Positions 1 through 64,000 of a stretch of 64,000 nucleotides of DNA are shown here, piece by piece. The position numbers and the translations under genes are program-made. The DNA lies in the NCBI RefSeq assembly GCF_007489275.1, contig NZ_VLNR01000021.1, positions 1 to 64,000 on the forward strand. The letters are read 5' to 3'. The notes below the pieces were generated by a model. That model made no database searches. It had not been told where the DNA came from and worked only from the letters and a program-made list of their open reading frames with translations. Positions within the stretch are counted from its first letter, which is position 1, and every line of letters starts with the position of its first letter. Source of the stretch: Aquimarina algiphila (GTDB taxonomy: Bacteria; Bacteroidota; Bacteroidia; Flavobacteriales; Flavobacteriaceae).

Positions 1-41
1 CCTTTTAAAACCTTGAGTATTTTATCGTAATTTGCTTGAAA

Positions 42-121
42 GTTGTGCATATGAATTATAGTGTCGTAACTACAATTTACTGCCTTTTAGCAGTTTGCGC
101 AACTTTTTCTAAATGCACAAC
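42..121. repeat. Imperfect palindrome with nested hairpin upstream of orphan genes
   Basis: GTTGTGCAT at 42-50 is exactly the reverse complement of ATGCACAAC at 113-121. Inside lies a smaller hairpin, ACTGC (79-83) with GCAGT (90-94) around a 6-base loop. The 80-base element ends 19 bases before the start codon of the first orphan gene. It resembles a folded cassette recombination site in size and shape. The outer boxes run GTT...AAC rather than the AAC...GTT order of integron attC sites, so that identity is not claimed. No second copy was noticed in the window. Confidence 0.5.
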
Positions 122-140
122 GGGTTAATTAAGATTAATT

Positions 141-554
141 ATGGGATTAGCAGAAAGAAGAATTGTAAAAGCATATCAAGAAGGTGAATATGTTTCTTTA
201 GTGAATGAAATAAATTCATTGATGGGAAGTGAGATTGAATTTGATATAAATTGGGATAGTTTATCCTCTAACGGTCAATATTCTCATATATGGGAGGAGT
301 CATTCACAAAAGTTTATTTTACACCAATTATAAATGCATTTAATGAAATTACCGCAGATGATATGGGTAAAGAGGCACTTCAGGAAACATTAGTGAAAAT
401 AGTAATAAAAGATGATAATGACATTTATAGTGCTAATAGATGTTATGCTTTTGTAGATGGTGTACTTACAGTAGATCACTCAAGCTATTCGAATGTGGGT
501 AATGTTGATGAGCGTACCTCTGCTCTTGTTGAGATTTTAGAATCTCAATTATAA
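141..554 (+). CDS. Hypothetical protein, 137 aa
   Basis: I do not recognise this protein. It is a small, acidic, apparently soluble protein with no signal peptide or membrane segment. The N-terminus looks helical (residues 1-30), followed by mixed alpha/beta sequence with several aromatic residues. It starts 19 bases after the palindrome at 42-121 and is followed 15 bases later by another orphan gene on the same strand, so the two probably form one unit. Its size, acidity and cassette-like setting would fit an immunity or accessory protein, but no residue pattern supports a specific function. Confidence 0.65.
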   Translation: MGLAERRIVKAYQEGEYVSLVNEINSLMGSEIEFDINWDSLSSNGQYSHIWEESFTKVYFTPIINAFNEITADDMGKEALQETLVKIVIKDDNDIYSANRCYAFVDGVLTVDHSSYSNVGNVDERTSALVEILESQL

Positions 555-569
555 TATAGAAATGTTGAT

Positions 570-1241
570 ATGTTAAAAAACAAAATTAAAAAAGTTCCTG
601 TTTATTATAAACAGGAACTTTTATCATATTTGGCAGAGAAAGAAGAATCTACATTAGTAATTATAGTAACTTCTTCAGGGAAGACTTATAAGGGAATTGT
701 AGTGAAAGTGGAAGGAAAAGATAAAGACGTAATACTTCTGTTACAAATTGTTAGTCCTGAGGATATAATAACCGAAAATATATTACATATTACAATTGAT
801 AAGATTGAATCTCTTGAGTTTATAGAAAGCCAGAATGTTCTCAATATTTTGTCTAAAGGTACTGTCTTTGACAAAATTTATGATACCTCAGGAAAATTAC
901 AAGTTAAAAAAGCATTACGAAGATTTTCAGACGTTCTTCAGGATACTTATGGTTTGAAAATAGGTGCTCCAAAAATAATACTTCCAACCAATGGATATGA
1001 GTTAAATAGAGTTTTGCAACTTACAGAACAACTTCAGCATATAATGGTGAATATATTAGAAGAAGAAGATGCTCTTATAAGCTGGAAAGCCTCATATGAC
1101 TCAATCACTTTTATAGATGATGATTCTTTAAAAGTTATTCAAAATTATAAAACTATTGAAATCCATTTTCCATTCACAAACATTAATCTCCCAGAAATGC
1201 CTGCTAAAGAAGTAACCGCTATGATCTTAAATGTTTTGTAA
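570..1241 (+). CDS. Hypothetical protein, 223 aa
   Basis: I cannot assign this to a family. Residues 25-90 alternate hydrophobic and polar positions around a SGKTYKGIV stretch, a strand-rich pattern that vaguely recalls an Sm/SH3-like barrel. Residues 100-220 are mixed helical and strand sequence. There is no signal peptide or membrane segment, so it is probably cytoplasmic. It follows the 137-aa orphan by 15 bases and converges on crtZ, whose stop codon is only about 20 bases away. The pair occupies the place downstream of crtZ where many flavobacteria carry a lycopene cyclase gene. Confidence 0.65.
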   Translation: MLKNKIKKVPVYYKQELLSYLAEKEESTLVIIVTSSGKTYKGIVVKVEGKDKDVILLLQIVSPEDIITENILHITIDKIESLEFIESQNVLNILSKGTVFDKIYDTSGKLQVKKALRRFSDVLQDTYGLKIGAPKIILPTNGYELNRVLQLTEQLQHIMVNILEEEDALISWKASYDSITFIDDDSLKVIQNYKTIEIHFPFTNINLPEMPAKEVTAMILNVL

Positions 1242-1262
1242 GGTAGGTTTTGAGTTCTAAGG

Positions 1263-1718
1263 TTATTTTTTGAAATATTTAAATGGAACTACCAGCATTC
1301 CAAAGCATTCTCCTTTTTCTTTGCCAATATTTTTATGATGCATTTTATGAGCTCTTCTAACACCTTTTGCGTACCAATTATTTGCATTTCTCAATAGCTT
1401 AAAACGTTGATGAATAAAAATATCATGAACCACAAAATATGCAATACCATATGCCAAAATCCCTAGACCTATCGGTCTTCCTACCCAAAATGTGAGGGAA
1501 TCATGAAATAAAATACAAGACATACTGACTACTGCATAAAACACAAAGAATAAATCATTGCGTTCCCACCAGCTACCATGATCTTTATGATGATGATCTC
1601 TATGCAAAGACCATAAAAAACCATGCATTACATATTTATGAGTAAACCAAGCCATAAACTCCATAATAGAAAATGCGGCTAGAAAAACTAATATTTGAAT
1701 AAAGATTTTCACAAGCAT
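1263..1718 (-). CDS. crtZ: Beta-carotene hydroxylase CrtZ, 151 aa
   Basis: Membrane di-iron hydroxylase of the fatty acid hydroxylase superfamily that adds hydroxyl groups to the beta rings of beta-carotene to give zeaxanthin. The histidine clusters that bind iron are all visible: H27/H32 in HKYVMH, H39/H42/H43 in the HRDHHH segment, H98/H103 in HDIFIH, and H124/H127/H128 in HKMHH. Hydrophobic segments lie at residues 5-25, 55-72 and 82-98. The length of about 150 residues is normal for bacterial CrtZ. It is the last gene of the minus-strand operon regulator-crtI-crtB-crtZ, 21 bases after crtB. A beta-ring substrate implies a lycopene cyclase, which is not in this window. Confidence 0.9.
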   Translation of the reverse strand: MLVKIFIQILVFLAAFSIMEFMAWFTHKYVMHGFLWSLHRDHHHKDHGSWWERNDLFFVFYAVVSMSCILFHDSLTFWVGRPIGLGILAYGIAYFVVHDIFIHQRFKLLRNANNWYAKGVRRAHKMHHKNIGKEKGECFGMLVVPFKYFKK

Positions 1719-1739
1719 AAGATTTGTACAAAAATACGG

Positions 1740-2579
1740 TTAAATTAGATTTAATCTATAGTCAAAATATGATTTGGCTAATAAACCAAATTTTTGGTAA
1801 TTTGGGACTCGTATGCGAGCATTTTTTATTTCCAGAGAAGGAGTTTTTTTAAGTTTTTTTAACAATTTACGATAATAAATAAATGCAGTATATACCCCAA
1901 ACTTTGCTTCGACAGGAAGTTTTAAAATTCCTTTAAGACCTTTTTCAAAATCGTCTTCTATCTCTTTTATAATCCTAAGTTTTGAATCTTCATCTAACCT
2001 GTTAAGATCAGTATTAGGGAAATAAGTTCTTTCCAAATTTTCGTAGTCGGCTTTAAGGTCCCGTAAAAAGTTAACTTTTTGAAATGCAGATCCTAAATGC
2101 ATTGCACTTTCTTTGAGTCCGTCATACTTATTCTGGTCTCCATTAACAAAAACCTTCAAACACATCAATCCAACCACATCTGCAGATCCGTAAATATATT
2201 CTTTATATTCTAAATCCGTTAGGTATTTGGTCTTATGAAGATCTAGTCTCATGCTTTTCATAAAGGCTTCATAAAGTTCGGGATTAATATTGTATTGATG
2301 TACAGTTTTTTGAAAAGCATTAAGAATAGGGTTTAAGCTAATTCTATTTTCAATTGCTTTATACATTTCTTCTTCAAAATCATTAAATAATTTTTCTTTG
2401 TCATAATCATGAAATGTGTCTACAATTTCATCTGCAAACCTTACAAAACCATAAATATTGTATATGTCTTGTCGTATAGAATCTGATAACATTTTTGATG
2501 CTAGCGAAAATGAAGTACTGTATGAATTGGTGACAATTTTACTACAACTATAGGATACTGTATCAAAAATTGCTTTCAT
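1740..2579 (-). CDS. crtB: Phytoene synthase CrtB, 279 aa
   Basis: Squalene/phytoene synthase family enzyme that condenses two geranylgeranyl diphosphates head to head into phytoene, the first committed carotenoid step. Both aspartate-rich motifs are present: DEIVD at residues 50-54, just after RFA, and DLKAD at 174-178, preceded by NFLR and followed by the ERTYFP segment. The length fits the family (about 280-310 aa). The protein is soluble or membrane-peripheral, with no signal peptide. It lies 35 bases downstream of crtI in the same operon, and crtZ follows by 21 bases. Confidence 0.93.
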   Translation of the reverse strand: MKAIFDTVSYSCSKIVTNSYSTSFSLASKMLSDSIRQDIYNIYGFVRFADEIVDTFHDYDKEKLFNDFEEEMYKAIENRISLNPILNAFQKTVHQYNINPELYEAFMKSMRLDLHKTKYLTDLEYKEYIYGSADVVGLMCLKVFVNGDQNKYDGLKESAMHLGSAFQKVNFLRDLKADYENLERTYFPNTDLNRLDEDSKLRIIKEIEDDFEKGLKGILKLPVEAKFGVYTAFIYYRKLLKKLKKTPSLEIKNARIRVPNYQKFGLLAKSYFDYRLNLI

Positions 2580-2614
2580 ATGGATTGAGTTTAGTTAAGA
2601 GTTGTTGAGATGGT

Positions 2615-4108
2615 TTATGTTGTGATTAGTTCTAGTTCTTTATGTTGTTGATATTCGGCTTCAATTAATCCTGCTACTAGCTTACCAGAAATTAGTGATG
2701 GTGGCACCCCAGGGCCAGGAACGGTAAGCTGTCCTGTGAAGAATAAATCTTTTACTTTTTTACTTTTCAATTTGGGTCTAAGGAAAGCAGTTTGTAAAAG
2801 TGTATTCGCCATTCCATATGCATTTCCTTTATACGAATTATATTCTTTAATAAAGTCTTTTACACAAAAGGACTCTTTAAAGATAATATTATTTTTAACA
2901 TTTTGTTCTGTTAAAGCTTCGAAACGGGTAATAATTTTATCAAAATACTGTTCTCTTAATTCATCTGTATCTTCTATACCTGGAGCTAATGGAATAAGAA
3001 AAAAACCATTTTCATTACCTTCTGGAGCAGATTTAGCATCTGTTAATGAGGTGAAATTAGCATAAAATAGAGGTTGATCAGGCCATTTAGGAGAATCATA
3101 TATATCTTTTGCGTGTTTATCAAAATCAGTATCAAAAAATAAGTTATGATGATTTATGTTTTTTAATTTCTTATCAAAGCCTACATAAAATAATAAGGAA
3201 GAAGGAGCAAAGGTTTTTTTGTCCCAATATTTTTCAGAATACTGTCGATGTTCTATATTTAATAATGTTTCTCCATGGTGATAATCTGCGCCACATAATA
3301 CAATATCGGCATCGATCTTTTTATCATTTACTACAATACCATTAGCTTTCCCGTTTTCAACGACAATTTTTTTGACATTAGAATCCGTATGAATTTTAAC
3401 ACCCAGAGATTGCGCTAATTTTCCCATTCCAAGTATTACTTCATACATACCTCCTCTTGGGTGCCATGTTCCTAATCCAAAATCTGCATAATTCATGAAA
3501 CTATAAAATGCAGGAGTATCGCTTGGTTTGGCTCCCAGAAACAGGACTGGAAATTCGAGTATTTGAATTAGTTTTGGGTTTTTGAAATCTTTACGAACCT
3601 CTTTAGAAATTGTGCTGAAAAACTGACCTATCCTTTGGATGGTTTCTTTAGTTACTAATTCTAATGGAGAGACCCCAGGTCTATAAACCAGATTTTTTAT
3701 GGCTATCTCATAATTGTTTTGAGCAGTAGCGATAAATTTTTTCAATTTAGTAGAACTCCCTTTTTCTTCATTCTCAAAGGCTGTATATATTTTGTCTAAC
3801 GTGTCTTCTATCGCAATACTTTCTTTGTTTTCAAAAAATACTTTGTATGCTGGGTTTAGTTTATCAAGAGTGTAAAAGTTAGAAGCAGTTGTATTAAAAT
3901 CATTGAAAAAACTCTCAAATACGTCGGGCATCCAATACCAAGAAGGGCCAATATCAAATGTGAATCCCTCCTTTTTTAATTGTCTTGCTCTCCCTCCAAT
4001 AGTAGAGTTTTTTTCATAAATAGTAACCTCATATCCTAGTTGCGCGAGGTAACACGAAGCAGAAAGAGAAGAGAAGCCAGAACCAATGATCGTTATTTTT
4101 TTTGACAT
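2615..4108 (-). CDS. crtI: Phytoene desaturase CrtI, 497 aa
   Basis: FAD-dependent carotenoid desaturase of the CrtI type, converting phytoene to lycopene. The N-terminal dinucleotide-binding motif GSGFSSLSASCYLA begins at residue 9, followed by an acidic strand end (YEKN) and the GGRARQL segment typical of this amine-oxidase-like fold. The C-terminus carries the carotenoid-desaturase signature region FFTGQLTVPGPGVPPSLISG near residues 450-475. Length is normal (about 490-510 aa). It is the second gene of the operon, 25 bases after the MerR-family regulator, with crtB and crtZ downstream. Confidence 0.94.
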   Translation of the reverse strand: MSKKITIIGSGFSSLSASCYLAQLGYEVTIYEKNSTIGGRARQLKKEGFTFDIGPSWYWMPDVFESFFNDFNTTASNFYTLDKLNPAYKVFFENKESIAIEDTLDKIYTAFENEEKGSSTKLKKFIATAQNNYEIAIKNLVYRPGVSPLELVTKETIQRIGQFFSTISKEVRKDFKNPKLIQILEFPVLFLGAKPSDTPAFYSFMNYADFGLGTWHPRGGMYEVILGMGKLAQSLGVKIHTDSNVKKIVVENGKANGIVVNDKKIDADIVLCGADYHHGETLLNIEHRQYSEKYWDKKTFAPSSLLFYVGFDKKLKNINHHNLFFDTDFDKHAKDIYDSPKWPDQPLFYANFTSLTDAKSAPEGNENGFFLIPLAPGIEDTDELREQYFDKIITRFEALTEQNVKNNIIFKESFCVKDFIKEYNSYKGNAYGMANTLLQTAFLRPKLKSKKVKDLFFTGQLTVPGPGVPPSLISGKLVAGLIEAEYQQHKELELITT

Positions 4109-4133
4109 AACTAGAGAAATGGATGTTTACTTT

Positions 4134-5030
4134 TTAAAGTTCGGAAATTAATGCACTAATTGTATTGAAATAACGATGATTTTGCACATTACTTTTATCA
4201 ATATGCATAATCTGCTTACCTAGCATCCAAAGTTCATTTGCTTTTTCTGTACAGACAATTTTGTTAAAATCATCTACATAACTAGAAATATTATCTTTTT
4301 CAGGTTTTATAGTAAAATAGGATACAAATATAGTTTCTTCATGAAAAGAAAGCATATTAGGTAAACTATCTAAAGGAATACTTGGCCCGAGATATATCGC
4401 TTTGTACCCATGTAATAAAATCTCATAATTTACATATAATAACCCCAATTCATGTATTTCATTCTCGGGAAGAAATAATACAAATGCTTTATCTTGTTTT
4501 GTTGGTTTAGAATATTGAAGTTTTTCTATGTTTAATAACAATTTTTGTTTAATCAAATTAGTGATAAAATGTTCATGCGAAGGACTAATAGTATTCGTTT
4601 GCCATAATAATCCTATCTCTTTGAGAAGCGGTATGAAAACATCTACAAATATTTGCCTGAAATTTCTCTTACTTTCAAGTTGTTCGTAGGTTCCTAAAAA
4701 TAATTCAAGATCATAATTAAGCATTGCAATCTTAAAGGAATTTATCGCTTGATTTTTAGTACTGTTATCGGATACAATACTTCTAACATATTCATTAATT
4801 TGTTGTTCATCCAGTTTAGAGATTCTGGATATTTTGTATCCACTATTAACCAAATAGGTAACATTAAGTAGCTTTTGAAGACTCTTTAGGTTGTAAGTCC
4901 TTATATTAGTTTCAGTACGATTAGGAGAAAGTAGGTTATAGCGTTTTTCCCATATTCTTATGGTGTGAGCTTTTACACCACAAAGATTTTCTAAGTCCTT
5001 AATACTAAAAATTTGTTTAACGTTGTTCAC
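4134..5030 (-). CDS. MerR-family regulator with cobalamin-binding-like domain (CarH/LitR type), 298 aa
   Basis: Transcription factor, first gene of the carotenoid operon. Residues 6-75 are a MerR winged helix (VKAHTIRIWEKRYNLLSPNR). The C-terminal half looks like the helical plus Rossmann-like cobalamin domain of CarH/LitR photoreceptors. Two hallmarks are visible: W-x9-EH (W143, E153, H154) and E-x-H-x-x-G (E191, H193, G196). In the family, H193 would be the cobalt ligand and W143/H154 sit over adenosylcobalamin. In known members the dark-state tetramer represses carotenoid genes and light releases it. That this protein is light-responsive is inferred; apo-type relatives also exist. Confidence 0.85.
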   Translation of the reverse strand: MNNVKQIFSIKDLENLCGVKAHTIRIWEKRYNLLSPNRTETNIRTYNLKSLQKLLNVTYLVNSGYKISRISKLDEQQINEYVRSIVSDNSTKNQAINSFKIAMLNYDLELFLGTYEQLESKRNFRQIFVDVFIPLLKEIGLLWQTNTISPSHEHFITNLIKQKLLLNIEKLQYSKPTKQDKAFVLFLPENEIHELGLLYVNYEILLHGYKAIYLGPSIPLDSLPNMLSFHEETIFVSYFTIKPEKDNISSYVDDFNKIVCTEKANELWMLGKQIMHIDKSNVQNHRYFNTISALISEL

Positions 5031-5051
5031 CTTTTTTCAAAAATAGTTAAA

Positions 5052-5119
5052 CAAACTTAAGCAAAAGAAAACACTTATTTTTCCATTATTTGTTAAAATA
5101 ATTAAGATAATTGTTAAAA
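5052..5119 (-). promoter_or_regulatory. Candidate crt operon promoter and regulator binding repeats
   Basis: On the minus strand, TAAGTTTG (5052-5059) matches the Bacteroidota -7 consensus TAnnTTTG and lies 22 bases before the regulator start. No good TTTG -33 box is found 19-21 bases upstream. Just upstream, the plus-strand sequence TTGTTAAAA occurs twice in direct repeat, at 5090-5098 and 5111-5119, a 21-base period (two helical turns). The related AGTTAAAC at 5045-5052 overlaps the -7 box by one base. These are reasonable operator candidates for the MerR-family protein. The rest of the 198-base gap to the sigma gene shows nothing else clear. Confidence 0.35.
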
Positions 5120-5228
5120 AAAGATTCTATTATGGTAATAACTGCGTTTTCTTGATGGTATCTAATACTAAAGTTTAATAAAACTTAATTTTTTTAAAAA
5201 TGAAATTAAAATTTTGATTTTGAATTGT

Positions 5229-5786
5229 TTATAAGAAAAAAATAGAAACATTAGTTTTTAGAAAGCGCAACGCTTTACTAATATGAACTTCGACAGTTTT
5301 GGTAGAAATTCCCAAAATAACAGCAATTTCTTTATGTTTTTTTTGTTCTAATCGACTTAACTTAAATACTTCTCTACATTTTTTTGGGAGCTTTTCAATA
5401 GCTTTTTCAAGTTTGGACCAATCTGTGTCTAATTGACTTTCTTCTATCTCATTGTATGTATCAAATATTACTTCCCACTTTAACGTATCCAAAGCATCAT
5501 ATTCTTTCTTCTTTTTTCTTAAATGCATCAAGAATTCATTATGACAAGCTCTAAAAAGATAGTTTTTTAAAGAAGTAGTAATGTTTAATGAAGACTTTTT
5601 TTCCCAAAGTCTGAGTAGAACATTTTGCACAAGGTCTTCTGATAATGAAGAATCGTGAGATAGTTTATATACATAGTTATAAAGCCACGAATAATATCTA
5701 TCAAATAATATTCTATAGCTATGCTGATCCCCTTTTGTAAGCCCTTGAATCAGTAACTTTTCTATGTCACGTGTATTAGTATTCAT
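5229..5786 (-). CDS. ECF RNA polymerase sigma factor, 185 aa
   Basis: Sigma-70 family extracytoplasmic-function factor of the FecI-like Bacteroidota group. Region 2 spans about residues 20-90 (FDRYYSWLYNYVYKLSHD, then the SEDLVQNVLLRLWEK core-binding helix). Region 4 spans about 125-175 with a helix-turn-helix (HKEIAVILGISTKTVEVHIS). The gene is divergent from a FecR-type anti-sigma gene 79 bases away, which is followed by a TonB receptor, so it most likely forms a cell-surface signalling triad with them. Usually sigma and fecR are co-directional; here they are head to head. The C-terminal tail is unusually hydrophobic (NVSIFFL). Confidence 0.92.
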   Translation of the reverse strand: MNTNTRDIEKLLIQGLTKGDQHSYRILFDRYYSWLYNYVYKLSHDSSLSEDLVQNVLLRLWEKKSSLNITTSLKNYLFRACHNEFLMHLRKKKKEYDALDTLKWEVIFDTYNEIEESQLDTDWSKLEKAIEKLPKKCREVFKLSRLEQKKHKEIAVILGISTKTVEVHISKALRFLKTNVSIFFL

Positions 5787-5825
5787 TATGAAAATCGTAG
5801 ACTAAATTAAAAAAAATAAAATAAA

Positions 5826-5852
5826 GTAAGGGATTTGTGGTTTTTCTGCATC
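5826..5852 (+). promoter_or_regulatory. Candidate ECF promoter for fecR-receptor unit
   Basis: GTAAGGG (5826-5832), exactly 16 bases, then CATC (5849-5852). It has the same geometry as the GGTAGGG-N16-CGTT sites of the second ECF system at 57-61 kb, with different box sequences. It lies 14-23 bases before the two possible FecR start codons. It is a single occurrence, so the call rests on similarity of architecture. Confidence 0.35.
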
Positions 5853-5865
5853 TTTTAATTAGAAA

Positions 5866-7047
5866 ATGCAAAGAATGGATAATTATTTAACAATAATTGA
5901 AAGATATCTTGAAGGTAGTATCTCAGCTTCAGAGAAAAAAACTTTACAAAAATGGCTTGCTGAAGAAGAAAATCATAAGATACTTTTCAGACAAAAAATA
6001 AAAGAATGGTATGCTAAACAAAAAGATATCCCGGTAGATTCAAATGATGCTTATATGCGTTTTAAGCAAACTATAGATGAAAAGGCTAAAGAAGAAATTG
6101 TATTTAGACCATGGATTAAGATTATAAAATATGCTGCAATTTTAGGAGGAGTAATTTTAGCAGGATACTATTATACTACACTAGACAGGTTTACTCATAA
6201 GACAAATATTGATATTGTAGAGTCAAGTACATCATCAATGGATAAGATCAAAATAACGGATGAAGAAGGTACTATAACCTTAATGAGTTTTGATGATAAA
6301 ACAGATATAACAAACGCAAGTGGAAATTTAATAGGGAAAAAAGATCAACATCAATTTATAGTGCAGCCAAATGAGGCTACAACTGAGACTAAGTATATGG
6401 AAATCTCCATTCCGAAAGGAAAGCTTTTTCAACTAACACTGTCTGATGGGACAAAAGTCTGGTTGAATGCGGCTAGTACTCTAAAATTTCCACAACATTT
6501 TATTGCATCTGAAAAACATAGAACCGTTTACCTCGAAGGAGAAGCATTTTTTGATGTCACTACGAATAAAAAACAACCTTTTGTTGTAAAAACATCTACT
6601 GTGGATGTAGAAGTGTTAGGTACACAATTCAATGTGTCTTCTTATGCAGAGGATACAACAGTAAAGACCACTTTGGTAGAAGGTGCAGTAGTTGTAAATG
6701 ATCAGAGTGAAAATACAGGTTCATTAAAACTCTCTCCAAGTTATCAGGCTATTTATAGTAAAGAAAAGAATGTTTTAGATAAAAAGAAAGTAAACACCAT
6801 GTTATATACTTCATGGATGGATAGGAAGATTATTCTACAAAATGAATCTTTTGCAGAAGCATATAAAAGAATCGAACGAGCGTATAATGTTACTATAATT
6901 AGTCAGAATAGAAAATTAAATAACACAAATTTTACAGGAGAATTTGACATAGAAAATATTGAAGAAATCCTAAAAACATTTTCAGGAACTTTAAAATTTA
7001 CTTATGAAATAGATCAAAATAAAATTTTAATACATCCAGAAAACTAA
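5866..7047 (+). CDS. FecR-type anti-sigma factor, 393 aa
   Basis: Inner-membrane anti-sigma factor. Residues 1-75 are a cytoplasmic helical domain (NYLTIIERYLEGSISASEKK, then a WLAEEENHKILF segment). A single membrane span lies at about residues 84-105. A periplasmic FecR domain covers about 175-285 (the GKLFQLTLSDGTKVWLNAAS and VYLEGEAFFDV blocks). A C-terminal DUF4974/STN-like domain (about 320-390) is the part expected to meet the signalling domain of the receptor. The second methionine (position 5875, MDNYL) is an equally good start. The gene is divergent from its probable sigma partner and followed after 164 bases by the TonB receptor. Confidence 0.9.
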   Translation: MQRMDNYLTIIERYLEGSISASEKKTLQKWLAEEENHKILFRQKIKEWYAKQKDIPVDSNDAYMRFKQTIDEKAKEEIVFRPWIKIIKYAAILGGVILAGYYYTTLDRFTHKTNIDIVESSTSSMDKIKITDEEGTITLMSFDDKTDITNASGNLIGKKDQHQFIVQPNEATTETKYMEISIPKGKLFQLTLSDGTKVWLNAASTLKFPQHFIASEKHRTVYLEGEAFFDVTTNKKQPFVVKTSTVDVEVLGTQFNVSSYAEDTTVKTTLVEGAVVVNDQSENTGSLKLSPSYQAIYSKEKNVLDKKKVNTMLYTSWMDRKIILQNESFAEAYKRIERAYNVTIISQNRKLNNTNFTGEFDIENIEEILKTFSGTLKFTYEIDQNKILIHPEN

Positions 7048-7121
7048 TGGCAAGATTCATTAGTAATATTAAAAACAATAAAAACCTCATTGCTTATGTA
7101 AACACAAAATGATTACAATTT

Positions 7122-7164
7122 ATCAGTAAAAAAAAGGAAGTGCTGCTACACTTCCCTTACTGAT
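7122..7164 (-). terminator. Two-tier hairpin, intrinsic-terminator-like on the minus strand
   Basis: The outer arms ATCAGTAA (7122-7129) and TTACTGAT (7157-7164) enclose the inner arms GGAAGTG (7136-7142) and CACTTCC (7149-7155). Between the left arms is a run of A. Read on the minus strand, this is a GC-bearing stem followed by about nine T, the form of an intrinsic terminator. No minus-strand gene lies upstream of it for more than 3 kb. On the plus strand, it would fold in the leader of the TonB receptor mRNA without a T tract. Confidence 0.55.
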
Positions 7165-7211
7165 TCGATTATTATATAACTGAGTACTTAACAATCAAAC
7201 TTTTCAAAAAT

Positions 7212-10200
7212 ATGAAAAAAAAGGGTAATCGTGCGCTATTTTCACACATAGCACACCAATCAATTGCATTAAAAATGAAACTCACACTAGTCTTATTTTG
7301 TTTTTCTATCTTTCAGATGATGGCTACATCTGGCTTTTCGCAAGGTAAAATAGAACTAGACTTTAAAGAAACTCCAATATCAGAAGTTCTTGAAGCTATT
7401 AAAAATCAGACATCTTACAAATTTTTCTATATTAATGATGAAATAAACCTTAAAAAAAAGACGACCATACGAGTTGATCGAGAAACCTTAGATAATGTTT
7501 TGCAACTCTTGTTTGACCATACAGATATTTCTTATACCATTATTGGTAAACAAGTTGTATTGAAAAAAACTCCATTACTTGAAAATAAAACGGAGGTTCA
7601 ACGAGAGATTAAAGGAAATGTAAAAGATTCTAATGGAAGTCCCCTACCAGGAGCAAACGTACTGGTAAAAGGAACGTCAACTGGGGCGCAAACAGATTTT
7701 GAAGGTAACTTTGTTATCAATTTACCAGAAGAGAACAATATTTTGGTGATTTCTTATATTGGTTTTGAGACTACAGAAGTAGATGCAGAAGGTAAAGACT
7801 TTATATCGGTAACTTTAAAAGATGCATCAGCACAATTAGATGATGTTGTAATAGTTGGTTCTAGAAACCCTAGTCGTACAGCTACAGAGACTGCAGTAGC
7901 TATTGATGTTATCGATATTACAGAAATTGCATCACAAGGCCCGCAGACTTCTGTAAACGAAATCTTAAATTATGTTGCTCCTTCTTTTACTTCTCAGACT
8001 CAAACTGTTTCTGACGGAACAGATCATATAGATCCTGCATCTCTACGAGGTCTGGGACCAGATCAGGTTTTGGTATTAATCAATGGAAAAAGAAGACATA
8101 ATACTTCTTTGGTTAATGTAAATGGTACTGTTGGAGCTGGTAGTGTGGGAACAGATATGAATGCAATTCCTACTGCTGCTATTAGACGAATAGAAGTGCT
8201 ACGTGATGGAGCTGCAGCACAATATGGTTCGGATGCTATAGCAGGTGTGATTAATATCGTATTGAAAAAAGCAACCGGGAAATTAGATCTTACCGTTACT
8301 ACAGGAGCTAATTTTAGTGAAAATTCTAATCAGTTTGAAGGAGGGAGTGATGGTGAAAAAGTAAAATTAGAAGCTAATTATGGTTTAGCCATAGGAGAAA
8401 ATGGAGGCTTTATAAATTTTACGGGATCTTTGTCCACAAGAGAACCTTCATTACGTAATCGCGATTATGATGGGAATATTTTTAGAGGATATCATGGAGC
8501 AGAACGAGTTTTTGCAGCAGGTGGAGGAAATGTGGCAGAAATGACATTAGCAGATTACCAAACAGCAGCACAAGGGATAACCTATCTTGATCAAGCTACT
8601 AGAGACCAAATAGCAGCGTTAGATGTCAACAATACAACAGACGTAGGAACCTTAAGGGGTTTATTGGATGTTAGTTTTGATGAAGATGAAGTCGCTGCAA
8701 GAGCTCTTGATAATAATGAATTAACAGCCCGTGGGTTAACTCGTGAAGATTTTAGATTTAAAGTAGGAACGGCCAAATTAAGAGAAGGTAAATTCTTTGC
8801 AAATATGTCAATTCCGCTTAGTGAAGATACAGAGTTATATAGCTTTGGGGGAATTAGTTATCGACAAGGATTAGCTTCTGGATTTTATCGAAGACCAGCA
8901 CAAGGAGATGGTAGAGCAAATACTCCTGCTTTTCCTAATGGTTTTTTACCTAGTATAGGAACCGATATTGTTGATAAATCAATCGCATTAGGAATCAAAG
9001 GTAAAATTAAGGATTGGAATATAGATTTTTCAAATACTTATGGTATTAATATTTTTGATATCACCGTTGGTAATTCGAGTAATGGAACCTTGGGAGTGGC
9101 AACACCCAGAACTTTTGATGCCGGTGCATTAAGCTTTATGCAAAATACCACGAATTTGGATATTACAAAATTTCATGAGGATATTTTTAGTGGACTTAAC
9201 GTGGCAATGGGTGCAGAATATAAAGTTGAAAATTATACCATCACAGCGGGAGAAGAAGCTTCTTATACTAGTTATGATGTTAATGGGAACCCCGTAACTA
9301 GTATTACTACTGATGCAGAATTAGTTCGTAATAATTTTACTGGAGCTCCACTTGGTGGAGGGTCACAAGTATTTAGAGGGTATGATCCAAATAACGAAAC
9401 CGATAAATATAGAAATAGTATTGCAGGGTATATAGATCTCGAAGCTGATTTTACAGAGAAATGGTTAGTAAGTTTAGCAGCCAGATATGAAAACTTTTCT
9501 GACTTTGGAGATACGTTTAATTATAAATTAGCTACTCGCTATAAAATAACAGAGAATTTTTCTGTTCGGGGAGCAAATAGTACAGGATTTAGGGCGCCAT
9601 CATTACATCAACAATTCTTTAGTAGAACAAGTACTGTTTTTGTGGATAACCAACCTTTTGAACAAGGTACTTTTACTAATGATAGTAGAGCGGCAGCTCT
9701 TATCGGAATTGCAGAATTAAAAGAAGAAACTTCTGATAGTTATAGTGTTGGTGTCACTGCAAAAATTCAAAATTTTACAATTACCGCAGATGCATATTTG
9801 ATCAATATTGATGATAGAATTGTGTATAGTGGTAGTTTTGGAAATGGAGGAGATCCTGAACTTACAAGAATATTTCAAGATGCAGGAGCGACGAGTGCTC
9901 GTTTCTTTGTAAATGCAATTGATACAAAATCACAGGGGATTGATGTTGTAATCTCACATAAGCTCGATATTGGATCAAATGCAACATTGAGGAATGACCT
10001 CTCTGGTACTTTTGCAGAAACAGAAGTTGAAGAGATTCGAGTGCCTGAAAGAATAGCCAATGCTGGCGAAAGTGGTAACTTTTTTGATGCTCAGGAAGAG
10101 GCTTTTTTAACATTAGCACAACCAAGAACCAAGGTGAGTCTTACCAATGCTTTATCTATAGGTAAGTATAATATACTGTTGAGAAATGTATTCTTTGGAG

Positions 10201-10484
10201 AAGTTACCGATCCTGATGATTTTAACGGAGATCCACGAGTAGAAGGAACTACAGTAAGCGATGATGCCGTTTATGGAGGAAAAGTAGTTACAGACCTTTC
10301 TTTTTCTACCACGATCTTTGAAAATTTGAATATTACAATAGGAGCCAATAATTTATTAGACGTATATCCAGATGAAAACCGAGCTGGAGGGACAGCAGGT
10401 GATCAATTTGTGTACTCTAGAAGGACATCACAATTTGGATATACTGGAAGATTTTTATTCGCAAGAGTTAATTTTAGTTTATAG
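7212..10484 (+). CDS. TonB-dependent outer-membrane receptor with STN signalling domain, 1090 aa
   Basis: Outer-membrane transporter of the FecA-like transducing class. A signal peptide ends near residue 44 (SGFSQ). An STN domain follows (about 47-120, IELDFKETPISEVLEAI and the RVDRETLDNVLQLLF block), then a carboxypeptidase-like regulatory domain (about 132-205, SGAN-type GANVLVKGTSTGAQTDFEG). The plug (about 225-355) contains LRGLGPDQVLVLINGKRRH and VLRDGAAAQYGSDAIAGVINIVL. The remainder is a 22-strand barrel ending in GRFLFARVNFSL. There is no SusD neighbour, so it is not a classic glycan SusC. The plug style resembles siderophore or small-ligand receptors. It is probably controlled by the ECF/FecR pair upstream. 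A terminator follows at 10521-10560. Confidence 0.92.
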   Translation: MKKKGNRALFSHIAHQSIALKMKLTLVLFCFSIFQMMATSGFSQGKIELDFKETPISEVLEAIKNQTSYKFFYINDEINLKKKTTIRVDRETLDNVLQLLFDHTDISYTIIGKQVVLKKTPLLENKTEVQREIKGNVKDSNGSPLPGANVLVKGTSTGAQTDFEGNFVINLPEENNILVISYIGFETTEVDAEGKDFISVTLKDASAQLDDVVIVGSRNPSRTATETAVAIDVIDITEIASQGPQTSVNEILNYVAPSFTSQTQTVSDGTDHIDPASLRGLGPDQVLVLINGKRRHNTSLVNVNGTVGAGSVGTDMNAIPTAAIRRIEVLRDGAAAQYGSDAIAGVINIVLKKATGKLDLTVTTGANFSENSNQFEGGSDGEKVKLEANYGLAIGENGGFINFTGSLSTREPSLRNRDYDGNIFRGYHGAERVFAAGGGNVAEMTLADYQTAAQGITYLDQATRDQIAALDVNNTTDVGTLRGLLDVSFDEDEVAARALDNNELTARGLTREDFRFKVGTAKLREGKFFANMSIPLSEDTELYSFGGISYRQGLASGFYRRPAQGDGRANTPAFPNGFLPSIGTDIVDKSIALGIKGKIKDWNIDFSNTYGINIFDITVGNSSNGTLGVATPRTFDAGALSFMQNTTNLDITKFHEDIFSGLNVAMGAEYKVENYTITAGEEASYTSYDVNGNPVTSITTDAELVRNNFTGAPLGGGSQVFRGYDPNNETDKYRNSIAGYIDLEADFTEKWLVSLAARYENFSDFGDTFNYKLATRYKITENFSVRGANSTGFRAPSLHQQFFSRTSTVFVDNQPFEQGTFTNDSRAAALIGIAELKEETSDSYSVGVTAKIQNFTITADAYLINIDDRIVYSGSFGNGGDPELTRIFQDAGATSARFFVNAIDTKSQGIDVVISHKLDIGSNATLRNDLSGTFAETEVEEIRVPERIANAGESGNFFDAQEEAFLTLAQPRTKVSLTNALSIGKYNILLRNVFFGEVTDPDDFNGDPRVEGTTVSDDAVYGGKVVTDLSFSTTIFENLNITIGANNLLDVYPDENRAGGTAGDQFVYSRRTSQFGYTGRFLFARVNFSL

Positions 10485-10520
10485 CTAGAATTGATATTGT
10501 TAATTTAGTTTTGTTTGCAA

Positions 10521-10560
10521 AAACAGGCAAGGATCGTCATTTGTCCCTGCCTGTTTTTTT
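10521..10560. terminator. Bidirectional intrinsic terminator
   Basis: AAACAGGCA-A-GGA (10521-10533) pairs with TCC-C-TGCCTGTTT (10544-10556) around a short loop, with T runs outside on both strands. On the plus strand, it ends the TonB receptor transcript. On the minus strand, it overlaps the stop codon of the second small ORF and would end that transcript. Confidence 0.85.
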
Positions 10561-10654
10561 ATAACATCATTACAATAGCCAAAAGTGATGCTGCGCTGAA
10601 TAAAAGACAAAGTTTAGCAACAAAATAGCTGTCAATTTTTAGAACAGTTTTCAT
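10559..10654 (-). CDS. Small ORF, 31 aa, hydrophobic
   Basis: ATG to TAA encodes 31 residues beginning MKTVLKIDSYFVAK, followed by a strongly hydrophobic stretch (about residues 15-31) that could span or sit in a membrane. It lies 51 bases downstream of another small ORF on the same strand, and its stop codon overlaps the bidirectional terminator, exactly where a short transcript should end. I do not recognise the family. The case for it being real is the bracketing promoter and terminator, not homology. It could be a leaderless small membrane peptide or an artefact in an RNA gene. Confidence 0.4.
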   Translation of the reverse strand: MKTVLKIDSYFVAKLCLLFSAASLLAIVMML

Positions 10655-10705
10655 AGTTGATGGTTTTAATAGTTAAGAAGATAAATACCGATTTTTTTTA
10701 ATGAA

Positions 10706-10804
10706 TTATCTGTGAATGGCATGACTGCAAGCTCCTGGGAGACTTGATAAAAATTCTAGTACAGCTTTGAAATTGAATCTGATTTTGGTTTTAAATGGAT
10801 TCAT
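10706..10804 (-). CDS. Small ORF, 32 aa, basic with one cysteine
   Basis: ATG to TAA encodes 32 residues: basic N-terminus MNPFKTKIRFNFK, a short hydrophobic helix (AVLEFLSSL) and a C-terminal PGACSHAIHR with one cysteine and two histidines. It is the first ORF after a TACCTTTG promoter (10869-10876), with a 58-base leader, and is followed by the 31-aa ORF. Similarity to a known peptide family is not recognised. Alternatives are a regulatory RNA containing chance ORFs. Confidence 0.4.
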   Translation of the reverse strand: MNPFKTKIRFNFKAVLEFLSSLPGACSHAIHR

Positions 10805-10868
10805 AATGTATTTTTTTTAATATCTGATATTGAATTAAAATTCTTAAGTTTTAAATAACTTGGTGATG

Positions 10869-10900
10869 CAAAGGTAATTAGAGGCTTTATTGTTGTAAAT
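10869..10900 (-). promoter_or_regulatory. Sigma-A type promoter for small-ORF transcript
   Basis: On the minus strand, TACCTTTG (10869-10876) matches the -7 consensus TAnnTTTG exactly. A TTTAC element (10896-10900) lies 19 bases upstream in the -33 position, one base off TTTG. Predicted transcription would run from about 10862 through both small ORFs to the terminator at 10521-10560, about 340 nt. Confidence 0.6.
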
Positions 10901-10935
10901 ACGTGGGGATACGTAATTTTATGTAATGACACGTA
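10900..10935. promoter_or_regulatory. Inverted TACGTG/CACGTA repeat, candidate operator
   Basis: TACGTG (10900-10905) and CACGTA (10930-10935) form an inverted repeat, with a third ACGTA at 10911-10915. The ACGT cores sit immediately upstream of the small-ORF promoter, where an activator would bind. The remaining bases to the next gene (10936-11060) show no further structure. Confidence 0.4.
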
Positions 10936-11060
10936 GAGTTTTTTTTATGATGAATATGATTGTTTTGATGCTATAATGAGTATAACCAGATTAGTAGCGA
11001 ATAGAATTAAGTTCAATAAATAAAGGTTTCTGTTTTTTTGAAAATACTAAAGAAAGTGTT

Positions 11061-12302
11061 CTAATTAAATTTTATTTTTTTAAACCAAATATCCTTAAGG
11101 CTTAAGTTGATATTAATGAGGTTGAATTTTTCCTCTATCAGAATACCTTCTACACTACCTCTTTGCCCAGAGGTAAAAGATATATTGAGCATAGAATTAC
11201 CACTTCTACTTATTGGAAATCCTATTCCTGCACTAAAACTGTAATTATCGATAACTTCGGTATTTACTTTTAGATATCCAGAATCATAATTGATTCCCGC
11301 TCTAAATTCTACGTTTTGCCAATATTTAAGACCTCTCTCTCTTGCACGATATTGTGCTCCAAGACTAATAATGGATTGATCCACAAATTTTCCTATTTCA
11401 TCTCTTTGATCGGTAGTACTCCATAAATTTCTTTTATAGTCAATATTTAAAGTTAAACCATTCATAGGTTTTGCACGTACGCCAAAACCAATTTCTAAAG
11501 GTAATTTGAAATTAGAAATATCTAGTCCTTTTTCACTTTCCTCATCAGTGGCAACAAAATCTAAAGTTTTAGTTACAAATCGATCTTGCGAACCATTTAA
11601 TGATGTTGGTAGATCAGTTGTAAAGCCAATTGTATAGGTGTCATTGATATCATACTGAAACCCGAAACCAAATCTAAATCCGTTATAAAAATTCTCTTCA
11701 GTAATATTCAGGAAAGCTTCTCCGATTACAACATTTTCTGTTTCCTTAATAGATCCAAATAAATATGAAGTGGTAAGGCCAATTCTGAAGTTGTCAAAGA
11801 GCTGGTAGCCATAGTTCAGTTTTAAATCACTAAGCCCTCCAGATCCTGTTATGTTACTAACAAATTCGTTTTGAGATCCCTCGATATTACTCCTTATGCC
11901 AACTAATGAATATCCCACATCTGTAAACGGAATGATAGATATGCCCAGCCCAGAACGATCACTTACACTAAAAGCAAAAGCCAGATTAGAGAAATTAGCA
12001 GCTAATCTTAATTCATCTTTACTACTGTTCGAAACTTCATTTAGTTCTCCTAAAAAACCAATATCGAGTAAAAAACTTTGTTTAGGAATTGAAGCGAAAG
12101 AAGCTGGATTATAAATATTAATTAGATGATTGCTTTCGAGAGCTATACCACCTCTTCCTAATGCGTTATTTTTTCCAATGTTGGAGTTCGATTGAACACC
12201 TAAACCAAAGAGAGAATAAGGAGACCCTGTAAGGTTATTGGTTTGAGCAAACATACAATGTGTTGACCAGAAAATTAAGAGGATGCTTAAATGTTTATTC
12301 AT
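11061..12302 (-). CDS. Outer-membrane beta-barrel protein, FadL-like, 413 aa
   Basis: Predicted outer-membrane barrel. From the ATG at 12302, the protein begins MNKHLSILLIFWSTHCMFAQ, a normal signal peptide. An in-frame ATG 18 bases further upstream gives a longer, less typical leader, so I prefer 12302. The mature part opens with SPYSLFGLGVQ and an ALGRGGIALES block like FadL/OmpP1-type proteins of Bacteroidota, followed by many amphipathic strands of about 10 residues and an end rich in aromatic strands. It overlaps the end of the upstream DUF4270 lipoprotein gene by 8 bases, so the two are translationally linked and probably work together at the outer membrane. The substrate is unknown. 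Confidence 0.75.
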   Translation of the reverse strand: MNKHLSILLIFWSTHCMFAQTNNLTGSPYSLFGLGVQSNSNIGKNNALGRGGIALESNHLINIYNPASFASIPKQSFLLDIGFLGELNEVSNSSKDELRLAANFSNLAFAFSVSDRSGLGISIIPFTDVGYSLVGIRSNIEGSQNEFVSNITGSGGLSDLKLNYGYQLFDNFRIGLTTSYLFGSIKETENVVIGEAFLNITEENFYNGFRFGFGFQYDINDTYTIGFTTDLPTSLNGSQDRFVTKTLDFVATDEESEKGLDISNFKLPLEIGFGVRAKPMNGLTLNIDYKRNLWSTTDQRDEIGKFVDQSIISLGAQYRARERGLKYWQNVEFRAGINYDSGYLKVNTEVIDNYSFSAGIGFPISRSGNSMLNISFTSGQRGSVEGILIEEKFNLININLSLKDIWFKKIKFN

Positions 12303-13614
12303 CTTTACCATATATCGCATAGGTGATAATTAATTGAGCTTCAAAATCGGTACTGTTTTCTCCTTCTAGTACAATTCGGTTTACCGTATCATTAAAATTT
12401 TGAGGAAAAATAGCAATGCCATTATCAATTTCTGGAGCTTCTGATATTTCACTTTCTAAATAAACACCAATAGGAATTTCATACACGATTTCATTAAATT
12501 CTTTATCACTTTCATCGATTGTAGCAAACACATTGTTTGTTCCATTGGCTAATTGATTTCCTATGTTGTTATTTTGGTCAATGTTGTTGACAAAAAGAGA
12601 ATCACGTATCGGAAGAATATTGCTATAAACCTGTAGAGGTGATTTTATTCGTAGTGTTGCATCCACTATTGTACCGGTACCTGGAATTTCTTGAATTTTT
12701 TTTATCGTAGGAAATTGAATTTTTGTGATAATTCCAACTCCAGCTTGGATATAGCTTCGGTTATTAGATTCTGTAGATGAGAGGTTTATTTCTTGATCGG
12801 TAAGTGTAGTAAAAAAGGTTCCATCTGTGTTGCTTTGAATATTATTAAAATAGGTAGGGAATGATTCGCTTACATTTATACCCAAGTCAAAAGTTTGTTC
12901 ATCATCTTCGAACTCAGAGTCTTCGAGTGTATAGAAAAATCTAAGATAGGTTACAGTATTATCTGTTGAAAAGCCAATTATTGAGGAGTTGTCTAATTCG
13001 CCAGGTAGTAATGCAAAACCTTTTAGCTCATTACGCAACTCCTCTTTATCATTTATATCCCCTTCTTGTATTTTGTCAAATAACGTCTGGCCAATATCTA
13101 TCGGAATCGAAATATGAAGAGAATCCTCACGTATCGGTTCGGGTTTATAATTTTTTGTTGCAATTGGAGCCTCTTCATGCGGTATTGTGCTTGTATTATA
13201 AAATACATCATCTTCGGGTCTTACTTCATCTTTTAATAAGTGTACATTAATAGATGATGTTTTTAAGGTGTCATTGTAAAAATAGTTGTCATAATTAAGG
13301 ATTAATGCAATACTATCTAATTTGGCGTCATTGGGAATAGAATAACTTTCGGGTGTGAGTTCCATATAGCTTTTTGCTATAGTGATGCCAAATATCTCAT
13401 CGATATACCGACCTACCAAAATTCGACTTGGTGATGATGTAGTTATACTATCTATTTTGTATGTAGATAATTCTACTGTAAATGTATCTATAGATATTAC
13501 TCTAACATTTGAGCTAGTAAAATCTTGACCTACTTCTAATGTAGGTATATCTTCTTCTTCAGAACAGGCTATTGTTAAAATGCCACAACACAATAAAAAT
13601 GGTAAAAATTTCAT
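12295..13614 (-). CDS. DUF4270-type lipoprotein, 439 aa
   Basis: Lipoprotein with signal peptide and lipobox ending at C17 (GILTIAC), then an acidic SEEED stretch. The mature part matches the general pattern of the flavobacterial DUF4270 family: an early IDTFTVELSTYKIDSI segment, the LVGRYIDEIFG block at about residues 66-76, and repeated beta-strand-rich sequence with LNYDNY and TLRIKSPL elements. The function of the family is not established. It is co-transcribed with the barrel protein downstream (8-base overlap) and divergent from a barrel-kelch-LytTR cluster 223 bases away. DUF4270 genes elsewhere in flavobacteria often stand near glycogen synthase; this copy is in a different setting. 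Confidence 0.75.
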   Translation of the reverse strand: MKFLPFLLCCGILTIACSEEEDIPTLEVGQDFTSSNVRVISIDTFTVELSTYKIDSITTSSPSRILVGRYIDEIFGITIAKSYMELTPESYSIPNDAKLDSIALILNYDNYFYNDTLKTSSINVHLLKDEVRPEDDVFYNTSTIPHEEAPIATKNYKPEPIREDSLHISIPIDIGQTLFDKIQEGDINDKEELRNELKGFALLPGELDNSSIIGFSTDNTVTYLRFFYTLEDSEFEDDEQTFDLGINVSESFPTYFNNIQSNTDGTFFTTLTDQEINLSSTESNNRSYIQAGVGIITKIQFPTIKKIQEIPGTGTIVDATLRIKSPLQVYSNILPIRDSLFVNNIDQNNNIGNQLANGTNNVFATIDESDKEFNEIVYEIPIGVYLESEISEAPEIDNGIAIFPQNFNDTVNRIVLEGENSTDFEAQLIITYAIYGKDE

Positions 13615-13691
13615 TTAGACTATTAATTTCTCTAACAAATGAAATAGAGAAGCTTCTAATCTGAAACTATATTATACCTATTCATAATATG

Positions 13692-13768
13692 TATAGACAG
13701 ATATGTGTTTTTTAGAGACGAAACATATATCTATAGATTGGTAGATAAAAAATACAATTCTGTCTATA
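13692..13768. promoter_or_regulatory. Inverted repeats in divergent promoter region
   Basis: TATAGACAG (13692-13700) and CTGTCTATA (13760-13768) are perfect inverted repeats. Between them, AGATATGT (13699-13706) faces ACATATATCT (13723-13732) in a second, imperfect pair. The element lies between the divergent DUF4270 gene and the barrel-kelch-LytTR cluster and is a candidate binding region for the LytTR regulator encoded 3.5 kb away. The sequence does not identify the regulator. Confidence 0.4.
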
Positions 13769-13837
13769 GAGTTCTAATCTCGGTATATTTTTTTTTCTTC
13801 CGTAAGACTGCCTAAATACTTTTATCAAAAATTAATA

Positions 13838-14722
13838 ATGCAACGTTGTTTAAAATACATTGTTTTGGTATTTGGAGTAGGGAATGTCTTGTGGGCGCAA
13901 AATCCTGATATGGAGGTTGCGGGATTTGAATATACTGTTATTCCCGGTTTAGGAGAGGTTGGTATAGAAAAATATACTGCGAATCTAAATTTTGGAAAGA
14001 AATTCAATAAAAGTGTTTTGGGCTTTGGGGCATCATATGACTCCTACAATTTTATGTTTAATAATGCTGCCATAGATTTTGATACCCAATCGTATGAAAC
14101 TATACATACCATAAAGACACGGTTGTTTTATAGGTATTCTATAAATAATTCATGGTTTGCTACTGTACTGTTTTCTCCGTCATTATCATCCAATTTAGAG
14201 GGGAGTTTGAGCAGTGAAGACTTAATAATGAGTTCTGCGGCTACGGTCTCAAAAAGTTGGGATAATGAAACCAAGTCATCCGTATTGACTTTTGGAATCA
14301 GCTTCGGTACTGCATTTGGTAAACCTCAATTTATTCCTGTGATCTCATATCAGAAAATGATAAATACACAGTGGAGTTATAACTTGGGTATACCTCAAAC
14401 AAAGCTTAATTACAGTTTTGATTTACGGCATAAAGTTTCTATATCCGCAAGTTTTAAAGGGCTCTTTGGAAATATATCTTCCACAATGAACTTTAAAGAT
14501 TTAGGGAATTTAACAGATACTAAATTGCAATACAATGCGCTGGATACTAGTGTAGAATATAACTATAGAATACAACCTAATTGGACTACTGTAATCAGAA
14601 TAGGGTATTCTCCATGGAATCAATTAAAAATCCTGGATAAAGAAAATAAAGAAATATATGATTTTGAGATAGATAACACTGTGTTTATATCTATGGGGTT
14701 AAAATTTAATTTAAACAAATAA
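13838..14722 (+). CDS. Outer-membrane beta-barrel protein, DUF6268-like, 294 aa
   Basis: Signal peptide MQRCLKYIVLVFGVGNVLWA with cleavage before QNPDM. The rest alternates amphipathic strands and short turns and ends with an aromatic-rich strand (FISMGLKFNLNK), the form of a small outer-membrane barrel. The opening (FEYTVIPGLG, then KYTANLNFGKKF) resembles DUF6268 proteins of Bacteroidota; that assignment is from memory of family style. It is the first gene of a plus-strand series with the kelch lipoprotein 3 bases later, then DUF4907, histidine kinase and LytTR regulator, so it is probably made and sensed together with them. Confidence 0.7.
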   Translation: MQRCLKYIVLVFGVGNVLWAQNPDMEVAGFEYTVIPGLGEVGIEKYTANLNFGKKFNKSVLGFGASYDSYNFMFNNAAIDFDTQSYETIHTIKTRLFYRYSINNSWFATVLFSPSLSSNLEGSLSSEDLIMSSAATVSKSWDNETKSSVLTFGISFGTAFGKPQFIPVISYQKMINTQWSYNLGIPQTKLNYSFDLRHKVSISASFKGLFGNISSTMNFKDLGNLTDTKLQYNALDTSVEYNYRIQPNWTTVIRIGYSPWNQLKILDKENKEIYDFEIDNTVFISMGLKFNLNK

Positions 14723-14725
14723 AAA

Positions 14726-15739
14726 ATGAAAACAAATGACAAACTAATGCAATTCGTAAGTAAAGAAGCTAAAACTGTATTATACTTCTTCATTACTCTT
14801 TGTATGCTAAGCTGCTCTAGTGATGATGATGATAGTAGATTAGGAAATTGGGTAGATAGCTCAGTTTTTGACGGAACACCAAGAAGTAGCGCAGTAGCAT
14901 TTACAATTGGAGATAAAGGGTATATGGGTACTGGTTATGATGGAGATGACTATTTAAATGATTTTTGGTCCTATGACATGACAGGTAATTTTTGGAGTCA
15001 ATTAGCAGATTTCTCAGGAAGCGCTCGTAGTTCTGCTGTAGCTTTTTCTGTTGGTAATCAGGGGTTTGTAGGATCTGGTTTTGATGGAGATAACGAATTA
15101 GGAGATTTTTATAGATATAATCCCTCAACAAATAGTTGGAATCCAATTGCTGAATTTAAAGGACTTCCAAGACGTGCAGCCATAGCATTTAATTCTGAAA
15201 CCACAGGATATGTTGGGACAGGTTTTGATGGAGATAATGATAGAAAAGATTTTTGGAAATACTCTCCAGAAACAGATACATGGGAAGAATTAGTAGGCTT
15301 TGGAGGTGATAAAAGAAGAGAAGCCACCACATTTAGTATAGGCGATAAAGTATATATGGGAACCGGAATTTCTAATGGATTAGATCAGGATGATTTTTGG
15401 GTTTTTGACACTACTACAGAAGTATGGAGTCCTTTAGGAGATCTTGATACAGATGATTATGATGTTAAACGTAGTAGCGCAGTTGGATTTAGTATTGGGG
15501 ATAAAGGATATTTGGCAGGTGGAAGTGTTAGTGGTGGAGTTACAACATCTATTTGGGAATACAACCCGGTAACAGATTTTTGGGATGAAAAAACATTATT
15601 TGAAGGAGCTTCAAGACAAGATGCAATAACATTTTATAATGGGACAAAAGCATTTGTAGCTCTGGGAAGAAGTTCTAATTTATATCTAGATGATAATTGG
15701 GAGTTCTTTCCTCTACAAGAAGAAAACGATGATGATTAA
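14726..15739 (+). CDS. Kelch-repeat lipoprotein, 337 aa
   Basis: Predicted lipoprotein: signal sequence with lipobox LCMLSC ending at C30, then an acidic SSDDDDS linker typical of surface-exposed Bacteroidota lipoproteins. The mature protein is about six kelch repeats of 45-50 residues, each with the pattern R-x-x-A-V-A-F, GDKGYMGTG, a D-x-x-x-D-F-W turn and a W near the end, which should close into a beta-propeller. The start could also be the methionine at residue 8. It follows the barrel gene by 3 bases. Such propellers usually bind carbohydrate or protein ligands; which one is unknown. Confidence 0.85.
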   Translation: MKTNDKLMQFVSKEAKTVLYFFITLCMLSCSSDDDDSRLGNWVDSSVFDGTPRSSAVAFTIGDKGYMGTGYDGDDYLNDFWSYDMTGNFWSQLADFSGSARSSAVAFSVGNQGFVGSGFDGDNELGDFYRYNPSTNSWNPIAEFKGLPRRAAIAFNSETTGYVGTGFDGDNDRKDFWKYSPETDTWEELVGFGGDKRREATTFSIGDKVYMGTGISNGLDQDDFWVFDTTTEVWSPLGDLDTDDYDVKRSSAVGFSIGDKGYLAGGSVSGGVTTSIWEYNPVTDFWDEKTLFEGASRQDAITFYNGTKAFVALGRSSNLYLDDNWEFFPLQEENDDD

Positions 15740-15803
15740 TTGATTGATTGTGTATTCATTTGTTTGTTTGTCAGTCAGCTCCTAAACCTTTTTTTCAAGA
15801 GAA

Positions 15804-16154
15804 ATGAAAAGAACATTAACTTATTTATTGATTTTTGAAATTATAGTATTCGGCGTATTAGCGGGAAATTATTTTCTCGAAAGAAAAACAAATCCCGATT
15901 TATATTCTAAATATTATAGGGTTAAGGTAAAGGAGCTCTCTGATGACAACGGGTGGTATTATGAGATATACAAGGATAGTCGTTTGTTTATACAACAAAA
16001 AAATATACCCGGAGCTTTGGGAAATCAATATTTTAAATCTAAAAAAGATGCTCAAAAAATAGCTCTTCTAGTGGTTGATAAGCTAGAATGTAGAATTTTA
16101 CCATATATAACCAAAGCAGAATTGGATAGTTGTAACATAGATTTTAAAAATTAG
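15804..16154 (+). CDS. DUF4907-like small membrane-anchored protein, 116 aa
   Basis: One N-terminal membrane segment or uncleaved signal (residues 5-23), then a compact periplasmic domain with the DUF4907-style features GWYYEIYKDSRLFIQQ, an IPGALGN turn and a closing KKDAQKIALLVVDKLE helix. The family is found next to kelch and DUF6268 genes in other Bacteroidota; its function is not known. It sits between the kelch lipoprotein (64 bases upstream) and the sensor kinase (21 bases downstream), so a sensory or accessory role in the same pathway is a reasonable inference. Confidence 0.7.
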   Translation: MKRTLTYLLIFEIIVFGVLAGNYFLERKTNPDLYSKYYRVKVKELSDDNGWYYEIYKDSRLFIQQKNIPGALGNQYFKSKKDAQKIALLVVDKLECRILPYITKAELDSCNIDFKN

Positions 16155-16175
16155 TTATGTATAAAAACAAAGATT

Positions 16176-17207
16176 TTGAAAAAGACTTTTAGAATTAAAG
16201 AGATTTGGGTTCATGTTATCTCTTGGGTTTGTCTATTATCATTCCCTTTGGGAATTTCTCTTATTCAAGTTGGGACAATACGACCGGGTTTCTTTACACA
16301 GGTTTTCTTTAATCCAATTGTGTTTTATGCTAATTACTCTATACTAGCGCCAAAACTTCTTTTAAAAAAGAAAATTGTATTCTATATTATTAGTTCAATA
16401 GGATTTTTGCTCATATTTAATTTTATAGTTAGTAACTATATTCCTAAACATTTTCCTCTAGGTAGATTTGACAGTATTATTCAATATGGTAATGAATTTC
16501 CAAGAGCAGGACATTTAAAACACACCATACGAGGTGTTTTTTTCTTTGCTTTTTTTCTTTTGGGAGGAATCTTCTGTCTAATGAGGGACTTTTATAAAAG
16601 AGATAAAATGACCAAAGAAACCGAAGCGCATCGTGCAGAAACTGAGCTTCAGTTCTTAAAAGCACAATTAAATCCGCATTTTCTTTTTAATTCTTTAAAC
16701 AGTGTATATTCTTTAGTTCGTAATAAATCTAATGATGCCCCAGAAGCAGTATTAACGTTGTCAGAACTAATGCGATATATGCTCTATGAAGCCAATCAGG
16801 AGATTGTGCCTTTAATTAAAGAAATTGAGTATATTAAAAATTATGTTTCCCTGCAAAGATTACGTCTTTCGAATAGTGAAGATGTAAAATTGTCAATACG
16901 AGGAGAATATGAAAAGAAAAATATATATCCACTGTTATTGATATCCTTTATAGAAAATGCATTTAAATATGGTACTGATTTTAAAGGAGTAACTGATATA
17001 CTTATAAAAATAGAAGTGATAGAAAATAGACTCACGTTTAACGTAAGTAATATCATAGGAGTGTATAGAAAGAATATAGATAATTCTGGAGTTGGTTTAA
17101 CTAATATTAAAAATCGATTAGAACTTCTATATCCAGATTTACATACTCTTGATATTAGAGAAGAGAATAATCGTTACATAGTAGATTTAACCCTAATTCT
17201 TGAATGA
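16176..17207 (+). CDS. LytS-type sensor histidine kinase, 343 aa
   Basis: Membrane sensor kinase of the LytS/YehU group. Starts at TTG, with no in-frame ATG close by. Residues 10-150 hold four hydrophobic segments. The kinase part begins with the phosphoacceptor block QLNPHFLFNSLNSVYSLV (about residues 163-180) and includes an ISFIENAFKYG N box and the SGVGLTNIKNRL G box of the ATPase domain near the C-terminus. It is followed immediately by the LytTR response regulator, forming a two-component pair. It closes the cluster begun by the barrel, kelch and DUF4907 genes, which are its likely inputs or targets. Confidence 0.9.
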   Translation: MKKTFRIKEIWVHVISWVCLLSFPLGISLIQVGTIRPGFFTQVFFNPIVFYANYSILAPKLLLKKKIVFYIISSIGFLLIFNFIVSNYIPKHFPLGRFDSIIQYGNEFPRAGHLKHTIRGVFFFAFFLLGGIFCLMRDFYKRDKMTKETEAHRAETELQFLKAQLNPHFLFNSLNSVYSLVRNKSNDAPEAVLTLSELMRYMLYEANQEIVPLIKEIEYIKNYVSLQRLRLSNSEDVKLSIRGEYEKKNIYPLLLISFIENAFKYGTDFKGVTDILIKIEVIENRLTFNVSNIIGVYRKNIDNSGVGLTNIKNRLELLYPDLHTLDIREENNRYIVDLTLILE

Positions 17208-17208
17208 T

Positions 17209-17943
17209 ATGAGATGTATAATAATAGATGATGAACCATTGGCTTTGGGAATTATTAGATCGTATTGTGAGGATATTGGAACTTTGGAAATTGTAGGAGC
17301 ATTTACCAATGCATTAGAGGCTATTCCGTTTTTGAATGATACTCACGTGGATCTTGTCTTTCTGGACATAGAGATGCCTCAAATCAATGGAATTGATTTT
17401 ATCAAAACGTTAGACCATAAACCTCTCTTTATTTTTACTACAGCGTATTCTCAATATGCATTAGAAGGGTTTGAGATTAATGCAGTCGATTATCTGGTAA
17501 AGCCAATTTCTTTCCCAAGATTTGTAAAAGCAGTAAATAGGGCAAAAGAAATTTATGAACTCAAAAAAAGAAATAAAAAATCATTAAAGATTTCTATGTC
17601 TGATGCTAGTTCGACTGCCATGTCTCATATAGATCAGTTTGTTTTTGTAAAATGTGATTACGGTACAGTAAAGATCAAACTAAAAGGCATTAAATATATT
17701 CAAGGATTGAAGGATTATTTAAAGATTCATGTTTTAGAGGAAAAACCAATACTTACCCTAATGACGTTTAAAGATTTACAAACAAAATTACCAGATGATC
17801 AGTTTTTAAGAGTACATAGATCCTATGTTGTTAATATCAGAAGTATTGATGCAATTCAGCGAAGCAAAGTTATTATTGATAATGTAAGAATTCCTATTGG
17901 CGATAGTTATAAAACAGATTTTCTAAAAAGGATAGGAGTGTAG
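17209..17943 (+). CDS. LytTR-family response regulator, 244 aa
   Basis: Two-domain regulator: receiver domain (residues 1-118) with DDEP at the acidic pocket, phosphoacceptor D53 in FLDIEMP, and the conserved K in YLVKP; then a LytTR DNA-binding domain (about 145-240) with FVKCDYGTVKIKL, YIQGLKDYLKIH and FLRVHRSYVVN. I take the ATG at 17209, one base after the kinase stop codon. An in-frame TTG at 17200 would overlap the kinase gene. LytTR proteins bind direct repeats, so targets may lie in the divergent region around 13.7 kb. Confidence 0.92.
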   Translation: MRCIIIDDEPLALGIIRSYCEDIGTLEIVGAFTNALEAIPFLNDTHVDLVFLDIEMPQINGIDFIKTLDHKPLFIFTTAYSQYALEGFEINAVDYLVKPISFPRFVKAVNRAKEIYELKKRNKKSLKISMSDASSTAMSHIDQFVFVKCDYGTVKIKLKGIKYIQGLKDYLKIHVLEEKPILTLMTFKDLQTKLPDDQFLRVHRSYVVNIRSIDAIQRSKVIIDNVRIPIGDSYKTDFLKRIGV

Positions 17944-17977
17944 TTATAGGTAAATAGAGTGTGACTACTTTTGGTGT

Positions 17978-18859
17978 CTAAAGAACACGTTTTATTCCTT
18001 CAAAATCTTTTTTGTATTCAGTAGGAGTACATCCTTTATGTGCTTTAAAAACACGATTAAAATTAGAAACGTTATTAAAACCACAACCATAAGCAATTTC
18101 AGAAATAGAAACTTTTTTTTCAAGTAACCATTGTGAGGCAAATCCCACTCTAACATCATTTAGGTATTCAATAAATGTTTTACCTGTTCTTTTTTTGATA
18201 AACCGGCTAAAGGATACTTCAGTCATATTTAACATAGAAGCCATATCCTGAACCTTTATTTTGGTATGAAAATTTTCTTGCAAATAATTATATACGATTT
18301 TGATCTTATCACTATTATGAAATTCTTCTGTCGTAGGAGAGTAAATTGAAAGCTTTTGTTGCCCATTCGATATTGCCAGGAAATGTAAAATAGAAATAAA
18401 AGAGAGGAAATACTCTAACCCTTGAAGCGTGGAAAGATTTTTAATTTTAGGATATATCTCTTCAGCTGTAGATTTTGAAAAAAGGATACCATGCGATGAG
18501 CGTTCGAACATATCCTTAATGGGTTTCATTATTGATCTGCTTAAAAGTTGATCTTGAAGTAAATCATTGTGAAACTGAATGGTGATTTCATGAATATTCT
18601 TTTGAGTACAATTATGTAATGTCCAGCCATGAAAAAGGTTTGGCCCTACCAGAACCAATTCGATATTGTCGATCTCCATCATATGATCCCCTATAATACG
18701 ACGTACTCCTTTGCCATTATGTATAAAATTAAGCTCGAATTCTGGATGAAAATGTATAGGGAAATCAAAATCATCTTTTACCCTGTCAAAAACAAGAAAA
18801 CAGTCTTTAGAAGTTAAAGGAGTAATTTCTCTATGTATATTTTGCTCTAAAAGCTTCAT
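17978..18859 (-). CDS. AraC-family transcriptional regulator, 293 aa
   Basis: Residues 1-160 form a cupin-like sensing domain (PIHFHPEFELNFIHNGKGVRR, then LVGPNLFHGW). Residues 185-285 form the double helix-turn-helix AraC domain (VQDMASMLNMTEVSFSRFIKKRTG and ISEIAYGCGFNNVSNFNRVFK). It is divergent from the mannan-utilisation genes with 159 bases between starts, so it most likely senses a manno-oligosaccharide or mannose derivative and controls them. A perfect inverted repeat at 18941-19001 is a candidate operator. Confidence 0.9.
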   Translation of the reverse strand: MKLLEQNIHREITPLTSKDCFLVFDRVKDDFDFPIHFHPEFELNFIHNGKGVRRIIGDHMMEIDNIELVLVGPNLFHGWTLHNCTQKNIHEITIQFHNDLLQDQLLSRSIMKPIKDMFERSSHGILFSKSTAEEIYPKIKNLSTLQGLEYFLSFISILHFLAISNGQQKLSIYSPTTEEFHNSDKIKIVYNYLQENFHTKIKVQDMASMLNMTEVSFSRFIKKRTGKTFIEYLNDVRVGFASQWLLEKKVSISEIAYGCGFNNVSNFNRVFKAHKGCTPTEYKKDFEGIKRVL

Positions 18860-18918
18860 TTTTTAGAATTAGCTTACAAATTGACAAAATAGTGCTAAAT
18901 CTTCAATTAATACAACAC

Positions 18919-18926
18919 TACTTTTG
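18919..18926 (+). promoter_or_regulatory. Candidate promoter -7 box of mannan operon
   Basis: TACTTTTG matches the TAnnTTTG consensus. No convincing TTTG lies 19-21 bases upstream, as expected if an activator such as the divergent AraC protein is needed. The same TACTTTTG octamer recurs at 20309 before the mannanase gene. Confidence 0.4.
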
Positions 18927-18940
18927 TAAAAATATAAAAT

Positions 18941-19001
18941 TGATCGAACTATGTACCCTTAGCGCAAAATGTAACATTTGCCTGAAAATGATGTTCGATC
19001 A
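18941..19001. promoter_or_regulatory. Perfect inverted repeat, candidate AraC operator or leader hairpin
   Basis: TGATCGAAC (18941-18949) and GTTCGATCA (18993-19001) are perfect 9-base inverted repeats 43 bases apart, ending 17 bases before the epimerase start. A smaller near-palindrome (CAAAATGTAACATTTG, 18965-18980) lies between them. If transcription starts after the -7 box at 18919, the whole element is in the mRNA leader, so it could act as DNA operator or RNA structure. Confidence 0.5.
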
Positions 19002-19018
19002 GAGGTAAAGTTAAGCAA

Positions 19019-20197
19019 ATGGATATATTAGGAAATCTAAAAAAACATCTTACAACAGAATTAGAAAGTATACTTAACTATTGGAAAAATAATACAATAG
19101 ATAATAAGTATGGAGGTTTTATTGGTCATATAGATTATCCTGATATTAAGAAAACTAAAATGAATAAAGGGATTATTCTTAATTCTAGAATATTATGGAC
19201 ATTCTCGGCAGCTTCTAATTTCTATAAAGACAATAGATATGCTGATCTGTGTGAAAGAAGCTTTTCTTATCTCAAAGATTTTTTTAGAGATAATGAAGAA
19301 GGAGGAGTATTTTGGGAAGTTGATTATAAAGGCGTACCAATAAATAAACGAAAACAAATCTATGCACAGGCATTTACAATTTATGCACTTTCTGAATACT
19401 ATCTTTTTTCAAAAAATGAAGAAGCAAAATCTTGGGCTATAGAAATTTTTGAAACCATAGAAAATATAGCTTTAGATACTAAGTATGGTGGTTATATCGA
19501 AGCGTTTAATCAAAATTGGAATACCATAGAAGATATGCGTTTAAGCAAAAAAGATGATAATGCGGCCAAAACAATGAATACCCATCTTCATATTTTAGAA
19601 GCTTATACTACATTATATAAGATTTACCCCATCAAAAAAGTGCAAATGGCTTTGCAGAACTTATTGCAAATATTTACTGATAAATTACTTAGTCATGATG
19701 GACATTTTAATTTATTTTTTGATGAACACTGGAATTTAAAAAGTTCAATTTACTCTTATGGGCATGATATAGAAACCTCTTGGTTATTGGTTGAAGCAGC
19801 GAAAACATTGAATAATGAAGAATTACTTGAAAAAATAGAAAATATTGCTATTCTAGTTGTAAATACCTTTGTTAATGAAGCTATTGATGATAAAGATGGA
19901 GTGATGAACGAAATAGATATTACCACAGGAAATATAGATACAGACAGACATTGGTGGCCACAGGCAGAAGCTATTGTTGGATTATACAACGCATATAGAA
20001 TTACTAAAAAAGACAAGTATCTCGATATTGCATTTAAAATATGGAAATTTACCAATACATACATTATTGACCATAAGTATGGTGAATGGCATTGGTTGGT
20101 AGATAAAAATGGAAAATATAACCCCCAACATGAAAAAGTCGGAATGTGGAAATGCCCATATCATAATAGTAGAGCATGTATCCAAATTATAAAATAA
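19019..20197 (+). CDS. Cellobiose 2-epimerase-like (AGE family), 392 aa
   Basis: N-acylglucosamine 2-epimerase fold, (alpha/alpha)6 barrel. The cellobiose 2-epimerase features are visible: NTHLHILEAYTTLY (about residue 195), GHDIETSWLL (H near 249), RHWWPQAEAIVGLYNAYR (about 311) and a C-terminal PYHNSRA (H near 383), whose histidines are the catalytic and binding residues in this family. The length of about 390-410 aa fits. With a GH26 mannanase and a GH130 phosphorylase following, the likely reaction is conversion of beta-1,4-mannobiose to mannosyl-glucose in the cytoplasm. It has no signal peptide. Confidence 0.9.
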   Translation: MDILGNLKKHLTTELESILNYWKNNTIDNKYGGFIGHIDYPDIKKTKMNKGIILNSRILWTFSAASNFYKDNRYADLCERSFSYLKDFFRDNEEGGVFWEVDYKGVPINKRKQIYAQAFTIYALSEYYLFSKNEEAKSWAIEIFETIENIALDTKYGGYIEAFNQNWNTIEDMRLSKKDDNAAKTMNTHLHILEAYTTLYKIYPIKKVQMALQNLLQIFTDKLLSHDGHFNLFFDEHWNLKSSIYSYGHDIETSWLLVEAAKTLNNEELLEKIENIAILVVNTFVNEAIDDKDGVMNEIDITTGNIDTDRHWWPQAEAIVGLYNAYRITKKDKYLDIAFKIWKFTNTYIIDHKYGEWHWLVDKNGKYNPQHEKVGMWKCPYHNSRACIQIIK

Positions 20198-20308
20198 ATA
20201 AACCCGTGTTTTCTTTTCTAACTCAAAAATCAACCTAAATGGAGTTTATTTCGTTGAATCTGTATAGTAAATGATAAAATAGTATTACATCTGTATTTGT
20301 TCTGAAAT

Positions 20309-20316
20309 TACTTTTG
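20309..20316 (+). promoter_or_regulatory. Candidate -7 box upstream of mannanase
   Basis: TACTTTTG, identical to the box at 18919, lies 65 bases before the GH26 start in a 183-base gap. It suggests the mannanase-transporter-phosphorylase part may have its own promoter. No -33 box at the usual spacing was seen. Confidence 0.3.
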
Positions 20317-20380
20317 TGACATCGATTTTGATAAGAATATTTTATAGATTTTTAAATATTGTTGTCAATTATTCAAAATA

Positions 20381-21577
20381 ATGAATTTAATGATGTTAAA
20401 AAAAATTCTGACTTTGTGTTTAAGTAGTAATGGGTTTTTAGTAAATGTAGATTTTTCATTACTAAGAAATAATTTAGTTTTCATTTTTATCTATTCATTA
20501 TTTCTCATGTCTTGTAAGCCTACTTCTGATTTGATGAAAAAAGAAGCTTTTTTAGTAGATATTAAAGCCAAACAACAAACAAAATATTTATATCATAGAA
20601 TTAAAGAAATTTCTAAACTAGGATATGCTTTTGGTCATCAGGATGCAACTGCTTATGGTATAGGATGGAAAAATGACGGAACGATGTATAAAAGTGATGT
20701 TCAGGAGGTTTCTGGTCAGTATCCTGCAGTTTATGGTTTTGACATTGGTCATATAGAGTTAGATCATGAACATAATTTGGATACGGTTAATTTTAAATTA
20801 ATGAAAAAATTAATCAAAAAAGCACATAAGAGTGGAGGTATAGTCACCATAAGCTGGCATCCAGATAATCCTTTATCTAATAAGAGTAGTTGGGATACTA
20901 CATCTACAGTAAAGCAAATTCTTAGAGGAGGAATATTGCATGATAAATATAAAAATTGGTTAAAAAGAGTAGCTAATTTTATGAATGGACTTAAAAAATT
21001 TATTGGGCCGCAAGTTCCTATTGTTTTTCGACCTTTTCATGAAATGAACGGAGATTGGTTTTGGTGGGGTGCAGCAAGCTGTACAGAAGAAGAGTATAAA
21101 CGCCTATGGCGAGAGACTGTTTACATTCTTAAGGATGAATATAAAGTTCATAATTTATTGTATTTATACTCTCCAAACACATTGAACACCGAAAGTGAAT
21201 TCCTAAAATATTACCCAGGTGATGAATATGTAGATATGTTAGGAGTGGATATATATCAATATGGTACAGAAGCAGAGTATATGAATACGTTAAAAAGAGA
21301 TATTGCTGTATTGAAAAAGGTAGGTGCAGAAAAAGATAAACCATTTGCTCTTTCAGAAACAGGATTTAGTATGCTAAAAGGAGTACCGCAGTGGTGGACA
21401 AAGGTTTTGGATAAAAGTGTTTCGGATTCAGGAATTGCTTGGGCATTATTCTGGAGAAACGCATGGATGAATCATTTTTATGTACCTTATAAAGGACAGG
21501 AGACTAGTAAAGATTTTTTAAATTTTAAAAACTTACCGCACGTTCTTTTTTTGGATGAAATACAGAAAATAAAATAG
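20381..21577 (+). CDS. GH26 beta-mannanase, lipoprotein, 398 aa
   Basis: Glycoside hydrolase family 26 endo-beta-1,4-mannanase. The acid/base motif FRPFHEMNGDWFWWG places the catalytic glutamate at E221; the nucleophile motif ALSETGF places it at E326. GFDIGHIELD and SWHPDNPL are further family landmarks. The signal region is long: the hydrophobic core and lipobox FLMSC end at C45, about 20 residues later than usual, with no better in-frame start found nearby. The mature enzyme should be anchored to the outer or periplasmic leaflet and feed mannobiose to the symporter encoded 38 bases downstream. Confidence 0.92.
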   Translation: MNLMMLKKILTLCLSSNGFLVNVDFSLLRNNLVFIFIYSLFLMSCKPTSDLMKKEAFLVDIKAKQQTKYLYHRIKEISKLGYAFGHQDATAYGIGWKNDGTMYKSDVQEVSGQYPAVYGFDIGHIELDHEHNLDTVNFKLMKKLIKKAHKSGGIVTISWHPDNPLSNKSSWDTTSTVKQILRGGILHDKYKNWLKRVANFMNGLKKFIGPQVPIVFRPFHEMNGDWFWWGAASCTEEEYKRLWRETVYILKDEYKVHNLLYLYSPNTLNTESEFLKYYPGDEYVDMLGVDIYQYGTEAEYMNTLKRDIAVLKKVGAEKDKPFALSETGFSMLKGVPQWWTKVLDKSVSDSGIAWALFWRNAWMNHFYVPYKGQETSKDFLNFKNLPHVLFLDEIQKIK

Positions 21578-21615
21578 ATTAAATATCGAAAATAATATTC
21601 AATAAAAACTTAATA

Positions 21616-23010
21616 ATGCAGCAATTAAAACTCAAAGAAAAAGTGGGGTATGGGTTTGGCGATTTCGCCTCATCTATGTTTTGGAAACTCTTTTCAATGT
21701 ATTTGTTATTCTTCTACACCGATGTCTTTGGGATTTCTGCTGCAATGGTAGGGACTATGTTCTTGGTTACAAGAATATTTGATGGTGTAAATGATCCTAT
21801 AATGGGAATTATAGCAGATAGAACAAATACCAAATGGGGTAAATTTAGACCTTATCTCCTCTGGATGGCTATTCCGTTTGCAATAATAGGTATACTTACT
21901 TTTACAACTCCAGATCTTGAGACTCCTCAAAAATTGATATATGCTTATATCACATATACACTTATGATGATTGTGTATACAACTGTAAATGTACCTTATG
22001 CATCATTATTAGGAGTAATGACTTCTAATATTAAAGAAAGAACTTCATTAGCAACGTATAGATTTGTTTTTGCCTTTGCAGGAAGTATTTTGGTTCTTGC
22101 TTTTGCAGAGCCATTAGTAAGTATATTTAGTAAAACTGATTCAGGGATAGAAGATGCTGCAAAAGGATGGCAATATGCTGTAATTATATTCGGAATTATT
22201 GCTGCATTACTTTTTTATTTTACATTTTCCTTTACCAGGGAAAGAATTAGTCCTCCTAAAGGACAAAAAATATCCCTTACCTCAGACTTGAAGGATCTAG
22301 CCAAAAATAAACCTTGGTTTATTCTTTTGGGAGCGGGAGTATGTTCTTTGATTTTCAATTCACTTAGAGATGGTTCTACGATATATTATTTTAAATATTA
22401 TTTTGAAAATCAAGATGCTTTCCATCTTCCTGTTATAAATGTTGACATAACATATAGCACTTTGTATCTGGTACTTGGGCAAATAGCAAATATTATCGGT
22501 GTTGTATTGGCTAAGCCGGTTTCAAGCAGAATTGGTAAAAAAGATACATTTTTATTCGCTATGATTTTGGCTACAATACTAAGTTGTATTTTCTTTTGGT
22601 TTAAAGAAAGCAACATAGAACTCATATTTATTTTTCAGTTTTTGATTAGTATATGTGCAGGAATTATTTTTCCATTGTTGTGGTCTATGTATGCAGATAT
22701 AGCTGATTTTTCAGAATGGAAAACAGGAAGAAGGGCGACGGGATTAATTTTTTCATCTTCTTCGATGTCTCAAAAAATGGGATGGACTCTGGGAGGTGCT
22801 CTCACAGGTTGGATGTTGGCGTACTATGGATTCGAAGCTAATGCCGTTCAAACCGAAGATGCAAAAGTTGGAATTCGAATGATGCTTAGTTTTATTCCCG
22901 CAATTGGAGCAATTGGCTCTGCGATCTTCATCTATTTTTACAAGCTTGATGATCAATTTGTGCTACAGATTAATAAGGAATTAACAGAAAGAAGAGAAAA
23001 AGAACTTTAA
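21616..23010 (+). CDS. GPH-family sugar:cation symporter, 464 aa
   Basis: Major facilitator of the glycoside-pentoside-hexuronide (MelB-like) group. It has twelve predicted membrane helices. The family signature is at the N-terminus: GYGFGDFASSMFW, then RIFDGVNDPIMGIIADRT and WGKFRPYLLW (about residues 55-85). The second half repeats the pattern with LWSMYADIADFSEWKTGRR. Placed between mannanase and mannosyl-glucose phosphorylase, it most likely imports mannobiose or short manno-oligosaccharides across the inner membrane. The phosphorylase follows after 12 bases. Confidence 0.9.
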   Translation: MQQLKLKEKVGYGFGDFASSMFWKLFSMYLLFFYTDVFGISAAMVGTMFLVTRIFDGVNDPIMGIIADRTNTKWGKFRPYLLWMAIPFAIIGILTFTTPDLETPQKLIYAYITYTLMMIVYTTVNVPYASLLGVMTSNIKERTSLATYRFVFAFAGSILVLAFAEPLVSIFSKTDSGIEDAAKGWQYAVIIFGIIAALLFYFTFSFTRERISPPKGQKISLTSDLKDLAKNKPWFILLGAGVCSLIFNSLRDGSTIYYFKYYFENQDAFHLPVINVDITYSTLYLVLGQIANIIGVVLAKPVSSRIGKKDTFLFAMILATILSCIFFWFKESNIELIFIFQFLISICAGIIFPLLWSMYADIADFSEWKTGRRATGLIFSSSSMSQKMGWTLGGALTGWMLAYYGFEANAVQTEDAKVGIRMMLSFIPAIGAIGSAIFIYFYKLDDQFVLQINKELTERREKEL

Positions 23011-23022
23011 TATTAATATGAT

Positions 23023-24210
23023 ATGTCGAACGAAATACAGCTACCTCCAGTAAAAGGGTTTGAGGAATTATTTAAAGAACACGAAAATTTACTAAATACA
23101 AGGAATAATCCAATAACAGAAAATAACGGAATTTATCAGAGATATGAATACCCTATAATAACCGCTGATCATGTTCCGTTACATTGGAGATATGACTTAA
23201 ATATAAAAACTAACCCATGGAGACAAGAGCGTATTGGGGTTAATGCGACTTTTAATGCAGGTGCAATTAAATGGAATGATGGGTATGTTTTATGTGTAAG
23301 AGTAGAGGGGTATGATCGAAAATCCTTTTTTGCTATTGCAGAAAGCCCAAATGGAATCGATAATTTTCGATTTTGGGAAAAGCCCATTCATATGCCCGAA
23401 ACAGGAGATCCGGATACTAATGTGTATGATATGCGTTTAATACCTCATGAAGATGGATGGGTTTATGGGGTTTTTTGTACAGAACGAAAAGATCCTAAAG
23501 CTCCTTTGGGAGATGTTTCTAGTGCTATTGCAAATGCAGGAATTGCAAGAACTAAAGATTTATTGCATTGGGAACGACTCCCGGATTTAGTAACACCATC
23601 AAATCAACAACGAAATGTGGTGTTGCATCCCGAATTTGTAAACGGAAAATATTGCTTATATACAAGGCCACAGGATGGTTTTATTGAAACAGGATCTGGA
23701 GGAGGAATAGGAATAGGATATGCTGAATCAATGAGCAAAGCTATTATCAAAGAAGAGAAAGTCATTTTTAATAAAAAGTTTCATACCATATATGAGCTAA
23801 AAAATGGTTTAGGTCCAGCACCTTTAAAAACAAAAGAAGGTTGGTTGCATATGGCTCATGGAGTACGTAATACTGCTGCAGGTCTAAGATATGTGCTGTA
23901 TGTGTTTATGACCGAATTAGAAGATATTACAAAAATAAAATATCAGCCTGGAGGATATTTTATGGCACCTAATGATAAGGAGATTATTGGTGATGTAGGT
24001 AATGTATTATTTTCAAATGGTTGGATCAAAGATGAGGATGGAACAGTCTTTATTTACTATGCCTCTTCTGATGTTCGTATGCATGTAGCAGTCTCTTCTA
24101 TAGATAAATTGATTGATTATTGTAAAAATACTCCAGAAGATTCTTATAGTAGTATAGGATCAGTAAATTCTATTTTTAAACTTATAGAACAAAATCAACA
24201 TTATCGATAA
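23023..24210 (+). CDS. GH130 mannosylglucose phosphorylase, 395 aa
   Basis: Glycoside hydrolase family 130, subfamily 1 type (4-O-beta-D-mannosyl-D-glucose phosphorylase). Five-bladed propeller sequence with RIGVNATFNAGAIKW, then GDPDTNVYDMRLIPHEDGW (about residues 127-148), which holds the general-acid aspartate region, and VVLHPEFVNGKYCLYTRP and GLGPAPLKTKEGWL. It is cytoplasmic with no signal. It would split mannosyl-glucose with phosphate into mannose-1-phosphate and glucose, completing the epimerase-dependent mannan pathway described for Bacteroides fragilis. The 258-base gap after it shows no terminator. Confidence 0.92.
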   Translation: MSNEIQLPPVKGFEELFKEHENLLNTRNNPITENNGIYQRYEYPIITADHVPLHWRYDLNIKTNPWRQERIGVNATFNAGAIKWNDGYVLCVRVEGYDRKSFFAIAESPNGIDNFRFWEKPIHMPETGDPDTNVYDMRLIPHEDGWVYGVFCTERKDPKAPLGDVSSAIANAGIARTKDLLHWERLPDLVTPSNQQRNVVLHPEFVNGKYCLYTRPQDGFIETGSGGGIGIGYAESMSKAIIKEEKVIFNKKFHTIYELKNGLGPAPLKTKEGWLHMAHGVRNTAAGLRYVLYVFMTELEDITKIKYQPGGYFMAPNDKEIIGDVGNVLFSNGWIKDEDGTVFIYYASSDVRMHVAVSSIDKLIDYCKNTPEDSYSSIGSVNSIFKLIEQNQHYR

Positions 24211-24468
24211 AGAGATGATTTATACGTGAGTTTTGATTCCAGAGTTTAGCATAAAGGATACAATTACTATCTATTTGAAAAAACCGAATTGTGATTGTAA
24301 AAAGTAATAAATTTTGATAAGTTTAAAATTGATTATAGTAGTCTGAATTTAACCGAATTGATAGATTTGTAGATATTTGCAATTAAAAATTGAAGATTTT
24401 ATATATATTAGTCTCTATTTTTTAAAATTCAATAAAGTTTTTGAAATTTTATTTAAACTCAACGGCTA

Positions 24469-24723
24469 ATGAAGATTGATGAAAATTTAATAGTAGAGTA
24501 CGTGCGAGAAGCAATGAAAAAAGGCTATTTGAAAATTGTTGACCATCGTAAAAATATATTAGTCATTGATGATGGGGTCTTTAAATTAAATGGTTGGCAA
24601 CAGCCAAAAGAAAAAAATGCTCTCGAATATATTTTTTTAGAAGCTTTTAGATTAACCCGATATATTAAATTTAATACTTTAGAATTTGAAAGAAGAGGTT
24701 CTAAGTGGTCAAAGAAGAGCTAG
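24469..24723 (+). CDS. Hypothetical protein, 84 aa
   Basis: I do not recognise this small basic protein. It has no signal or membrane segment. The first 45 residues look like helix plus two strands (REAMKKGYLKIVDHRKNILVI), followed by a second helical segment. It stands alone between the mannan locus and the tRNA genes, with a very AT-rich 258-base region before it. It may be a real short gene given its coding-like composition, but nothing supports a function. Confidence 0.5.
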   Translation: MKIDENLIVEYVREAMKKGYLKIVDHRKNILVIDDGVFKLNGWQQPKEKNALEYIFLEAFRLTRYIKFNTLEFERRGSKWSKKS

Positions 24724-24794
24724 CTACTTATTCCTATTTCAAGATTTCTTACTACTCCGTTTTAGCTATTAATTATAGTTCATTTTTGAAATAG

Positions 24795-24878
24795 TGCCCA
24801 GAGCGGGAGTCGAACCCGCACGCCCTAATGGACACATGGCCCTCAACCATGCCTGTCTACCAATTCCAGCACCTGGGC
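24795..24878 (-). tRNA. tRNA-Leu (GAG)
   Basis: An 84-base class II tRNA. The acceptor stem GCCCAGG pairs with TCTGGGC, the T arm carries GGTTCGACTCC, and a long variable arm is present. The anticodon loop TTGAGGG between CATGG and CCATG gives anticodon GAG. CCA is not encoded. It lies downstream of a hairpin that ends the first tRNA-Lys transcript. Confidence 0.95.
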
Positions 24879-24910
24879 AATAAATTAACACTACAATATA
24901 ACATAAAACT

Positions 24911-24942
24911 AAAAAAGTATCGTAGAAACTACGATACTTTTT
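24911..24942 (-). terminator. Intrinsic terminator after tRNA-Lys
   Basis: AAAAGTATCGTAG and CTACGATACTTTT form a perfect stem around three bases, with T runs on the outside. On the minus strand, it directly follows the first tRNA-Lys gene and separates it from tRNA-Leu. Confidence 0.85.
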
Positions 24943-24944
24943 AG

Positions 24945-25017
24945 TGACCGGGCTGGGGCTCGAACCCAGGACCCTCTCCTTAAAAGGGAGATGCTCTACC
25001 AACTGAGCTACCAGGTC
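24945..25017 (-). tRNA. tRNA-Lys (TTT), copy 1
   Basis: A 73-base tRNA with anticodon loop CTTTTAA, giving anticodon TTT. The D arm GCTCAGTTGGTAGAGC and T arm CTGGGTTCGAGCCCCAG are normal. The acceptor stem GACCTGG against CCCGGTC leaves a T5-C68 mismatch. CCA is not encoded. It is identical to the copy at 25098-25170. Confidence 0.96.
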
Positions 25018-25097
25018 ATAGATAATTTATTTATCAAAATATTTTAAGAACTAAATAGATAATACTATATATAAAATAATTAGTATCTATTTCTTAG

Positions 25098-25170
25098 TGA
25101 CCGGGCTGGGGCTCGAACCCAGGACCCTCTCCTTAAAAGGGAGATGCTCTACCAACTGAGCTACCAGGTC
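25098..25170 (-). tRNA. tRNA-Lys (TTT), copy 2
   Basis: Same 73-base sequence as the tRNA-Lys at 24945-25017, including the T5-C68 acceptor mismatch. The 80 bases between the copies differ from other flanks, so the repeat is limited to the tRNA itself. Confidence 0.96.
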
Positions 25171-25303
25171 ATACATTCTTTTTCCTTGAATGCGGGTGCA
25201 AATATACTATCATTAATTTATTTTTCAAGAAGAAATTGATATAAATTTGCATTTTATTTTAAATGATATTTCTTTTGAGCAATATCAACTTAATTTTTAT
25301 GAT

Positions 25304-25825
25304 ATGAGTATAGTTTTAATTGGGTATATGGGGAGCGGAAAATCCTTGGTAGGCAGAGACTTGGCAAAAAAAATGAAATTAGAATACCTTGATTTGGATG
25401 AATATATAGAAAATCAAGAAAAAAAAACAATTTCAAAAATTTTTGAAGATCACGGCGAGATATATTTCAGAAAAAAGGAATCATTATACCTAAAAGAGGT
25501 CTTAGATAAGCATACTGATAGTGTAATTTCACTTGGCGGAGGTACACCTTGTTTTGCGGGAAATCTTGAAATTGTGAAAGAAAATGAAAATACAAAAAGT
25601 ATTTACTTACAAACATCATTGGATGAACTGACAAAAAGATTATTTGCAGAACGGAATAAAAGACCACTAATTGCTCATATCACAACGATCGATGAACTTA
25701 AAGATTTTGTTCGTAAACATCTTTTCGAAAGATCCTTCTACTATAATCAAGCCGATTATAAGGTGGTTACAGATCAAAAAGATGCAAATCAAATAAGTGA
25801 AGAAAGTATTTCTGCGTTATTTTAG
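25304..25825 (+). CDS. aroK: Shikimate kinase AroK, 173 aa
   Basis: Phosphorylates shikimate with ATP in the aromatic amino acid (chorismate) pathway; cytoplasmic. The Walker A motif GYMGSGKS is at residues 7-14, the LDLDEYIE shikimate-binding aspartate is near residue 32, the SLGGGTP glycine loop is near 80, and the ERNKRPL lid arginine is near 117. I chose the ATG at 25304. The open frame extends 19 codons upstream, but that extension is not family-like, and the chosen form has the usual 170-175 residues. The 3' end overlaps the convergent phosphoribosyltransferase gene by 9 bases. Confidence 0.93.
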   Translation: MSIVLIGYMGSGKSLVGRDLAKKMKLEYLDLDEYIENQEKKTISKIFEDHGEIYFRKKESLYLKEVLDKHTDSVISLGGGTPCFAGNLEIVKENENTKSIYLQTSLDELTKRLFAERNKRPLIAHITTIDELKDFVRKHLFERSFYYNQADYKVVTDQKDANQISEESISALF

Positions 25826-26329
25826 ATATGCACGATCTTCTCCTCCAAATTGTACTATGACATGCTCATGTAATGAAGTGGATAAAGAAATACCTTTAAA
25901 ATCTGCCTTGATAGGATATTTCTTGTGATTTCTGTTTACTAAAACCGCGGTTTTAAACCTAACTAAAGGAACATCTAAAAAGTGTTTTACACCATAGATA
26001 AGAGCTGTTCCCGAATTAAGAACATCATCAGCAAGAATTAAAGACTTGTTTTTATATTCAGAAGAGTTTAACGATGTCTTTACAGTATTTTGAGGAGATT
26101 TTTTATCCATTGTGACTGTGCATAATGTGACCTGGATGTTTGAAATATCTTCTAATGTCTCTTTTAATCTCTGTGCAAAAACGTATCCGTTTTCTGCAAT
26201 TCCTGCAATTATGATTTCTTTTTCGTCTACATTAGTTTCGTAGATTTGATATGCAATTCGTTTTATTTTATGTTGTATTTGCTCGTGCGTAAGGATTATA
26301 TTGTGGTCTGTTTGCATACTTAGATTCAT
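25817..26329 (-). CDS. Phosphoribosyltransferase, PyrR/Hpt-like, 170 aa
   Basis: Type I phosphoribosyltransferase fold. The PRPP-binding loop LILADDVLNSGTAL is near residues 95-108. GIAENGYVFAQRL provides the first active-site loop. The length is close to PyrR (about 180 aa), and small flavobacterial proteins of this kind stand beside shikimate kinase in related genomes. The base substrate (uracil, hypoxanthine or guanine) cannot be read from the sequence. The second methionine (residue 5, MQTDHN) is an alternative start. Confidence 0.85.
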   Translation of the reverse strand: MNLSMQTDHNIILTHEQIQHKIKRIAYQIYETNVDEKEIIIAGIAENGYVFAQRLKETLEDISNIQVTLCTVTMDKKSPQNTVKTSLNSSEYKNKSLILADDVLNSGTALIYGVKHFLDVPLVRFKTAVLVNRNHKKYPIKADFKGISLSTSLHEHVIVQFGGEDRAYLK

Positions 26330-26454
26330 TAGTCACTATTATAGAATAACAGGTAGACGATTAAAGATTTTCAAATATAAAAAAGAGTTTGTTAACCTTG
26401 ATGCAATCTATCAAATTCTAACGGTTTTGCGAATTTTAGAAACTTTTACCTTAA

Positions 26455-26850
26455 CTATTCTTCTTCTTCACTCGCAGTATTCGTACCATCAATATACCAA
26501 TCATCGATATCTCGTCTATCTTTTTTTGTAGGCCTTCCAGTTCCTTTTTTTCGATAATAATCTTTAGAATACTTTAAAAGGTCTAATTTTTGCAACGCTT
26601 CCTTAGGAGTGGTGTCTTTACGGTATATATCGACGAGCTTTGCTCCAATTCGATTATCAGGTGTATCTAATACAACAAGTTCATAGTTGATTTGATTTTT
26701 GCGAACGGTAATTTTATCCATTGGATAAATTTCTCTGGAAGGTTTAATAAGGGTGTCATTTACCCTAACTTTACCTTCTTTACATGCTTTTGTTGCGATA
26801 CTTCTTGTTTTAAAGTATCTGATACACCATAAATATTTGTCAACTCGCAT
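26455..26850 (-). CDS. S4-domain RNA-binding protein, Hsp15/RqcP-like, 131 aa
   Basis: Small S4 RNA-binding protein: MRVDKYLWCIRYFKTRSIATKACKEG-type opening, with the S4 fold over residues 1-65 including KVRVNDTLIKPSREI, then a basic tail (YYRKKGTGRPTKKDRRDID). It matches the heat-shock protein 15 family, which binds stalled 50S subunits carrying peptidyl-tRNA. The function here is inferred from the family. It is probably cytoplasmic. A promoter box TACTTTTG lies 44 bases upstream on the minus strand. Confidence 0.88.
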   Translation of the reverse strand: MRVDKYLWCIRYFKTRSIATKACKEGKVRVNDTLIKPSREIYPMDKITVRKNQINYELVVLDTPDNRIGAKLVDIYRKDTTPKEALQKLDLLKYSKDYYRKKGTGRPTKKDRRDIDDWYIDGTNTASEEEE

Positions 26851-26893
26851 AAAAAAATATTAAAATGCGTTTTTATATTAAATAATTGTAAAG

Positions 26894-26901
26894 CAAAAGT
26901 A
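26894..26901 (-). promoter_or_regulatory. -7 box for the S4-domain gene
   Basis: Minus-strand TACTTTTG (plus CAAAAGTA) fits TAnnTTTG in the divergent gap between the S4 gene and the FKBP-type lipoprotein. The -33 element is not clear. Confidence 0.4.
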
Positions 26902-26940
26902 CAAGAAAATCGTATCTTGCGCCTTCAAAAAAGTAATTAG

Positions 26941-27903
26941 ATGAATGTAAGAAAATATATTTTTGCCATTGTGTTGGTTGTGGTATCTTTATATGCTTGT
27001 AAAAGTGATGATGACGATGAAGCAGCAGCAGCTGTTCCTGCTAGAGATAGAGCAGAGCAACAAGTTACTGATGATGCAATGCTTCAGGAGTATTTAAAAA
27101 CTCATTTTTATAAAGTTGAAGATGTGTTTATAAATGGAGATACTACTCCAGAATATCAAATTGTCAAATTAGATACTATCGAAGGAGCTAATAGTGGAGA
27201 GCCGGCAATTTTTGATTCTGACCTTTTGACTACCAAGAAAATCACTAGTAATGATGTAGAATATAATCTTTATATTCTAAATTTAAATAGAGGAGAAGGA
27301 CCGCAACAACCCAGTTTTGCAGATTCTACTTTGGTAACCTATAAGGGTGAATTGTTATTTGATGATGATAATGGATTCGATAGTGCGGTTACACCAGTAT
27401 GGTTTAATCAGGTTAATTTAATAGAGGGTTGGAAGGAAGCTGTAGTAGATTTTAAGGGAACTCTTAGTGAAAATTTTGTTGAGAATTCTGATGGTACAGT
27501 ATCAGCAACCGGTTTTGGACATATGGTGATATTTATTCCTTCTGGACTTGGGTATTTTAATACTTCTCAGCCTGGAATCCCATCATACTCACCTTTGATC
27601 TTTAATATACAACTATATAAAGTAAATCAAGCCGATCATGATAGAGACGGAATTCCTTCTGATCTTGAAGATCTTGATGGTGATCGTATAGTTGCAGATG
27701 ATAATACCGACGGAGATGTATCTCCAAATTATCTTGATACCGATGATGATGGGGATGGTACACTAACCAGAGATGAAATTACAGTTACGGATAGTAATGC
27801 TGATGGTATTATAACAATAGATGAAATTACATTTTATGATGATGATGGGGATGGAGTGAGTAATCATCTCGACCCTGATGATAGAGATGTGAAAAATAAT
27901 TAA
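26941..27903 (+). CDS. FKBP-like lipoprotein with C-terminal calcium-binding-type repeats, 320 aa
   Basis: Signal peptide and lipobox SLYAC end at C20, followed by an acidic SDDDDE linker. Residues 60-235 resemble a diverged FKBP-type peptidyl-prolyl isomerase (STLVTYKGELLFDDDNGFDSA, then VDFKGTL and HMVIFIPSGLGYFN, an FKBP-like final strand). Residues 240-318 are a run of acidic D-x-D-x-D-G repeats (DHDRDGIPSDLEDLDGD and DTDDDGDGTLTRDEI) like thrombospondin type 3 or EF-hand calcium sites. It is probably an envelope folding factor whose tail is stabilised by calcium. It stands alone with a terminator directly behind it. Confidence 0.82.
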   Translation: MNVRKYIFAIVLVVVSLYACKSDDDDEAAAAVPARDRAEQQVTDDAMLQEYLKTHFYKVEDVFINGDTTPEYQIVKLDTIEGANSGEPAIFDSDLLTTKKITSNDVEYNLYILNLNRGEGPQQPSFADSTLVTYKGELLFDDDNGFDSAVTPVWFNQVNLIEGWKEAVVDFKGTLSENFVENSDGTVSATGFGHMVIFIPSGLGYFNTSQPGIPSYSPLIFNIQLYKVNQADHDRDGIPSDLEDLDGDRIVADDNTDGDVSPNYLDTDDDGDGTLTRDEITVTDSNADGIITIDEITFYDDDGDGVSNHLDPDDRDVKNN

Positions 27904-27904
27904 C

Positions 27905-27938
27905 AAAAAAACTCCGGTATATGTACCGGAGTTTTTTT
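27905..27938. terminator. Bidirectional intrinsic terminator
   Basis: ACTCCGGTA (27911-27919) pairs perfectly with TACCGGAGT (27924-27932), with A/T runs on both sides. It serves the FKBP-like lipoprotein gene on the plus strand and the porin-like gene on the minus strand. Confidence 0.9.
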
Positions 27939-27946
27939 GTTGGCTA

Positions 27947-28534
27947 TTATAAATCCAGAGAGACGCCTATTATAAATTGATTAGGTCTAGAATCTACTCT
28001 AATTCCATCATCTATAGATTCTGCTCGGTTTTTACTTAACCCTCTCTCATATCTAATGTCTGCATTAAAACTCCCTAATTGTAAACCGGCTCCAAATTGT
28101 AGGCCAACGGTAAACTCGTTTTTGACATCACCAAGCCTTACGTCTTCCAGGTCGTTTTCTACTATATATTGCAAAGAAGGTCCTCCAAAGACATGTATGG
28201 GTCCTAAAACAGAAATTCCCAGAAGAATAGGCAAGTCTAGTTTTTTGATATTATAATCAAGATCGGTTCCTCCAACATTAGTATATGTACTATTGTTTAC
28301 AGTGTATTGTAATTCTGGTTTAAGATAAATATTGTCAGTTAATTTTCCTCTCAAAAATACACCTAGATGGTAGCCGACTCGATCGTCTGCCCGAACACTG
28401 GTTACATCTGCAACTTCGATTTTACCATTGTCTCCATAATTAAGACCAGCCTTTACTCCAAAAGTTATTTTTTTCTCCTGAGCAAAAAGAGAGCAAGAGA
28501 TAAATAACAAAAAAAATACAAATACATTTTTCAT
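27947..28534 (-). CDS. Outer-membrane beta-barrel protein, OmpA-barrel/porin family, 195 aa
   Basis: Signal peptide MKNVFVFFLLFISCSLFAQ, then an eight-strand-type barrel of about 170 residues. KKITFGVKAGLNYGDN opens it, YHLGVFLRGKL and LKPELQYTVN are typical strands, and FIIGVSLDL is the closing strand. This is the PorT/OMP_b-brl family style common in Bacteroidota. Function is unknown. It is flanked by terminators on both sides and is monocistronic. Confidence 0.85.
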   Translation of the reverse strand: MKNVFVFFLLFISCSLFAQEKKITFGVKAGLNYGDNGKIEVADVTSVRADDRVGYHLGVFLRGKLTDNIYLKPELQYTVNNSTYTNVGGTDLDYNIKKLDLPILLGISVLGPIHVFGGPSLQYIVENDLEDVRLGDVKNEFTVGLQFGAGLQLGSFNADIRYERGLSKNRAESIDDGIRVDSRPNQFIIGVSLDL

Positions 28535-28635
28535 TGTAAAATAATTTTACTTTAAAGATTAATAAATAATTTGAGTGATTTTGGTGTAATGGCTAGTGTT
28601 TATAAAACGATTAGAATACCTTTTTATTCTTTCTA

Positions 28636-28674
28636 AAAACAAAAAACCTTCTGAAATAAATCAGAAGGTTTTCT
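28636..28674 (-). terminator. Intrinsic terminator of the transketolase operon
   Basis: AAAACCTTCTGA (28643-28654) pairs with TCAGAAGGTTTT (28661-28672) around six bases. On the minus strand, it is followed by a T-rich tract, 25 bases after the stop codon of the C-terminal transketolase subunit. Confidence 0.88.
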
Positions 28675-28698
28675 TAAATATGCTTTATTTTATAAGTA

Positions 28699-29652
28699 TT
28701 ATTTTCTTTGTATTGCTTTTTGAGAAGCTTTAACGATGGCTTCAGCGTTTAAACCATATTTTTCCATAAGTTGTGCAGGTGTTCCACTTTCTCCAAAAGT
28801 ATCATTAGTAGCAATGAATTCTTGTGGAGTAGGATGATTTTTAGTTAGAACTCTAGAAACACTTTCTCCTAAACCTCCCAAGAAATTATGTTCTTCTGCA
28901 GTAACAACACAACCTGTTTTCTTTACAGAATTTAAGATTGCTTCGTCATCTAATGGCTTTATCGTGTGTATATTAATAACTTCTGCACTTATTCCTTGCT
29001 CTGATAATGATTCAGCGGCTTGTAATGCTTCCCAAACCAAGTGACCAGTCGCCACAATAGTAACATCAGTACCTTCTTGTAATAGAACGGCTTTTCCGAT
29101 TTCGAATTTTTGATCTTCCGCAGTAAAATTAGCTACTTTTGGTCTACCAAAACGCAAGTAAACAGGACCTTGATGATCTGCTATGGCAATTGTAGCTGCT
29201 TTTGTTTGGTTATAATCACATGTGTTGATTACAGTCATCCCAGGAAGCATTTTCATAAGACCTATATCTTCAAGGATTTGGTGTGTAGCACCATCTTCTC
29301 CTAAAGTTAATCCAGCATGAGAAGCACAAATCTTTACATTTTTACCACTATATGCGATAGATTGACGTATTTGATCATAAACACGACCAGTCGAAAAATT
29401 TGCAAATGTTCCTGTAAAAGGAATTTTACCTCCTATGGTTAATCCGGCTGCAATTCCCATCATATTTGCTTCAGCAATACCTATCTGGAAAAAACGCTCA
29501 GGATGATTTGCAATAAAAGCATCCATTTTTAAAGAACCAATCAAATCAGCACATAAGGCTACTACATTTTCATTAGTTTTTCCCAATTCTTCCAAACCGG
29601 CTCCAAAACCAGAACGTGTATCCTTTTTTCCTGTATCTATATATTTTTTCAT
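28699..29652 (-). CDS. Transketolase, C-terminal subunit, 317 aa
   Basis: Pyrimidine-binding plus C-terminal domains of a split transketolase (pentose phosphate pathway, transfer of two-carbon ketol units). Landmarks are SGFGAGLEELGKTNENVVAL at the start, FFQIGIAEANMMGIAAGL with the glutamate that activates thiamine diphosphate, ASHAGLTLGEDGATHQ, and the C-terminal EEHNFLGGLGESV. The length fits the second half of a bacterial transketolase. The N-terminal subunit is encoded 21 bases upstream; both are needed for a full active site. Confidence 0.93.
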   Translation of the reverse strand: MKKYIDTGKKDTRSGFGAGLEELGKTNENVVALCADLIGSLKMDAFIANHPERFFQIGIAEANMMGIAAGLTIGGKIPFTGTFANFSTGRVYDQIRQSIAYSGKNVKICASHAGLTLGEDGATHQILEDIGLMKMLPGMTVINTCDYNQTKAATIAIADHQGPVYLRFGRPKVANFTAEDQKFEIGKAVLLQEGTDVTIVATGHLVWEALQAAESLSEQGISAEVINIHTIKPLDDEAILNSVKKTGCVVTAEEHNFLGGLGESVSRVLTKNHPTPQEFIATNDTFGESGTPAQLMEKYGLNAEAIVKASQKAIQRK

Positions 29653-29673
29653 TTTGTTTTTAATTTGGGTAAT

Positions 29674-30519
29674 TTAATAGTCACCTAATGTTTCAGGGTT
29701 TTGCTCTAATCCAATTGCTAATTGCTCGTCATTAGGAGCTTTACCATGCCATGCATGAGTATGCATCATAAAATCAACTCCATTACCCATTATAGTGTGT
29801 AATAATACACAAACTGGTTTCCCTTTTCCTGTTCTGCTCTTAGCTTCCTGAAGTCCTTCAATTACAGCGTTGATATTATTACCATCTTTTACTTCCAAAA
29901 CGTCCCATCCAAAAGCTTCAAATTTACCTTTTAGACTTCCCATAGCAAGTACATCATCGGTAGATCCATCAATTTGCTGACCATTAAGATCAATAGTAGC
30001 AATAATATTATCTACTTTTTTTCCAGCGGCATACATAATAGCTTCCCAATTTTGACCTTCTTGAAGCTCTCCATCACCATGAAGGCTATATACAAGATGA
30101 GGATCATTGTTTAGTTTCTTGGCTTGTGCTGCTCCCAGAGCGACAGACATTCCCTGTCCTAATGATCCAGAAGCAATTCTGATACCAGGAAGTCCCTCAT
30201 GTGTAGTAGGGTGTCCTTGTAATCTGCTGTTGATTAGCCTGAAAGTGTTAAGTTCTTCTACAGGAAAGTATCCGCTTCTTGCCAATACGCTGTAGTACAC
30301 AGGTGAAATATGACCATTAGATAGGAAGAAAATATCTTCACCTATACCATCCATGTCAAAATCGTCTTTTCGTTCTAAAACCTCTTGAAAAAGGGCGACA
30401 AAAAATTCTGTACAACCTAAAGAACCACCTGGATGACCAGAATTGACTTTGTGTACTTGTCTTAAAATGTCTCTGCGAACCTGTGTTGCAAAATCCTCTA
30501 ATTGTTTTGTTTTTGGCAT
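29674..30519 (-). CDS. Transketolase, N-terminal subunit, 281 aa
   Basis: Thiamine-diphosphate pyrophosphate-binding half of a split transketolase. Landmarks are NSGHPGGSLGCTEFFVALF, GSLGQGMSVALGAAQAKKL, and the metal/diphosphate motif GDGELQEGQNWEA followed by NIIATIDLN. I chose the ATG at 30519 (MPKTKQLEDFA). A longer frame to 30651 is open, but a TTTG-N19-TATTTTTG promoter lies inside that extension, so the long form is unlikely. The C-terminal subunit follows by 21 bases. Confidence 0.94.
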   Translation of the reverse strand: MPKTKQLEDFATQVRRDILRQVHKVNSGHPGGSLGCTEFFVALFQEVLERKDDFDMDGIGEDIFFLSNGHISPVYYSVLARSGYFPVEELNTFRLINSRLQGHPTTHEGLPGIRIASGSLGQGMSVALGAAQAKKLNNDPHLVYSLHGDGELQEGQNWEAIMYAAGKKVDNIIATIDLNGQQIDGSTDDVLAMGSLKGKFEAFGWDVLEVKDGNNINAVIEGLQEAKSRTGKGKPVCVLLHTIMGNGVDFMMHTHAWHGKAPNDEQLAIGLEQNPETLGDY

Positions 30520-30549
30520 TATAATGCTGATTTCTTGATAATAAAAGCC

Positions 30550-30580
30550 CAAAAATACAGGTTTTGTATACGGTGACAAA
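30550..30580 (-). promoter_or_regulatory. Sigma-A promoter of the transketolase operon
   Basis: Minus strand: TTTG (30577-30580), 19 bases, then TATTTTTG (30550-30557), a full match to the Bacteroidota consensus. Transcription would begin near 30543, about 24 bases before the chosen start codon. Confidence 0.75.
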
Positions 30581-30667
30581 ATGTATACAGCGCTTTTAAT
30601 TAAGAAACTATTGTTAATAACGAAAAGTTTTCGAAAACCTAAGTTTATCAAAGTGATTTTAGTTAGT

Positions 30668-30675
30668 TATCTTTG
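30668..30675 (+). promoter_or_regulatory. -7 box upstream of tgt
   Basis: TATCTTTG fits TAnnTTTG, 20 bases before the tgt start codon. A GTTTATC element at 30642-30648 sits near the -33 position but is imperfect. Confidence 0.5.
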
Positions 30676-30695
30676 CGCTCTACCAAATAGGAATT

Positions 30696-31826
30696 ATGCA
30701 ATTTGACCTTTTGTCCAAAGACTCTCAAAGTAAAGCGAGAGCAGGAAAAATAACCACAGATCACGGTATTATCGAAACTCCAATTTTTATGCCGGTTGGT
30801 ACTGTAGCTACTGTAAAAGGAGTACACCAAAGAGAGTTGAAAAATGATATTAACCCTGATATTATATTAGGAAATACATATCATTTATATTTAAGACCTC
30901 AAACACCAATTTTGGAAAAAGCAGGAGGACTGCATAAGTTCATGAATTGGGATAGAAATATTCTTACAGATAGTGGTGGATATCAGGTGTATTCTTTGTC
31001 AGCTAATCGTAAGATAAAAGAAGAAGGCGTAAAGTTTAAATCGCATATAGATGGCTCTTATCATGTTTTTACTCCAGAAAATGTAATGGAGATTCAACGT
31101 ACAATTGGAGCAGATATTATTATGGCTTTCGATGAGTGTACTCCGTACCCTTGTGACTATAGATATGCAAAAAGAAGTATGCATATGACTCATAGGTGGT
31201 TGGATCGTTGTATGCAACATTTAGAAAAAATTCCGGTTAAGTATGGGTATGATCAAGCTTTTTTTCCGATTGTGCAAGGAAGTACATATAAAGATCTAAG
31301 AGAACAATCTGCAGAGTATATTGCAAATGCAGGAGCTGTGGGTAATGCAATAGGAGGATTATCTGTAGGAGAACCAGCTGAAGAAATGTATGCAATGACA
31401 GAGGTTGTCACTAATATTTTACCAGAAGATAAACCAAGGTATCTTATGGGAGTGGGTACGCCTATTAACATATTAGAAAATATTGCTTTGGGGGTAGATA
31501 TGTTTGATTGCGTTATGCCTACGCGTAATGCGCGAAATGGAATGTTATTTGCGGCACATGGTACTATTAACATAAAAAATAAAAAATGGGAAGATGATTT
31601 TTCTGCAATTGATGAGATGGGAATCACCTTTGTAGACACAGAGTATTCAAAAGCTTATCTAAGACATCTATTCTCTGTAAATGAATTGTTAGGGAAACAG
31701 ATTGCAACCATACATAATTTAGGCTTTTATTTATGGTTGGTTAGAGAGGCAAGAAAACATATATTAGCTGGGGATTTTAATTCCTGGAAAAATATGATGG
31801 TTAAACAAATGGATAAAAGATTATAG
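30696..31826 (+). CDS. tgt: Queuine/preQ1 tRNA-ribosyltransferase Tgt, 376 aa
   Basis: Exchanges guanine 34 of GUN-anticodon tRNAs for the queuine precursor. The active-site aspartates are present: D92 in TDSGGYQVYS and the nucleophile in VDMFDCVMPTRNARNG. FDECTPYP and IVQGSTYKDLR are further family blocks. The zinc-binding cysteine cluster (C-x-C-x2-C) that normally precedes the Y-S-R-A-Y-L-x-H-L helix is missing; the aligned positions are G309, T311 and D314 in IDEMGITFVDTEYSKAYL, although the zinc histidine in TIHNL remains. The LptF/G-type permease gene begins one base after the stop. Confidence 0.95.
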   Translation: MQFDLLSKDSQSKARAGKITTDHGIIETPIFMPVGTVATVKGVHQRELKNDINPDIILGNTYHLYLRPQTPILEKAGGLHKFMNWDRNILTDSGGYQVYSLSANRKIKEEGVKFKSHIDGSYHVFTPENVMEIQRTIGADIIMAFDECTPYPCDYRYAKRSMHMTHRWLDRCMQHLEKIPVKYGYDQAFFPIVQGSTYKDLREQSAEYIANAGAVGNAIGGLSVGEPAEEMYAMTEVVTNILPEDKPRYLMGVGTPINILENIALGVDMFDCVMPTRNARNGMLFAAHGTINIKNKKWEDDFSAIDEMGITFVDTEYSKAYLRHLFSVNELLGKQIATIHNLGFYLWLVREARKHILAGDFNSWKNMMVKQMDKRL

Positions 31827-31827
31827 A

Positions 31828-32898
31828 TTGAAGATATTAGATTGGTACATACTTAAAAGGTATTTAGGTACATTTTTTACAATGATTCTGTTGTTTATTC
31901 CGATAGGAATTATAGTAGATCTTTCTGAAAAAATAGATAACATGCTAGAACATAGTGTTCCTTTTAATGCTATAGTTGGGTATTATCTTGATTTTACAGT
32001 CTATTTTGCCAATTTATTATTTCCACTTTTTGTATTTCTATCTGTAATTTGGTTTACATCTAAGCTGGCAAATAAAACCGAAATTATTGCTTTTTTGAGT
32101 TCAGGGGTTTCTTTCTGGAGGTTTCTTCGCCCTTATATGATTGGAGCTGTTCTCATTTGTCTAGGTGCATTGGTTATGGGATTATTTCTAGCACCAAGAG
32201 CTAGTAAAGGGTTTAATGAATTTAAATATTCTTATCTTAAGAAAGGACGAAAAGTACAGGATACTAAGAACATATATCGTCAACTTAATGATAGTGTCTT
32301 TCTATATGCCAATAATTTTAAACCTTTAGATAAATCTGCGACTAACTTTACTATAGAATATTTTAGCGGTAATACATTAACAACAAAGATATCTGCCAAA
32401 AAAATTACATTTAAAGACAGTATTTATGAATTACAAAATTATGTAAAACGAAGAGTTTTAAAAGATAGAGATATTATCGAGAAAGGTAAAACAAAAGATA
32501 CAGTCTTACCTTTTAATATTGATGAATTTACATCCGTCTCTTACGTAGCTGAAACTCTTAATTATGCAGAACTTAGTAAGTTTATAGAGAAAGAAAGTAA
32601 AAGAGGATCTTCTGACATTAATAGATATAAGGTAGTTGCATATAAAAGATGGAGTTTGCCGATATCAGCATTTATCCTAACCATTATTGGAGTAGCAGTT
32701 TCATCTATGAAAAGAAGAGGAGGTATGGGGGTGAACCTTGCTGTAGGTATTTCTTTGGCTTTTGTTTTTATATTTTTTGATAAAGTTTTGGGGACCCTTG
32801 CTAATCAGTCTGATTTTCCACCTATTGTAGCGGTCTGGTTTCCCAATATATCCTTCGGAATTTTAGCTATATATTTATTATACAATGCCAAACGCTAA
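31828..32898 (+). CDS. LptF/LptG-family (YjgP/YjgQ) permease, 356 aa
   Basis: Inner-membrane permease of the lipopolysaccharide export family. It starts at TTG, one base after tgt. KILDWYILKRYLGTF opens the first of three N-terminal helices; a periplasmic beta-jellyroll domain spans about residues 130-255; three C-terminal helices follow, including AFILTIIGVAVSSMKRRGGMG. It would pair with LptB and pass LPS to the periplasmic bridge. Bacteroidota often encode LptF and LptG apart, and which one this is cannot be decided. The EamA gene overlaps its end by 14 bases. Confidence 0.88.
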   Translation: MKILDWYILKRYLGTFFTMILLFIPIGIIVDLSEKIDNMLEHSVPFNAIVGYYLDFTVYFANLLFPLFVFLSVIWFTSKLANKTEIIAFLSSGVSFWRFLRPYMIGAVLICLGALVMGLFLAPRASKGFNEFKYSYLKKGRKVQDTKNIYRQLNDSVFLYANNFKPLDKSATNFTIEYFSGNTLTTKISAKKITFKDSIYELQNYVKRRVLKDRDIIEKGKTKDTVLPFNIDEFTSVSYVAETLNYAELSKFIEKESKRGSSDINRYKVVAYKRWSLPISAFILTIIGVAVSSMKRRGGMGVNLAVGISLAFVFIFFDKVLGTLANQSDFPPIVAVWFPNISFGILAIYLLYNAKR

Positions 32899-33817
32899 AT
32901 TTAAAAATTATCTGCATTTACATTTTATAGTATTTGTTTGGGGATTTACCGCAATACTTGGCGAGTTAATATCAATTGAAGCATTGCCACTAGTTTGGTA
33001 TAGAATGTTATTAGCATCTGGATTTATTCTTGGGTACATCTACTTTAAGAAAATATCGTTAACCATCTCAAGGAAATTGTTTTTTATCCTTTTTTTTGCT
33101 GGTATTGTTATTGCGTTACACTGGATTACCTTTTTTGCAGCAATCAAGGTTTCTAATGTTTCTATTACTTTAGCAATGCTATCTACAGGTGCGTTCTTTA
33201 CATCAATCCTAGAGCCAATCTTTTATAAGAGAAAAGTGATTTGGTATGAAGTACTTTTTGGAGTACTTGTAATTACAGGTTTGTATATTATTTTTCAAGT
33301 AGAAGGGGATTATCTTTTAGGAATCATATACGCATTGTGTTCTGCATTTTTATCTTCTGTTTTCTCCTTAATGAATGGAAAAATAGCCCAACAATATAAT
33401 CCTTCAATGATTTCTTTTTATGAGTTATTAAGTGGTGTAGGGGTAATTACACTTTATTTATTGGGATTAACAATTTTTGGAACACCTACAGAAGGTTTTA
33501 CAGTTTCTTTTTTTCAACTATCTACTTCTGATTGGGTGTATATGTTGATACTGGCATCTGTTTGTACAGCATATGCTTTTATAGGTTCTGTGCAGGTAAT
33601 GAAGTATTTAAGTCCTTATACGGTAATGTTAACAATCAACTTAGAACCTGTTTATGGTATACTATTAGCATTTTTAATTTTTGGTGAAACAGAAAAGATG
33701 AACCCCCAGTTTTACTACGGAGCAATCATTATTTTGTCTACAGTTGTTTTGAATGGAATATTCAAAAATGCTAAAAAAAGAAAAAGACAGACAACTTTAG
33801 GTAACATTACGAAGTAA
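32885..33817 (+). CDS. EamA/DMT-family transporter, 310 aa
   Basis: Ten hydrophobic helices arranged as two EamA repeats of about 140 residues, as in RhaT/YdcZ-type exporters. It starts with HLHFIVFVWGFTAILGELI and includes the AALKVSNVS-like FAAIKVSNVSITLAML segment after helix 3. The substrate is unknown; members export amino acids or metabolites. The gene overlaps the LptF/G-like gene by 14 bases, so tgt, permease and EamA are one transcription unit. Confidence 0.88.
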   Translation: MPNAKFKNYLHLHFIVFVWGFTAILGELISIEALPLVWYRMLLASGFILGYIYFKKISLTISRKLFFILFFAGIVIALHWITFFAAIKVSNVSITLAMLSTGAFFTSILEPIFYKRKVIWYEVLFGVLVITGLYIIFQVEGDYLLGIIYALCSAFLSSVFSLMNGKIAQQYNPSMISFYELLSGVGVITLYLLGLTIFGTPTEGFTVSFFQLSTSDWVYMLILASVCTAYAFIGSVQVMKYLSPYTVMLTINLEPVYGILLAFLIFGETEKMNPQFYYGAIIILSTVVLNGIFKNAKKRKRQTTLGNITK

Positions 33818-33869
33818 AGTTTTTATATTTGTCCGCTAACCCTAGTTAATATAAATTATATTCTTAGTT

Positions 33870-34823
33870 ATGGAATATTTAGAATTTGAACTCCCCATTA
33901 AAGAGCTTGAAGAACAATTCGAGAAGGCTTGCGCCATAGGTGAAGAGAGTGAAGTTGATGTAACAGACACCTGTAAGCAGATTGAAAAAAAACTGAAAGA
34001 AACCAAAAAAGAAATATATAAGAACCTTACTCCATGGCAAAGGGTTCAATTATCTAGACATCCTTCTAGACCTTATACCTTGGATTATATTGATGCAATT
34101 TGTGGAGAATCTTTCTTAGAATTGCATGGAGATCGAACTGTTCGTGATGATAAAGCGATGATTGGAGGTTTAGGAAAAATAGGAAACCAAAGTTTTATGT
34201 TTATTGGTCAGCAAAAAGGCTATAATACAAAAACAAGACAGTATCGTAATTTTGGAATGGCAAATCCAGAAGGATATCGCAAGGCACTCCGTTTAATGAA
34301 AAGTGCAGAGAAATTTAATATCCCTGTAGTTAGTTTTATTGACACACCAGGAGCTTATCCTGGATTAGAAGCAGAAGAACGTGGACAAGGAGAAGCTATT
34401 GCTCGCAATATATTAGAAATGACTAGGCTTAAAGTTCCTGTAATTGTAATTATTATTGGTGAAGGAGCAAGTGGAGGAGCATTAGGAATAGGAGTAGGTG
34501 ATAAAGTACTAATGCTTGAGAATGCATGGTATTCTGTTATTTCACCAGAAAATTGTTCTTCTATTTTATGGAGAAGCTGGGACCAAAAAGAACAAGCTGC
34601 AGAAGCACTAAAACTTACTGCAAAAGATAGTGTTAAACTGAAAGTGGTGGATGAAATCGTTAAAGAACCATTAGGAGGAGCTCATAGCGATCGGGAAACT
34701 ACCTTCAAAACAGTACGAGATAAAATTCTATCATCTTTTGAAGAATTAAAAAACTTATCACCAGAAGTATTGGTCGAAAATCGTATGGAAAAATATGCGA
34801 ATATGGGAGTCTTTAAAGATTAA
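33870..34823 (+). CDS. accA: Acetyl-CoA carboxylase carboxyltransferase subunit alpha AccA, 317 aa
   Basis: Alpha half of the carboxyltransferase that moves the carboxyl group from biotin to acetyl-CoA, the first step of fatty acid synthesis. Landmarks are [14 protein letters not shown] at the start, [40 protein letters not shown]-type block, [23 protein letters not shown] and [19 protein letters not shown]. The length of about 317 is normal. A TATATTTG promoter box lies at 33824-33831, and a strong terminator follows at 34848-34878, so it is monocistronic. The beta subunit is not in this window. Confidence 0.96.
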
Positions 34824-34847
34824 CCCTTAAAGAATCACTTACTACAT

Positions 34848-34878
34848 AAATCTGAAGTTGTAAGCTTCAGATTTTTTT
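34848..34878 (+). terminator. Intrinsic terminator after accA
   Basis: AAATCTGAAG (34848-34857) pairs with CTTCAGATTT (34865-34874) around seven bases, followed by T residues. Confidence 0.9.
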
Positions 34879-34916
34879 ATGCTTATTAACAATAATATAA
34901 ACTTATTAACAGTTCT

Positions 34917-34949
34917 TTTGTTGAAGACCGGTGAACATTCGTATCTTTA
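34917..34949 (+). promoter_or_regulatory. Candidate dnaB promoter
   Basis: TTTG (34917-34920), 21 bases, then TATCTTTA (34942-34949), one base off the -7 consensus. It lies 42 bases before the dnaB start. Confidence 0.5.
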
Positions 34950-34991
34950 TATGTAGGTACATCTCTTTACAATTTTTTTACATTCGTAGTC

Positions 34992-36536
34992 ATGGAAAAA
35001 GTACAGCAAGCTCAGCAAATAAATTACGGTCGGGGGAACGTAATATCGCTGGAGAAAGGAAAAATACCTCCTCAAGCAGTTGATTTAGAGGAAGTTGTGC
35101 TTGGAGCAATGATGATTGATAAAAAAGGGGTTGATGAAATTATTGATATTCTTAATCCAGATGTTTTTTATCGAGAAGCGCATCAATACATATTCGAGGC
35201 TATATTTAAACTCTTCGAAAACTCTGAGCCAATCGACTTATTAACGGTTTCTACCCAATTAAAAAAAGACTCAAAGCTAGAACTGGCAGGAGGAGACTAT
35301 TATTTAATACAATTAACTCAAAAAGTAGCATCTTCTGCCCATATAGAGTTTCATGCTCGTATTATTCTCCAGAAATATATTCAACGTAGTTTGATTAAAA
35401 TTTCAAATGAGATTATAGAAGAATCATATGATGAAACTACAGACGTTTTTGATCTTTTGGATATGGCAGAATCCAGATTATATGAAGTCACACAAGGAAA
35501 CATAAAACGATCTACAGAAAGTGCTCAAAATCTTGTAATACAAGCAAAGAAAAAAATACAAGAGATATCAAACAAAGAAGGAATGAGTGGAGTTCCTTCT
35601 GGATTCGATAAGCTTGATAAATTAACTTCGGGTTGGCAACCAAGTGATTTAATTATTGTAGCTGCTCGTCCAGGTATGGGTAAAACCGCTTTAACCTTAT
35701 CGATGGCTAGAAATATGGCCGTAGGAAGTAATATTCCTGTAGCTTTTTTCTCTTTAGAGATGTCTTCAGTACAATTGATTACACGTTTGATCTCTTCAGA
35801 AACAGGACTTTCTTCAGAAAAACTACGTACGGGTAAATTAGAAAAACATGAGTGGGAGCAACTTAACGTAAAAGTCAAAGATTTAGAAAAGGCTCCTTTG
35901 TTTATTGATGATACGCCTTCTTTATCAATTTTTGATCTTAGAGCTAAGGCGCGACGTCTGGCATCGCAACATGGTATTAGAATGATTGTAATTGACTACC
36001 TTCAACTAATGACAGCTGGAGGAAGCGGTAAGAATGGAAACAGGGAACAAGAGATTTCTACAATTTCTCGTAACTTGAAAGCTTTGGCAAAAGAATTAAA
36101 TATTCCCGTAATAGCCTTATCTCAGCTATCACGTGCAGTAGAAACTCGTGGAGGGAGCAAACGACCACTACTTAGTGACCTGCGTGAATCTGGAGCAATA
36201 GAACAGGATGCAGATATTGTTGCTTTTATTTTTAGACCAGAATATTACAAAATTGATGAGTGGGATGATGAAGAAAGATCACCTACTCAAGGGCAAGGAG
36301 AGTTCATTGTTGCAAAACACCGTAATGGTGGTTTAGAAAATATTAGGTTAAAATTTATTGGTCACTTAGGTAAATTTGATAACTTAGATGACTTTAGTAC
36401 TCCTTTCGAATTTCATTCTAAGATGAATGATGGTGGGGAAGAAGAACCTTTTAAAACAGGTAATCTTCCTAGTGCAGATGAAGCTTTTGGGAGTAGCATA
36501 AATGATTCTAATGATGATGATGAAGTACCTTTTTAA
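34992..36536 (+). CDS. dnaB: Replicative DNA helicase DnaB, 514 aa
   Basis: Hexameric helicase of the replication fork. The N-terminal collar domain (residues 25-130, PPQAVDLEEVVLGAMM) is followed by a linker helix and the RecA-like motor. Walker A is AARPGMGKTALTLS near residue 225, then FSLEMSSVQLITRL, Walker B IDYLQLM, and the SRAVETRGGSKRP and DLRESGAIEQDADIV blocks near the C-terminus. The tail is acidic (DSNDDDEVPF). There is no intein, which some DnaB proteins carry in the Walker region. Confidence 0.97.
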   Translation: MEKVQQAQQINYGRGNVISLEKGKIPPQAVDLEEVVLGAMMIDKKGVDEIIDILNPDVFYREAHQYIFEAIFKLFENSEPIDLLTVSTQLKKDSKLELAGGDYYLIQLTQKVASSAHIEFHARIILQKYIQRSLIKISNEIIEESYDETTDVFDLLDMAESRLYEVTQGNIKRSTESAQNLVIQAKKKIQEISNKEGMSGVPSGFDKLDKLTSGWQPSDLIIVAARPGMGKTALTLSMARNMAVGSNIPVAFFSLEMSSVQLITRLISSETGLSSEKLRTGKLEKHEWEQLNVKVKDLEKAPLFIDDTPSLSIFDLRAKARRLASQHGIRMIVIDYLQLMTAGGSGKNGNREQEISTISRNLKALAKELNIPVIALSQLSRAVETRGGSKRPLLSDLRESGAIEQDADIVAFIFRPEYYKIDEWDDEERSPTQGQGEFIVAKHRNGGLENIRLKFIGHLGKFDNLDDFSTPFEFHSKMNDGGEEEPFKTGNLPSADEAFGSSINDSNDDDEVPF

Positions 36537-36564
36537 AATATTTGCGACTCAGAGATCTACTTTT

Positions 36565-37839
36565 ATGATTAAAAGAAGGATGCAATCTTTTGTTGTTTTA
36601 TTATTTTTATTTCTATTTACATTTCAATCCTATGCTTCTTATGTATTGATACCAATGGATGCAGAAAGCCAGCAAAATCATCTAAAAGCTTATGGGATTA
36701 CCTATTGGACTTTAAGTAAAGATCTGAAAGTAAAATGGTTGTTAAATTATAGAGGTGGTTCTTTTCTCTTGCCTGATACCGAAAATATAAGAAAAGAATG
36801 TACTATCCGAGGAATCTCTTATGAGGTACTTAGCGATGGAGAAACAGAAGAGATTCTTGAAGAAATTAGTAGTCCTTCTCAGAATATGGAAGCTGTAGTA
36901 TTAGAAAAAGCACCTAAGATAGCTGTGTATTCTCCAAAGGGAAATCAGCCATGGGATGATGCTGTAACTATGGTGTTAACGTTTGCTGAAATTCCTTATG
37001 AAACGATATACGATAAAGAAGTTCTAGAAGATAATCTAATATTATATGACTGGTTGCATCTGCATCATGAGGACTTTACAGGGCAATATGGTAAATTTTA
37101 TGCTTCTTATAGAGCTGCACCCTGGTATATTAGAGAAAAAGCTGCAGCAGAGAAACTAGCTTTGGATTTGGGATATCCAAAGGTATCACAAGAAAAACTA
37201 GCGGTAGCTTTAAAAATTAGAGACTACGTTGTTGGAGGAGGATTTATGTTTGCAATGTGTAGTGCTACTGATAGTTTTGAGATTGCTTTGGCAGCAGAAG
37301 GAGTAGATATTTGTGAGCCTATGTTTGATGGAGATCCTAGTGAACCCGGATATCAGTCTAAAATTGACTATAATAAAACGTTTGCATTTAAAAACTTTAC
37401 ATTAGAACGCAGCCCGAATGTATATGAGTTTTCTTCTATTGATATGACCAGAAATCGTCGTATCTCTAAAACCACAGATTATTTCACTCTCATGGATTTT
37501 TCTGCAAAATGGGACCCAATCCCAACAATGCTTTGCCAAAATCATACAGCCCTAGTAAAAGGTTTTATGGGGCAAACTACGGCTTATAATCCAAATGAGA
37601 TTAAATCCAATGTTCTGGTATTGGGTGAAAATAAGACAAATTCAGAAGCTCGTTATATACACGGAATCAAAGGAAAAGGTTTTTTTACATTTTATGGAGG
37701 ACATGATCCCGAGGATTATACACATAGGGTGGGAGATCCGAAAACAGAACTGGAGTTGCACCCTAATTCTCCAGGGTATCGATTGATTTTAAATAATGTA
37801 CTCTTTCCTGCTGCAAAAAAGAAAAAGCAAAAAACCTAA
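36565..37839 (+). CDS. Uncharacterised exported protein, 424 aa, of the kind often labelled asparagine synthetase B
   Basis: From the ATG at 36565, the protein begins with a basic stretch and a hydrophobic signal (QSFVVLLFLFLFTFQSYA), then ASYVLIPMDAESQQNHLKAY. The longer frame, from 36502, overlaps dnaB and lacks a sensible signal, so I reject it. Similar flavobacterial proteins are commonly annotated asparagine synthetase B, but no N-terminal cysteine amidotransferase or ATP-binding SGGxDS motif is present. A central region (PKIAVYSPKGNQPWDDAVTM, then WLHLHHEDF) recalls a glutamine-amidotransferase-like or ThuA-like fold. The function is unknown. It probably shares a transcript with dnaB. 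Confidence 0.7.
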   Translation: MIKRRMQSFVVLLFLFLFTFQSYASYVLIPMDAESQQNHLKAYGITYWTLSKDLKVKWLLNYRGGSFLLPDTENIRKECTIRGISYEVLSDGETEEILEEISSPSQNMEAVVLEKAPKIAVYSPKGNQPWDDAVTMVLTFAEIPYETIYDKEVLEDNLILYDWLHLHHEDFTGQYGKFYASYRAAPWYIREKAAAEKLALDLGYPKVSQEKLAVALKIRDYVVGGGFMFAMCSATDSFEIALAAEGVDICEPMFDGDPSEPGYQSKIDYNKTFAFKNFTLERSPNVYEFSSIDMTRNRRISKTTDYFTLMDFSAKWDPIPTMLCQNHTALVKGFMGQTTAYNPNEIKSNVLVLGENKTNSEARYIHGIKGKGFFTFYGGHDPEDYTHRVGDPKTELELHPNSPGYRLILNNVLFPAAKKKKQKT

Positions 37840-37930
37840 GCCTCAAAGTACTTCACTTATATATAATTTCACTGTTTATTGGGATAAACTTATGTATTGC
37901 TTTTTATAGCTTTGTTTTTGGTTCATAATA

Positions 37931-38947
37931 TTGATGAAAAAAGTTATGATAAAAAAAGTATTAATGACATTAGCAGTAATATTTGTAATTATTATTTCAT
38001 TGGTTGGATATGGAATTTATAGATTTTTTAACCCATTTGGTGAATTGGTTAATGAAGAAGTATCAGACTCCTATTTTTATTCTAGGGATAAAGAGCATAT
38101 AATATATAGTCCAATGGGAAATTGGTTTTCTCTTGGAAAACATGAAATGGATGTTGATCTTTCTACTTTTAAGGTTCTGGGAAGGGATTATGCAAAAGAT
38201 CAGCAATATGCTTATTTTAAGTCTAGAGCAATTAATTTTCAAATAGATGTGCCTTCATTTAATGTAAAAGAAGGGTATGTTCCTCTGGATAAAAATCATG
38301 TTTATGTTCTTGTAGATGATCTCTATTATTTAGACGATTCTAGGGAAGGTTTTAAGATCCTAGAAGATGCAGATCCAAATACATATGTACAATTAAATTA
38401 TAATTTTGCAAAGGATAAAAATTTTGTATTCAGAAATAATGAAAAAATTAAAGAAGTAAATCACGAATCTTTTGAAGTGATTAACGACGAGTTTTGTAAA
38501 GATAATAATGGGGTCTATTTTTATTGGTATCAAAAACCGCTACGTATAATAAAGGAAGTAAACCTCTCCGAAGTCGTAGCGTTGACCAATTCTTGTATTC
38601 GAGATGATAAGTATATTTATATACATATAGGTAGAAGAAATTATGAAGAAGTTGATGAGGTTATTAATATTCCTTTTAAAGATGTCGAAACGATTAAGTT
38701 TTTTGAAGATCATGCTTTTATTAAAGTAGATGACAAAATTTATTATGAAGGAGTTATTTTAGAAGCAGCAGATGCTTTTTCTTTTGAAGAAATTGGTTAT
38801 GGATATGCTAAAGATGTGAAATATGTTTTTTTTAATGGGAAGGTGATACCGGGTGCAGATTCAAAAACATTTAAATATAATGATATAAAGTATACTTTTT
38901 CTGATAAAAATAATACTTACAAAGCAGGAGAAGTTGTAAAGAAATAA
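37931..38947 (+). CDS. DKNYY-family repeat protein, 338 aa
   Basis: One N-terminal membrane helix (residues 8-30), then an extracytoplasmic domain of tandem DKNYY-type repeats: units with a D-x-F-x-V-L-G/N-x-x-Y-A-K-D-x-x-x-V-Y/F-F pattern, for example FKVLGRDYAKDQQYAYFKSR, FEVINDEFCKDNNGVYFYW and FEEIGYGYAKDVKYVFFNG. Five to six units can be counted. DKNYY proteins are widespread in bacteria with no established function. It is separated from its neighbours by about 80-90 bases on each side. Confidence 0.82.
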   Translation: MMKKVMIKKVLMTLAVIFVIIISLVGYGIYRFFNPFGELVNEEVSDSYFYSRDKEHIIYSPMGNWFSLGKHEMDVDLSTFKVLGRDYAKDQQYAYFKSRAINFQIDVPSFNVKEGYVPLDKNHVYVLVDDLYYLDDSREGFKILEDADPNTYVQLNYNFAKDKNFVFRNNEKIKEVNHESFEVINDEFCKDNNGVYFYWYQKPLRIIKEVNLSEVVALTNSCIRDDKYIYIHIGRRNYEEVDEVINIPFKDVETIKFFEDHAFIKVDDKIYYEGVILEAADAFSFEEIGYGYAKDVKYVFFNGKVIPGADSKTFKYNDIKYTFSDKNNTYKAGEVVKK

Positions 38948-39028
38948 AAACTGATGATATTTATTGTAAGGTTAAGTTGTTAATACGACTACACCTCCTA
39001 AAATTAACTCATATCATACAGTTTAATT

Positions 39029-39841
39029 ATGAAAAAACTAATCCCACTATTACTTTTAATTGTTGCTTTTGTATCCTGTAAGCAGGAAGTAAAAACAGAA
39101 CAAGAAACTGTTGTTTCAGAACCAGTAAAAGAAGAAACTATTCCAGATCGATCAGGTAATTTTCCTGAAGATATAGCTGCTGTCTTTACAGCCCATGGAG
39201 GTATTCAAGCTTTTGACCAAATGAATACTCTAATTTTTGAAATGGTAAAGCCAGAAGGAAACGAAAAACATACTACTGACCTTAAAACACGTCATGCCCG
39301 TATCGAAACTGATAAATTTGCTTTAGGGTTTGATGGAAATGAAGCTTGGTTAGAACAAGAAGATTCTACATCCTTCAAAGGAAACCCTCGTTTTTATCAT
39401 AACCTAATGTTCTATTTTTATGCCATGCCCTTTGTGTTAGGAGATGATGGTATTTCTTATGAAAAAATAGAAGATCTTAAAGTAGAGGATGTTTCATATC
39501 CCGGGTACAAAATATCATATGGTGATGGTATTGGAGATTCTCCTAAAGATAATTATTTTGTGTATTATGATGAAGCATCTAAAAAAATGAAGTTTTTGGG
39601 ATACACAGTTACTTTTTTTAGTAAAGAAAAAAGTGAGAAAATCAATTTAATTGAATACTCTGATTGGAATGATGTAAACGGGCTATTGTTGCCTAAAACT
39701 CTTAAGTGGAGAGTATTTGAGAACGGTGTAGCAGGAGAGGTAAGGAGTGAAAGAAATTTTGCAAATGCTAACGCAAGCAAAGAAAAGCCTTCTCCCTCAT
39801 TATTTAAAAAACCTATTGTAGAAGAAAGTAAAACATTATAA
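39029..39841 (+). CDS. DUF6503-like lipoprotein, 270 aa
   Basis: Signal peptide with lipobox VAFVSC ending at C17, then an acidic spacer to about residue 45. The mature domain starts with AAVFTAHGGIQAFDQMNTLIFEM, the AHGG-x-x-x-W/F-type opening of DUF6503 and related Bacteroidota lipoproteins, and continues with the beta-rich LolA-like pattern ETDKFALGFDGNEAWLE and a closing strand NGLLLPKTLKWRVFENG. It may bind lipid or another hydrophobic molecule in the envelope; this is inference. A strong palindromic terminator follows directly. Confidence 0.75.
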   Translation: MKKLIPLLLLIVAFVSCKQEVKTEQETVVSEPVKEETIPDRSGNFPEDIAAVFTAHGGIQAFDQMNTLIFEMVKPEGNEKHTTDLKTRHARIETDKFALGFDGNEAWLEQEDSTSFKGNPRFYHNLMFYFYAMPFVLGDDGISYEKIEDLKVEDVSYPGYKISYGDGIGDSPKDNYFVYYDEASKKMKFLGYTVTFFSKEKSEKINLIEYSDWNDVNGLLLPKTLKWRVFENGVAGEVRSERNFANANASKEKPSPSLFKKPIVEESKTL

Positions 39842-39858
39842 AATAAAAAATTATTTTA

Positions 39859-39900
39859 AAAAAGATGAACCCGTTACTATAGTAACGGGTTCATCTTTTT
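39859..39900. terminator. Strong palindromic terminator
   Basis: AAAAAGATGAACCCGTTACT and its exact reverse complement meet without a real loop, giving a 20-base-pair stem ending in T residues on both strands. It ends the DUF6503-like gene. The 233 bases up to the aminotransferase hold no further clear feature. Confidence 0.9.
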
Positions 39901-40133
39901 TAAACAAAGAAGCTGACTTTTTTTGATAAAAATTCCATGCCTTTTTTAAGAATTATACAAAATACATCTAACTTTTTATTGCCAAAATATAAGATTAGTA
40001 TTCTTCAATATGATTTTCACTAAAATCAAGTGCATTTCAAAATTTTGGGTTTATAGAATTAGCTAACTTTATATCCTTTATTCAATTTTGATTACGAAAA
40101 CGATATAGTTGATAACAAGTAAAAATCTAAATC

Positions 40134-41255
40134 ATGTATAGCGAACTTAACACAAGTAATAGAATTTTGATGGGTCCAGGACCTTCTGATGCGCATCCAA
40201 GAGTACTTAAAGCAATGTCAACTCCTTTAATAGGACATTTAGATCCACAGTTCGTGACTATTATGGATGAGGTAAAAACAATGGTGCAGGATACGTTTAT
40301 AACAAAGAATCATTTATCTTTTGTGGTCTCAGCTCCCGGAAGCGCAGGGATGGAAACTTGTTTGGTGAATTTATTAGAACCAGGTGATGATGTTATCATA
40401 TGCATTAATGGGGTTTTTGGTGGTAGGATGGCTGATATTGCAGAACGATGTGGAGCAATTGTACATAAAGTCGAAGTAGCTTGGGGAACCGTAATATCAC
40501 CAGAAGACATTAGGAAAGTATTAGACAAGTGTCCAAAACCAAAATTGTTAGCTCTTGTGCATGCAGAAACATCAACAGGTGCCTTACAGCCGATTAAAGA
40601 AATTAGTGACCTGATTCATAATGCAGGAGGTTTATTAATGGTTGATGCAGTGACTTCGTATTGTGGTGTAGAACTAAGAGTTGATGATTGGGGTATTGAC
40701 GCAATATATACAGGAACACAAAAATGTCTTAGTGCTCCTCCAGGGTTATCCCCGGTTAGTTTTTCTGATAGAGCGGTTAAGGTACTGGAAAATAGGAAAA
40801 CTAAGGTGCAAAGCTGGTTTTTAGATCTTAGTTTAGTTAAGAACTACTGGGGTGGTGAAAAACGGGCTTATCATCATACAGCGCCGGTTTCATCTATATA
40901 TGCTCTGAGAGAATCTTTACGTATCGTTTTAGAAGAAGGTTTGGAAAACAGATGGAAAAGGCATCAGCGGGTTCATGAAGTGCTAAAAACTAAATTAGAA
41001 AAATTAGGCTTTAGATATTTGGTAGAAGAACAATATAGGCTGCCAAACCTTAATTCTGTATTCTTACCTGATGGAAATGATGAAAACGTAATACGTTCTA
41101 TATTATTGAATGATTATAATATTGAAGTAGGAGGTGGGTTAGGTGCTTTTTCCGGAAAAATATGGAGAATTGGTATTATGGGAGAGAGTTGTACCTTTAA
41201 TCACGTCAATATGTTGATCAGCGCTCTTGAAGATATGAAAGAATTTAATGCTTAA
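40134..41255 (+). CDS. Class V aminotransferase, alanine/serine-glyoxylate type, 373 aa
   Basis: PLP-dependent fold type I enzyme like alanine-glyoxylate or serine-pyruvate aminotransferase. MGPGPSDAHPRVLKAMS is the typical opening, SAPGSAGMET binds the PLP phosphate, and MVDAVTSYCGVELRVDDW carries the pyridine-binding aspartate. The Schiff-base lysine is K197 in YTGTQKCLSAPPG. HHTAPVSSIYALRESL is the substrate-binding region. The length fits the family. The exact amino donor cannot be read; roles in glycine/serine exchange are usual. It is monocistronic with a terminator at 41263-41300. Confidence 0.92.
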   Translation: MYSELNTSNRILMGPGPSDAHPRVLKAMSTPLIGHLDPQFVTIMDEVKTMVQDTFITKNHLSFVVSAPGSAGMETCLVNLLEPGDDVIICINGVFGGRMADIAERCGAIVHKVEVAWGTVISPEDIRKVLDKCPKPKLLALVHAETSTGALQPIKEISDLIHNAGGLLMVDAVTSYCGVELRVDDWGIDAIYTGTQKCLSAPPGLSPVSFSDRAVKVLENRKTKVQSWFLDLSLVKNYWGGEKRAYHHTAPVSSIYALRESLRIVLEEGLENRWKRHQRVHEVLKTKLEKLGFRYLVEEQYRLPNLNSVFLPDGNDENVIRSILLNDYNIEVGGGLGAFSGKIWRIGIMGESCTFNHVNMLISALEDMKEFNA

Positions 41256-41262
41256 AATTTAA

Positions 41263-41300
41263 AATACACCCCGTAGTTTAAAAAACTACGGGTGTATTGT
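41263..41300. terminator. Bidirectional intrinsic terminator
   Basis: ATACACCCCGTAGTTT pairs with AACTACGGGTGTAT (one C bulged), between the converging aminotransferase and amidohydrolase genes, with T residues downstream on the plus strand. Confidence 0.85.
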
Positions 41301-41332
41301 TTTGATCTTCTTAGATTTACTTAAAAAAGTTG

Positions 41333-42628
41333 TTACTTAGAATTGTATTTCTTACTATATCGTTTCCAAAGTTTGGTATGATGACTTTCTAAACTAATAT
41401 CACGTCCTTGAATAAATGCTTTTTCTAATTGATTAGTGCGCATATCTAACGCGTCGCCTTTGCTAATAAATAGGGTAGCGTCTTTACCCACTTCTAGGGT
41501 TCCTGCAATGTCATCAATGCCAAGGATTTTTGCACTATTACCAGTAATGAGTTGTAGCGCTTTTTCTTTGTCTAATCCATGTGCGGCAACAGTTCCAGCT
41601 TGAAAAGGTAAATTTCGAGCATTGGCACGTTCCATCTGGCCACTATTTTGTATTGCAACTAATACACCAGCATCCATAAGTAATTTTGCATTTTTATATG
41701 GTTGATCATAATCATCATCTTCCATAGCAGGAACACTATGAGCTCTGGTGCTAAGTACAGAAATATTATTCTGTTTTAATTGTGAAGCTACTTTATGCCC
41801 TTCATATGCTCCTACTAAAACTAGTTTTTTGATTTTGTTATTCTTTGCAAAGGAAATGACATCTAGAATACCTTTTTCTGTTTCTACATGCATAAATAAC
41901 GTTTTAGTGCCATCAAAAAGACCTTTCATTGCATGATGAGGGAGGTTTATTGTTTCCTTATTAGATTGTATCGAGGCTTTAGCTTGCTGAACAAAATCTA
42001 CTAACTGGGTTACTTGTTTTTCGTATTTTTTGTTTGCTTTAAACCCAGGGTCTTCACCAAGCCACCAACGTCCTCTTGTAAATGTATTTGGCCAATTGAT
42101 ATGAATCCCATCATCAATTTTGATAGCAGCATCTTCCCAATTCCATGCATCTAGTTGTACAATCGATGATGTTCCTGTAATTCTACCTCCTCTTGGGGTT
42201 ACCTGAGCTATTAAAACACCATTTGGTCTCATGCTTTCTACAATTTTGCTTTCAGCATTATAAGCAATGATACTGCGAATGTGAGGGTTGTAATTTCCAA
42301 TTTCACTATCATCATCTGTTGCGCGAACAGCACTTATTTCTACTAGCCCTAAAGTAGAGTTAGGGGCTATAAAACCGGGATAAACATGTTTTCCAGAAGC
42401 ATCAATCACGGTCCCTTTTGAAGCAGAACTTCCTGATGAGCCAACTGCGGTAATCTTTCCATTTTCAAAAATAATTATACTGTTTTGGATCACTTCTCCA
42501 TTACCGATATGAGCAGTGGCTCCAGTAATAGTAATGGCGGTTTTTTGATTTTTTGCAGGTATTTGCTGAGCACTTATCTTTCCGTATGAGATGAGACAGA
42601 GTACTATTATGGCAATTATATTTTTCAT
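41333..42628 (-). CDS. Amidohydrolase-family protein lacking the HxH motif, 431 aa
   Basis: Exported amidohydrolase-like protein. From the ATG at 42628, it begins MKNIIAIIVLCLISYGKISAQ, a clean signal peptide; the frame opens nine codons earlier without improving it. The beta-sandwich part (GATAHIGNGEVIQNSIIIFENGKITAVG) is canonical. At the first metal site, the expected D-x-H-x-H after PGFI is replaced by APNST, so that metal pair is lost. The C-terminal amidohydrolase end (LQLITGNSAKILGIDDIAGTLEVGKDATL) is normal. It follows the 995-residue paralogue by 50 bases and is probably its co-transcribed, possibly non-catalytic partner. Confidence 0.85.
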   Translation of the reverse strand: MKNIIAIIVLCLISYGKISAQQIPAKNQKTAITITGATAHIGNGEVIQNSIIIFENGKITAVGSSGSSASKGTVIDASGKHVYPGFIAPNSTLGLVEISAVRATDDDSEIGNYNPHIRSIIAYNAESKIVESMRPNGVLIAQVTPRGGRITGTSSIVQLDAWNWEDAAIKIDDGIHINWPNTFTRGRWWLGEDPGFKANKKYEKQVTQLVDFVQQAKASIQSNKETINLPHHAMKGLFDGTKTLFMHVETEKGILDVISFAKNNKIKKLVLVGAYEGHKVASQLKQNNISVLSTRAHSVPAMEDDDYDQPYKNAKLLMDAGVLVAIQNSGQMERANARNLPFQAGTVAAHGLDKEKALQLITGNSAKILGIDDIAGTLEVGKDATLFISKGDALDMRTNQLEKAFIQGRDISLESHHTKLWKRYSKKYNSK

Positions 42629-42678
42629 GTTTTTTATGATTATAGACTTTGGCAAGCTCGGTCTGATAAATGTTTTAT

Positions 42679-45666
42679 TTAGTTAATAGTCTCCAAGGTT
42701 TCACATTCAAAATTTTGTTTTTCCTTTTTCTTGGCAGGCTGTGTTTTAAGCCCACTGTTTTTTGCTTTTATCATCATCGTAGAAAGCTTGTTCTTTTCTT
42801 TTGTAATAGATTGTCTCATAGCTTTATCTTTTTCAAGATCAAAATAAATTGCTCCTTCAATTATAGTTTTTTCCGCTTTAGCATATATAGAAAGAGGATG
42901 ATCGGTCCATAATACTAAATCAGCGTCTTTACCTACTTTAATACTACCTACTCTATCGTCTATGTGTAATAGCTTTGCTGGATTTAAAGTCACAAATTTT
43001 AAGGCATCTTCTTCGCTAACTCCACCATATTTTACAGATTTTGCAGCTTCTTGATTAAGACGACGAGACATTTCACCATCATCACTGTTAATGGCAGTTA
43101 CCACACCTTGTTTGTGCATAATAGCAGCGTTATATGGTATTGCATCATTAACTTCATATTTGTATGCCCACCAATCAGAAAAAGTAGATCCACCTACACC
43201 ATGAGCAGCCATTTTATCTGCAACTTTATATCCTTCAAGAATATGAGTGAATGTGTTAATTTTAAAGTTAAACTTTTCAGCAACTTTCATTAGCATGTTG
43301 ATCTCACTTTGTACATAAGAATGACAACTAATAAAACGTTCGCTATTAAGAATTTCTACCATAGTCTCCATTTCTGTATCCTTACGATAGGGAACCCCAC
43401 TTTTCTTTAGTTTTTCATATTCTTTTGCTCTAGAAAAGTAATCAACATATAACTGCTCAACTCCCATTCTTGACTGGGGAAAACGGCTAAAACTTTGCCA
43501 GTTACTTTGTTTAACATTTTCACCTAAAGCAAATTTGATAAACTTAGGAGCATTAGTGTAAATTAGATGATTTGCATCTTCACCCCATTTTAACTTTATA
43601 ATGGCAGAACGTCCACCAATAGGGTTTGCAGAACCATGAAGTATCTGAATAGAAGTTACCCCACCGGCAAGATTTCTGTAAATGTTGATATCATCAGGGT
43701 CAACAACATCTTCTATGGTAACCTCAGCAGAAGAGTTATGCCCTGCTTCATTAATTGCAGCAGCAGCAATATGAGAATGTTCATCGATAATACCAGCAGT
43801 AAGATGCTTTCCTGTAGCATCAATTACTCTAGCATTTCCAGAATTTAGATTTTTACCTATCGCTGAGATTTTACCATTCTTGATGAGAACATCTGTAGTT
43901 TGCATGATCCCTTCTATCTCATTAGTCCATACCGTAGCATTTTTAAATAGTATAGTTTCAGGTTTTGGTAATTGAGTGTTACCATAAGCTATATTAGGAT
44001 ATACCACCGGTAGAACTTCGGGAGCATCTTTTTTCTTAGCATCTTTTTTAACATCTTTTGTACCTGCAGTATCTTCTGTTTTCTTTTTAACCGAAAAAGA
44101 AGTTTGTGCTCCATTAGGAAGTATAGTTTTTCCACTCCAGAAATTTGAGTTGTCTCCGATTTTTGAAATGATTCTGGTATATTGGGTTTTTGTGGTGTCT
44201 GGATCAGTAAATGTTATAGTTACCCAATCATTTTTATAATTGATTTTAGTCCCTAATTTAGTTTCTCCAAGCTTTAATTCAGCTTTAGGAGAAGAGGTTT
44301 TTCCCGAAATCGATAAATCATATGTTTTTCCAGAAACTGATAATTCATATTTTCCGTTAATATCAGTAATATTCATGTCATTAATAATATTTTTATGACC
44401 CTGTATCCAGTTTTCATATATAATATTATCCTTTGAAAACAACTCATCTTTTGAAATTAAAAAGTTGGCATACGCTCCTTTTTTAATACTTCCCAAAAGA
44501 TTACTTTTTCCTAAGATTTCAGCGGGAATGGTGGTTAAAGCGGCAATGGCAGTTTTTTTATCCAAACCATGTTCAATTGCCTTTACTATTCTGGTTTCTA
44601 GATCAGCTATCTTCTTTAACTTATGTGTTGTCAAAGAAAATGTAATTCCGTTTTTAGATAAAACATATGGATTAGTTGGAGCTTGATTCCAATGACGCAT
44701 ATCACCCAAACTAACCAAATTAGCCATGAAAGGGTCAGATACATCATATGCTTCTGGAAAATCAAGTGGAATGATATATTTTGCATTAGTAGCTTTTACT
44801 TTATCTATACGAGCATATTCATCTCCACCACCCACTAATATATATTGTATATTAAACTGATCACCAACTTTATCTGCTCTAAAACCATTAATTCTGCTTC
44901 CGACGTCAAAAATTTGAGGAAGGTTTTTATTTCTGTTTAATGCCTCTAATGATAAATCTTTGTTATTAGCATTACCACCTGCATACCAATCAGCATCATA
45001 ATACATTTGTCTAAGTAAAGCCATACTACCCATTAGAGAAGTGGGATACATTTGCTTGCTTTTATTGCTTTTAGAAAATGATAAAAATTGAGCTGATCGA
45101 TCACTTAATAGACGTTCTCCTTCTGTTCCTTGATTGTTTAATGCTACTAATAATCCAGTTCCTCTCACTATACCATCTGGCATATGTGTATTTACAACAC
45201 CAAATCCTTCTTTTATGAATTCGGTAGCTTTTTTTGTGTCATACTTAAAAAGAGTTAGAGCATTAGTTTCGGGACGTATATGGTCATTCCAATAATATCC
45301 TTCTCTAGAAGCTTCATATTGTGGATTTCCTCTAAATGGACTACCCCCTTTGCGTTTTGGTTTTTCGATACCAAAGTTGGTAAAAGGATCAATGAAAGAA
45401 GCGTAAATATGTTTTCCTTTTAGGTCAATAACAACACTGTTAGTGGGAATGGATAAGGAATTACCTACCTGTACAATCTTTCCTTTTTGGATAATCAGAA
45501 TTCCATTTTTGATTTCTGTATCAGGTGTAGTGTGAATAATCGCATTTTTAAATACGGTGTAATTAGAATCTGTGGTATTAACTCCATCATTTTTAGGAAA
45601 ATAATCTTGAGAATGAGAATTTAATATTCCACATGCTATTGCAAGTGATAATAGAAGTTTTTTCAT
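42679..45666 (-). CDS. Tandem two-domain amidohydrolase, exported, 995 aa
   Basis: Signal peptide MKKLLLSLAIACGILNSHSQ, then two amidohydrolase modules. Module 1 (about 30-430) has the sandwich (ILIIQKGKIVQVGNSL) but lacks the first histidine pair: IDPFTNFG stands where D-x-H-x-H is expected. Residues 430-560 form an unusual beta-rich insert ending in a lysine/aspartate-rich linker. Module 2 (about 575-970) is canonical with GIIDEHSHIAAA, SCHSYVQSE, FTHILEGYKVA, INSDDGEMS and LKFVTLNPAKLLHIDDRVGS. It is probably a periplasmic peptidase or imidase-type enzyme with one active and one degenerate domain. The smaller paralogue follows in the same operon. Confidence 0.88.
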   Translation of the reverse strand: MKKLLLSLAIACGILNSHSQDYFPKNDGVNTTDSNYTVFKNAIIHTTPDTEIKNGILIIQKGKIVQVGNSLSIPTNSVVIDLKGKHIYASFIDPFTNFGIEKPKRKGGSPFRGNPQYEASREGYYWNDHIRPETNALTLFKYDTKKATEFIKEGFGVVNTHMPDGIVRGTGLLVALNNQGTEGERLLSDRSAQFLSFSKSNKSKQMYPTSLMGSMALLRQMYYDADWYAGGNANNKDLSLEALNRNKNLPQIFDVGSRINGFRADKVGDQFNIQYILVGGGDEYARIDKVKATNAKYIIPLDFPEAYDVSDPFMANLVSLGDMRHWNQAPTNPYVLSKNGITFSLTTHKLKKIADLETRIVKAIEHGLDKKTAIAALTTIPAEILGKSNLLGSIKKGAYANFLISKDELFSKDNIIYENWIQGHKNIINDMNITDINGKYELSVSGKTYDLSISGKTSSPKAELKLGETKLGTKINYKNDWVTITFTDPDTTKTQYTRIISKIGDNSNFWSGKTILPNGAQTSFSVKKKTEDTAGTKDVKKDAKKKDAPEVLPVVYPNIAYGNTQLPKPETILFKNATVWTNEIEGIMQTTDVLIKNGKISAIGKNLNSGNARVIDATGKHLTAGIIDEHSHIAAAAINEAGHNSSAEVTIEDVVDPDDINIYRNLAGGVTSIQILHGSANPIGGRSAIIKLKWGEDANHLIYTNAPKFIKFALGENVKQSNWQSFSRFPQSRMGVEQLYVDYFSRAKEYEKLKKSGVPYRKDTEMETMVEILNSERFISCHSYVQSEINMLMKVAEKFNFKINTFTHILEGYKVADKMAAHGVGGSTFSDWWAYKYEVNDAIPYNAAIMHKQGVVTAINSDDGEMSRRLNQEAAKSVKYGGVSEEDALKFVTLNPAKLLHIDDRVGSIKVGKDADLVLWTDHPLSIYAKAEKTIIEGAIYFDLEKDKAMRQSITKEKNKLSTMMIKAKNSGLKTQPAKKKEKQNFECETLETIN

Positions 45667-45818
45667 GAGAGTTGCGTAAAGTGTATTGAATCGGTTTTAA
45701 AGATAATAGTTGAATCAAAAGGAGTTTGTTAATTAAGGTTTATTTAACAGTTGTAGGTATACTCTTTGATATCTATTTATTTTTTTATTGACTAAATTAC
45801 CACATAAACATATCCATC

Positions 45819-46517
45819 ATGAAAAATTATCTTTTTATTCTAGCGGCTTTTTTTTGTATTTTAATGAATGCACAACAAACACCTGCAAGCTCACCTGTTG
45901 AATTTAATCAAACAACTAATAAAATACTATTGAATCAATTTGTAAGAACAGCATTAAAAAATACTGTCTCTGAAGAATCCATTAATGGTAATAAGTATTA
46001 TGAAGAAGATTACAGAGTAGCAAATATATTTGTTGATGATGTAGTAATCGGAGAATATCCAGTAAGGTATAATGGTTTTCATGATGAAATAGAAGTTATG
46101 GAAGGTAATAAAGTATCAGCTCTTTTACCTAAAAAAAATGTAAAAGTAGTTTTTGATGAGTACATTTATAAAACTTTAAATGATGATGTTGATGCCCGAA
46201 AAAAAAGCTATTTTATTGATTTTCAGAACGGTAAAAATGTGTCGTTGATTTTAAAGGCGAGGAAAAAGATTAAAAGGGCAGCTCAACCACATTCTGGTTT
46301 AGGAGGAAGTATTCCGGCAAATTTTTATGAAGACTACAAATATTATATAAAAGATAAAAGCGGAGATTTAACAAAGATAAAACTTAAAAAGAAGGAGGTT
46401 TTAGCTGTCTTAAAAGATAAAAAAACTGAAATAGAAAAATTTGCTTCTTCAAAAAAATTAAGTTTTAAAAAAAAGGAAGATTTGATTAAAATTATAGACT
46501 ACTATAATACGTTGTAG
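45819..46517 (+). CDS. Hypothetical exported protein, 232 aa
   Basis: Signal peptide MKNYLFILAAFFCILMNA with cleavage before QQTPASS. The mature protein is rich in lysine, especially the C-terminal 60 residues (KDKKTEIEKFASSKKLSFKKKEDL), with a strand-rich middle section (VANIFVDDVVIGEYPVRYNGFHDEIEVM). It is probably periplasmic. I do not recognise the family; Bacteroidota have many such proteins of about 230 residues with no known role. It is convergent with the DUF3810 gene, the stops being 2 bases apart. Confidence 0.75.
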   Translation: MKNYLFILAAFFCILMNAQQTPASSPVEFNQTTNKILLNQFVRTALKNTVSEESINGNKYYEEDYRVANIFVDDVVIGEYPVRYNGFHDEIEVMEGNKVSALLPKKNVKVVFDEYIYKTLNDDVDARKKSYFIDFQNGKNVSLILKARKKIKRAAQPHSGLGGSIPANFYEDYKYYIKDKSGDLTKIKLKKKEVLAVLKDKKTEIEKFASSKKLSFKKKEDLIKIIDYYNTL

Positions 46518-46519
46518 TT

Positions 46520-47584
46520 TTATAATTTGGTCTTGTAATAATTAACTAATAAGGCTACTACATAGCTGTACGTGTCTAATCCATCAGGTTGATCGTTAGC
46601 TTTTAGATAACTGTCATAAGTACTTTTAAAGATAGGTTCAAGAGGATTTTCGTAGGATTCCCAAAATTGATTTACCTCTAGATAATTTTTTCGAATTCCC
46701 GGACGTAATTTTTCAATAAGACAAATGGCTTTTTCTTCGTTACGAAGATAGAGGTCATTTAAGCAAAACTTTAAAGCAAATGTAACTCCGCTATAATTAA
46801 AATAAGAATCATCATAGTTTATTGTGGTTAAGGCGGCTATAAAGTTAGCTTCATTTTCTTTTGCAAACCCCAATTGGTGAGCTTGCTCATGACAACTTGT
46901 TGTTGGAGCTTTATAGTTAAGAATTAATCCATTTATTTGTGCTTCATTAGTAATCGGATTTAGGTATCCACTAAAGCCCATGTAGGTAAGAGGAAGACTT
47001 AAAAGTGATGTTTTAATACTCTTAGGGTGATACTTTAATGTAGGGAATATGGTATTAAGTTGATCATAGGCAGGGACTGTTTTTTGAAAAACTTCGTCTT
47101 TGGTATATGGGATTCGTATTGGCAAAGAGTCGTTGGGTTCTAATTCTAAATGTAGAGAATTAGCTTGTGAAATCAATTTCTCAGAAACCTTAATAAGTTC
47201 CACTTCGGTATATTGATCATCAATTTTTAGTATTTCATGTAATGGCAGTCGATAATAATTCATACCCCATAGGATATGAAAACTAGCATAAACGATAGAT
47301 AAGGTAGCTCCAATATCGAATAGGACTTCTTTCCAAATTATTTTTTTTCTAAATACCTTTTTGAATAAAAATCGAATTAACAATACAATCAAAATACAAT
47401 AGACTATATCTCCAAAAGAAAACGGAATCCAGCCAAATACATACCGTAGAATTTTAGAAGTATAAATAAAAATTCCATTACTGTAAAATTGTTCGATAAC
47501 ATCAGGGAAAAAAGAGAGTACTTTAACCAGAATGACCTGAATTGGCAGTAATATCGTGAGATATAGCTTTGTTTTAGATTGCAT
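46520..47584 (-). CDS. DUF3810 membrane protein with HExxH site, 354 aa
   Basis: Three hydrophobic segments in the first 105 residues (about 8-26, 58-75, 88-105), then a large domain with a zincin-type motif: H232-E233-x-x-H236 in SCHEQAHQLGF, with further acidic residues E243/E245 (AKENEANFIA) that could complete a zinc site. DUF3810 proteins are common in Bacteroidota and look like membrane-bound metallopeptidases, though activity has not been shown to my knowledge. It is divergent from pepD with 133 bases between starts. Confidence 0.85.
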   Translation of the reverse strand: MQSKTKLYLTILLPIQVILVKVLSFFPDVIEQFYSNGIFIYTSKILRYVFGWIPFSFGDIVYCILIVLLIRFLFKKVFRKKIIWKEVLFDIGATLSIVYASFHILWGMNYYRLPLHEILKIDDQYTEVELIKVSEKLISQANSLHLELEPNDSLPIRIPYTKDEVFQKTVPAYDQLNTIFPTLKYHPKSIKTSLLSLPLTYMGFSGYLNPITNEAQINGLILNYKAPTTSCHEQAHQLGFAKENEANFIAALTTINYDDSYFNYSGVTFALKFCLNDLYLRNEEKAICLIEKLRPGIRKNYLEVNQFWESYENPLEPIFKSTYDSYLKANDQPDGLDTYSYVVALLVNYYKTKL

Positions 47585-47669
47585 TGGGTAAATATATTTA
47601 CAATTCTGAATTTAGGATAACGAATTAAGAGTTTTTTAGTATCAATTAGTTTAACTCATGAAACTTTGA

Positions 47670-47690
47670 TTCTTAATTTTAAATTAAGAA
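47670..47690. repeat. Perfect 21-base palindrome between divergent genes
   Basis: TTCTTAATTT-T-AAATTAAGAA is a perfect inverted repeat with a one-base centre, 27 bases before the pepD start and 85 before the DUF3810 start. It is AT-only apart from one C and one G, so chance cannot be excluded. It may be a dimeric repressor site. Confidence 0.3.
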
Positions 47691-47717
47691 TTTCGCAATT
47701 CTAAATATAATACACAT

Positions 47718-49178
47718 ATGAATTCAGAAATAAGAGCCTTAGAACCCAAAAGACTTTGGAATAAATTTGCAGATCTTAATGAAGTACCAAGACCTTCAAA
47801 AAAAGAAGAGCGTGTAATCGCGTTTATGAAAGATTTTGGAGCATCTTTAGGATTGATAACCGAAGTTGATAAAGTTGGCAATGTCCTTATAAAGAAACCA
47901 GCTACAGCAGGGCTTGAGAATCGTAAGACTGTGGTAATGCAATCACATTTGGATATGGTGCATCAAAAGAATGCAGATACTGATTTCGATTTTGATACTC
48001 AAGGAATAGAAATGTATGTTGACGGAGATTGGGTACGTGCCAACGGAACAACACTTGGTGCTGATAATGGATTAGGAGTAGCAACAATTATGGCAATTCT
48101 TGAAGCAACAGATATTGCTCATCCTGCTCTTGAAGCACTTTTTACTATTGATGAAGAAACTGGTATGACAGGGGCTATGGGGTTAGAAGGCGGATGGTTA
48201 CAAGGGGATATACTTTTAAATCTGGATACAGAAGAAGATGATGAAATCGGAGTAGGCTGTGCTGGTGGAATAGATGTAACTGCCAAAAGAACCTATAGAG
48301 AAGAACCTATAGAACAAGGTAAAAAAGCATATGTCATTTCGGTTACAGGGCTTAATGGTGGTCATTCTGGAATGGATATTCATAAAGGATTGGGAAATGC
48401 CAATAGAATAATGAATAGACTATTGTTTGATGGTTTTGAAAATTTCGGACTACAAATCAGTGAAATCAAAGGAGGAAGTTTGCGTAACGCTATACCTAGA
48501 GAGAGTTTTGCCAATATAGTTGTTGATACTGTTCAAGCTGAAGCTTTTGAGTTTGAGCTCAATGAATTGATAAAAACAATTAAGAATGAACTTAGTACAG
48601 TGGATCCAAATCTTAGTATAGAGATTAAGGAAACTAATCTGCCAGAAAAAGTAATGGAATTAGGAGTACAAGAAGGAATGTTAAAAGCGTTATATGCAGC
48701 GCATAATGGAGTGTATAAGATGAGTGCGTCGATTTCGGATTTAGTAGAAACCTCTAACAATATATCAAAAGTTACTATAGGAAATGGAGAAGTGACTATT
48801 GAATGCCTAACCCGAAGTAGCGTAGAATCCTCTAAACAAGATTTGGTTAATAAATTAAGAGCAACTTTTGAATTGATAGGGTGTGAAGTAATTACTGGTG
48901 GTGATTATCCTGGTTGGGCACCTAATATGAATTCATCAATTCTAAAAGTATTAGATGAATTATATCAAAAATTAAACGGAGAAAAAGCGCATGTAGCTGC
49001 TTGTCACGCTGGTTTAGAATGTGGTATTTTGGGGCAAAATTACCCAAATATGGATATGATATCTTTTGGTCCGACAATTTTAGGAGCACATTCTCCAGAC
49101 GAAAGAGCAAGCATTTCTTCTGTTCAGAAATATTGGAAGTTTGTTAAAGAAATTTTAGCAAATATTCCGTTGCAATAG
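47718..49178 (+). CDS. pepD: Aminoacyl-histidine dipeptidase PepD-like (M20), 486 aa
   Basis: Zinc-dependent M20 dipeptidase (beta-alanyl-histidine/Xaa-His type), cytoplasmic. The metal and catalytic residues are visible: H77 and D79 in QSHLDMVHQKN, D116 in LGADNGLGVA, and the EE pair at 146-147 in IDEETGMTGAMGL. A further histidine is in ACHAGLECGIL, and GPTILGAHSPDERASI carries the last zinc ligand. A dimerisation domain occupies the middle (about 200-340). The length of about 485 residues is standard. A palindromic terminator follows. Confidence 0.93.
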   Translation: MNSEIRALEPKRLWNKFADLNEVPRPSKKEERVIAFMKDFGASLGLITEVDKVGNVLIKKPATAGLENRKTVVMQSHLDMVHQKNADTDFDFDTQGIEMYVDGDWVRANGTTLGADNGLGVATIMAILEATDIAHPALEALFTIDEETGMTGAMGLEGGWLQGDILLNLDTEEDDEIGVGCAGGIDVTAKRTYREEPIEQGKKAYVISVTGLNGGHSGMDIHKGLGNANRIMNRLLFDGFENFGLQISEIKGGSLRNAIPRESFANIVVDTVQAEAFEFELNELIKTIKNELSTVDPNLSIEIKETNLPEKVMELGVQEGMLKALYAAHNGVYKMSASISDLVETSNNISKVTIGNGEVTIECLTRSSVESSKQDLVNKLRATFELIGCEVITGGDYPGWAPNMNSSILKVLDELYQKLNGEKAHVAACHAGLECGILGQNYPNMDMISFGPTILGAHSPDERASISSVQKYWKFVKEILANIPLQ

Positions 49179-49208
49179 ATAATAAAAGTAATCGTTCTTT
49201 TAGTTACT

Positions 49209-49240
49209 AAAAAAGCGTCCTGATCAGGACGCTTTTTTTT
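49209..49240. terminator. Bidirectional intrinsic terminator
   Basis: GCGTCCTGA/TCAGGACGC is a perfect palindrome flanked by A and T runs, between converging pepD and the cyclophilin-FKBP gene. Confidence 0.92.
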
Positions 49241-49262
49241 ATATTTCTTCTGTAACTATTTT

Positions 49263-50399
49263 TTATTTAGCTTCTTCTTTACCTTGGATATTCATAATTT
49301 CTAGTTCGAATATCAAATCAGTGTTTGGTGGAATTGTTCTTGCTCCTCTTTCTCCATATGCAAGGTGAGAGGGGATAAAAAGTACAGCTTTGTCTCCTAC
49401 TTTCATTTTTTGAACTCCTTCTTTAAAACCAGGGATCATTTGAGCATCTGGTGAGTATGGTACTGGAATAGGAGCATATCCTCTAGGATCTGCTGCTCTC
49501 TGTTCGTTATATACACCTAATTCTTTAGCTGTCTCTGCAATATTAGTATCAAAAATTCTTCCATCTGTAAAAAAACCAGCGTAGTTTACACCAACGGTAT
49601 CATCTGATTTTGGTTGTTCACCATCTCCTTGGTTTATAAAATGAATTTCTAAACCGCTTTCTAATTTTGTAGCTTTAGCTTTTAGCTCAACAAATTTTGC
49701 AGCAATAGCTTCGCCACGTTCTTTTGCTAATCTTTCTTTTTCAGCTTTTTCTTCTTCAAGAGCTTTTAATTTATCAGTAAATGCAGAATCTGTATCAAAT
49801 GCCTTTGCGTCTGAACCTTTACGGATAATATTAACTTCTATCATTTTTAGTTCTTCTACTGGTTTGTCTCCTGCTGCGGTCTTAGTAATACCTATACTAT
49901 CAACAATTTCTTGACCTAGTACAATTTCACCAAAAACAGTATGTTTTCCGTTTAACCATGGAGTTTCTTTTAATGTGATAAAAAACTGACTTCCGTTTGT
50001 TCCCGGACCAGAGTTTGCCATAGATAGAATTCCTTTTGATTTGTGAGAAAGTGAATCTACGATTTCATCAGGGAATTTGTATCCAGGACCACCAGTACCA
50101 GTACCTAAAGGATCTCCAGTTTGGATCATAAAATCCTTGATTACTCTATGAAATATAATTCCATTGTAATATTTTTTTCCTTTATAAGTGCTATCGACCA
50201 TAGTGTTAGTACCTTCTGCCAAAGACACAAAGTTTGCAACCGTCATAGGAGTAACATCATGATATAATTTTGCTACCGTAGTTCCTTGATTGGTTATAAT
50301 TTCTGCATAAATTCCATCTTGTAGATCTGGGTATTTTTCATTACAGCTATTAAGTGTTATTGCAATAATGGCTAGGAATAATAAATTTAATCTTTTCAT
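49263..50399 (-). CDS. Cyclophilin-FKBP fusion lipoprotein, 378 aa
   Basis: Envelope peptidyl-prolyl isomerase with two catalytic modules. The lipobox is ITLNSC, C19. The cyclophilin domain (about 28-190) shows TVANFVSLAEGT, IFHRVIKDFMIQTGDP, GILSMANSGPGTNGSQFFIT and LNGKHTVFGEIV. A charged helical linker (about 205-230) follows. The FKBP domain (about 245-372) shows VGVNYAGFFTDGRIFDTN, a VPYSPDAQMIPGFKEGVQ block and FIPSHLAYGERGARTIPPNTDLIFELEI. GldI, a second FKBP lipoprotein, is encoded 12 bases upstream, so the two are one operon with the DHH gene. Confidence 0.93.
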   Translation of the reverse strand: MKRLNLLFLAIIAITLNSCNEKYPDLQDGIYAEIITNQGTTVAKLYHDVTPMTVANFVSLAEGTNTMVDSTYKGKKYYNGIIFHRVIKDFMIQTGDPLGTGTGGPGYKFPDEIVDSLSHKSKGILSMANSGPGTNGSQFFITLKETPWLNGKHTVFGEIVLGQEIVDSIGITKTAAGDKPVEELKMIEVNIIRKGSDAKAFDTDSAFTDKLKALEEEKAEKERLAKERGEAIAAKFVELKAKATKLESGLEIHFINQGDGEQPKSDDTVGVNYAGFFTDGRIFDTNIAETAKELGVYNEQRAADPRGYAPIPVPYSPDAQMIPGFKEGVQKMKVGDKAVLFIPSHLAYGERGARTIPPNTDLIFELEIMNIQGKEEAK

Positions 50400-50411
50400 T
50401 TTTGTTGGTAA

Positions 50412-50963
50412 TTAATTTTCTGTTGTTGATTCTTTTGTAATTGTGTTAAGTGTTACTTCTGTTATTAACGGAATATTTGTGCCAATCTTATTATCATCAC
50501 CATAATATCCATAAGCTTGATAAGAAGGGAAAAGAAAAGTAACCATTTCTCCTTGTTTCATGAGTTTTAAACCTTCTCTTAAACCAAGAAAAAGTTCTTC
50601 TTTATCAATACGATATGTTATAGTATCTAATTCTTGTTGTGTGTAAATTACATTGCCGTTTAAATCTGTTACATTATAATTAAATGTAACTATATCCCCA
50701 AATTTTGGAGTTGTACCTGATATAGTGTCTTTTTTAGTGTAAAAATACCAGAAACCGGTTTGTGATGCCAGATAATTATGGGCAGAGTCGTTATTAATTA
50801 TTTTTTGAATTCGAGCTTCTTCCTTAGCTGCAAGTTCTTTATTACGACTTATAGATTCATCTATGAAAGACCCTGATTTAATATTTATAGGTCTCCTGGC
50901 TTCAGGTGTTTTACAAGATGATAAGAAGAAGACAAGACAAAGTATGTGAAGTACTAACCTCAT
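50412..50963 (-). CDS. gldI: Gliding motility lipoprotein GldI (FKBP type), 183 aa
   Basis: Lipoprotein with lipobox FFLSSC, C17, followed by KTPEARRPI, the conserved opening of flavobacterial GldI. Residues 30-60 are a helical segment; residues 60-178 are an FKBP peptidyl-prolyl isomerase domain (FNYNVTDLNGNVIY, LGLREGLKLMKQGEMVTFLF, PSYQAYGYYGDDNKIGTNIP). In Flavobacterium johnsoniae, GldI is needed for gliding, probably by folding secretion or motility proteins. The gene overlaps the upstream DHH phosphoesterase gene by 4 bases and precedes the cyclophilin-FKBP gene by 12 bases. Confidence 0.92.
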   Translation of the reverse strand: MRLVLHILCLVFFLSSCKTPEARRPINIKSGSFIDESISRNKELAAKEEARIQKIINNDSAHNYLASQTGFWYFYTKKDTISGTTPKFGDIVTFNYNVTDLNGNVIYTQQELDTITYRIDKEELFLGLREGLKLMKQGEMVTFLFPSYQAYGYYGDDNKIGTNIPLITEVTLNTITKESTTEN

Positions 50964-51982
50964 TGATTTAGGACGTTTTTATAAGCAGGTAAGATACTAA
51001 TAAATTTCTCAACAGTATCAGATAATGAAAGATTACTTCTTCCACCGGCAGCATTATGATGACCCCCTCCTTCAAAATGACTTCTTGAGAATTCATTTAC
51101 AGAAAAATCTCCTTTAGAACGTAAAGAAATTTTAATGATTCCTTCTCCTTTGTTTTCAATAAAAATTAAGGCAAACTTAATATCTTTTATAGAGAGTCCT
51201 AAATTGACAAAACCTTCGGTATCTCCTTTTTTGAAATGATGATCATCTAATTCTTTTTGAGATAAAGTGATATAAGCAGTTTTGTATTCTGGAATAACTT
51301 TTAAATTGTTTAAAGCAACACCTTGTAATTGAATCCTGGATAAAGTATTCATATCGTAGATACTTTCATGAATACCAGTGTTATCAGCACCATGATCAAT
51401 CAAATTTGCAATTACCTTGTGCGTGATACTCGTTGTTGATCTAAATCTAAAAGATCCCGTATCTGTCATTATTCCAACATAAATGCAAGTTGCAATTTCT
51501 GGAGTAATACGATCTAAATCATCAAGTTTTTCTATAAAGTGATAAATCATTTGACAGGTAGAACTCATCCCTGTATCACTATAGGTATATGCCGCGTAAG
51601 TATCGGGTTGTTGATGATGATCGATCATGATAAAAGTGGTTTTAGTTTTAGCCAAAACATTTTCCATGTCACCACTCCTGGATAAGTGATTAAAATCTAA
51701 AGTGAAAATAAGATCAGCTTCCTCAATTTTTGATATAGCTTTTTTAGTTTCACTATCGTATTTAAGAATTGTATCTTGTCCTGGAATCCATTTTAAAAAA
51801 TCCGGATAATCATTAGGAGTAATAACAGTAACGTTATGATTACTTTCTAATGCAGTAAGATAATGATATAAGCCTAAACTAGAACCAACAGCATCACCAT
51901 CTGGATTTTTATGAGTTACAATAACAATTTTTTTTGAAGAGGATAATAATCCTTTTATTTCGATTATTTCATTAGTATTCAT
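50960..51982 (-). CDS. DHH phosphoesterase, NrnA-like nanoRNase/pAp phosphatase, 340 aa
   Basis: Two-domain DHH/DHHA1 phosphoesterase like NrnA, which degrades nano-RNAs or pAp. The metal motifs are VTHKNPDGDAVGSSLG (H24, D28, D30), LDFNHLSRSG, IDHHQQPD and TDTGSFRFRST. The C-terminal DHHA1 motif is GGGHHNAAGGRSN. The length fits the family. It is cytoplasmic and heads the operon with gldI and the cyclophilin-FKBP gene. A TATCTTCG box on the minus strand just upstream (51990-51997) may be a weak promoter. Confidence 0.92.
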   Translation of the reverse strand: MNTNEIIEIKGLLSSSKKIVIVTHKNPDGDAVGSSLGLYHYLTALESNHNVTVITPNDYPDFLKWIPGQDTILKYDSETKKAISKIEEADLIFTLDFNHLSRSGDMENVLAKTKTTFIMIDHHQQPDTYAAYTYSDTGMSSTCQMIYHFIEKLDDLDRITPEIATCIYVGIMTDTGSFRFRSTTSITHKVIANLIDHGADNTGIHESIYDMNTLSRIQLQGVALNNLKVIPEYKTAYITLSQKELDDHHFKKGDTEGFVNLGLSIKDIKFALIFIENKGEGIIKISLRSKGDFSVNEFSRSHFEGGGHHNAAGGRSNLSLSDTVEKFISILPAYKNVLNQ

Positions 51983-52061
51983 AGGTCAGCGAAGATACAA
52001 TAAATAATATTTTGGTAATATTAGAACTACTACTTTTATATGTACTTTATATGCTCTAATA

Positions 52062-53093
52062 ATGAAAAGAAAATATACATACCTCGTATTGTATGTCGCT
52101 GTCGTACAGTTTTGTTTTGGTCAGAAAAAAATCGAAGTTAATAATACCGATTTTACTATTGCTTTTGGAAGTTGTAATAAACAAAACAATCCGCAACCTT
52201 TTTGGAATGAAATATTAAAAAACACCCCTAATGTGTTCATTTGGGGAGGAGATAATATCTATGCGGATTCTGAAGATGTATTAAAAATAAAAAATGATTA
52301 TGCTCTTCAGAATAGTAATTCTGGGTATATGAAGCTAAAACAATCTGTACCAGTAATGGGAACATGGGATGATCATGATTATGGTAAAAATGATGCAGGA
52401 ATAGAGTGGAGTAAGAAAAAAGAAAGTCAGCAGTTGTTTTTAGATTTTTTGGAAGTATCAAAAGATAGCCCCAGAAGAACACAGCATGGAGTATACACGT
52501 CCCGAATATTTGAAATAGACAAAGGAAATATAAAGGTAATTGTTTTGGATACTCGATATTTTAGATCTCAGTTAAAGAAAAGTGCTAATAGTAATGGTCG
52601 CTATGAACCTTATGATAATAATGAGGGTACAATTTTGGGAGAAGAACAATGGAAATGGCTTGAAAAAGAATTAGAGAATAATTATTCTGATTTTGTTGTT
52701 ATTGTCACCAGTATTCAGTTTTTGTCTTCTGAACATGGTTTTGAAACCTGGGGTAATTTTCCTCATGAAGTAGCACGTCTTAAAGAGATACTATTAAATA
52801 AGAAGGTTAGAAATGCAATTTTACTAAGTGGAGACAGACATATTTCTGAATTTTCGATAACTAAGATACCAAGTCTAAAATATCCATTAATAGATTTTAC
52901 ATCAAGTGGATTAACACATTCGTATTCTGCATATAGAGGAGAATCTAATAAATATAGAATAGGTAATGTTGTTTCTATTCCGAGTTTTGGAGTTCTAAAA
53001 TTTGATTTTGATTCTTATGAAGTAACTATGCAAATTCGAGGAAAGAATAATGTTGTACTTCAAGAATTTAAGCAGCAATATCCCAAAGATTAA
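52062..53093 (+). CDS. PhoD-like alkaline phosphatase, exported, 343 aa
   Basis: Metallophosphatase of the PhoD family. A signal peptide ends near residue 20 (VVQFCFGQ). Metal-site motifs are IAFGSCNKQ, FIWGGDNIYAD, GTWDDHDYGKND and LLSGDRHISEFS. It is small for PhoD, with no separate N-terminal domain, a form common in Bacteroidota. It probably acts in the periplasm on phosphodiesters or phosphomonoesters. A perfect AAAGATTAATCTTT palindrome spans the stop codon and runs into T residues, which may serve as a weak terminator. Confidence 0.88.
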   Translation: MKRKYTYLVLYVAVVQFCFGQKKIEVNNTDFTIAFGSCNKQNNPQPFWNEILKNTPNVFIWGGDNIYADSEDVLKIKNDYALQNSNSGYMKLKQSVPVMGTWDDHDYGKNDAGIEWSKKKESQQLFLDFLEVSKDSPRRTQHGVYTSRIFEIDKGNIKVIVLDTRYFRSQLKKSANSNGRYEPYDNNEGTILGEEQWKWLEKELENNYSDFVVIVTSIQFLSSEHGFETWGNFPHEVARLKEILLNKKVRNAILLSGDRHISEFSITKIPSLKYPLIDFTSSGLTHSYSAYRGESNKYRIGNVVSIPSFGVLKFDFDSYEVTMQIRGKNNVVLQEFKQQYPKD

Positions 53094-53143
53094 TCTTTTT
53101 TTATATAATCTTCAAGAAGGTTACATATTCCTAATAATAATTC

Positions 53144-53173
53144 TTGTTTTTGAAGCTTTTATATATATTTTTG
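53144..53173 (+). promoter_or_regulatory. ndk promoter
   Basis: TTG (53144-53146), 19 bases, then TATTTTTG (53166-53173), close to the Bacteroidota consensus. It gives a leader of about 85 bases before ndk. Confidence 0.55.
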
Positions 53174-53265
53174 CACAAAAATTAAAAAATCGGGTTGTAA
53201 TATACCTAAATAATAATCTGAAATACTTTTAGATAAAGAAGTATATAGAAAGTAAAAAAAATACC

Positions 53266-53685
53266 ATGGCAACAAACAGAACTTTTACGATGCTTAAACC
53301 GGATGCGGTAAGAAAAGGATACATCGGAGCAATTCTTGAGCAGATTAACGCTTCAGGATTTAGAATTGTAGCAATGAAATTAACACAACTTACTACTGAC
53401 GATGCAAAAGCGTTTTATGCAGTACATAGCGAACGTCCTTTTTATGGTGAGCTTGTAGAATATATGACCAGCGGTCCTATTGTTGCTGCTATTTTAGAAA
53501 AAGAAAATGCAGTGGAAGATTTTAGAACTCTTATTGGAGCAACTAATCCAGAGGAAGCAGCAGAAGGTACTATACGTAAGAAATATGCAACTTCTATTAG
53601 TGAAAATGCAGTACACGGAAGTGATAGTGATGAAAATGCCGCTATCGAAGGAGCTTTTCATTTTTCTGGAAGAGAGCAATTCTAA
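53266..53685 (+). CDS. ndk: Nucleoside diphosphate kinase Ndk, 139 aa
   Basis: Transfers phosphate from ATP to nucleoside diphosphates through a phosphohistidine. The active-site histidine is H117 in NAVHGSDS. The opening [20 protein letters not shown] and the [16 protein letters not shown] block are fully typical, and 139 residues is the normal length. It is monocistronic with its own promoter and a terminator at 53710-53740. Confidence 0.97.
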
Positions 53686-53709
53686 AGATAAAATATTCAG
53701 AATTTTTTT

Positions 53710-53740
53710 AAAACCATTTCGTTTTCGGAATGGTTTTTTT
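53710..53740 (+). terminator. Intrinsic terminator after ndk
   Basis: AAAACCATT and AATGGTTTT form the stem around a T-rich loop, followed by T residues, 25 bases after the ndk stop. Confidence 0.88.
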
Positions 53741-53791
53741 GTTTATCATCTTCAAAAAATACGAAGTAATGTGATAAAAAATAATTTTTAT

Positions 53792-56347
53792 TTACCAAAA
53801 GACTCTGAAGCTAATATTGGGTGTAATTCCTAGAGAAAGGATGTCAGAGTTTATGAATTGATTATTTAGAGAATTTGTTGTTCTAAATTCTCGGTTTAGC
53901 AAATTCTTCCTATTATACAAATTAAGAATTGAAAGCCCAACACGATATTTGAAATTAGAATGTGATCTTAACTTAAAATCATAAATAGCAGAAAAATCTA
54001 ACCTATGATATTCGGGTAATGTATTACTATTAATTTCTCCAAATTCTAAGATTACAATTTCACCACTATCGTCAACTCCAGATACATTAGTGAAAGACTT
54101 ACCAGTATGCCATATCCAACCTAGAGAAAACTGAAAATTATTGATTTTGTAGAATTGAGACCATTTTACTGTATGTTCAATATTCCAATTACCAGGAAAA
54201 GATTCGTTATTGTTGATGTCCTCAAATGTATTGCGTGTATTAATATAGGAATAACTCACCCATGTTTTATAGTTTTTGAATCTCTTTTTAAGAAAAAGAT
54301 CAATTCCAAAGACTCGACTTTCTCCTACATGATATGTGTTATCAATAGGATTAATAAACCCTGCGGTTAATGTTGTAATGTCCTCGATTTGTTTATAGTA
54401 ACTATCAATGTCAATAAACCATTTATTTTTTCTAAAACTACTCCCGAATGTGTATTGATAACTTGTGACTATAGGAAATTGATCATCATTAGCTAATGTC
54501 CAAACCTGATTTTCTAAAGATAGATCACTGACCACAGATTCTTGTATCTGACTTGTTGCCTGACTACGGTATTCTGCACTGGTATTGATTTCCCAATTTT
54601 TGGTAATGTATTTTTGTAGAAAAACTCTGGGTTCAATAAAGGTTTTATCTAGTTCTGCGTAAAAATTAAAACGTAATCCGGTAGAAATAAAAAAGTTTTT
54701 TGGGTTTTCGAGTTTATATTCGGCGTATGCGGCATGGGTATTTAAAAAACGATCATCCTGATCCAAGACTAATTCATAACTGGGAGTAGCAGTTACAAAC
54801 GCGTATTTGATTGTATTGTTTGAAAACTGATATCCTCCCGAAACACTCTGGTAATCTGATATTTTGTAGTCCAATTCAAATTCTGCTCCAAAATCTGCGA
54901 CATTATTTTTTTTACTTTCAATTTCTGTTATTGCACCTAGATCTCTGGTAATGAATTGATAATTTAATAGATATTTGGTATAATATCCACTTACATTTTG
55001 AGAAAGATTTTTCGAATATGATTGATTCCAGCTAAAGTTATATCCCTCATTTTCGGTAACGAGGTTATCATTAAATGACTCTACATCATCACTTCTTCTA
55101 AAATCCAAATCATTTTTACTGTAAATAGTATTGAATTCTATTTTGTGATCATCAGATGGTTTTATGATTAGATTTGCATTATAATCTGCATAGAAAAAAT
55201 CATTAACTTCATCATTAAGCTCTACCGTTTCTGCAATTTTTGTATTCTGAAAAACGCGATCTGATAACTGTTTGTATGTAAAAGTTTCTAATACATCGGT
55301 ATATGATCTTCTCCCAGATAACTGAAGAGATACTTTGTCTTTTATGATTGGTATATGCGCAACAGCATCTACGTTAATCATATTAAAACCAGCTCCGCCC
55401 GTAAAACGATTAGAAACTTCATTTTCAGACTTAATATCCACTACACCGGCGATTCGATCTCCATATTTTGCGCTAACACCACTTTTTGAAAAATTTACCT
55501 CTTTAGCAACATAGGGATTGAAAGCTGATAGCATACCAAAAAGATGTCCTTGATGATATGTTTTTATACCGTTCCATAACACTAGGTTTTGATTTGGAGT
55601 ACTACCTCTTACAAAAAGACCAGAAGCTGTTTCAAAAGGGTTGTTAACTCCCGGGGTTAGTTGTATGCTCTGTAAAATATCAGGTTCAGTTCGACCAGGT
55701 AATACTTCAACATTGTCTAAGTCAATATTGATTATCTTTTTGTTTTGTGTAATTCCTTTAGCCAAATATTCCTGAATAAAAACTTCATCAAGAATTTCTT
55801 CCTGAGCTGCATGTATAAGGCGTATTTTGATACATTCTCCTGTTATAAATTGTTTGGTGTTTAAGACTCGTTGGCGAAATCCGGGAGCACTAATCAAAAT
55901 AACAGAATTAAACGATACTTCGTTCTTTTTAAAATATCCATTTTGGTCTGTTGTGATATTGGTGCGATCAGATTTAAAGAATATCCTAATATCTTTCAGA
56001 GGCTTGTTTTCTTCATCTAAAATATATCCACAAATTGAAAGCTTATCTTTTTGGTTGAAAGAACTAATAGTAACAAAGTTATTTCCTGTAATAGTAAATT
56101 GTAATTGTGTCTGTTTTTGTAGTTCTCGGGTAAGGGTTTCTATAGATATCTCTGGGTTAATGGTAATTGAAACTTTTTTGTTATCAATTAAGTTATCGAT
56201 ATAGGAAAATTTAAGATTGTAGAGATTTTCTATAATCGTAATGGTCTCTAATAGCGATTTGTTTTCTACAGTTATCCCTTTTGTTTCTTCCTGAGAAAAA
56301 ACAGATATATACCATAAAAAAAAACATACACATAAAAGTCTTGTCAT
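53792..56347 (-). CDS. TonB-dependent receptor with STN and carboxypeptidase-like domains, 851 aa
   Basis: Outer-membrane transducing receptor. Signal peptide MTRLLCVCFFLWYISVFSQ. STN domain (about 23-95, ITVENKSLLETITIIENLYN), carboxypeptidase-like regulatory domain (about 103-185, GYILDEENKPLKDIRIFF), then a plug (about 205-310) with LPGRTEPDILQSIQLTPGVN, LFVRGSTPNQNLVLWNGIK and FSKSGVSAKYGDRIAGVVDI. A barrel follows, ending SLGITPNISFRVFW. No SusD partner is present. The FecR gene stops 4 bases upstream, and the pair shares the GGTAGGG-N16-CGTT promoter at 57288. Its ligand is unknown; the three repeat lipoproteins across the divergent promoter are likely partners. Confidence 0.92.
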   Translation of the reverse strand: MTRLLCVCFFLWYISVFSQEETKGITVENKSLLETITIIENLYNLKFSYIDNLIDNKKVSITINPEISIETLTRELQKQTQLQFTITGNNFVTISSFNQKDKLSICGYILDEENKPLKDIRIFFKSDRTNITTDQNGYFKKNEVSFNSVILISAPGFRQRVLNTKQFITGECIKIRLIHAAQEEILDEVFIQEYLAKGITQNKKIINIDLDNVEVLPGRTEPDILQSIQLTPGVNNPFETASGLFVRGSTPNQNLVLWNGIKTYHQGHLFGMLSAFNPYVAKEVNFSKSGVSAKYGDRIAGVVDIKSENEVSNRFTGGAGFNMINVDAVAHIPIIKDKVSLQLSGRRSYTDVLETFTYKQLSDRVFQNTKIAETVELNDEVNDFFYADYNANLIIKPSDDHKIEFNTIYSKNDLDFRRSDDVESFNDNLVTENEGYNFSWNQSYSKNLSQNVSGYYTKYLLNYQFITRDLGAITEIESKKNNVADFGAEFELDYKISDYQSVSGGYQFSNNTIKYAFVTATPSYELVLDQDDRFLNTHAAYAEYKLENPKNFFISTGLRFNFYAELDKTFIEPRVFLQKYITKNWEINTSAEYRSQATSQIQESVVSDLSLENQVWTLANDDQFPIVTSYQYTFGSSFRKNKWFIDIDSYYKQIEDITTLTAGFINPIDNTYHVGESRVFGIDLFLKKRFKNYKTWVSYSYINTRNTFEDINNNESFPGNWNIEHTVKWSQFYKINNFQFSLGWIWHTGKSFTNVSGVDDSGEIVILEFGEINSNTLPEYHRLDFSAIYDFKLRSHSNFKYRVGLSILNLYNRKNLLNREFRTTNSLNNQFINSDILSLGITPNISFRVFW

Positions 56348-56351
56348 GCTA

Positions 56352-57266
56352 TTACTTTTCTAATACCACGGTCTTGCCATCTTGCGATACGCTATACTCC
56401 ATGCCTAAGGTACTAAAAACTGTTTTAAGAGCCACTTCCTTATTGTTATTAGGAAAAGTTCCTGTGTATATAGTTTTGAGATTTATGTTTTTTGTATTAA
56501 TATCTAAATTATATTGTTCTTCTAACTCATCGAATACATACTTTATAGGTGTACTTCTAAATGAGCTTGTATTTGTAAGCCATGAAGGTTCATTAGACTC
56601 AAAAGTCCATTGTTCAGGATTACTATTATTTAAATTTCTATATCCTTTTCCTGCCGTAAGAATTTCTTCGTTTTTAAGATTGCTTACACTAACCTTACCT
56701 TCATAACAAGCAACTTCGAAGAAATTGTTTTGTGATTGTACATTAAATTGTGTTCCTAATACAGATACTTCTCCATTTTTGGTTGAAACAGTAAATTTAC
56801 TTCCTTTTTTAACTTTGAAATATGCTTCTCCTTTTAATGTTACGGTTCTGTTTTCATTCCAGCTATCACTGTCAAAATTTGCAGTAGATTTAGCATTAAG
56901 AATCATTTCGGATCCATCAGGTAAAGTAACCGCTAATTGTTCTCCGTAATCAGATGAGAAAGAATCATTAGAATTAAATAAAAATAACCCTAAAATAATT
57001 GCGATTGAAGCTGCTACCGCTGTGTATGGCCATAATTTTATAACTAAACCAGAGTTCTTATTCGTCGTGCTATTTCGTTTAGATTTTAAAGTGTGAAGTT
57101 CTTCTTCAACATCATAATCTTTTAGATCCAAAGCATCTGCACCCGCCATTATCTTTACATAATATTCATATTCAGGATGAGACTTAAATTCACGAAGTTC
57201 CTCTTCAGAAAGCTCTCCGCTAATCCATCTGGATAAGAAAATATCGTCTTTTTTATCGTCTAACAT
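56352..57266 (-). CDS. FecR-type anti-sigma factor, 304 aa
   Basis: Single-span anti-sigma factor. Residues 1-70 are the cytoplasmic sigma-binding part (IFLSRWISGELSEEELREF), and the membrane helix is about 75-97. The periplasmic FecR domain (about 105-205) shows LAVTLPDGSEMILNAKSTANF, VTLKGEAYFKVKKGSKFTV and VSVLGTQFNVQ. A C-terminal DUF4974/STN-like domain (about 235-302, TPIKYVFDELEEQYNLDI) follows. It sits between the ECF sigma gene and the receptor, as in FecI-FecR-FecA systems. A GGTAGGG-N16-CGTT promoter lies 21 bases before its start, so it is expressed separately from the sigma gene. Confidence 0.92.
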   Translation of the reverse strand: MLDDKKDDIFLSRWISGELSEEELREFKSHPEYEYYVKIMAGADALDLKDYDVEEELHTLKSKRNSTTNKNSGLVIKLWPYTAVAASIAIILGLFLFNSNDSFSSDYGEQLAVTLPDGSEMILNAKSTANFDSDSWNENRTVTLKGEAYFKVKKGSKFTVSTKNGEVSVLGTQFNVQSQNNFFEVACYEGKVSVSNLKNEEILTAGKGYRNLNNSNPEQWTFESNEPSWLTNTSSFRSTPIKYVFDELEEQYNLDINTKNINLKTIYTGTFPNNNKEVALKTVFSTLGMEYSVSQDGKTVVLEK

Positions 57267-57287
57267 AACTTCGGTTATATATATGTG

Positions 57288-57314
57288 AACGTTTCATTTG
57301 CTAATTACCCTACC
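57288..57314 (-). promoter_or_regulatory. ECF-type promoter, site 1 (fecR-receptor operon)
   Basis: Minus strand: GGTAGGG (57308-57314), exactly 16 bases, CGTT (57288-57291), then 21 bases to the FecR start codon. This is one of four sites with identical boxes and spacing. Confidence 0.8.
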
Positions 57315-57405
57315 TTTTATTTGTAAAAAGATTGAATTTTTAATTTTTACTACCATAAAAAACTATTTTTAAGTATTTTATGTTGCGACATCTTTGTATT
57401 TAATA

Positions 57406-57927
57406 TTAAATATTTCCTATTTTTTTTCGTAAGGCTAATAATGCCTTATGCATTAATTTCTCTATAGCTTTTACAGATACATCTGATAATTCTGCAATTT
57501 CTTTATAAGTCTTTTTGTCTATCCTACTCAAAAGAAATACTTCTCTTTGTCGTTCTGGTAAATCAGCGATCGCACTTTTTAGTTTCTCCATATATTCTTT
57601 TTCTAAGATGACAAATTCTGGAGATTCATGGTTAATATCGGTTTTACGCTGTACTATATAATCTTTGTACTTGAATTTTACTTTTTGATGACGTGTATTG
57701 CTAATGCCTAAGTTAGTAGCAATAGTATAGACATAACTTTTTGCTTTGTCAATAGGTACTTTAGAGCAATTATTCCACAGTTTGATAAATGCATCCTGAA
57801 CGATATCTTCTGCTTGCTCCATATCTCCAAATTTATAATAGATATAGTTTCTCAAAGATTTAGAGTGGTTTTTAAAAAACCTGTCAAAAGCATTTTCGTT
57901 ACATGTAGAATTTTTATTATCAGACAT
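57406..57927 (-). CDS. ECF RNA polymerase sigma factor, 173 aa
   Basis: FecI-like sigma factor. Region 2 (about 10-85) shows FDRFFKNHSKSLRNYIYYKFG and the EQAEDIVQDAFIKLWNN core-binding helix. Region 4 (about 115-168) shows LPERQREVFLLSRIDKKTYKEIAE and a recognition helix VSVKAIEKLMHKAL. It is followed by its FecR partner and TonB receptor. Its own promoter is of the housekeeping type (TTTG-N19-TAGATTTG at 57950-57980), while the downstream genes and three divergent lipoprotein genes carry GGTAGGG-N16-CGTT, the likely target of this factor. Confidence 0.93.
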   Translation of the reverse strand: MSDNKNSTCNENAFDRFFKNHSKSLRNYIYYKFGDMEQAEDIVQDAFIKLWNNCSKVPIDKAKSYVYTIATNLGISNTRHQKVKFKYKDYIVQRKTDINHESPEFVILEKEYMEKLKSAIADLPERQREVFLLSRIDKKTYKEIAELSDVSVKAIEKLMHKALLALRKKIGNI

Positions 57928-57949
57928 TGGGGAGGTAAAATATATTTTT

Positions 57950-57980
57950 CAAATCTAGATTTTTTTTTCAAGCTATCAAA
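57950..57980 (-). promoter_or_regulatory. Sigma-A promoter of the ECF sigma gene
   Basis: Minus strand: TTTG (57977-57980), exactly 19 bases, TAGATTTG (57950-57957); full consensus. It gives a leader of about 15-20 bases before the sigma start codon. Confidence 0.7.
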
Positions 57981-58004
57981 AATAAAAAAATTAAAGTATG
58001 CTAG

Positions 58005-58031
58005 GGTAGGGTGTTCTTTTTTTGAGTCGTT
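58005..58031 (+). promoter_or_regulatory. ECF-type promoter, site 2 (first repeat lipoprotein)
   Basis: GGTAGGG (58005-58011), 16 bases, CGTT (58028-58031), followed by TCATTT. The start codon is 58 bases downstream. Confidence 0.8.
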
Positions 58032-58089
58032 TCATTTTAGAGAAGTAGAAAAGGACTTCTAAAATTAATAACTCAAAAAATTACACACA

Positions 58090-59241
58090 ATGAAAAAAAT
58101 TGGTATTTGGTATTTTTTAATACTTTCACTTTTATTAGGGTTTACATCTTGTGATGATGAAACAGAAGATTTTGATAATGATCCAAAAGTAGAGATTGTT
58201 ATCGATAATAAAGAAGGAAGCGCGGTCTATAGTTTTGAAGCTAAAACAATCGGTATTGATGATAATGCACAAGTGATTTGGTCTGTGGATGGAAAAGACA
58301 TAGAAGGAGAAGATCAACAAAATATCATTAACCAAATCTTAGATTATTTATTTAAACCAGGAAAACATACAATCTGTGTTAGGGTAATAACAGAACAACG
58401 AACAATAGAAGCTTGTGCAGAGATTAATGTAGATGTGGATCAAAACAACCCATGTCCAGATTTATTTTTTAAAGCTAAGCGTTATCAAGGGCCGTTTACA
58501 TATAAGTTTATAGCAAATTTTGAAGGAGTTGAAAATGCATCCTATGAATGGTCTGTTAATGGAGAATTGGTTCAGGAAGCTTCACAAAATGATAATCAAT
58601 ATCTTATTTATAATTTTGAGCAGGCTGGAGAATACGAGGTGTGTATCATGACCGAAACACCAGATTGTCCTCAAGGAGTGTCCTACTGTAAAGTCATTGA
58701 GGTAAAAGACGATAATAATGGATTATGCCCAGAGTTATCTTTTATTACTGAAGGGAATTTGTTGTTTGCTAATTTTCCTGAAATGGAAGAATTGGAAGCT
58801 TATGAATGGTTTGTAGATGGTCAATTAGTAGAAACTGAATCTCTTCAGAATCAAGATCGTGATGATTTACTTAATTTAGAATCTTACAATCCAGGAACAT
58901 ATACGGTTTGTATTAAAGCAGAAACACCAGATTGCCCTAATGGGACAGAATTTTGTAAAGAAGTTGTTATACCAGAACCTAAGCCAATAGATTGTTCTGT
59001 ATTTGATTTGGTAAACTTTAAAGATAAAGCAGCTGTAGCAGGTGCTATATCTATTACAGATATTGATCCTAATTCTGTGGTTTGGACCATCGATGGCACA
59101 GTAATTACTCCAATAACACCTAGAGTTGCCCGACTTACGGATCATGTTACTCAACCGGGAAAATACGAGATTTGCTATAAAGCTGTTTCTCCAACATGTG
59201 GGACTCTCGAGAAATGTATCGAAATTGATTATAAAGGGTAA
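58090..59241 (+). CDS. Lipoprotein of four cysteine-bearing PKD-like repeats, 383 aa
   Basis: Lipobox LGFTSC, C21, then an acidic linker. The rest is four repeats of about 85 residues. Each opens with a C-P-x-L/E-x-F-type strand (the first with KVEIVID), has a central Y/V-x-W-x-V-D/N-G turn, and in most copies closes with G-x-Y-x-V-C-I-K-x-E-T-P-D-C-P-x-G-x-x-x-C-K. The W-x-V-D-G core and strand spacing recall PKD or Ig-like domains; the paired cysteines suggest disulfides within each repeat. It is probably surface or periplasmic. The first repeat is nearly identical to that of the next gene, marking a tandem duplication. Function is unknown; binding or receptor partner is inferred. Confidence 0.85.
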   Translation: MKKIGIWYFLILSLLLGFTSCDDETEDFDNDPKVEIVIDNKEGSAVYSFEAKTIGIDDNAQVIWSVDGKDIEGEDQQNIINQILDYLFKPGKHTICVRVITEQRTIEACAEINVDVDQNNPCPDLFFKAKRYQGPFTYKFIANFEGVENASYEWSVNGELVQEASQNDNQYLIYNFEQAGEYEVCIMTETPDCPQGVSYCKVIEVKDDNNGLCPELSFITEGNLLFANFPEMEELEAYEWFVDGQLVETESLQNQDRDDLLNLESYNPGTYTVCIKAETPDCPNGTEFCKEVVIPEPKPIDCSVFDLVNFKDKAAVAGAISITDIDPNSVVWTIDGTVITPITPRVARLTDHVTQPGKYEICYKAVSPTCGTLEKCIEIDYKG

Positions 59242-59294
59242 TGTGTAGAAAATCATAGTGATTTTTCTATATAATATATTATTTATATAAAATC

Positions 59295-59332
59295 AAAAGA
59301 AGGTTATGTATATATATGTAACCTTCTTTTTT
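59295..59332 (+). terminator. Intrinsic terminator
   Basis: AAAAGAAGGTTA (59295-59306) pairs with TAACCTTCTTTT (59319-59330), followed by T. It separates the first and second repeat lipoprotein genes, which therefore have separate transcripts. Confidence 0.88.
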
Positions 59333-59382
59333 ATTGATTATCAATTAATTATATAGGTTTTGTCTGTTTTTTTTAATAAGGT

Positions 59383-59409
59383 GGTAGGGGAATTCCCCCT
59401 TGATGCGTT
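59383..59409 (+). promoter_or_regulatory. ECF-type promoter, site 3 (second repeat lipoprotein)
   Basis: GGTAGGG (59383-59389), 16 bases, CGTT (59406-59409), followed by TCATAA as at site 2. The start codon is 69 bases downstream. Confidence 0.8.
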
Positions 59410-59478
59410 TCATAAATGTACGGCAAATAGAAAGCCAATTTTAAATTAATAATTGAATAACCCCTAAAATCAAATACA

Positions 59479-60639
59479 ATGAAAAAACTTAGAATTTGGT
59501 ATACATTGATGCTTTCGCTTTTATTGGGATTTATTTCTTGTGAACAAACAGAAGATTTTGATAACGAACCCAAAGTAGAGATTGTTATAGATAATCAGGA
59601 AGGGAGTGGAGTGTATAGCTTCGAAGCTAAAACCATAGGTATGAGTGATAATGCGCAAGTCATTTGGTCTGTGGATGGGAAAGAAATTGAAGGAGAAGAT
59701 CAAGAAAATATTATCAATCAGATTTTGGATTATTTATTTAAGCCAGGTAGTCATACCATTTGTGTTAAAGTAATAACCGATCAACGTACAATAGAAGCTT
59801 GTACAGAAATAGAGGTTGAGGTTGATGAAAATGACCCTTGTCCAGACCTGTTTTTTAAGACTAGACAATATGAAAGGCCATCTACATATAAGTTTATTGC
59901 AGATTTTGATGGTGTAGAAGAAGCTTCTTATGAATGGTTTATTAATGGTGATTTAGTAAAAGATACTTCAGAGAATGGAAATAACTATTTGATTTGGAAC
60001 TTCAAAGAAGCAGGAAGATATGAAGTATGTATGAAGACTGAGACTCCAGATTGTCCTCTAGGAACATCATATTGTAAAGTGATTGAAATTGAGGAATCTG
60101 ATTTAGTGTGTCCAGAAGTTTCTTTTACAAAAGAAATGGAGCCAGGGACTTTTGGCACCTATACTTTTGAAGCGCAAATAGAAAGTAATGATGATGTGGC
60201 AGAAATTAAGTGGTATGTAAATGGTGATCTTGTAGAATCTCCTACAGACCCGCAAGTAGGAAATAGAACGCTATATTACCAGTTTGGTTCTGGAGCTCAT
60301 GAAGTATGTCTTAAGGTAACTACTCAAAATTGTCCAGAAGGGATTAAATATTGCAAAGAAATTAGAGTAGGAGATTGTCCGGATCTTTTCTTTGAGCCAG
60401 AAAGAGATGGAGATAAGAATGCATATTATTTTTACCCTAGAGCTTTTGATGGTATAGATGATGTTGTTCTAGAATGGTTTGTCGATGAGCAATACGTAGG
60501 AAGATCTCCAGAGTTTCCACACAACAATCCGTATTATTATGAGTTTGATGGACCTGGTAGATACGAAGTGTGTTTAATGATCGAAACTCCAGAATGTCCA
60601 AATGGAACTTCATTCTGTAAAGTAATAGAATTTGAATAA
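59479..60639 (+). CDS. Lipoprotein of four cysteine-bearing PKD-like repeats, paralogue, 386 aa
   Basis: Lipobox LGFISC, C21. It has the same four-repeat plan as the gene before it. Repeats 1 and 2 are close copies (VIDNQEGSGVYSFEAKTIG against VIDNKEGSAVYSFEAKTIG). Repeats 3 and 4 have diverged, the last being GDCPDLFFEPERDG to CKVIEFE and more regular than its counterpart. Cysteine positions of repeats 2-4 are conserved (VC-x7-CP-x5-C). This pattern suggests duplication followed by diversification of the distal, outward repeats, as in ligand-binding surface proteins. It has its own ECF-type promoter and a terminator at 60689-60723. Confidence 0.85.
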   Translation: MKKLRIWYTLMLSLLLGFISCEQTEDFDNEPKVEIVIDNQEGSGVYSFEAKTIGMSDNAQVIWSVDGKEIEGEDQENIINQILDYLFKPGSHTICVKVITDQRTIEACTEIEVEVDENDPCPDLFFKTRQYERPSTYKFIADFDGVEEASYEWFINGDLVKDTSENGNNYLIWNFKEAGRYEVCMKTETPDCPLGTSYCKVIEIEESDLVCPEVSFTKEMEPGTFGTYTFEAQIESNDDVAEIKWYVNGDLVESPTDPQVGNRTLYYQFGSGAHEVCLKVTTQNCPEGIKYCKEIRVGDCPDLFFEPERDGDKNAYYFYPRAFDGIDDVVLEWFVDEQYVGRSPEFPHNNPYYYEFDGPGRYEVCLMIETPECPNGTSFCKVIEFE

Positions 60640-60688
60640 TAAAAATATATAATTAATTAAGTTGTTTAGGTTAGATTAATTAGGTTGA

Positions 60689-60723
60689 TTTCCCTGAAAG
60701 TATGGCCATTACTTTCGGGGAAT
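60689..60723 (+). terminator. Intrinsic terminator-like hairpin
   Basis: TTTCCC-T-GAAAGTA pairs with TACTTTC-G-GGGAA around a short loop, followed by TTTCATT. It lies 50 bases after the second repeat lipoprotein gene. Confidence 0.7.
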
Positions 60724-60826
60724 TTCATTATTGAATTCTACTTTTGAAGGTATAATCTTATATGTTTTTTTGATTGTGATTATATTTTTATACTTTCATG
60801 ACCTATTGATTATCTTAAAAATAAGA

Positions 60827-60853
60827 GGTAGGGTAAATATGTTTTTAAACGTT
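60827..60853 (+). promoter_or_regulatory. ECF-type promoter, site 4 (third repeat lipoprotein)
   Basis: GGTAGGG (60827-60833), 16 bases, CGTT (60850-60853), then 22 bases to the TTG start, nearly the same distance as at site 1. Confidence 0.8.
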
Positions 60854-60875
60854 ATATATATAAGAACCAGTCATA

Positions 60876-62306
60876 TTGAATAAAATTTACACATATTATA
60901 CTGTTTTTATACTAATGATAGCCTTATTGGTATCTTCATGTGTGAACGATGATGGTTCCTTTCCTGAAGATCCTGGTAATGAAATTACATCAACCTCAGC
61001 AATCGTTACTATTCTTAATGATTTAAATGCTAAAGGAGATACTTTTTCAGAAGATCAACTATGCTTTAGATTTCAATATCCATTGACTTTGGGATATAAT
61101 ACAGATTCTAATATAAGAATTGATAGTTATCAAGGTTTATTGGATGTGATTTCAGGTCAAAGTTCTAATTTTAATATTACAGGAATTCAGTTTCCGGTCG
61201 AAATTATATACAGCGGAAATACAACGACAAACGTTATAGGGAATGAGGCCGCCTTATTTGAGGTAATTCGAGAATGTCAATTAACTACATTTAGAGATAT
61301 CTTCAATAAACTTTTTAAGCAATGCTTCAAGTTTGATTATCCAGTGATACTTAAGAACGGAAATAAGGAAGAAACTACTATTGATGGCGATGAAGGTTTT
61401 ATTCGTTTTTTAAGTGCTCAAGGAGAAAATTATCAACCAGATTTTACATTCCCCGTAAATATTTTAGTCGCTCCAAATTTTGAAGCCAATAGGATATCAA
61501 CCTATTATGAGTTCTATCAAATTTTGAATACATGCGTAGGATGTCCGGATATTAGATTCGATATCGTACCATTACAGGATAATATATATCAGTTTACTCC
61601 AAATTTTGAAATAGGAAATGGATATGAATTATCTTTTAAAGTAAATGAAGAGGTTATTCCTGATGTTATTATAGATGGAAACGTGTTTACAAGACAGTTT
61701 AGCCCGGGGACATATGAAGTTTGTATAAAAGCAATAACACCAGATTGTCTCGAAGGTAAGAGTGTTTGTAAAGAAATAATTGTAGAGCCAATTTGTCCGG
61801 ATTTATTATTTGATTTTGTACAGCAACCCGGTAGTCTATCGTATAATTTTACGGCAGATTTTGTTGGGATAGATGACATATCTTATGATTGGATAATTGA
61901 TAATGAAGTTATAGAAAGTGATGGAGGGGCTAATGGAGATAATATGTTTACTTTTGATTTTACTCCAGGAACTCATAAAGCATGTATAAAAGCTGAGACG
62001 CCATCATGCCCAAATGGGATCGAGCTTTGTAGAGACATTATAGTTTGTCCAGAATTATCTTTTACTTCAATGCAGCAGGGAGTAACAAGTACATATGACT
62101 TTGTCGCAAATTTTCCGGGAAAAGAAGATATATCATATCAATGGCTCATTAATGATAATATCCAGGAAGAAGATGGAGGAGCAGTAAATGGAGACAATGA
62201 ATTTACATTCAATTTTACTCCGGGTGATTATGAAGTTTGTATTGTTACCGAAATTGAAGGATGTACAGATGGAGTGAGATTTTGTATGAGCATAAGTATC
62301 CCATAA
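60876..62306 (+). CDS. Lipoprotein with two N-terminal domains and three PKD-like cysteine repeats, 476 aa
   Basis: It starts at TTG. The lipobox is LLVSSC, C22. Residues 40-225 hold two copies of a different domain, each with a cysteine early (QLCFRFQYPLTL and KQCFKFDYPVIL), a D-x-x-x-G segment, an F-P-V-x-I strand and a closing helix ending in C (FEVIRECQ and FYQILNTC). Residues 228-476 hold three repeats of the same PKD-like kind as the two upstream genes (CPDIRFD, CPDLLFD and CPELSFT openings; YEVCIKAITPDC closings). It differs from its neighbours in the membrane-near part but shares the distal repeats and the ECF-type promoter, so all three probably serve the same system. Confidence 0.82.
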   Translation: MNKIYTYYTVFILMIALLVSSCVNDDGSFPEDPGNEITSTSAIVTILNDLNAKGDTFSEDQLCFRFQYPLTLGYNTDSNIRIDSYQGLLDVISGQSSNFNITGIQFPVEIIYSGNTTTNVIGNEAALFEVIRECQLTTFRDIFNKLFKQCFKFDYPVILKNGNKEETTIDGDEGFIRFLSAQGENYQPDFTFPVNILVAPNFEANRISTYYEFYQILNTCVGCPDIRFDIVPLQDNIYQFTPNFEIGNGYELSFKVNEEVIPDVIIDGNVFTRQFSPGTYEVCIKAITPDCLEGKSVCKEIIVEPICPDLLFDFVQQPGSLSYNFTADFVGIDDISYDWIIDNEVIESDGGANGDNMFTFDFTPGTHKACIKAETPSCPNGIELCRDIIVCPELSFTSMQQGVTSTYDFVANFPGKEDISYQWLINDNIQEEDGGAVNGDNEFTFNFTPGDYEVCIVTEIEGCTDGVRFCMSISIP

Positions 62307-62497
62307 TTTTTCTAACTATCTTTTATTGGTTTGCAGTATTATCTTATTATGATTATAGCAAAATATAAGGATTATAATTTTTAATTTGCTAACGTACAGC
62401 TTTTTCAATTTTTAAACTCATAATTCGTTTTAGAAGAGCTATAAAATGTGTCCTCTCAGGGATGTTTTTCATAATTTTGTTGAAAACAAAGAAGGCT

Positions 62498-62890
62498 ATG
62501 AGGTACCATACAAGAAAAATTGTAAAACCAGGAGATTTAAATCCTAATGAGACGTTGTTTGGAGGTAGGTTATTAGAGTGGATAGATGAAGAAGCGGCAT
62601 TATATGCTGTTATACAATTAGAAAGTAAGAGAGTAGTAACAAAGTTTATATCTGAAATCAATTTTGTTAGTTCTGCTGTACAAGGTGATATTGTCGAGAT
62701 AGGAATGGATGTGGTAAAATTTGGAAACTCTTCTTTAATACTTAAATGTGAGGTAAGGAATAAGCTAACACGTAAAACGATAATTCAAGTCGAGAATATC
62801 ACTATGGTCAATCTTGATGAAAACGGAAAGCCTAAGGCGCATGGTAAAACTAAAATAGAGTATGTAAAAGATAGATTATCTCATAACTAA
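62498..62890 (+). CDS. Acyl-CoA thioesterase, hotdog fold, 130 aa
   Basis: Hotdog-fold thioesterase of the YciA/BFIT kind. NPNETLFGGRLLEWIDEEAA, with the catalytic acidic residue in the central helix, is the family signature, followed by the VVTKFISEINFVSSAVQGDIVEI strand pair and the closing VENITMVNLDENGKP. I chose the ATG at 62498 (MRYHTRKIVKPGD); the frame opens 12 codons earlier with a stretch that is not family-like. It is cytoplasmic. It hydrolyses acyl-CoA; chain-length preference cannot be read. The 3' end overlaps the convergent DUF721 gene by 15 bases. Confidence 0.9.
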   Translation: MRYHTRKIVKPGDLNPNETLFGGRLLEWIDEEAALYAVIQLESKRVVTKFISEINFVSSAVQGDIVEIGMDVVKFGNSSLILKCEVRNKLTRKTIIQVENITMVNLDENGKPKAHGKTKIEYVKDRLSHN

Positions 62891-63172
62891 TTTTTTAATC
62901 AATATTTTACCTAATTCGGTATTAATATTATCGATTATTTTCTGTTTACCATAGCTCAATTCTTCTCTTAATACAGATGAAGTAAGTTCAACAAATAATG
63001 TTTCTCTTTCGAGTTTAATATTCCTGGTGTATTTGGTAATGGCAGGCCCCATGATTTTTTCCCAAACATCACGAACTTCAACTTTATCCAGACCTTTTTG
63101 TAGATTATTGTCAGAAACAAAGTTTTTTAAAACCTCTTCCAGGCTTTGATGTTCTTGATTGCGTTTTGCCAT
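62876..63172 (-). CDS. DUF721 (DciA-like) protein, 98 aa
   Basis: Small basic protein: KRNQEHQSLEEVLKNFVSDNNLQKGLDKVEVRDVWEKIMGP-type opening, with the W-x-x-I/V-x-G-P motif of DUF721, then ITKYTRNIKLERETLFVELTSSVLREELSYGK. The related DciA is a helicase loader or operator for DnaB in many bacteria, and a recF gene in the same operon fits a DNA-replication setting. The Bacteroidota form is short, with only the core domain. Its start codon overlaps the end of the upstream lipoprotein gene by one base. Confidence 0.88.
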   Translation of the reverse strand: MAKRNQEHQSLEEVLKNFVSDNNLQKGLDKVEVRDVWEKIMGPAITKYTRNIKLERETLFVELTSSVLREELSYGKQKIIDNINTELGKILIKKLVMR

Positions 63173-63597
63173 TATAATTTAATCTTCTGATATCGGTTGT
63201 AAAAGTAAACATTTCCCGTCTCATTTTGGATCACCATTTGGTTTTCTTTTACAGAAATAATCGTTTCTGTCCAAGTGGCTAATGAAGTTTTATAATGTAT
63301 TCTTAGACTATCATTTTTGATTGCTAATGAGAATGTTTCACTATCCTTGGTGATGATGAATCCCCCATCAAGTTTAGGTTGTACTTTTTTGCGAATCCCT
63401 ACAGAATCGTTCACTTCAAAAAAATCAATGCTTTGATTGAAATTATATTCTTTTTCACTACCATCTTTTAATTGCACTTTCTTGATTTCCCAATACCCAT
63501 TAATGTGTTGGATGTTTTCTTTTGGATTTGTTGTTGTGCATGAAGCAACGATCCATAGAATGGTTAGCATTAATGTATATGTTAGACCTTTTTTCAT
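63172..63597 (-). CDS. Small lipocalin-like lipoprotein, 141 aa
   Basis: Lipobox WIVASC, C19, then a single beta-rich domain (INGYWEIKKVQLKDGSEKEY, then SIDFFEVNDSVGIRKK, FIITKDSETFSLAIKND and VIQNETGNVYFYNRYQKI) resembling the small lipocalin-like domains of Bacteroidota. The first G-x-W is the typical lipocalin opening. The role is unknown. It lies between recF (9 bases upstream) and DUF721 (1-base overlap), so it is co-transcribed with DNA-repair genes although it acts in the envelope. Confidence 0.8.
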   Translation of the reverse strand: MKKGLTYTLMLTILWIVASCTTTNPKENIQHINGYWEIKKVQLKDGSEKEYNFNQSIDFFEVNDSVGIRKKVQPKLDGGFIITKDSETFSLAIKNDSLRIHYKTSLATWTETIISVKENQMVIQNETGNVYFYNRYQKIKL

Positions 63598-63606
63598 ATG
63601 ATAAAT

Positions 63607-64000
63607 TTAAAGGTTTTCAGGCTCATGATCTCCTAATTTAATGATCTTATAGGATTGTGATATTTTTCTTACTACTTCTTCAGTTCTATCGGCGTGTGTA
63701 TCGCTTATAAATAATTGTCCAAAATTTTGATCATCTACTAATTTTATGATGTGCTCTACTCTTTTTTCATCGAGTTTGTCAAAAATATCGTCGAGAAGGA
63801 GCAAAGGATTTACTTTACTTTGCCTTTTAATAAAATCAAATTGAGCAAGTTTTAAAGCAATTAGAAATGATTTTTGTTGCCCCTGACTCCCAAATTTCTT
63901 GATCGGATATCCTTCAATTTCAAATAGTAAATCATCTTTGTGGATTCCTACACTAGTATATTGTAACATTCTATCTTTGTCAAGATTCTGCTGTAGAAGT
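63607..64000 (-). CDS. recF: RecF DNA replication/repair protein, C-terminal part
   Basis: Partial gene: the reading frame is open to the window edge, and the residues before the first internal methionine (LQQNLDKDR) match RecF sequence, so the true start lies beyond 64000. Visible motifs are [16 protein letters not shown], the ABC signature [18 protein letters not shown] and Walker [16 protein letters not shown], followed by the D-loop and a VFISDTH-like [10 protein letters not shown]. RecF loads RecA at gaps through RecOR. It is followed by the lipoprotein and DUF721 genes in one operon. Confidence 0.94.

Follow-up and report, generated by a model that had tools for sequence, protein, structure and literature searches.

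A predicted ECF sigma/FecR/TonB-receptor signalling system of Aquimarina whose GGTAGGG-N16-CGTT promoters would serve surface lipoproteins and candidate small RNAs

Which promoters does the ECF sigma factor of a FecR-type surface signalling system read, and which genes would it govern? Systems made of an ECF sigma factor, FecR and a TonB receptor are numerous in Bacteroidota, but target promoters have been established for few of them; as of 2020 no motif was known for any of the ECF sigma factors of B. thetaiotaomicron (excerpt of PMC7366714). The window, by which we mean the whole stretch of 64,000 nucleotides of Aquimarina algiphila DNA analysed here, contains one such system together with three lipoprotein genes:

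53792..56347, minus strand: TonB-dependent receptor, 851 aa, with a plug domain and a CarbopepD_reg_2-like match slightly below cut-off
56352..57266, minus strand: FecR-type sigma regulator, 304 aa (PF04773, 72.1 bits; PF16344, 30.7 bits)
57406..57927, minus strand: ECF sigma factor, 173 aa, with Sigma70_r2 and r4_2 domains and R79 in region 2.4
58090..59241, plus strand: surface lipoprotein 1, with PKD/Ig-like repeats, a lipobox and acidic residues following the cysteine
59479..60639, plus strand: surface lipoprotein 2, a paralog of lipoprotein 1, with PKD/Ig-like repeats
60876..62306, plus strand: surface lipoprotein 3, with two alpha/beta repeats followed by PKD/Ig-like repeats

The sigma factor scores 134.1 bits against TIGR02985 (cut-off 126.4) and has sigma2 and sigma4 domains only, which places it in that subfamily; it adjoins a FecR-domain protein (PF04773 above cut-off) and a TonB receptor, the FecI/FecR/FecA-type arrangement. 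Residues 27-91 of the receptor give a weak PF16344 FecR_C/STN-like match (22.9 bits, cut-off 24.4), and a PDB sequence search with the receptor at E 0.001 returned no match. The predicted structures of lipoproteins 3 and 2 are Ig/PKD arrays (mean pLDDT 82 and 77, pTM about 0.45); for lipoprotein 3, Foldseek returned arrays of generic fibronectin-III and adhesin type at low TM-scores, and neither the models nor these matches hint at an enzyme or a ligand. Compared with plasmids, the interval 56300-60900 gave no match. In some species stretches of about 5.5 kb separate the lipoprotein genes.

An earlier note on this DNA had proposed that the local sigma factor reads four promoters made of GGTAGGG and CGTT with 16 bases between them, and had ascribed a standard promoter to the sigma gene itself. 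All five are present, the four ECF-type ones with the coordinates, strands and distances that it gave:

57288..57314, minus strand: ECF-type GGTAGGG-N16-CGTT promoter of the fecR-receptor operon, 21 nt upstream of the ATG
58005..58031, plus strand: ECF-type GGTAGGG-N16-CGTT promoter of lipoprotein 1, 58 nt upstream of the ATG
59383..59409, plus strand: ECF-type GGTAGGG-N16-CGTT promoter of lipoprotein 2, 69 nt upstream of the ATG
60827..60853, plus strand: ECF-type GGTAGGG-N16-CGTT promoter of lipoprotein 3, 22 nt upstream of a TTG start
57950-57980, minus strand: primary-sigma-type TTTG-N19-TAGATTTG promoter of the sigma gene

These four GGTAGGG-N16-CGTT matches are the only ones in the window, and 100 dinucleotide shuffles gave a mean of 0.02 and never reached four. 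The -10 of SigW is CGTA. The general ECF rule is AAC in the -35 and CGT in the -10 (excerpt of PMC8103513); the locus sites have the CGT box, placed 16-17 bases from the -35 as in canonical ECF promoters, and have [AG]GTAGGG as their -35, which does not contain AAC.

Comparison with relatives, which the earlier note had suggested, shows that this arrangement is a conserved property of the marine genus Aquimarina. In 45 sigma-ortholog loci (839 kb), picked by protein without use of the motif, the 152 GGTAGGG heptamers found on both strands are followed by CGTT at N16 in 132 cases, at N17 in two, at N11 in two and at none of the remaining lengths between 8 and 26, so that the 16-base spacing is kept in 132 of 136 cases. 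The fecR promoter is an exact N16 site in 44 of 46 orthologous loci, the remaining two having N17 and AGTAGGG, and the order sigma, fecR, receptor is kept in all 46. The 133 distinct exact sites of the sigma loci lie before fecR (43), before a lipoprotein gene (87) or without a nearby ORF (3), a division for which our script gave 29 fecR and 86 lipoprotein sites, the other 14 and one coming from reading its list. The receptor and the lipoproteins would thus form one surface system, as had been proposed, on the strength of this synteny and of the shared promoters.

The earlier note had also argued that the spacers are unrelated in sequence and the sites therefore not simply duplicated DNA. The spacers do differ among orthologous loci; within the window, lipoproteins 1 and 2 form a tandem pair of paralogs whose leaders resemble each other, and their two promoters are for this reason not fully independent. 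We regard it as extremely improbable that the conservation as a whole reflects merely recent duplication or shared DNA ancestry, for which this paralogy and the grouping of eight of the sigmas in one tight clade would speak, because spacer length is kept while spacer sequence varies, even among loci whose FecR identity falls to 47-58%, and because the same promoter class occurs in records of Kordia, Arenibacter, Maribacter and Cyclobacteriaceae. Across 66 genomes there are 333 sites against 62 with the reversed pattern. The mean per genome is 5.75 where the sigma is present (n=56) and 1.1 where it is absent (n=10; Mann-Whitney p=1.5e-6), an excess that comes partly from the locus itself and is accompanied by a reversed-pattern control also raised in most sigma-bearing genomes (1.2 in 46 genomes and 0.3 in 10, against 0.4).

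The sigma gene is served differently. In the 260 bp preceding the 46 orthologous sigma genes, TTTG-N17-21-TAnnTTTG is present for 29 of them and, on the opposite strand of the same stretch, for none, and no GGTAGGG-N16-CGTT site points at the sigma gene within 260 bp in any ortholog (0/46). With the sigma gene transcribed by the primary sigma factor, feedback would run through FecR and the receptor only. The route claimed for the feedback is upheld by these counts, while its positive sign goes beyond them, since a FecR-type protein can either inhibit its sigma factor or be required for its activity.

How far does the regulon extend beyond the locus? The genome-wide search that the earlier note had called for found, in 7.0 Mb (271 contigs), eight exact N16 sites and one N17 site, the latter inside a gene. 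Beyond the window, the N16 sites are these four:

contig C13: N16 site upstream of a lipoprotein gene, with a 172 nt leader
contig C79: N16 site upstream of a lipoprotein gene adjoining a paralogous sigma/FecR/receptor operon
contig C218: N16 site upstream of a terminator-bounded RNA unit
contig C228: N16 site upstream of a 34-aa microprotein

The two lipoproteins have no Pfam match, and the name "SGNH-like", given to one lipoprotein by eye, was dropped for lack of such a match. Among 136 off-locus sites that we read, all selected by the motif itself, 23 have neither a 90-aa ORF nor an RNA call and 26 lie upstream of other ORFs. The predicted regulon goes beyond four promoters and takes in candidate small RNAs, as well as a microprotein of 32-34 aa that the earlier note overlooked.

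The note also missed the conserved non-coding units that stand behind the promoter, mostly with intrinsic terminators, and of which two families are found in this genome. Their search models, sRNA-A and sRNA-C, were built without promoter sequence. All 18 sRNA-C matches at E<=2e-4, eight of them outside the model, have the promoter (at least 10 of 11 bases) immediately upstream, against none of eight weaker matches, two of which are antisense to true matches. For sRNA-A it precedes 26 of 27 matches at E<=6e-9 (11 of 12 among those outside the model), counting L299, a locus at a contig edge whose promoter is seen as L136; the single miss, L303, has a 10/11-base match with N17 at a distance of 103 bases, and the weaker matches with loci have none (0/3). 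Intrinsic terminators end sRNA-C about 80 nt and sRNA-A about 115 nt past the promoter and were called at the RNA end in 11 of 12 and 15 of 16 sites, respectively; their stems show compensatory changes, and the folding energies of this genome's sRNA-C and sRNA-A copies lie at z -2.8 and -4.0 relative to mononucleotide shuffles. Both families combine a promoter of their own, an intrinsic terminator and conserved structure, which makes them candidate trans-acting small RNAs.

Such units could instead be 5' leaders, remnants of decayed genes or DNA with a regulatory role. The cluster 4 units form a long hairpin with no terminator called (6/6), and in the other four RNA families the RNA-end terminator was called at 33 of 36 sites, not at every one; but the terminators, compensatory changes and low folding energies of sRNA-C and sRNA-A, families found without the promoter, and the four tandem copies in genome G012, each with its promoter and three with a called terminator, make this alternative unlikely. 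The short terminator-bounded RNAs probably act as regulatory RNAs. Model-found RNA families occur in 25 of 56 sigma-bearing genomes and in none of five complete sigma-less ones (p=0.06); sRNA-A is also present in G022 and G036, incomplete genomes in which no sigma was found. This genome has a second, divergent copy of sRNA-A (E 4e-7), with TGTT as its -10. Rfam 15, run on eight loci, gave no family match; the sole hit (E 0.15, 23.5 bits where the gathering score is 174.8) lies elsewhere in L301. Exact complements of the sRNA-A core (TTTGTCCCTYAAA) in 10 genomes amounted to 16 matches, at least nine of them, judged by position, the RNA gene itself, and yielded no convincing target. A crude test of sRNA-A and sRNA-C duplex energies against the leaders of the window gave no convincing target either: since 12 pairs were tried, the best duplexes, those of sRNA-C with the start of the receptor (8 of 200 shuffles equally low) and with fecR (16 of 200), do not convince.

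Other sigma factors share this -35. [AG]GTAGGG-N16 also occurs with paralogs, in other genera and in another order, there followed by a -10 that begins with a different base, and the heptamer alone therefore cannot identify this sigma's regulon. Across the sequences compared, the first -10 base tracks residue 79 of the sigma, C going with R and T with A or K, though not without exceptions. A site between sigma and fecR is absent in 22 of 109 genus sigmas; among the 87 that have one, the rows with C are all R79 (54/54), those with T comprise 25 A and one K, and those with G are all E79 (6/6), two doubtful rows being retained in these counts, namely L371 (R79, first base A, 288 nt off, probably a chance match) and L017 (K79, poor -35). 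Outside the genus, A79 goes with T in 18 of 18 cases and R79 with C in two of three, and 23 named loci with a site, from genomes partly shared with the other sets, give R with C in 9/9 and K with T in 14/14. E79 is found with GGTT in all six genus rows and with TGTT in both rows from other genera, which led us to reject a strict three-letter code (R-C, A-T, E-G). Furthermore, the R79 sigma of L355 has no gap site and a TGTT site upstream, and three R79 loci, two from Kordia and one from Flavobacteriaceae, have TGTT in the divergent promoter and CGTT before fecR. On the tree, no more than three changes are needed to account for the coupling, and the L371 row is one of them. By eye, L382 and L393 show GGTAGGG-N16-GATT, with K at position 76.

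This covariation bears on two further alternatives. The heptamer could be the operator of a separate DNA-binding regulator, the promoters being ordinary: ECF sigmas do not usually have a -35 so rich in G, and contact between sigma and promoter is deduced from sequence. We consider this very unlikely, given that the distance to CGTT is fixed, with 132 of 136 cases at 16 bases, which is ECF promoter geometry, that site number follows the presence of the sigma, and that the -10 base varies with sigma region 2.4. Or paralogous sigmas might read the same promoters redundantly, leaving no private regulon, as the common GGTAGGG -35 and N16 spacer, the TGTT of the divergent sRNA-A copy, the proximity of some cluster 3 lipoprotein sites to a paralogous sigma (4 kb on our own C79; 22-33 kb in G033, G045 and G046) and the four sites of G030, which has no close sigma, would suggest. 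This, too, seems improbable, though less so, because systems that possess a fecR of their own can nearly always be told apart by the first -10 base and because CGTT sites are scarce in other paralog-bearing genomes that lack this sigma (one in G007, one in G011, none in G015). Reading of the four promoters by the local ECF sigma, as originally proposed, is strongly supported by site and spacer conservation in 46 loci, co-occurrence in 66 genomes and the -10/residue covariation.

The model we propose relies on sequence comparison for the sites, their spacing, conservation and co-occurrence, the terminators and the -10/residue covariation; from these we infer binding, the direction of signalling, the function and targets of the RNAs, and the existence of a ligand. 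The locus would perform signalling of the FecI/FecR/FecA kind, from the outer membrane to the cytoplasm. The TonB-dependent receptor would sense a ligand and pass the signal, by way of FecR in the membrane, to the ECF sigma factor, which would bring RNA polymerase to GGTAGGG-N16-CGTT promoters. These promoters would renew FecR and the receptor and yield, at the locus, one to three PKD-repeat surface lipoproteins, while distant sites would yield small proteins and short RNAs bounded by terminators, besides more lipoproteins. The sigma gene itself would be read by the primary sigma, with feedback through the FecR-receptor arm alone. The first -10 base would provide insulation, the R79 sigma acting on CGTT and its A79 or K79 siblings on TGTT behind the same -35. 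A surface-signal-controlled sigma thus very probably uses promoters of this class for its own control genes, for surface lipoproteins and, elsewhere, for candidate small RNA genes, and we are confident, short of certainty, in the system as a whole, with its promoter class, regulatory RNAs and -10 insulation. More tentatively, and with slightly more doubt than conviction, we suggest that FecI/FecR signalling in Bacteroidota may have a repressive small RNA arm resembling that of sigma-E, every sigma having at least one small RNA of its own alongside the surface lipoproteins, that sibling systems sharing the GTAGGG -35 may be kept apart by one -10 base and one region 2.4 residue, and that the CGTT/TGTT tandem pair of sRNA-A may be a duplicate passed to a sibling sigma.

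A promoter rule valid across genera would allow regulons to be listed by sequence search and, if true, would make whole regulons of many uncharacterised ECF sigmas readable. With the residue-79 series, insulation among related sigmas can be tested directly, and small RNAs under a FecR-controlled sigma would let such systems turn genes off as well as on. The titles and abstracts among the matches listed, few of them from subscription journals, describe neither this promoter nor sigma-driven RNAs in this group, which is no proof of novelty.

The system resembles FecI-FecR-FecA of E. coli in its ECF sigma, FecR and TonB-dependent receptor and in a sigma gene that is not autoregulated, as is the case for fecIR (excerpt of PMC9249621); it differs in that fecR joins the receptor under the sigma's own promoter, the sigma gene standing separate, and in its targets, PKD lipoproteins and candidate RNAs. 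With E. coli sigma-E, whose regulon includes the small RNAs MicA, RybB and MicL (excerpt of PMC8103513), it would share an ECF regulon containing small RNA genes, whereas here the sigma is of the TIGR02985 family, under FecR/receptor control, with unrelated RNAs and in another phylum. The SM6 ECF-like promoters of F. psychrophilum likewise have a flavobacterial ECF-type -10 with a CGT box; they are linked to type IX secretion genes, and the excerpt of PMC9723704 mentions no GGTAGGG-type -35 for them. In the open complex of M. tuberculosis sigma-H, region 2 recognises the -10 GTT, with N88, I91 and N92 contacting -10/-11 (-11 via the template strand), and the excerpt of PMC6411747 names no residue for the base preceding GTT; residue 79 here, aligned by a conserved N, would lie about one helical turn further on. 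Finally, in the residue-nucleotide code of Todor et al. (2020, as reported in the excerpt of PMC8103513), single sigma2 and sigma4 residues set -10 and -35 bases, and what Aquimarina and its relatives would add to it is a natural series inside one sigma family, with a common -35.

The reading proposed in the earlier note, that the local sigma factor recognizes the four GGTAGGG-N16-CGTT promoters, is judged right. The four sites were found at the positions claimed, with no further copy in the window (0.02 in shuffles), and they lie upstream of their genes by 21 nt for fecR and 58, 69 and 22 nt for the three lipoprotein genes. The sigma, an ECF factor scoring above the TIGR02985 cut-off, is accompanied by a FecR-domain protein, a TonB-dependent receptor and three PKD-type lipoproteins, all three with acidic residues shortly behind the lipobox cysteine; this signalling system is of a known kind, and the promoter class appears to be undescribed. 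At 75-95% identity to the sigma, all named relatives come from Aquimarina records except one MAG, labelled simply Bacteroidia bacterium.

The sigma protein was searched in 66 genomes of the genus and 59 loci around its relatives were taken, 45 of which are orthologous (sigma identity 69-95%), making 46 loci with the window. The order sigma, fecR, receptor is retained in all 46; in the two to three loci listed in full, the lipoproteins are divergent from these genes. On both strands of the 45 ortholog loci (839 kb), GGTAGGG and CGTT are separated by 16 bases (n=132), 17 (n=2) or 11 (n=2), and by no other distance in the range 8-26. The exact N16 site precedes fecR in 44 of the 46 loci, window included, the remaining two having an N17 site and AGTAGGG-N16-CGTT; the loci carry one (2 loci), two (4), three (32) or four (8) exact sites, and 130 of the 133 distinct exact sites there stand before fecR or a lipoprotein gene. 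In none of the 46 loci do the 260 bp before the sigma gene hold a site directed at it; the primary-sigma arrangement TTTG-N17-21-TAnnTTTG, the type that the earlier note gave for this gene in the window, lies there in 29/46 versus 0/46 on the opposite strand (TAnnTTTG alone, a figure without control, 45/46). Feedback by the sigma, which may be positive or negative, would therefore go via fecR and the receptor, the arm that the earlier note had favoured. Beside the sigma gene of L090, L099 and L101, from species in which neither lipoprotein 1 nor lipoprotein 2 was found, the divergent promoter is kept and is followed by ~350 nt without a long ORF.

Across the 66 genomes, 333 exact sites stand against 62 occurrences of the reversed pattern. 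Where a close sigma is present (E<=1e-57; 56 genomes), the mean is 5.75 sites per genome, versus 1.1 in the genomes lacking it (n=10; p=1.5e-6), an excess supplied in part by the locus itself; with the comparison restricted to the five of ten sigma-less genomes that are at least 95% complete, p=4e-4. The reversed control is also somewhat raised in most sigma genomes (1.2 in 46 genomes and 0.3 in 10, versus 0.4). In the window's genome (7.0 Mb), each of the eight N16 sites is followed by a unit that it could plausibly serve, and the single N17 site lies inside a gene. In L221 (G030:C1:2817967-2821144), from a genome without close sigma, three near-identical promoters are spaced ~1.57 kb apart, the first two followed by near-identical 392-aa genes.

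Off-locus exact sites (136 examined; total at least 136) and what they precede
36/136: non-coding units of four families; 33/36 have a called terminator where the RNA ends
6/136: non-coding units rich in hairpins, no terminator called
18/136: membrane protein of ~57 aa, leader of ~230 nt in most (e.g. L123, L149, L161, L168, L169)
4/136: 32-34 aa protein, C-terminus KELP[AS]SSS[NS]AIHR, immediately behind the promoter and kept between species (L053, L116, L148, L155)
23/136: lipoproteins
26/136: other ORFs
23/136: no class given

The presence of candidate small RNA genes is the most interesting feature of this regulon. Two families, sRNA-C (~80 nt; core AACTTATCTAT(T)AACGTAAATGG) and sRNA-A (~115 nt, a few longer; core GTTTRAGGGACAAA within an AATCTG/CAGATT helix), terminate in hairpins with a T-run, in which compensatory changes are seen; the candidates have no match in Rfam. 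Covariance models were made from the transcribed part alone, promoter excluded, and the genus was then searched, giving in the window's genome:

C218:51326-51404, sRNA-C
C210:13584-13708, sRNA-A

The sRNA-C model gave 18 matches at E<=2e-4, all 18 with a properly placed promoter (10 or more of the 11 bases matching; spacer N16, in one case N17), 8 of them outside the model, versus 0/8 at weaker matches. The sRNA-A model gave 27 matches at E<=6e-9, with the promoter at 26/27 (11/12 of those outside the model) versus 0/3 at weaker matches with loci, 7 further weak matches being left out. Five matches outside the models have the variant GGTGGGG, which the exact pattern could not have selected. 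A diverged second sRNA-A copy, whose promoter ends in TGTT, adjoins that of C210; these tandem genes (L301, G000:C210:13584-13896), one with GGTGGGG-N16-CGTT and the other with GGTAGGG-N16-TGTT, look as if assigned to different sigmas.

Further RNA families are present in other species. L199 (G012:C6:170960-171496) has four tandem RNA units ~170 bp apart, each with an exact promoter and three with a called terminator; L154, L167, L177 and L184, from four species without sRNA-A or sRNA-C model match, have a ~190-nt unit with the terminator CCTCCCTTT/AAGGGAGG. At least one of five families occurs in 36/56 sigma genomes versus 0/5 complete sigma-less genomes (p=0.009, qualified by the discovery of three of the five via the motif); the count is 30/56 when the terminator-less family is omitted, and the two model-found families alone give 25/56 versus 0/5 (p=0.06). 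An RNA family is also carried by two incomplete genomes in which no sigma was found.

Where sigmas of the genus have a site near fecR, the first base of the -10 element tracks residue 79, in region 2.4 of the sigma. Some other sigma/FecR pairs of the window's genome have a related site in the gap between sigma and fecR, such as AGTAGGG-N16-TGTT at C252, and the remaining pairs have G-rich look-alikes only, or no site. In the genus, 87 of 109 sigmas have a site near fecR.

First -10 base and sigma residue 79 among the 87 genus sigmas with a site
C: R in 54/54
T: A in 25/26, K in 1/26
G: E in 6/6
A: R, one row

Residue 79 ranks first among all positions in mutual information with this base, but the tree requires just three changes for the coupling, the odd R-with-A row being one. 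The 22 sigmas without a gap site include one R79 sigma with a TGTT site upstream and a third sigma type, residue 79 mostly K, I, V or L, with TGTT sites far upstream (in L348, L349, L351, L364 and L373, GGTAGGG-N16-TGTT 0.7-1.1 kb upstream of sigma). Among hold-out sigmas from other genera, 25/28 have the promoter, pairing A with T in 18/18 and R with C in 2/3, and K and N with T; E79 occurs with T in 2/2, and therefore the E-G pairing fails as a general rule. Further named loci, which partly overlap the genomes used earlier and include Cyclobacteriaceae, a different order, have the promoter at 23/25 (R-C 9/9, K-T 14/14), three R79 loci having TGTT at the divergent site. In the M. tuberculosis sigma-H structure, the -11 pair is read by I91/N92 via the template strand (PMC6411747); with sigma-H N88 aligned to N72 here, residue 79 would sit one turn beyond, near the next base pair. 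L382 and L393 have GGTAGGG-N16-GATT after the sigma gene, and residue 76 of their sigma is K, which may mark a second coding position.

In the model we propose, the binding of a ligand to the receptor would generate a signal passing via FecR, which would release or activate the sigma and drive transcription of fecR-receptor, the lipoproteins, the small proteins and the RNAs; the RNAs may provide repression, the role of MicA and RybB in the E. coli sigma-E system (PMC8103513).
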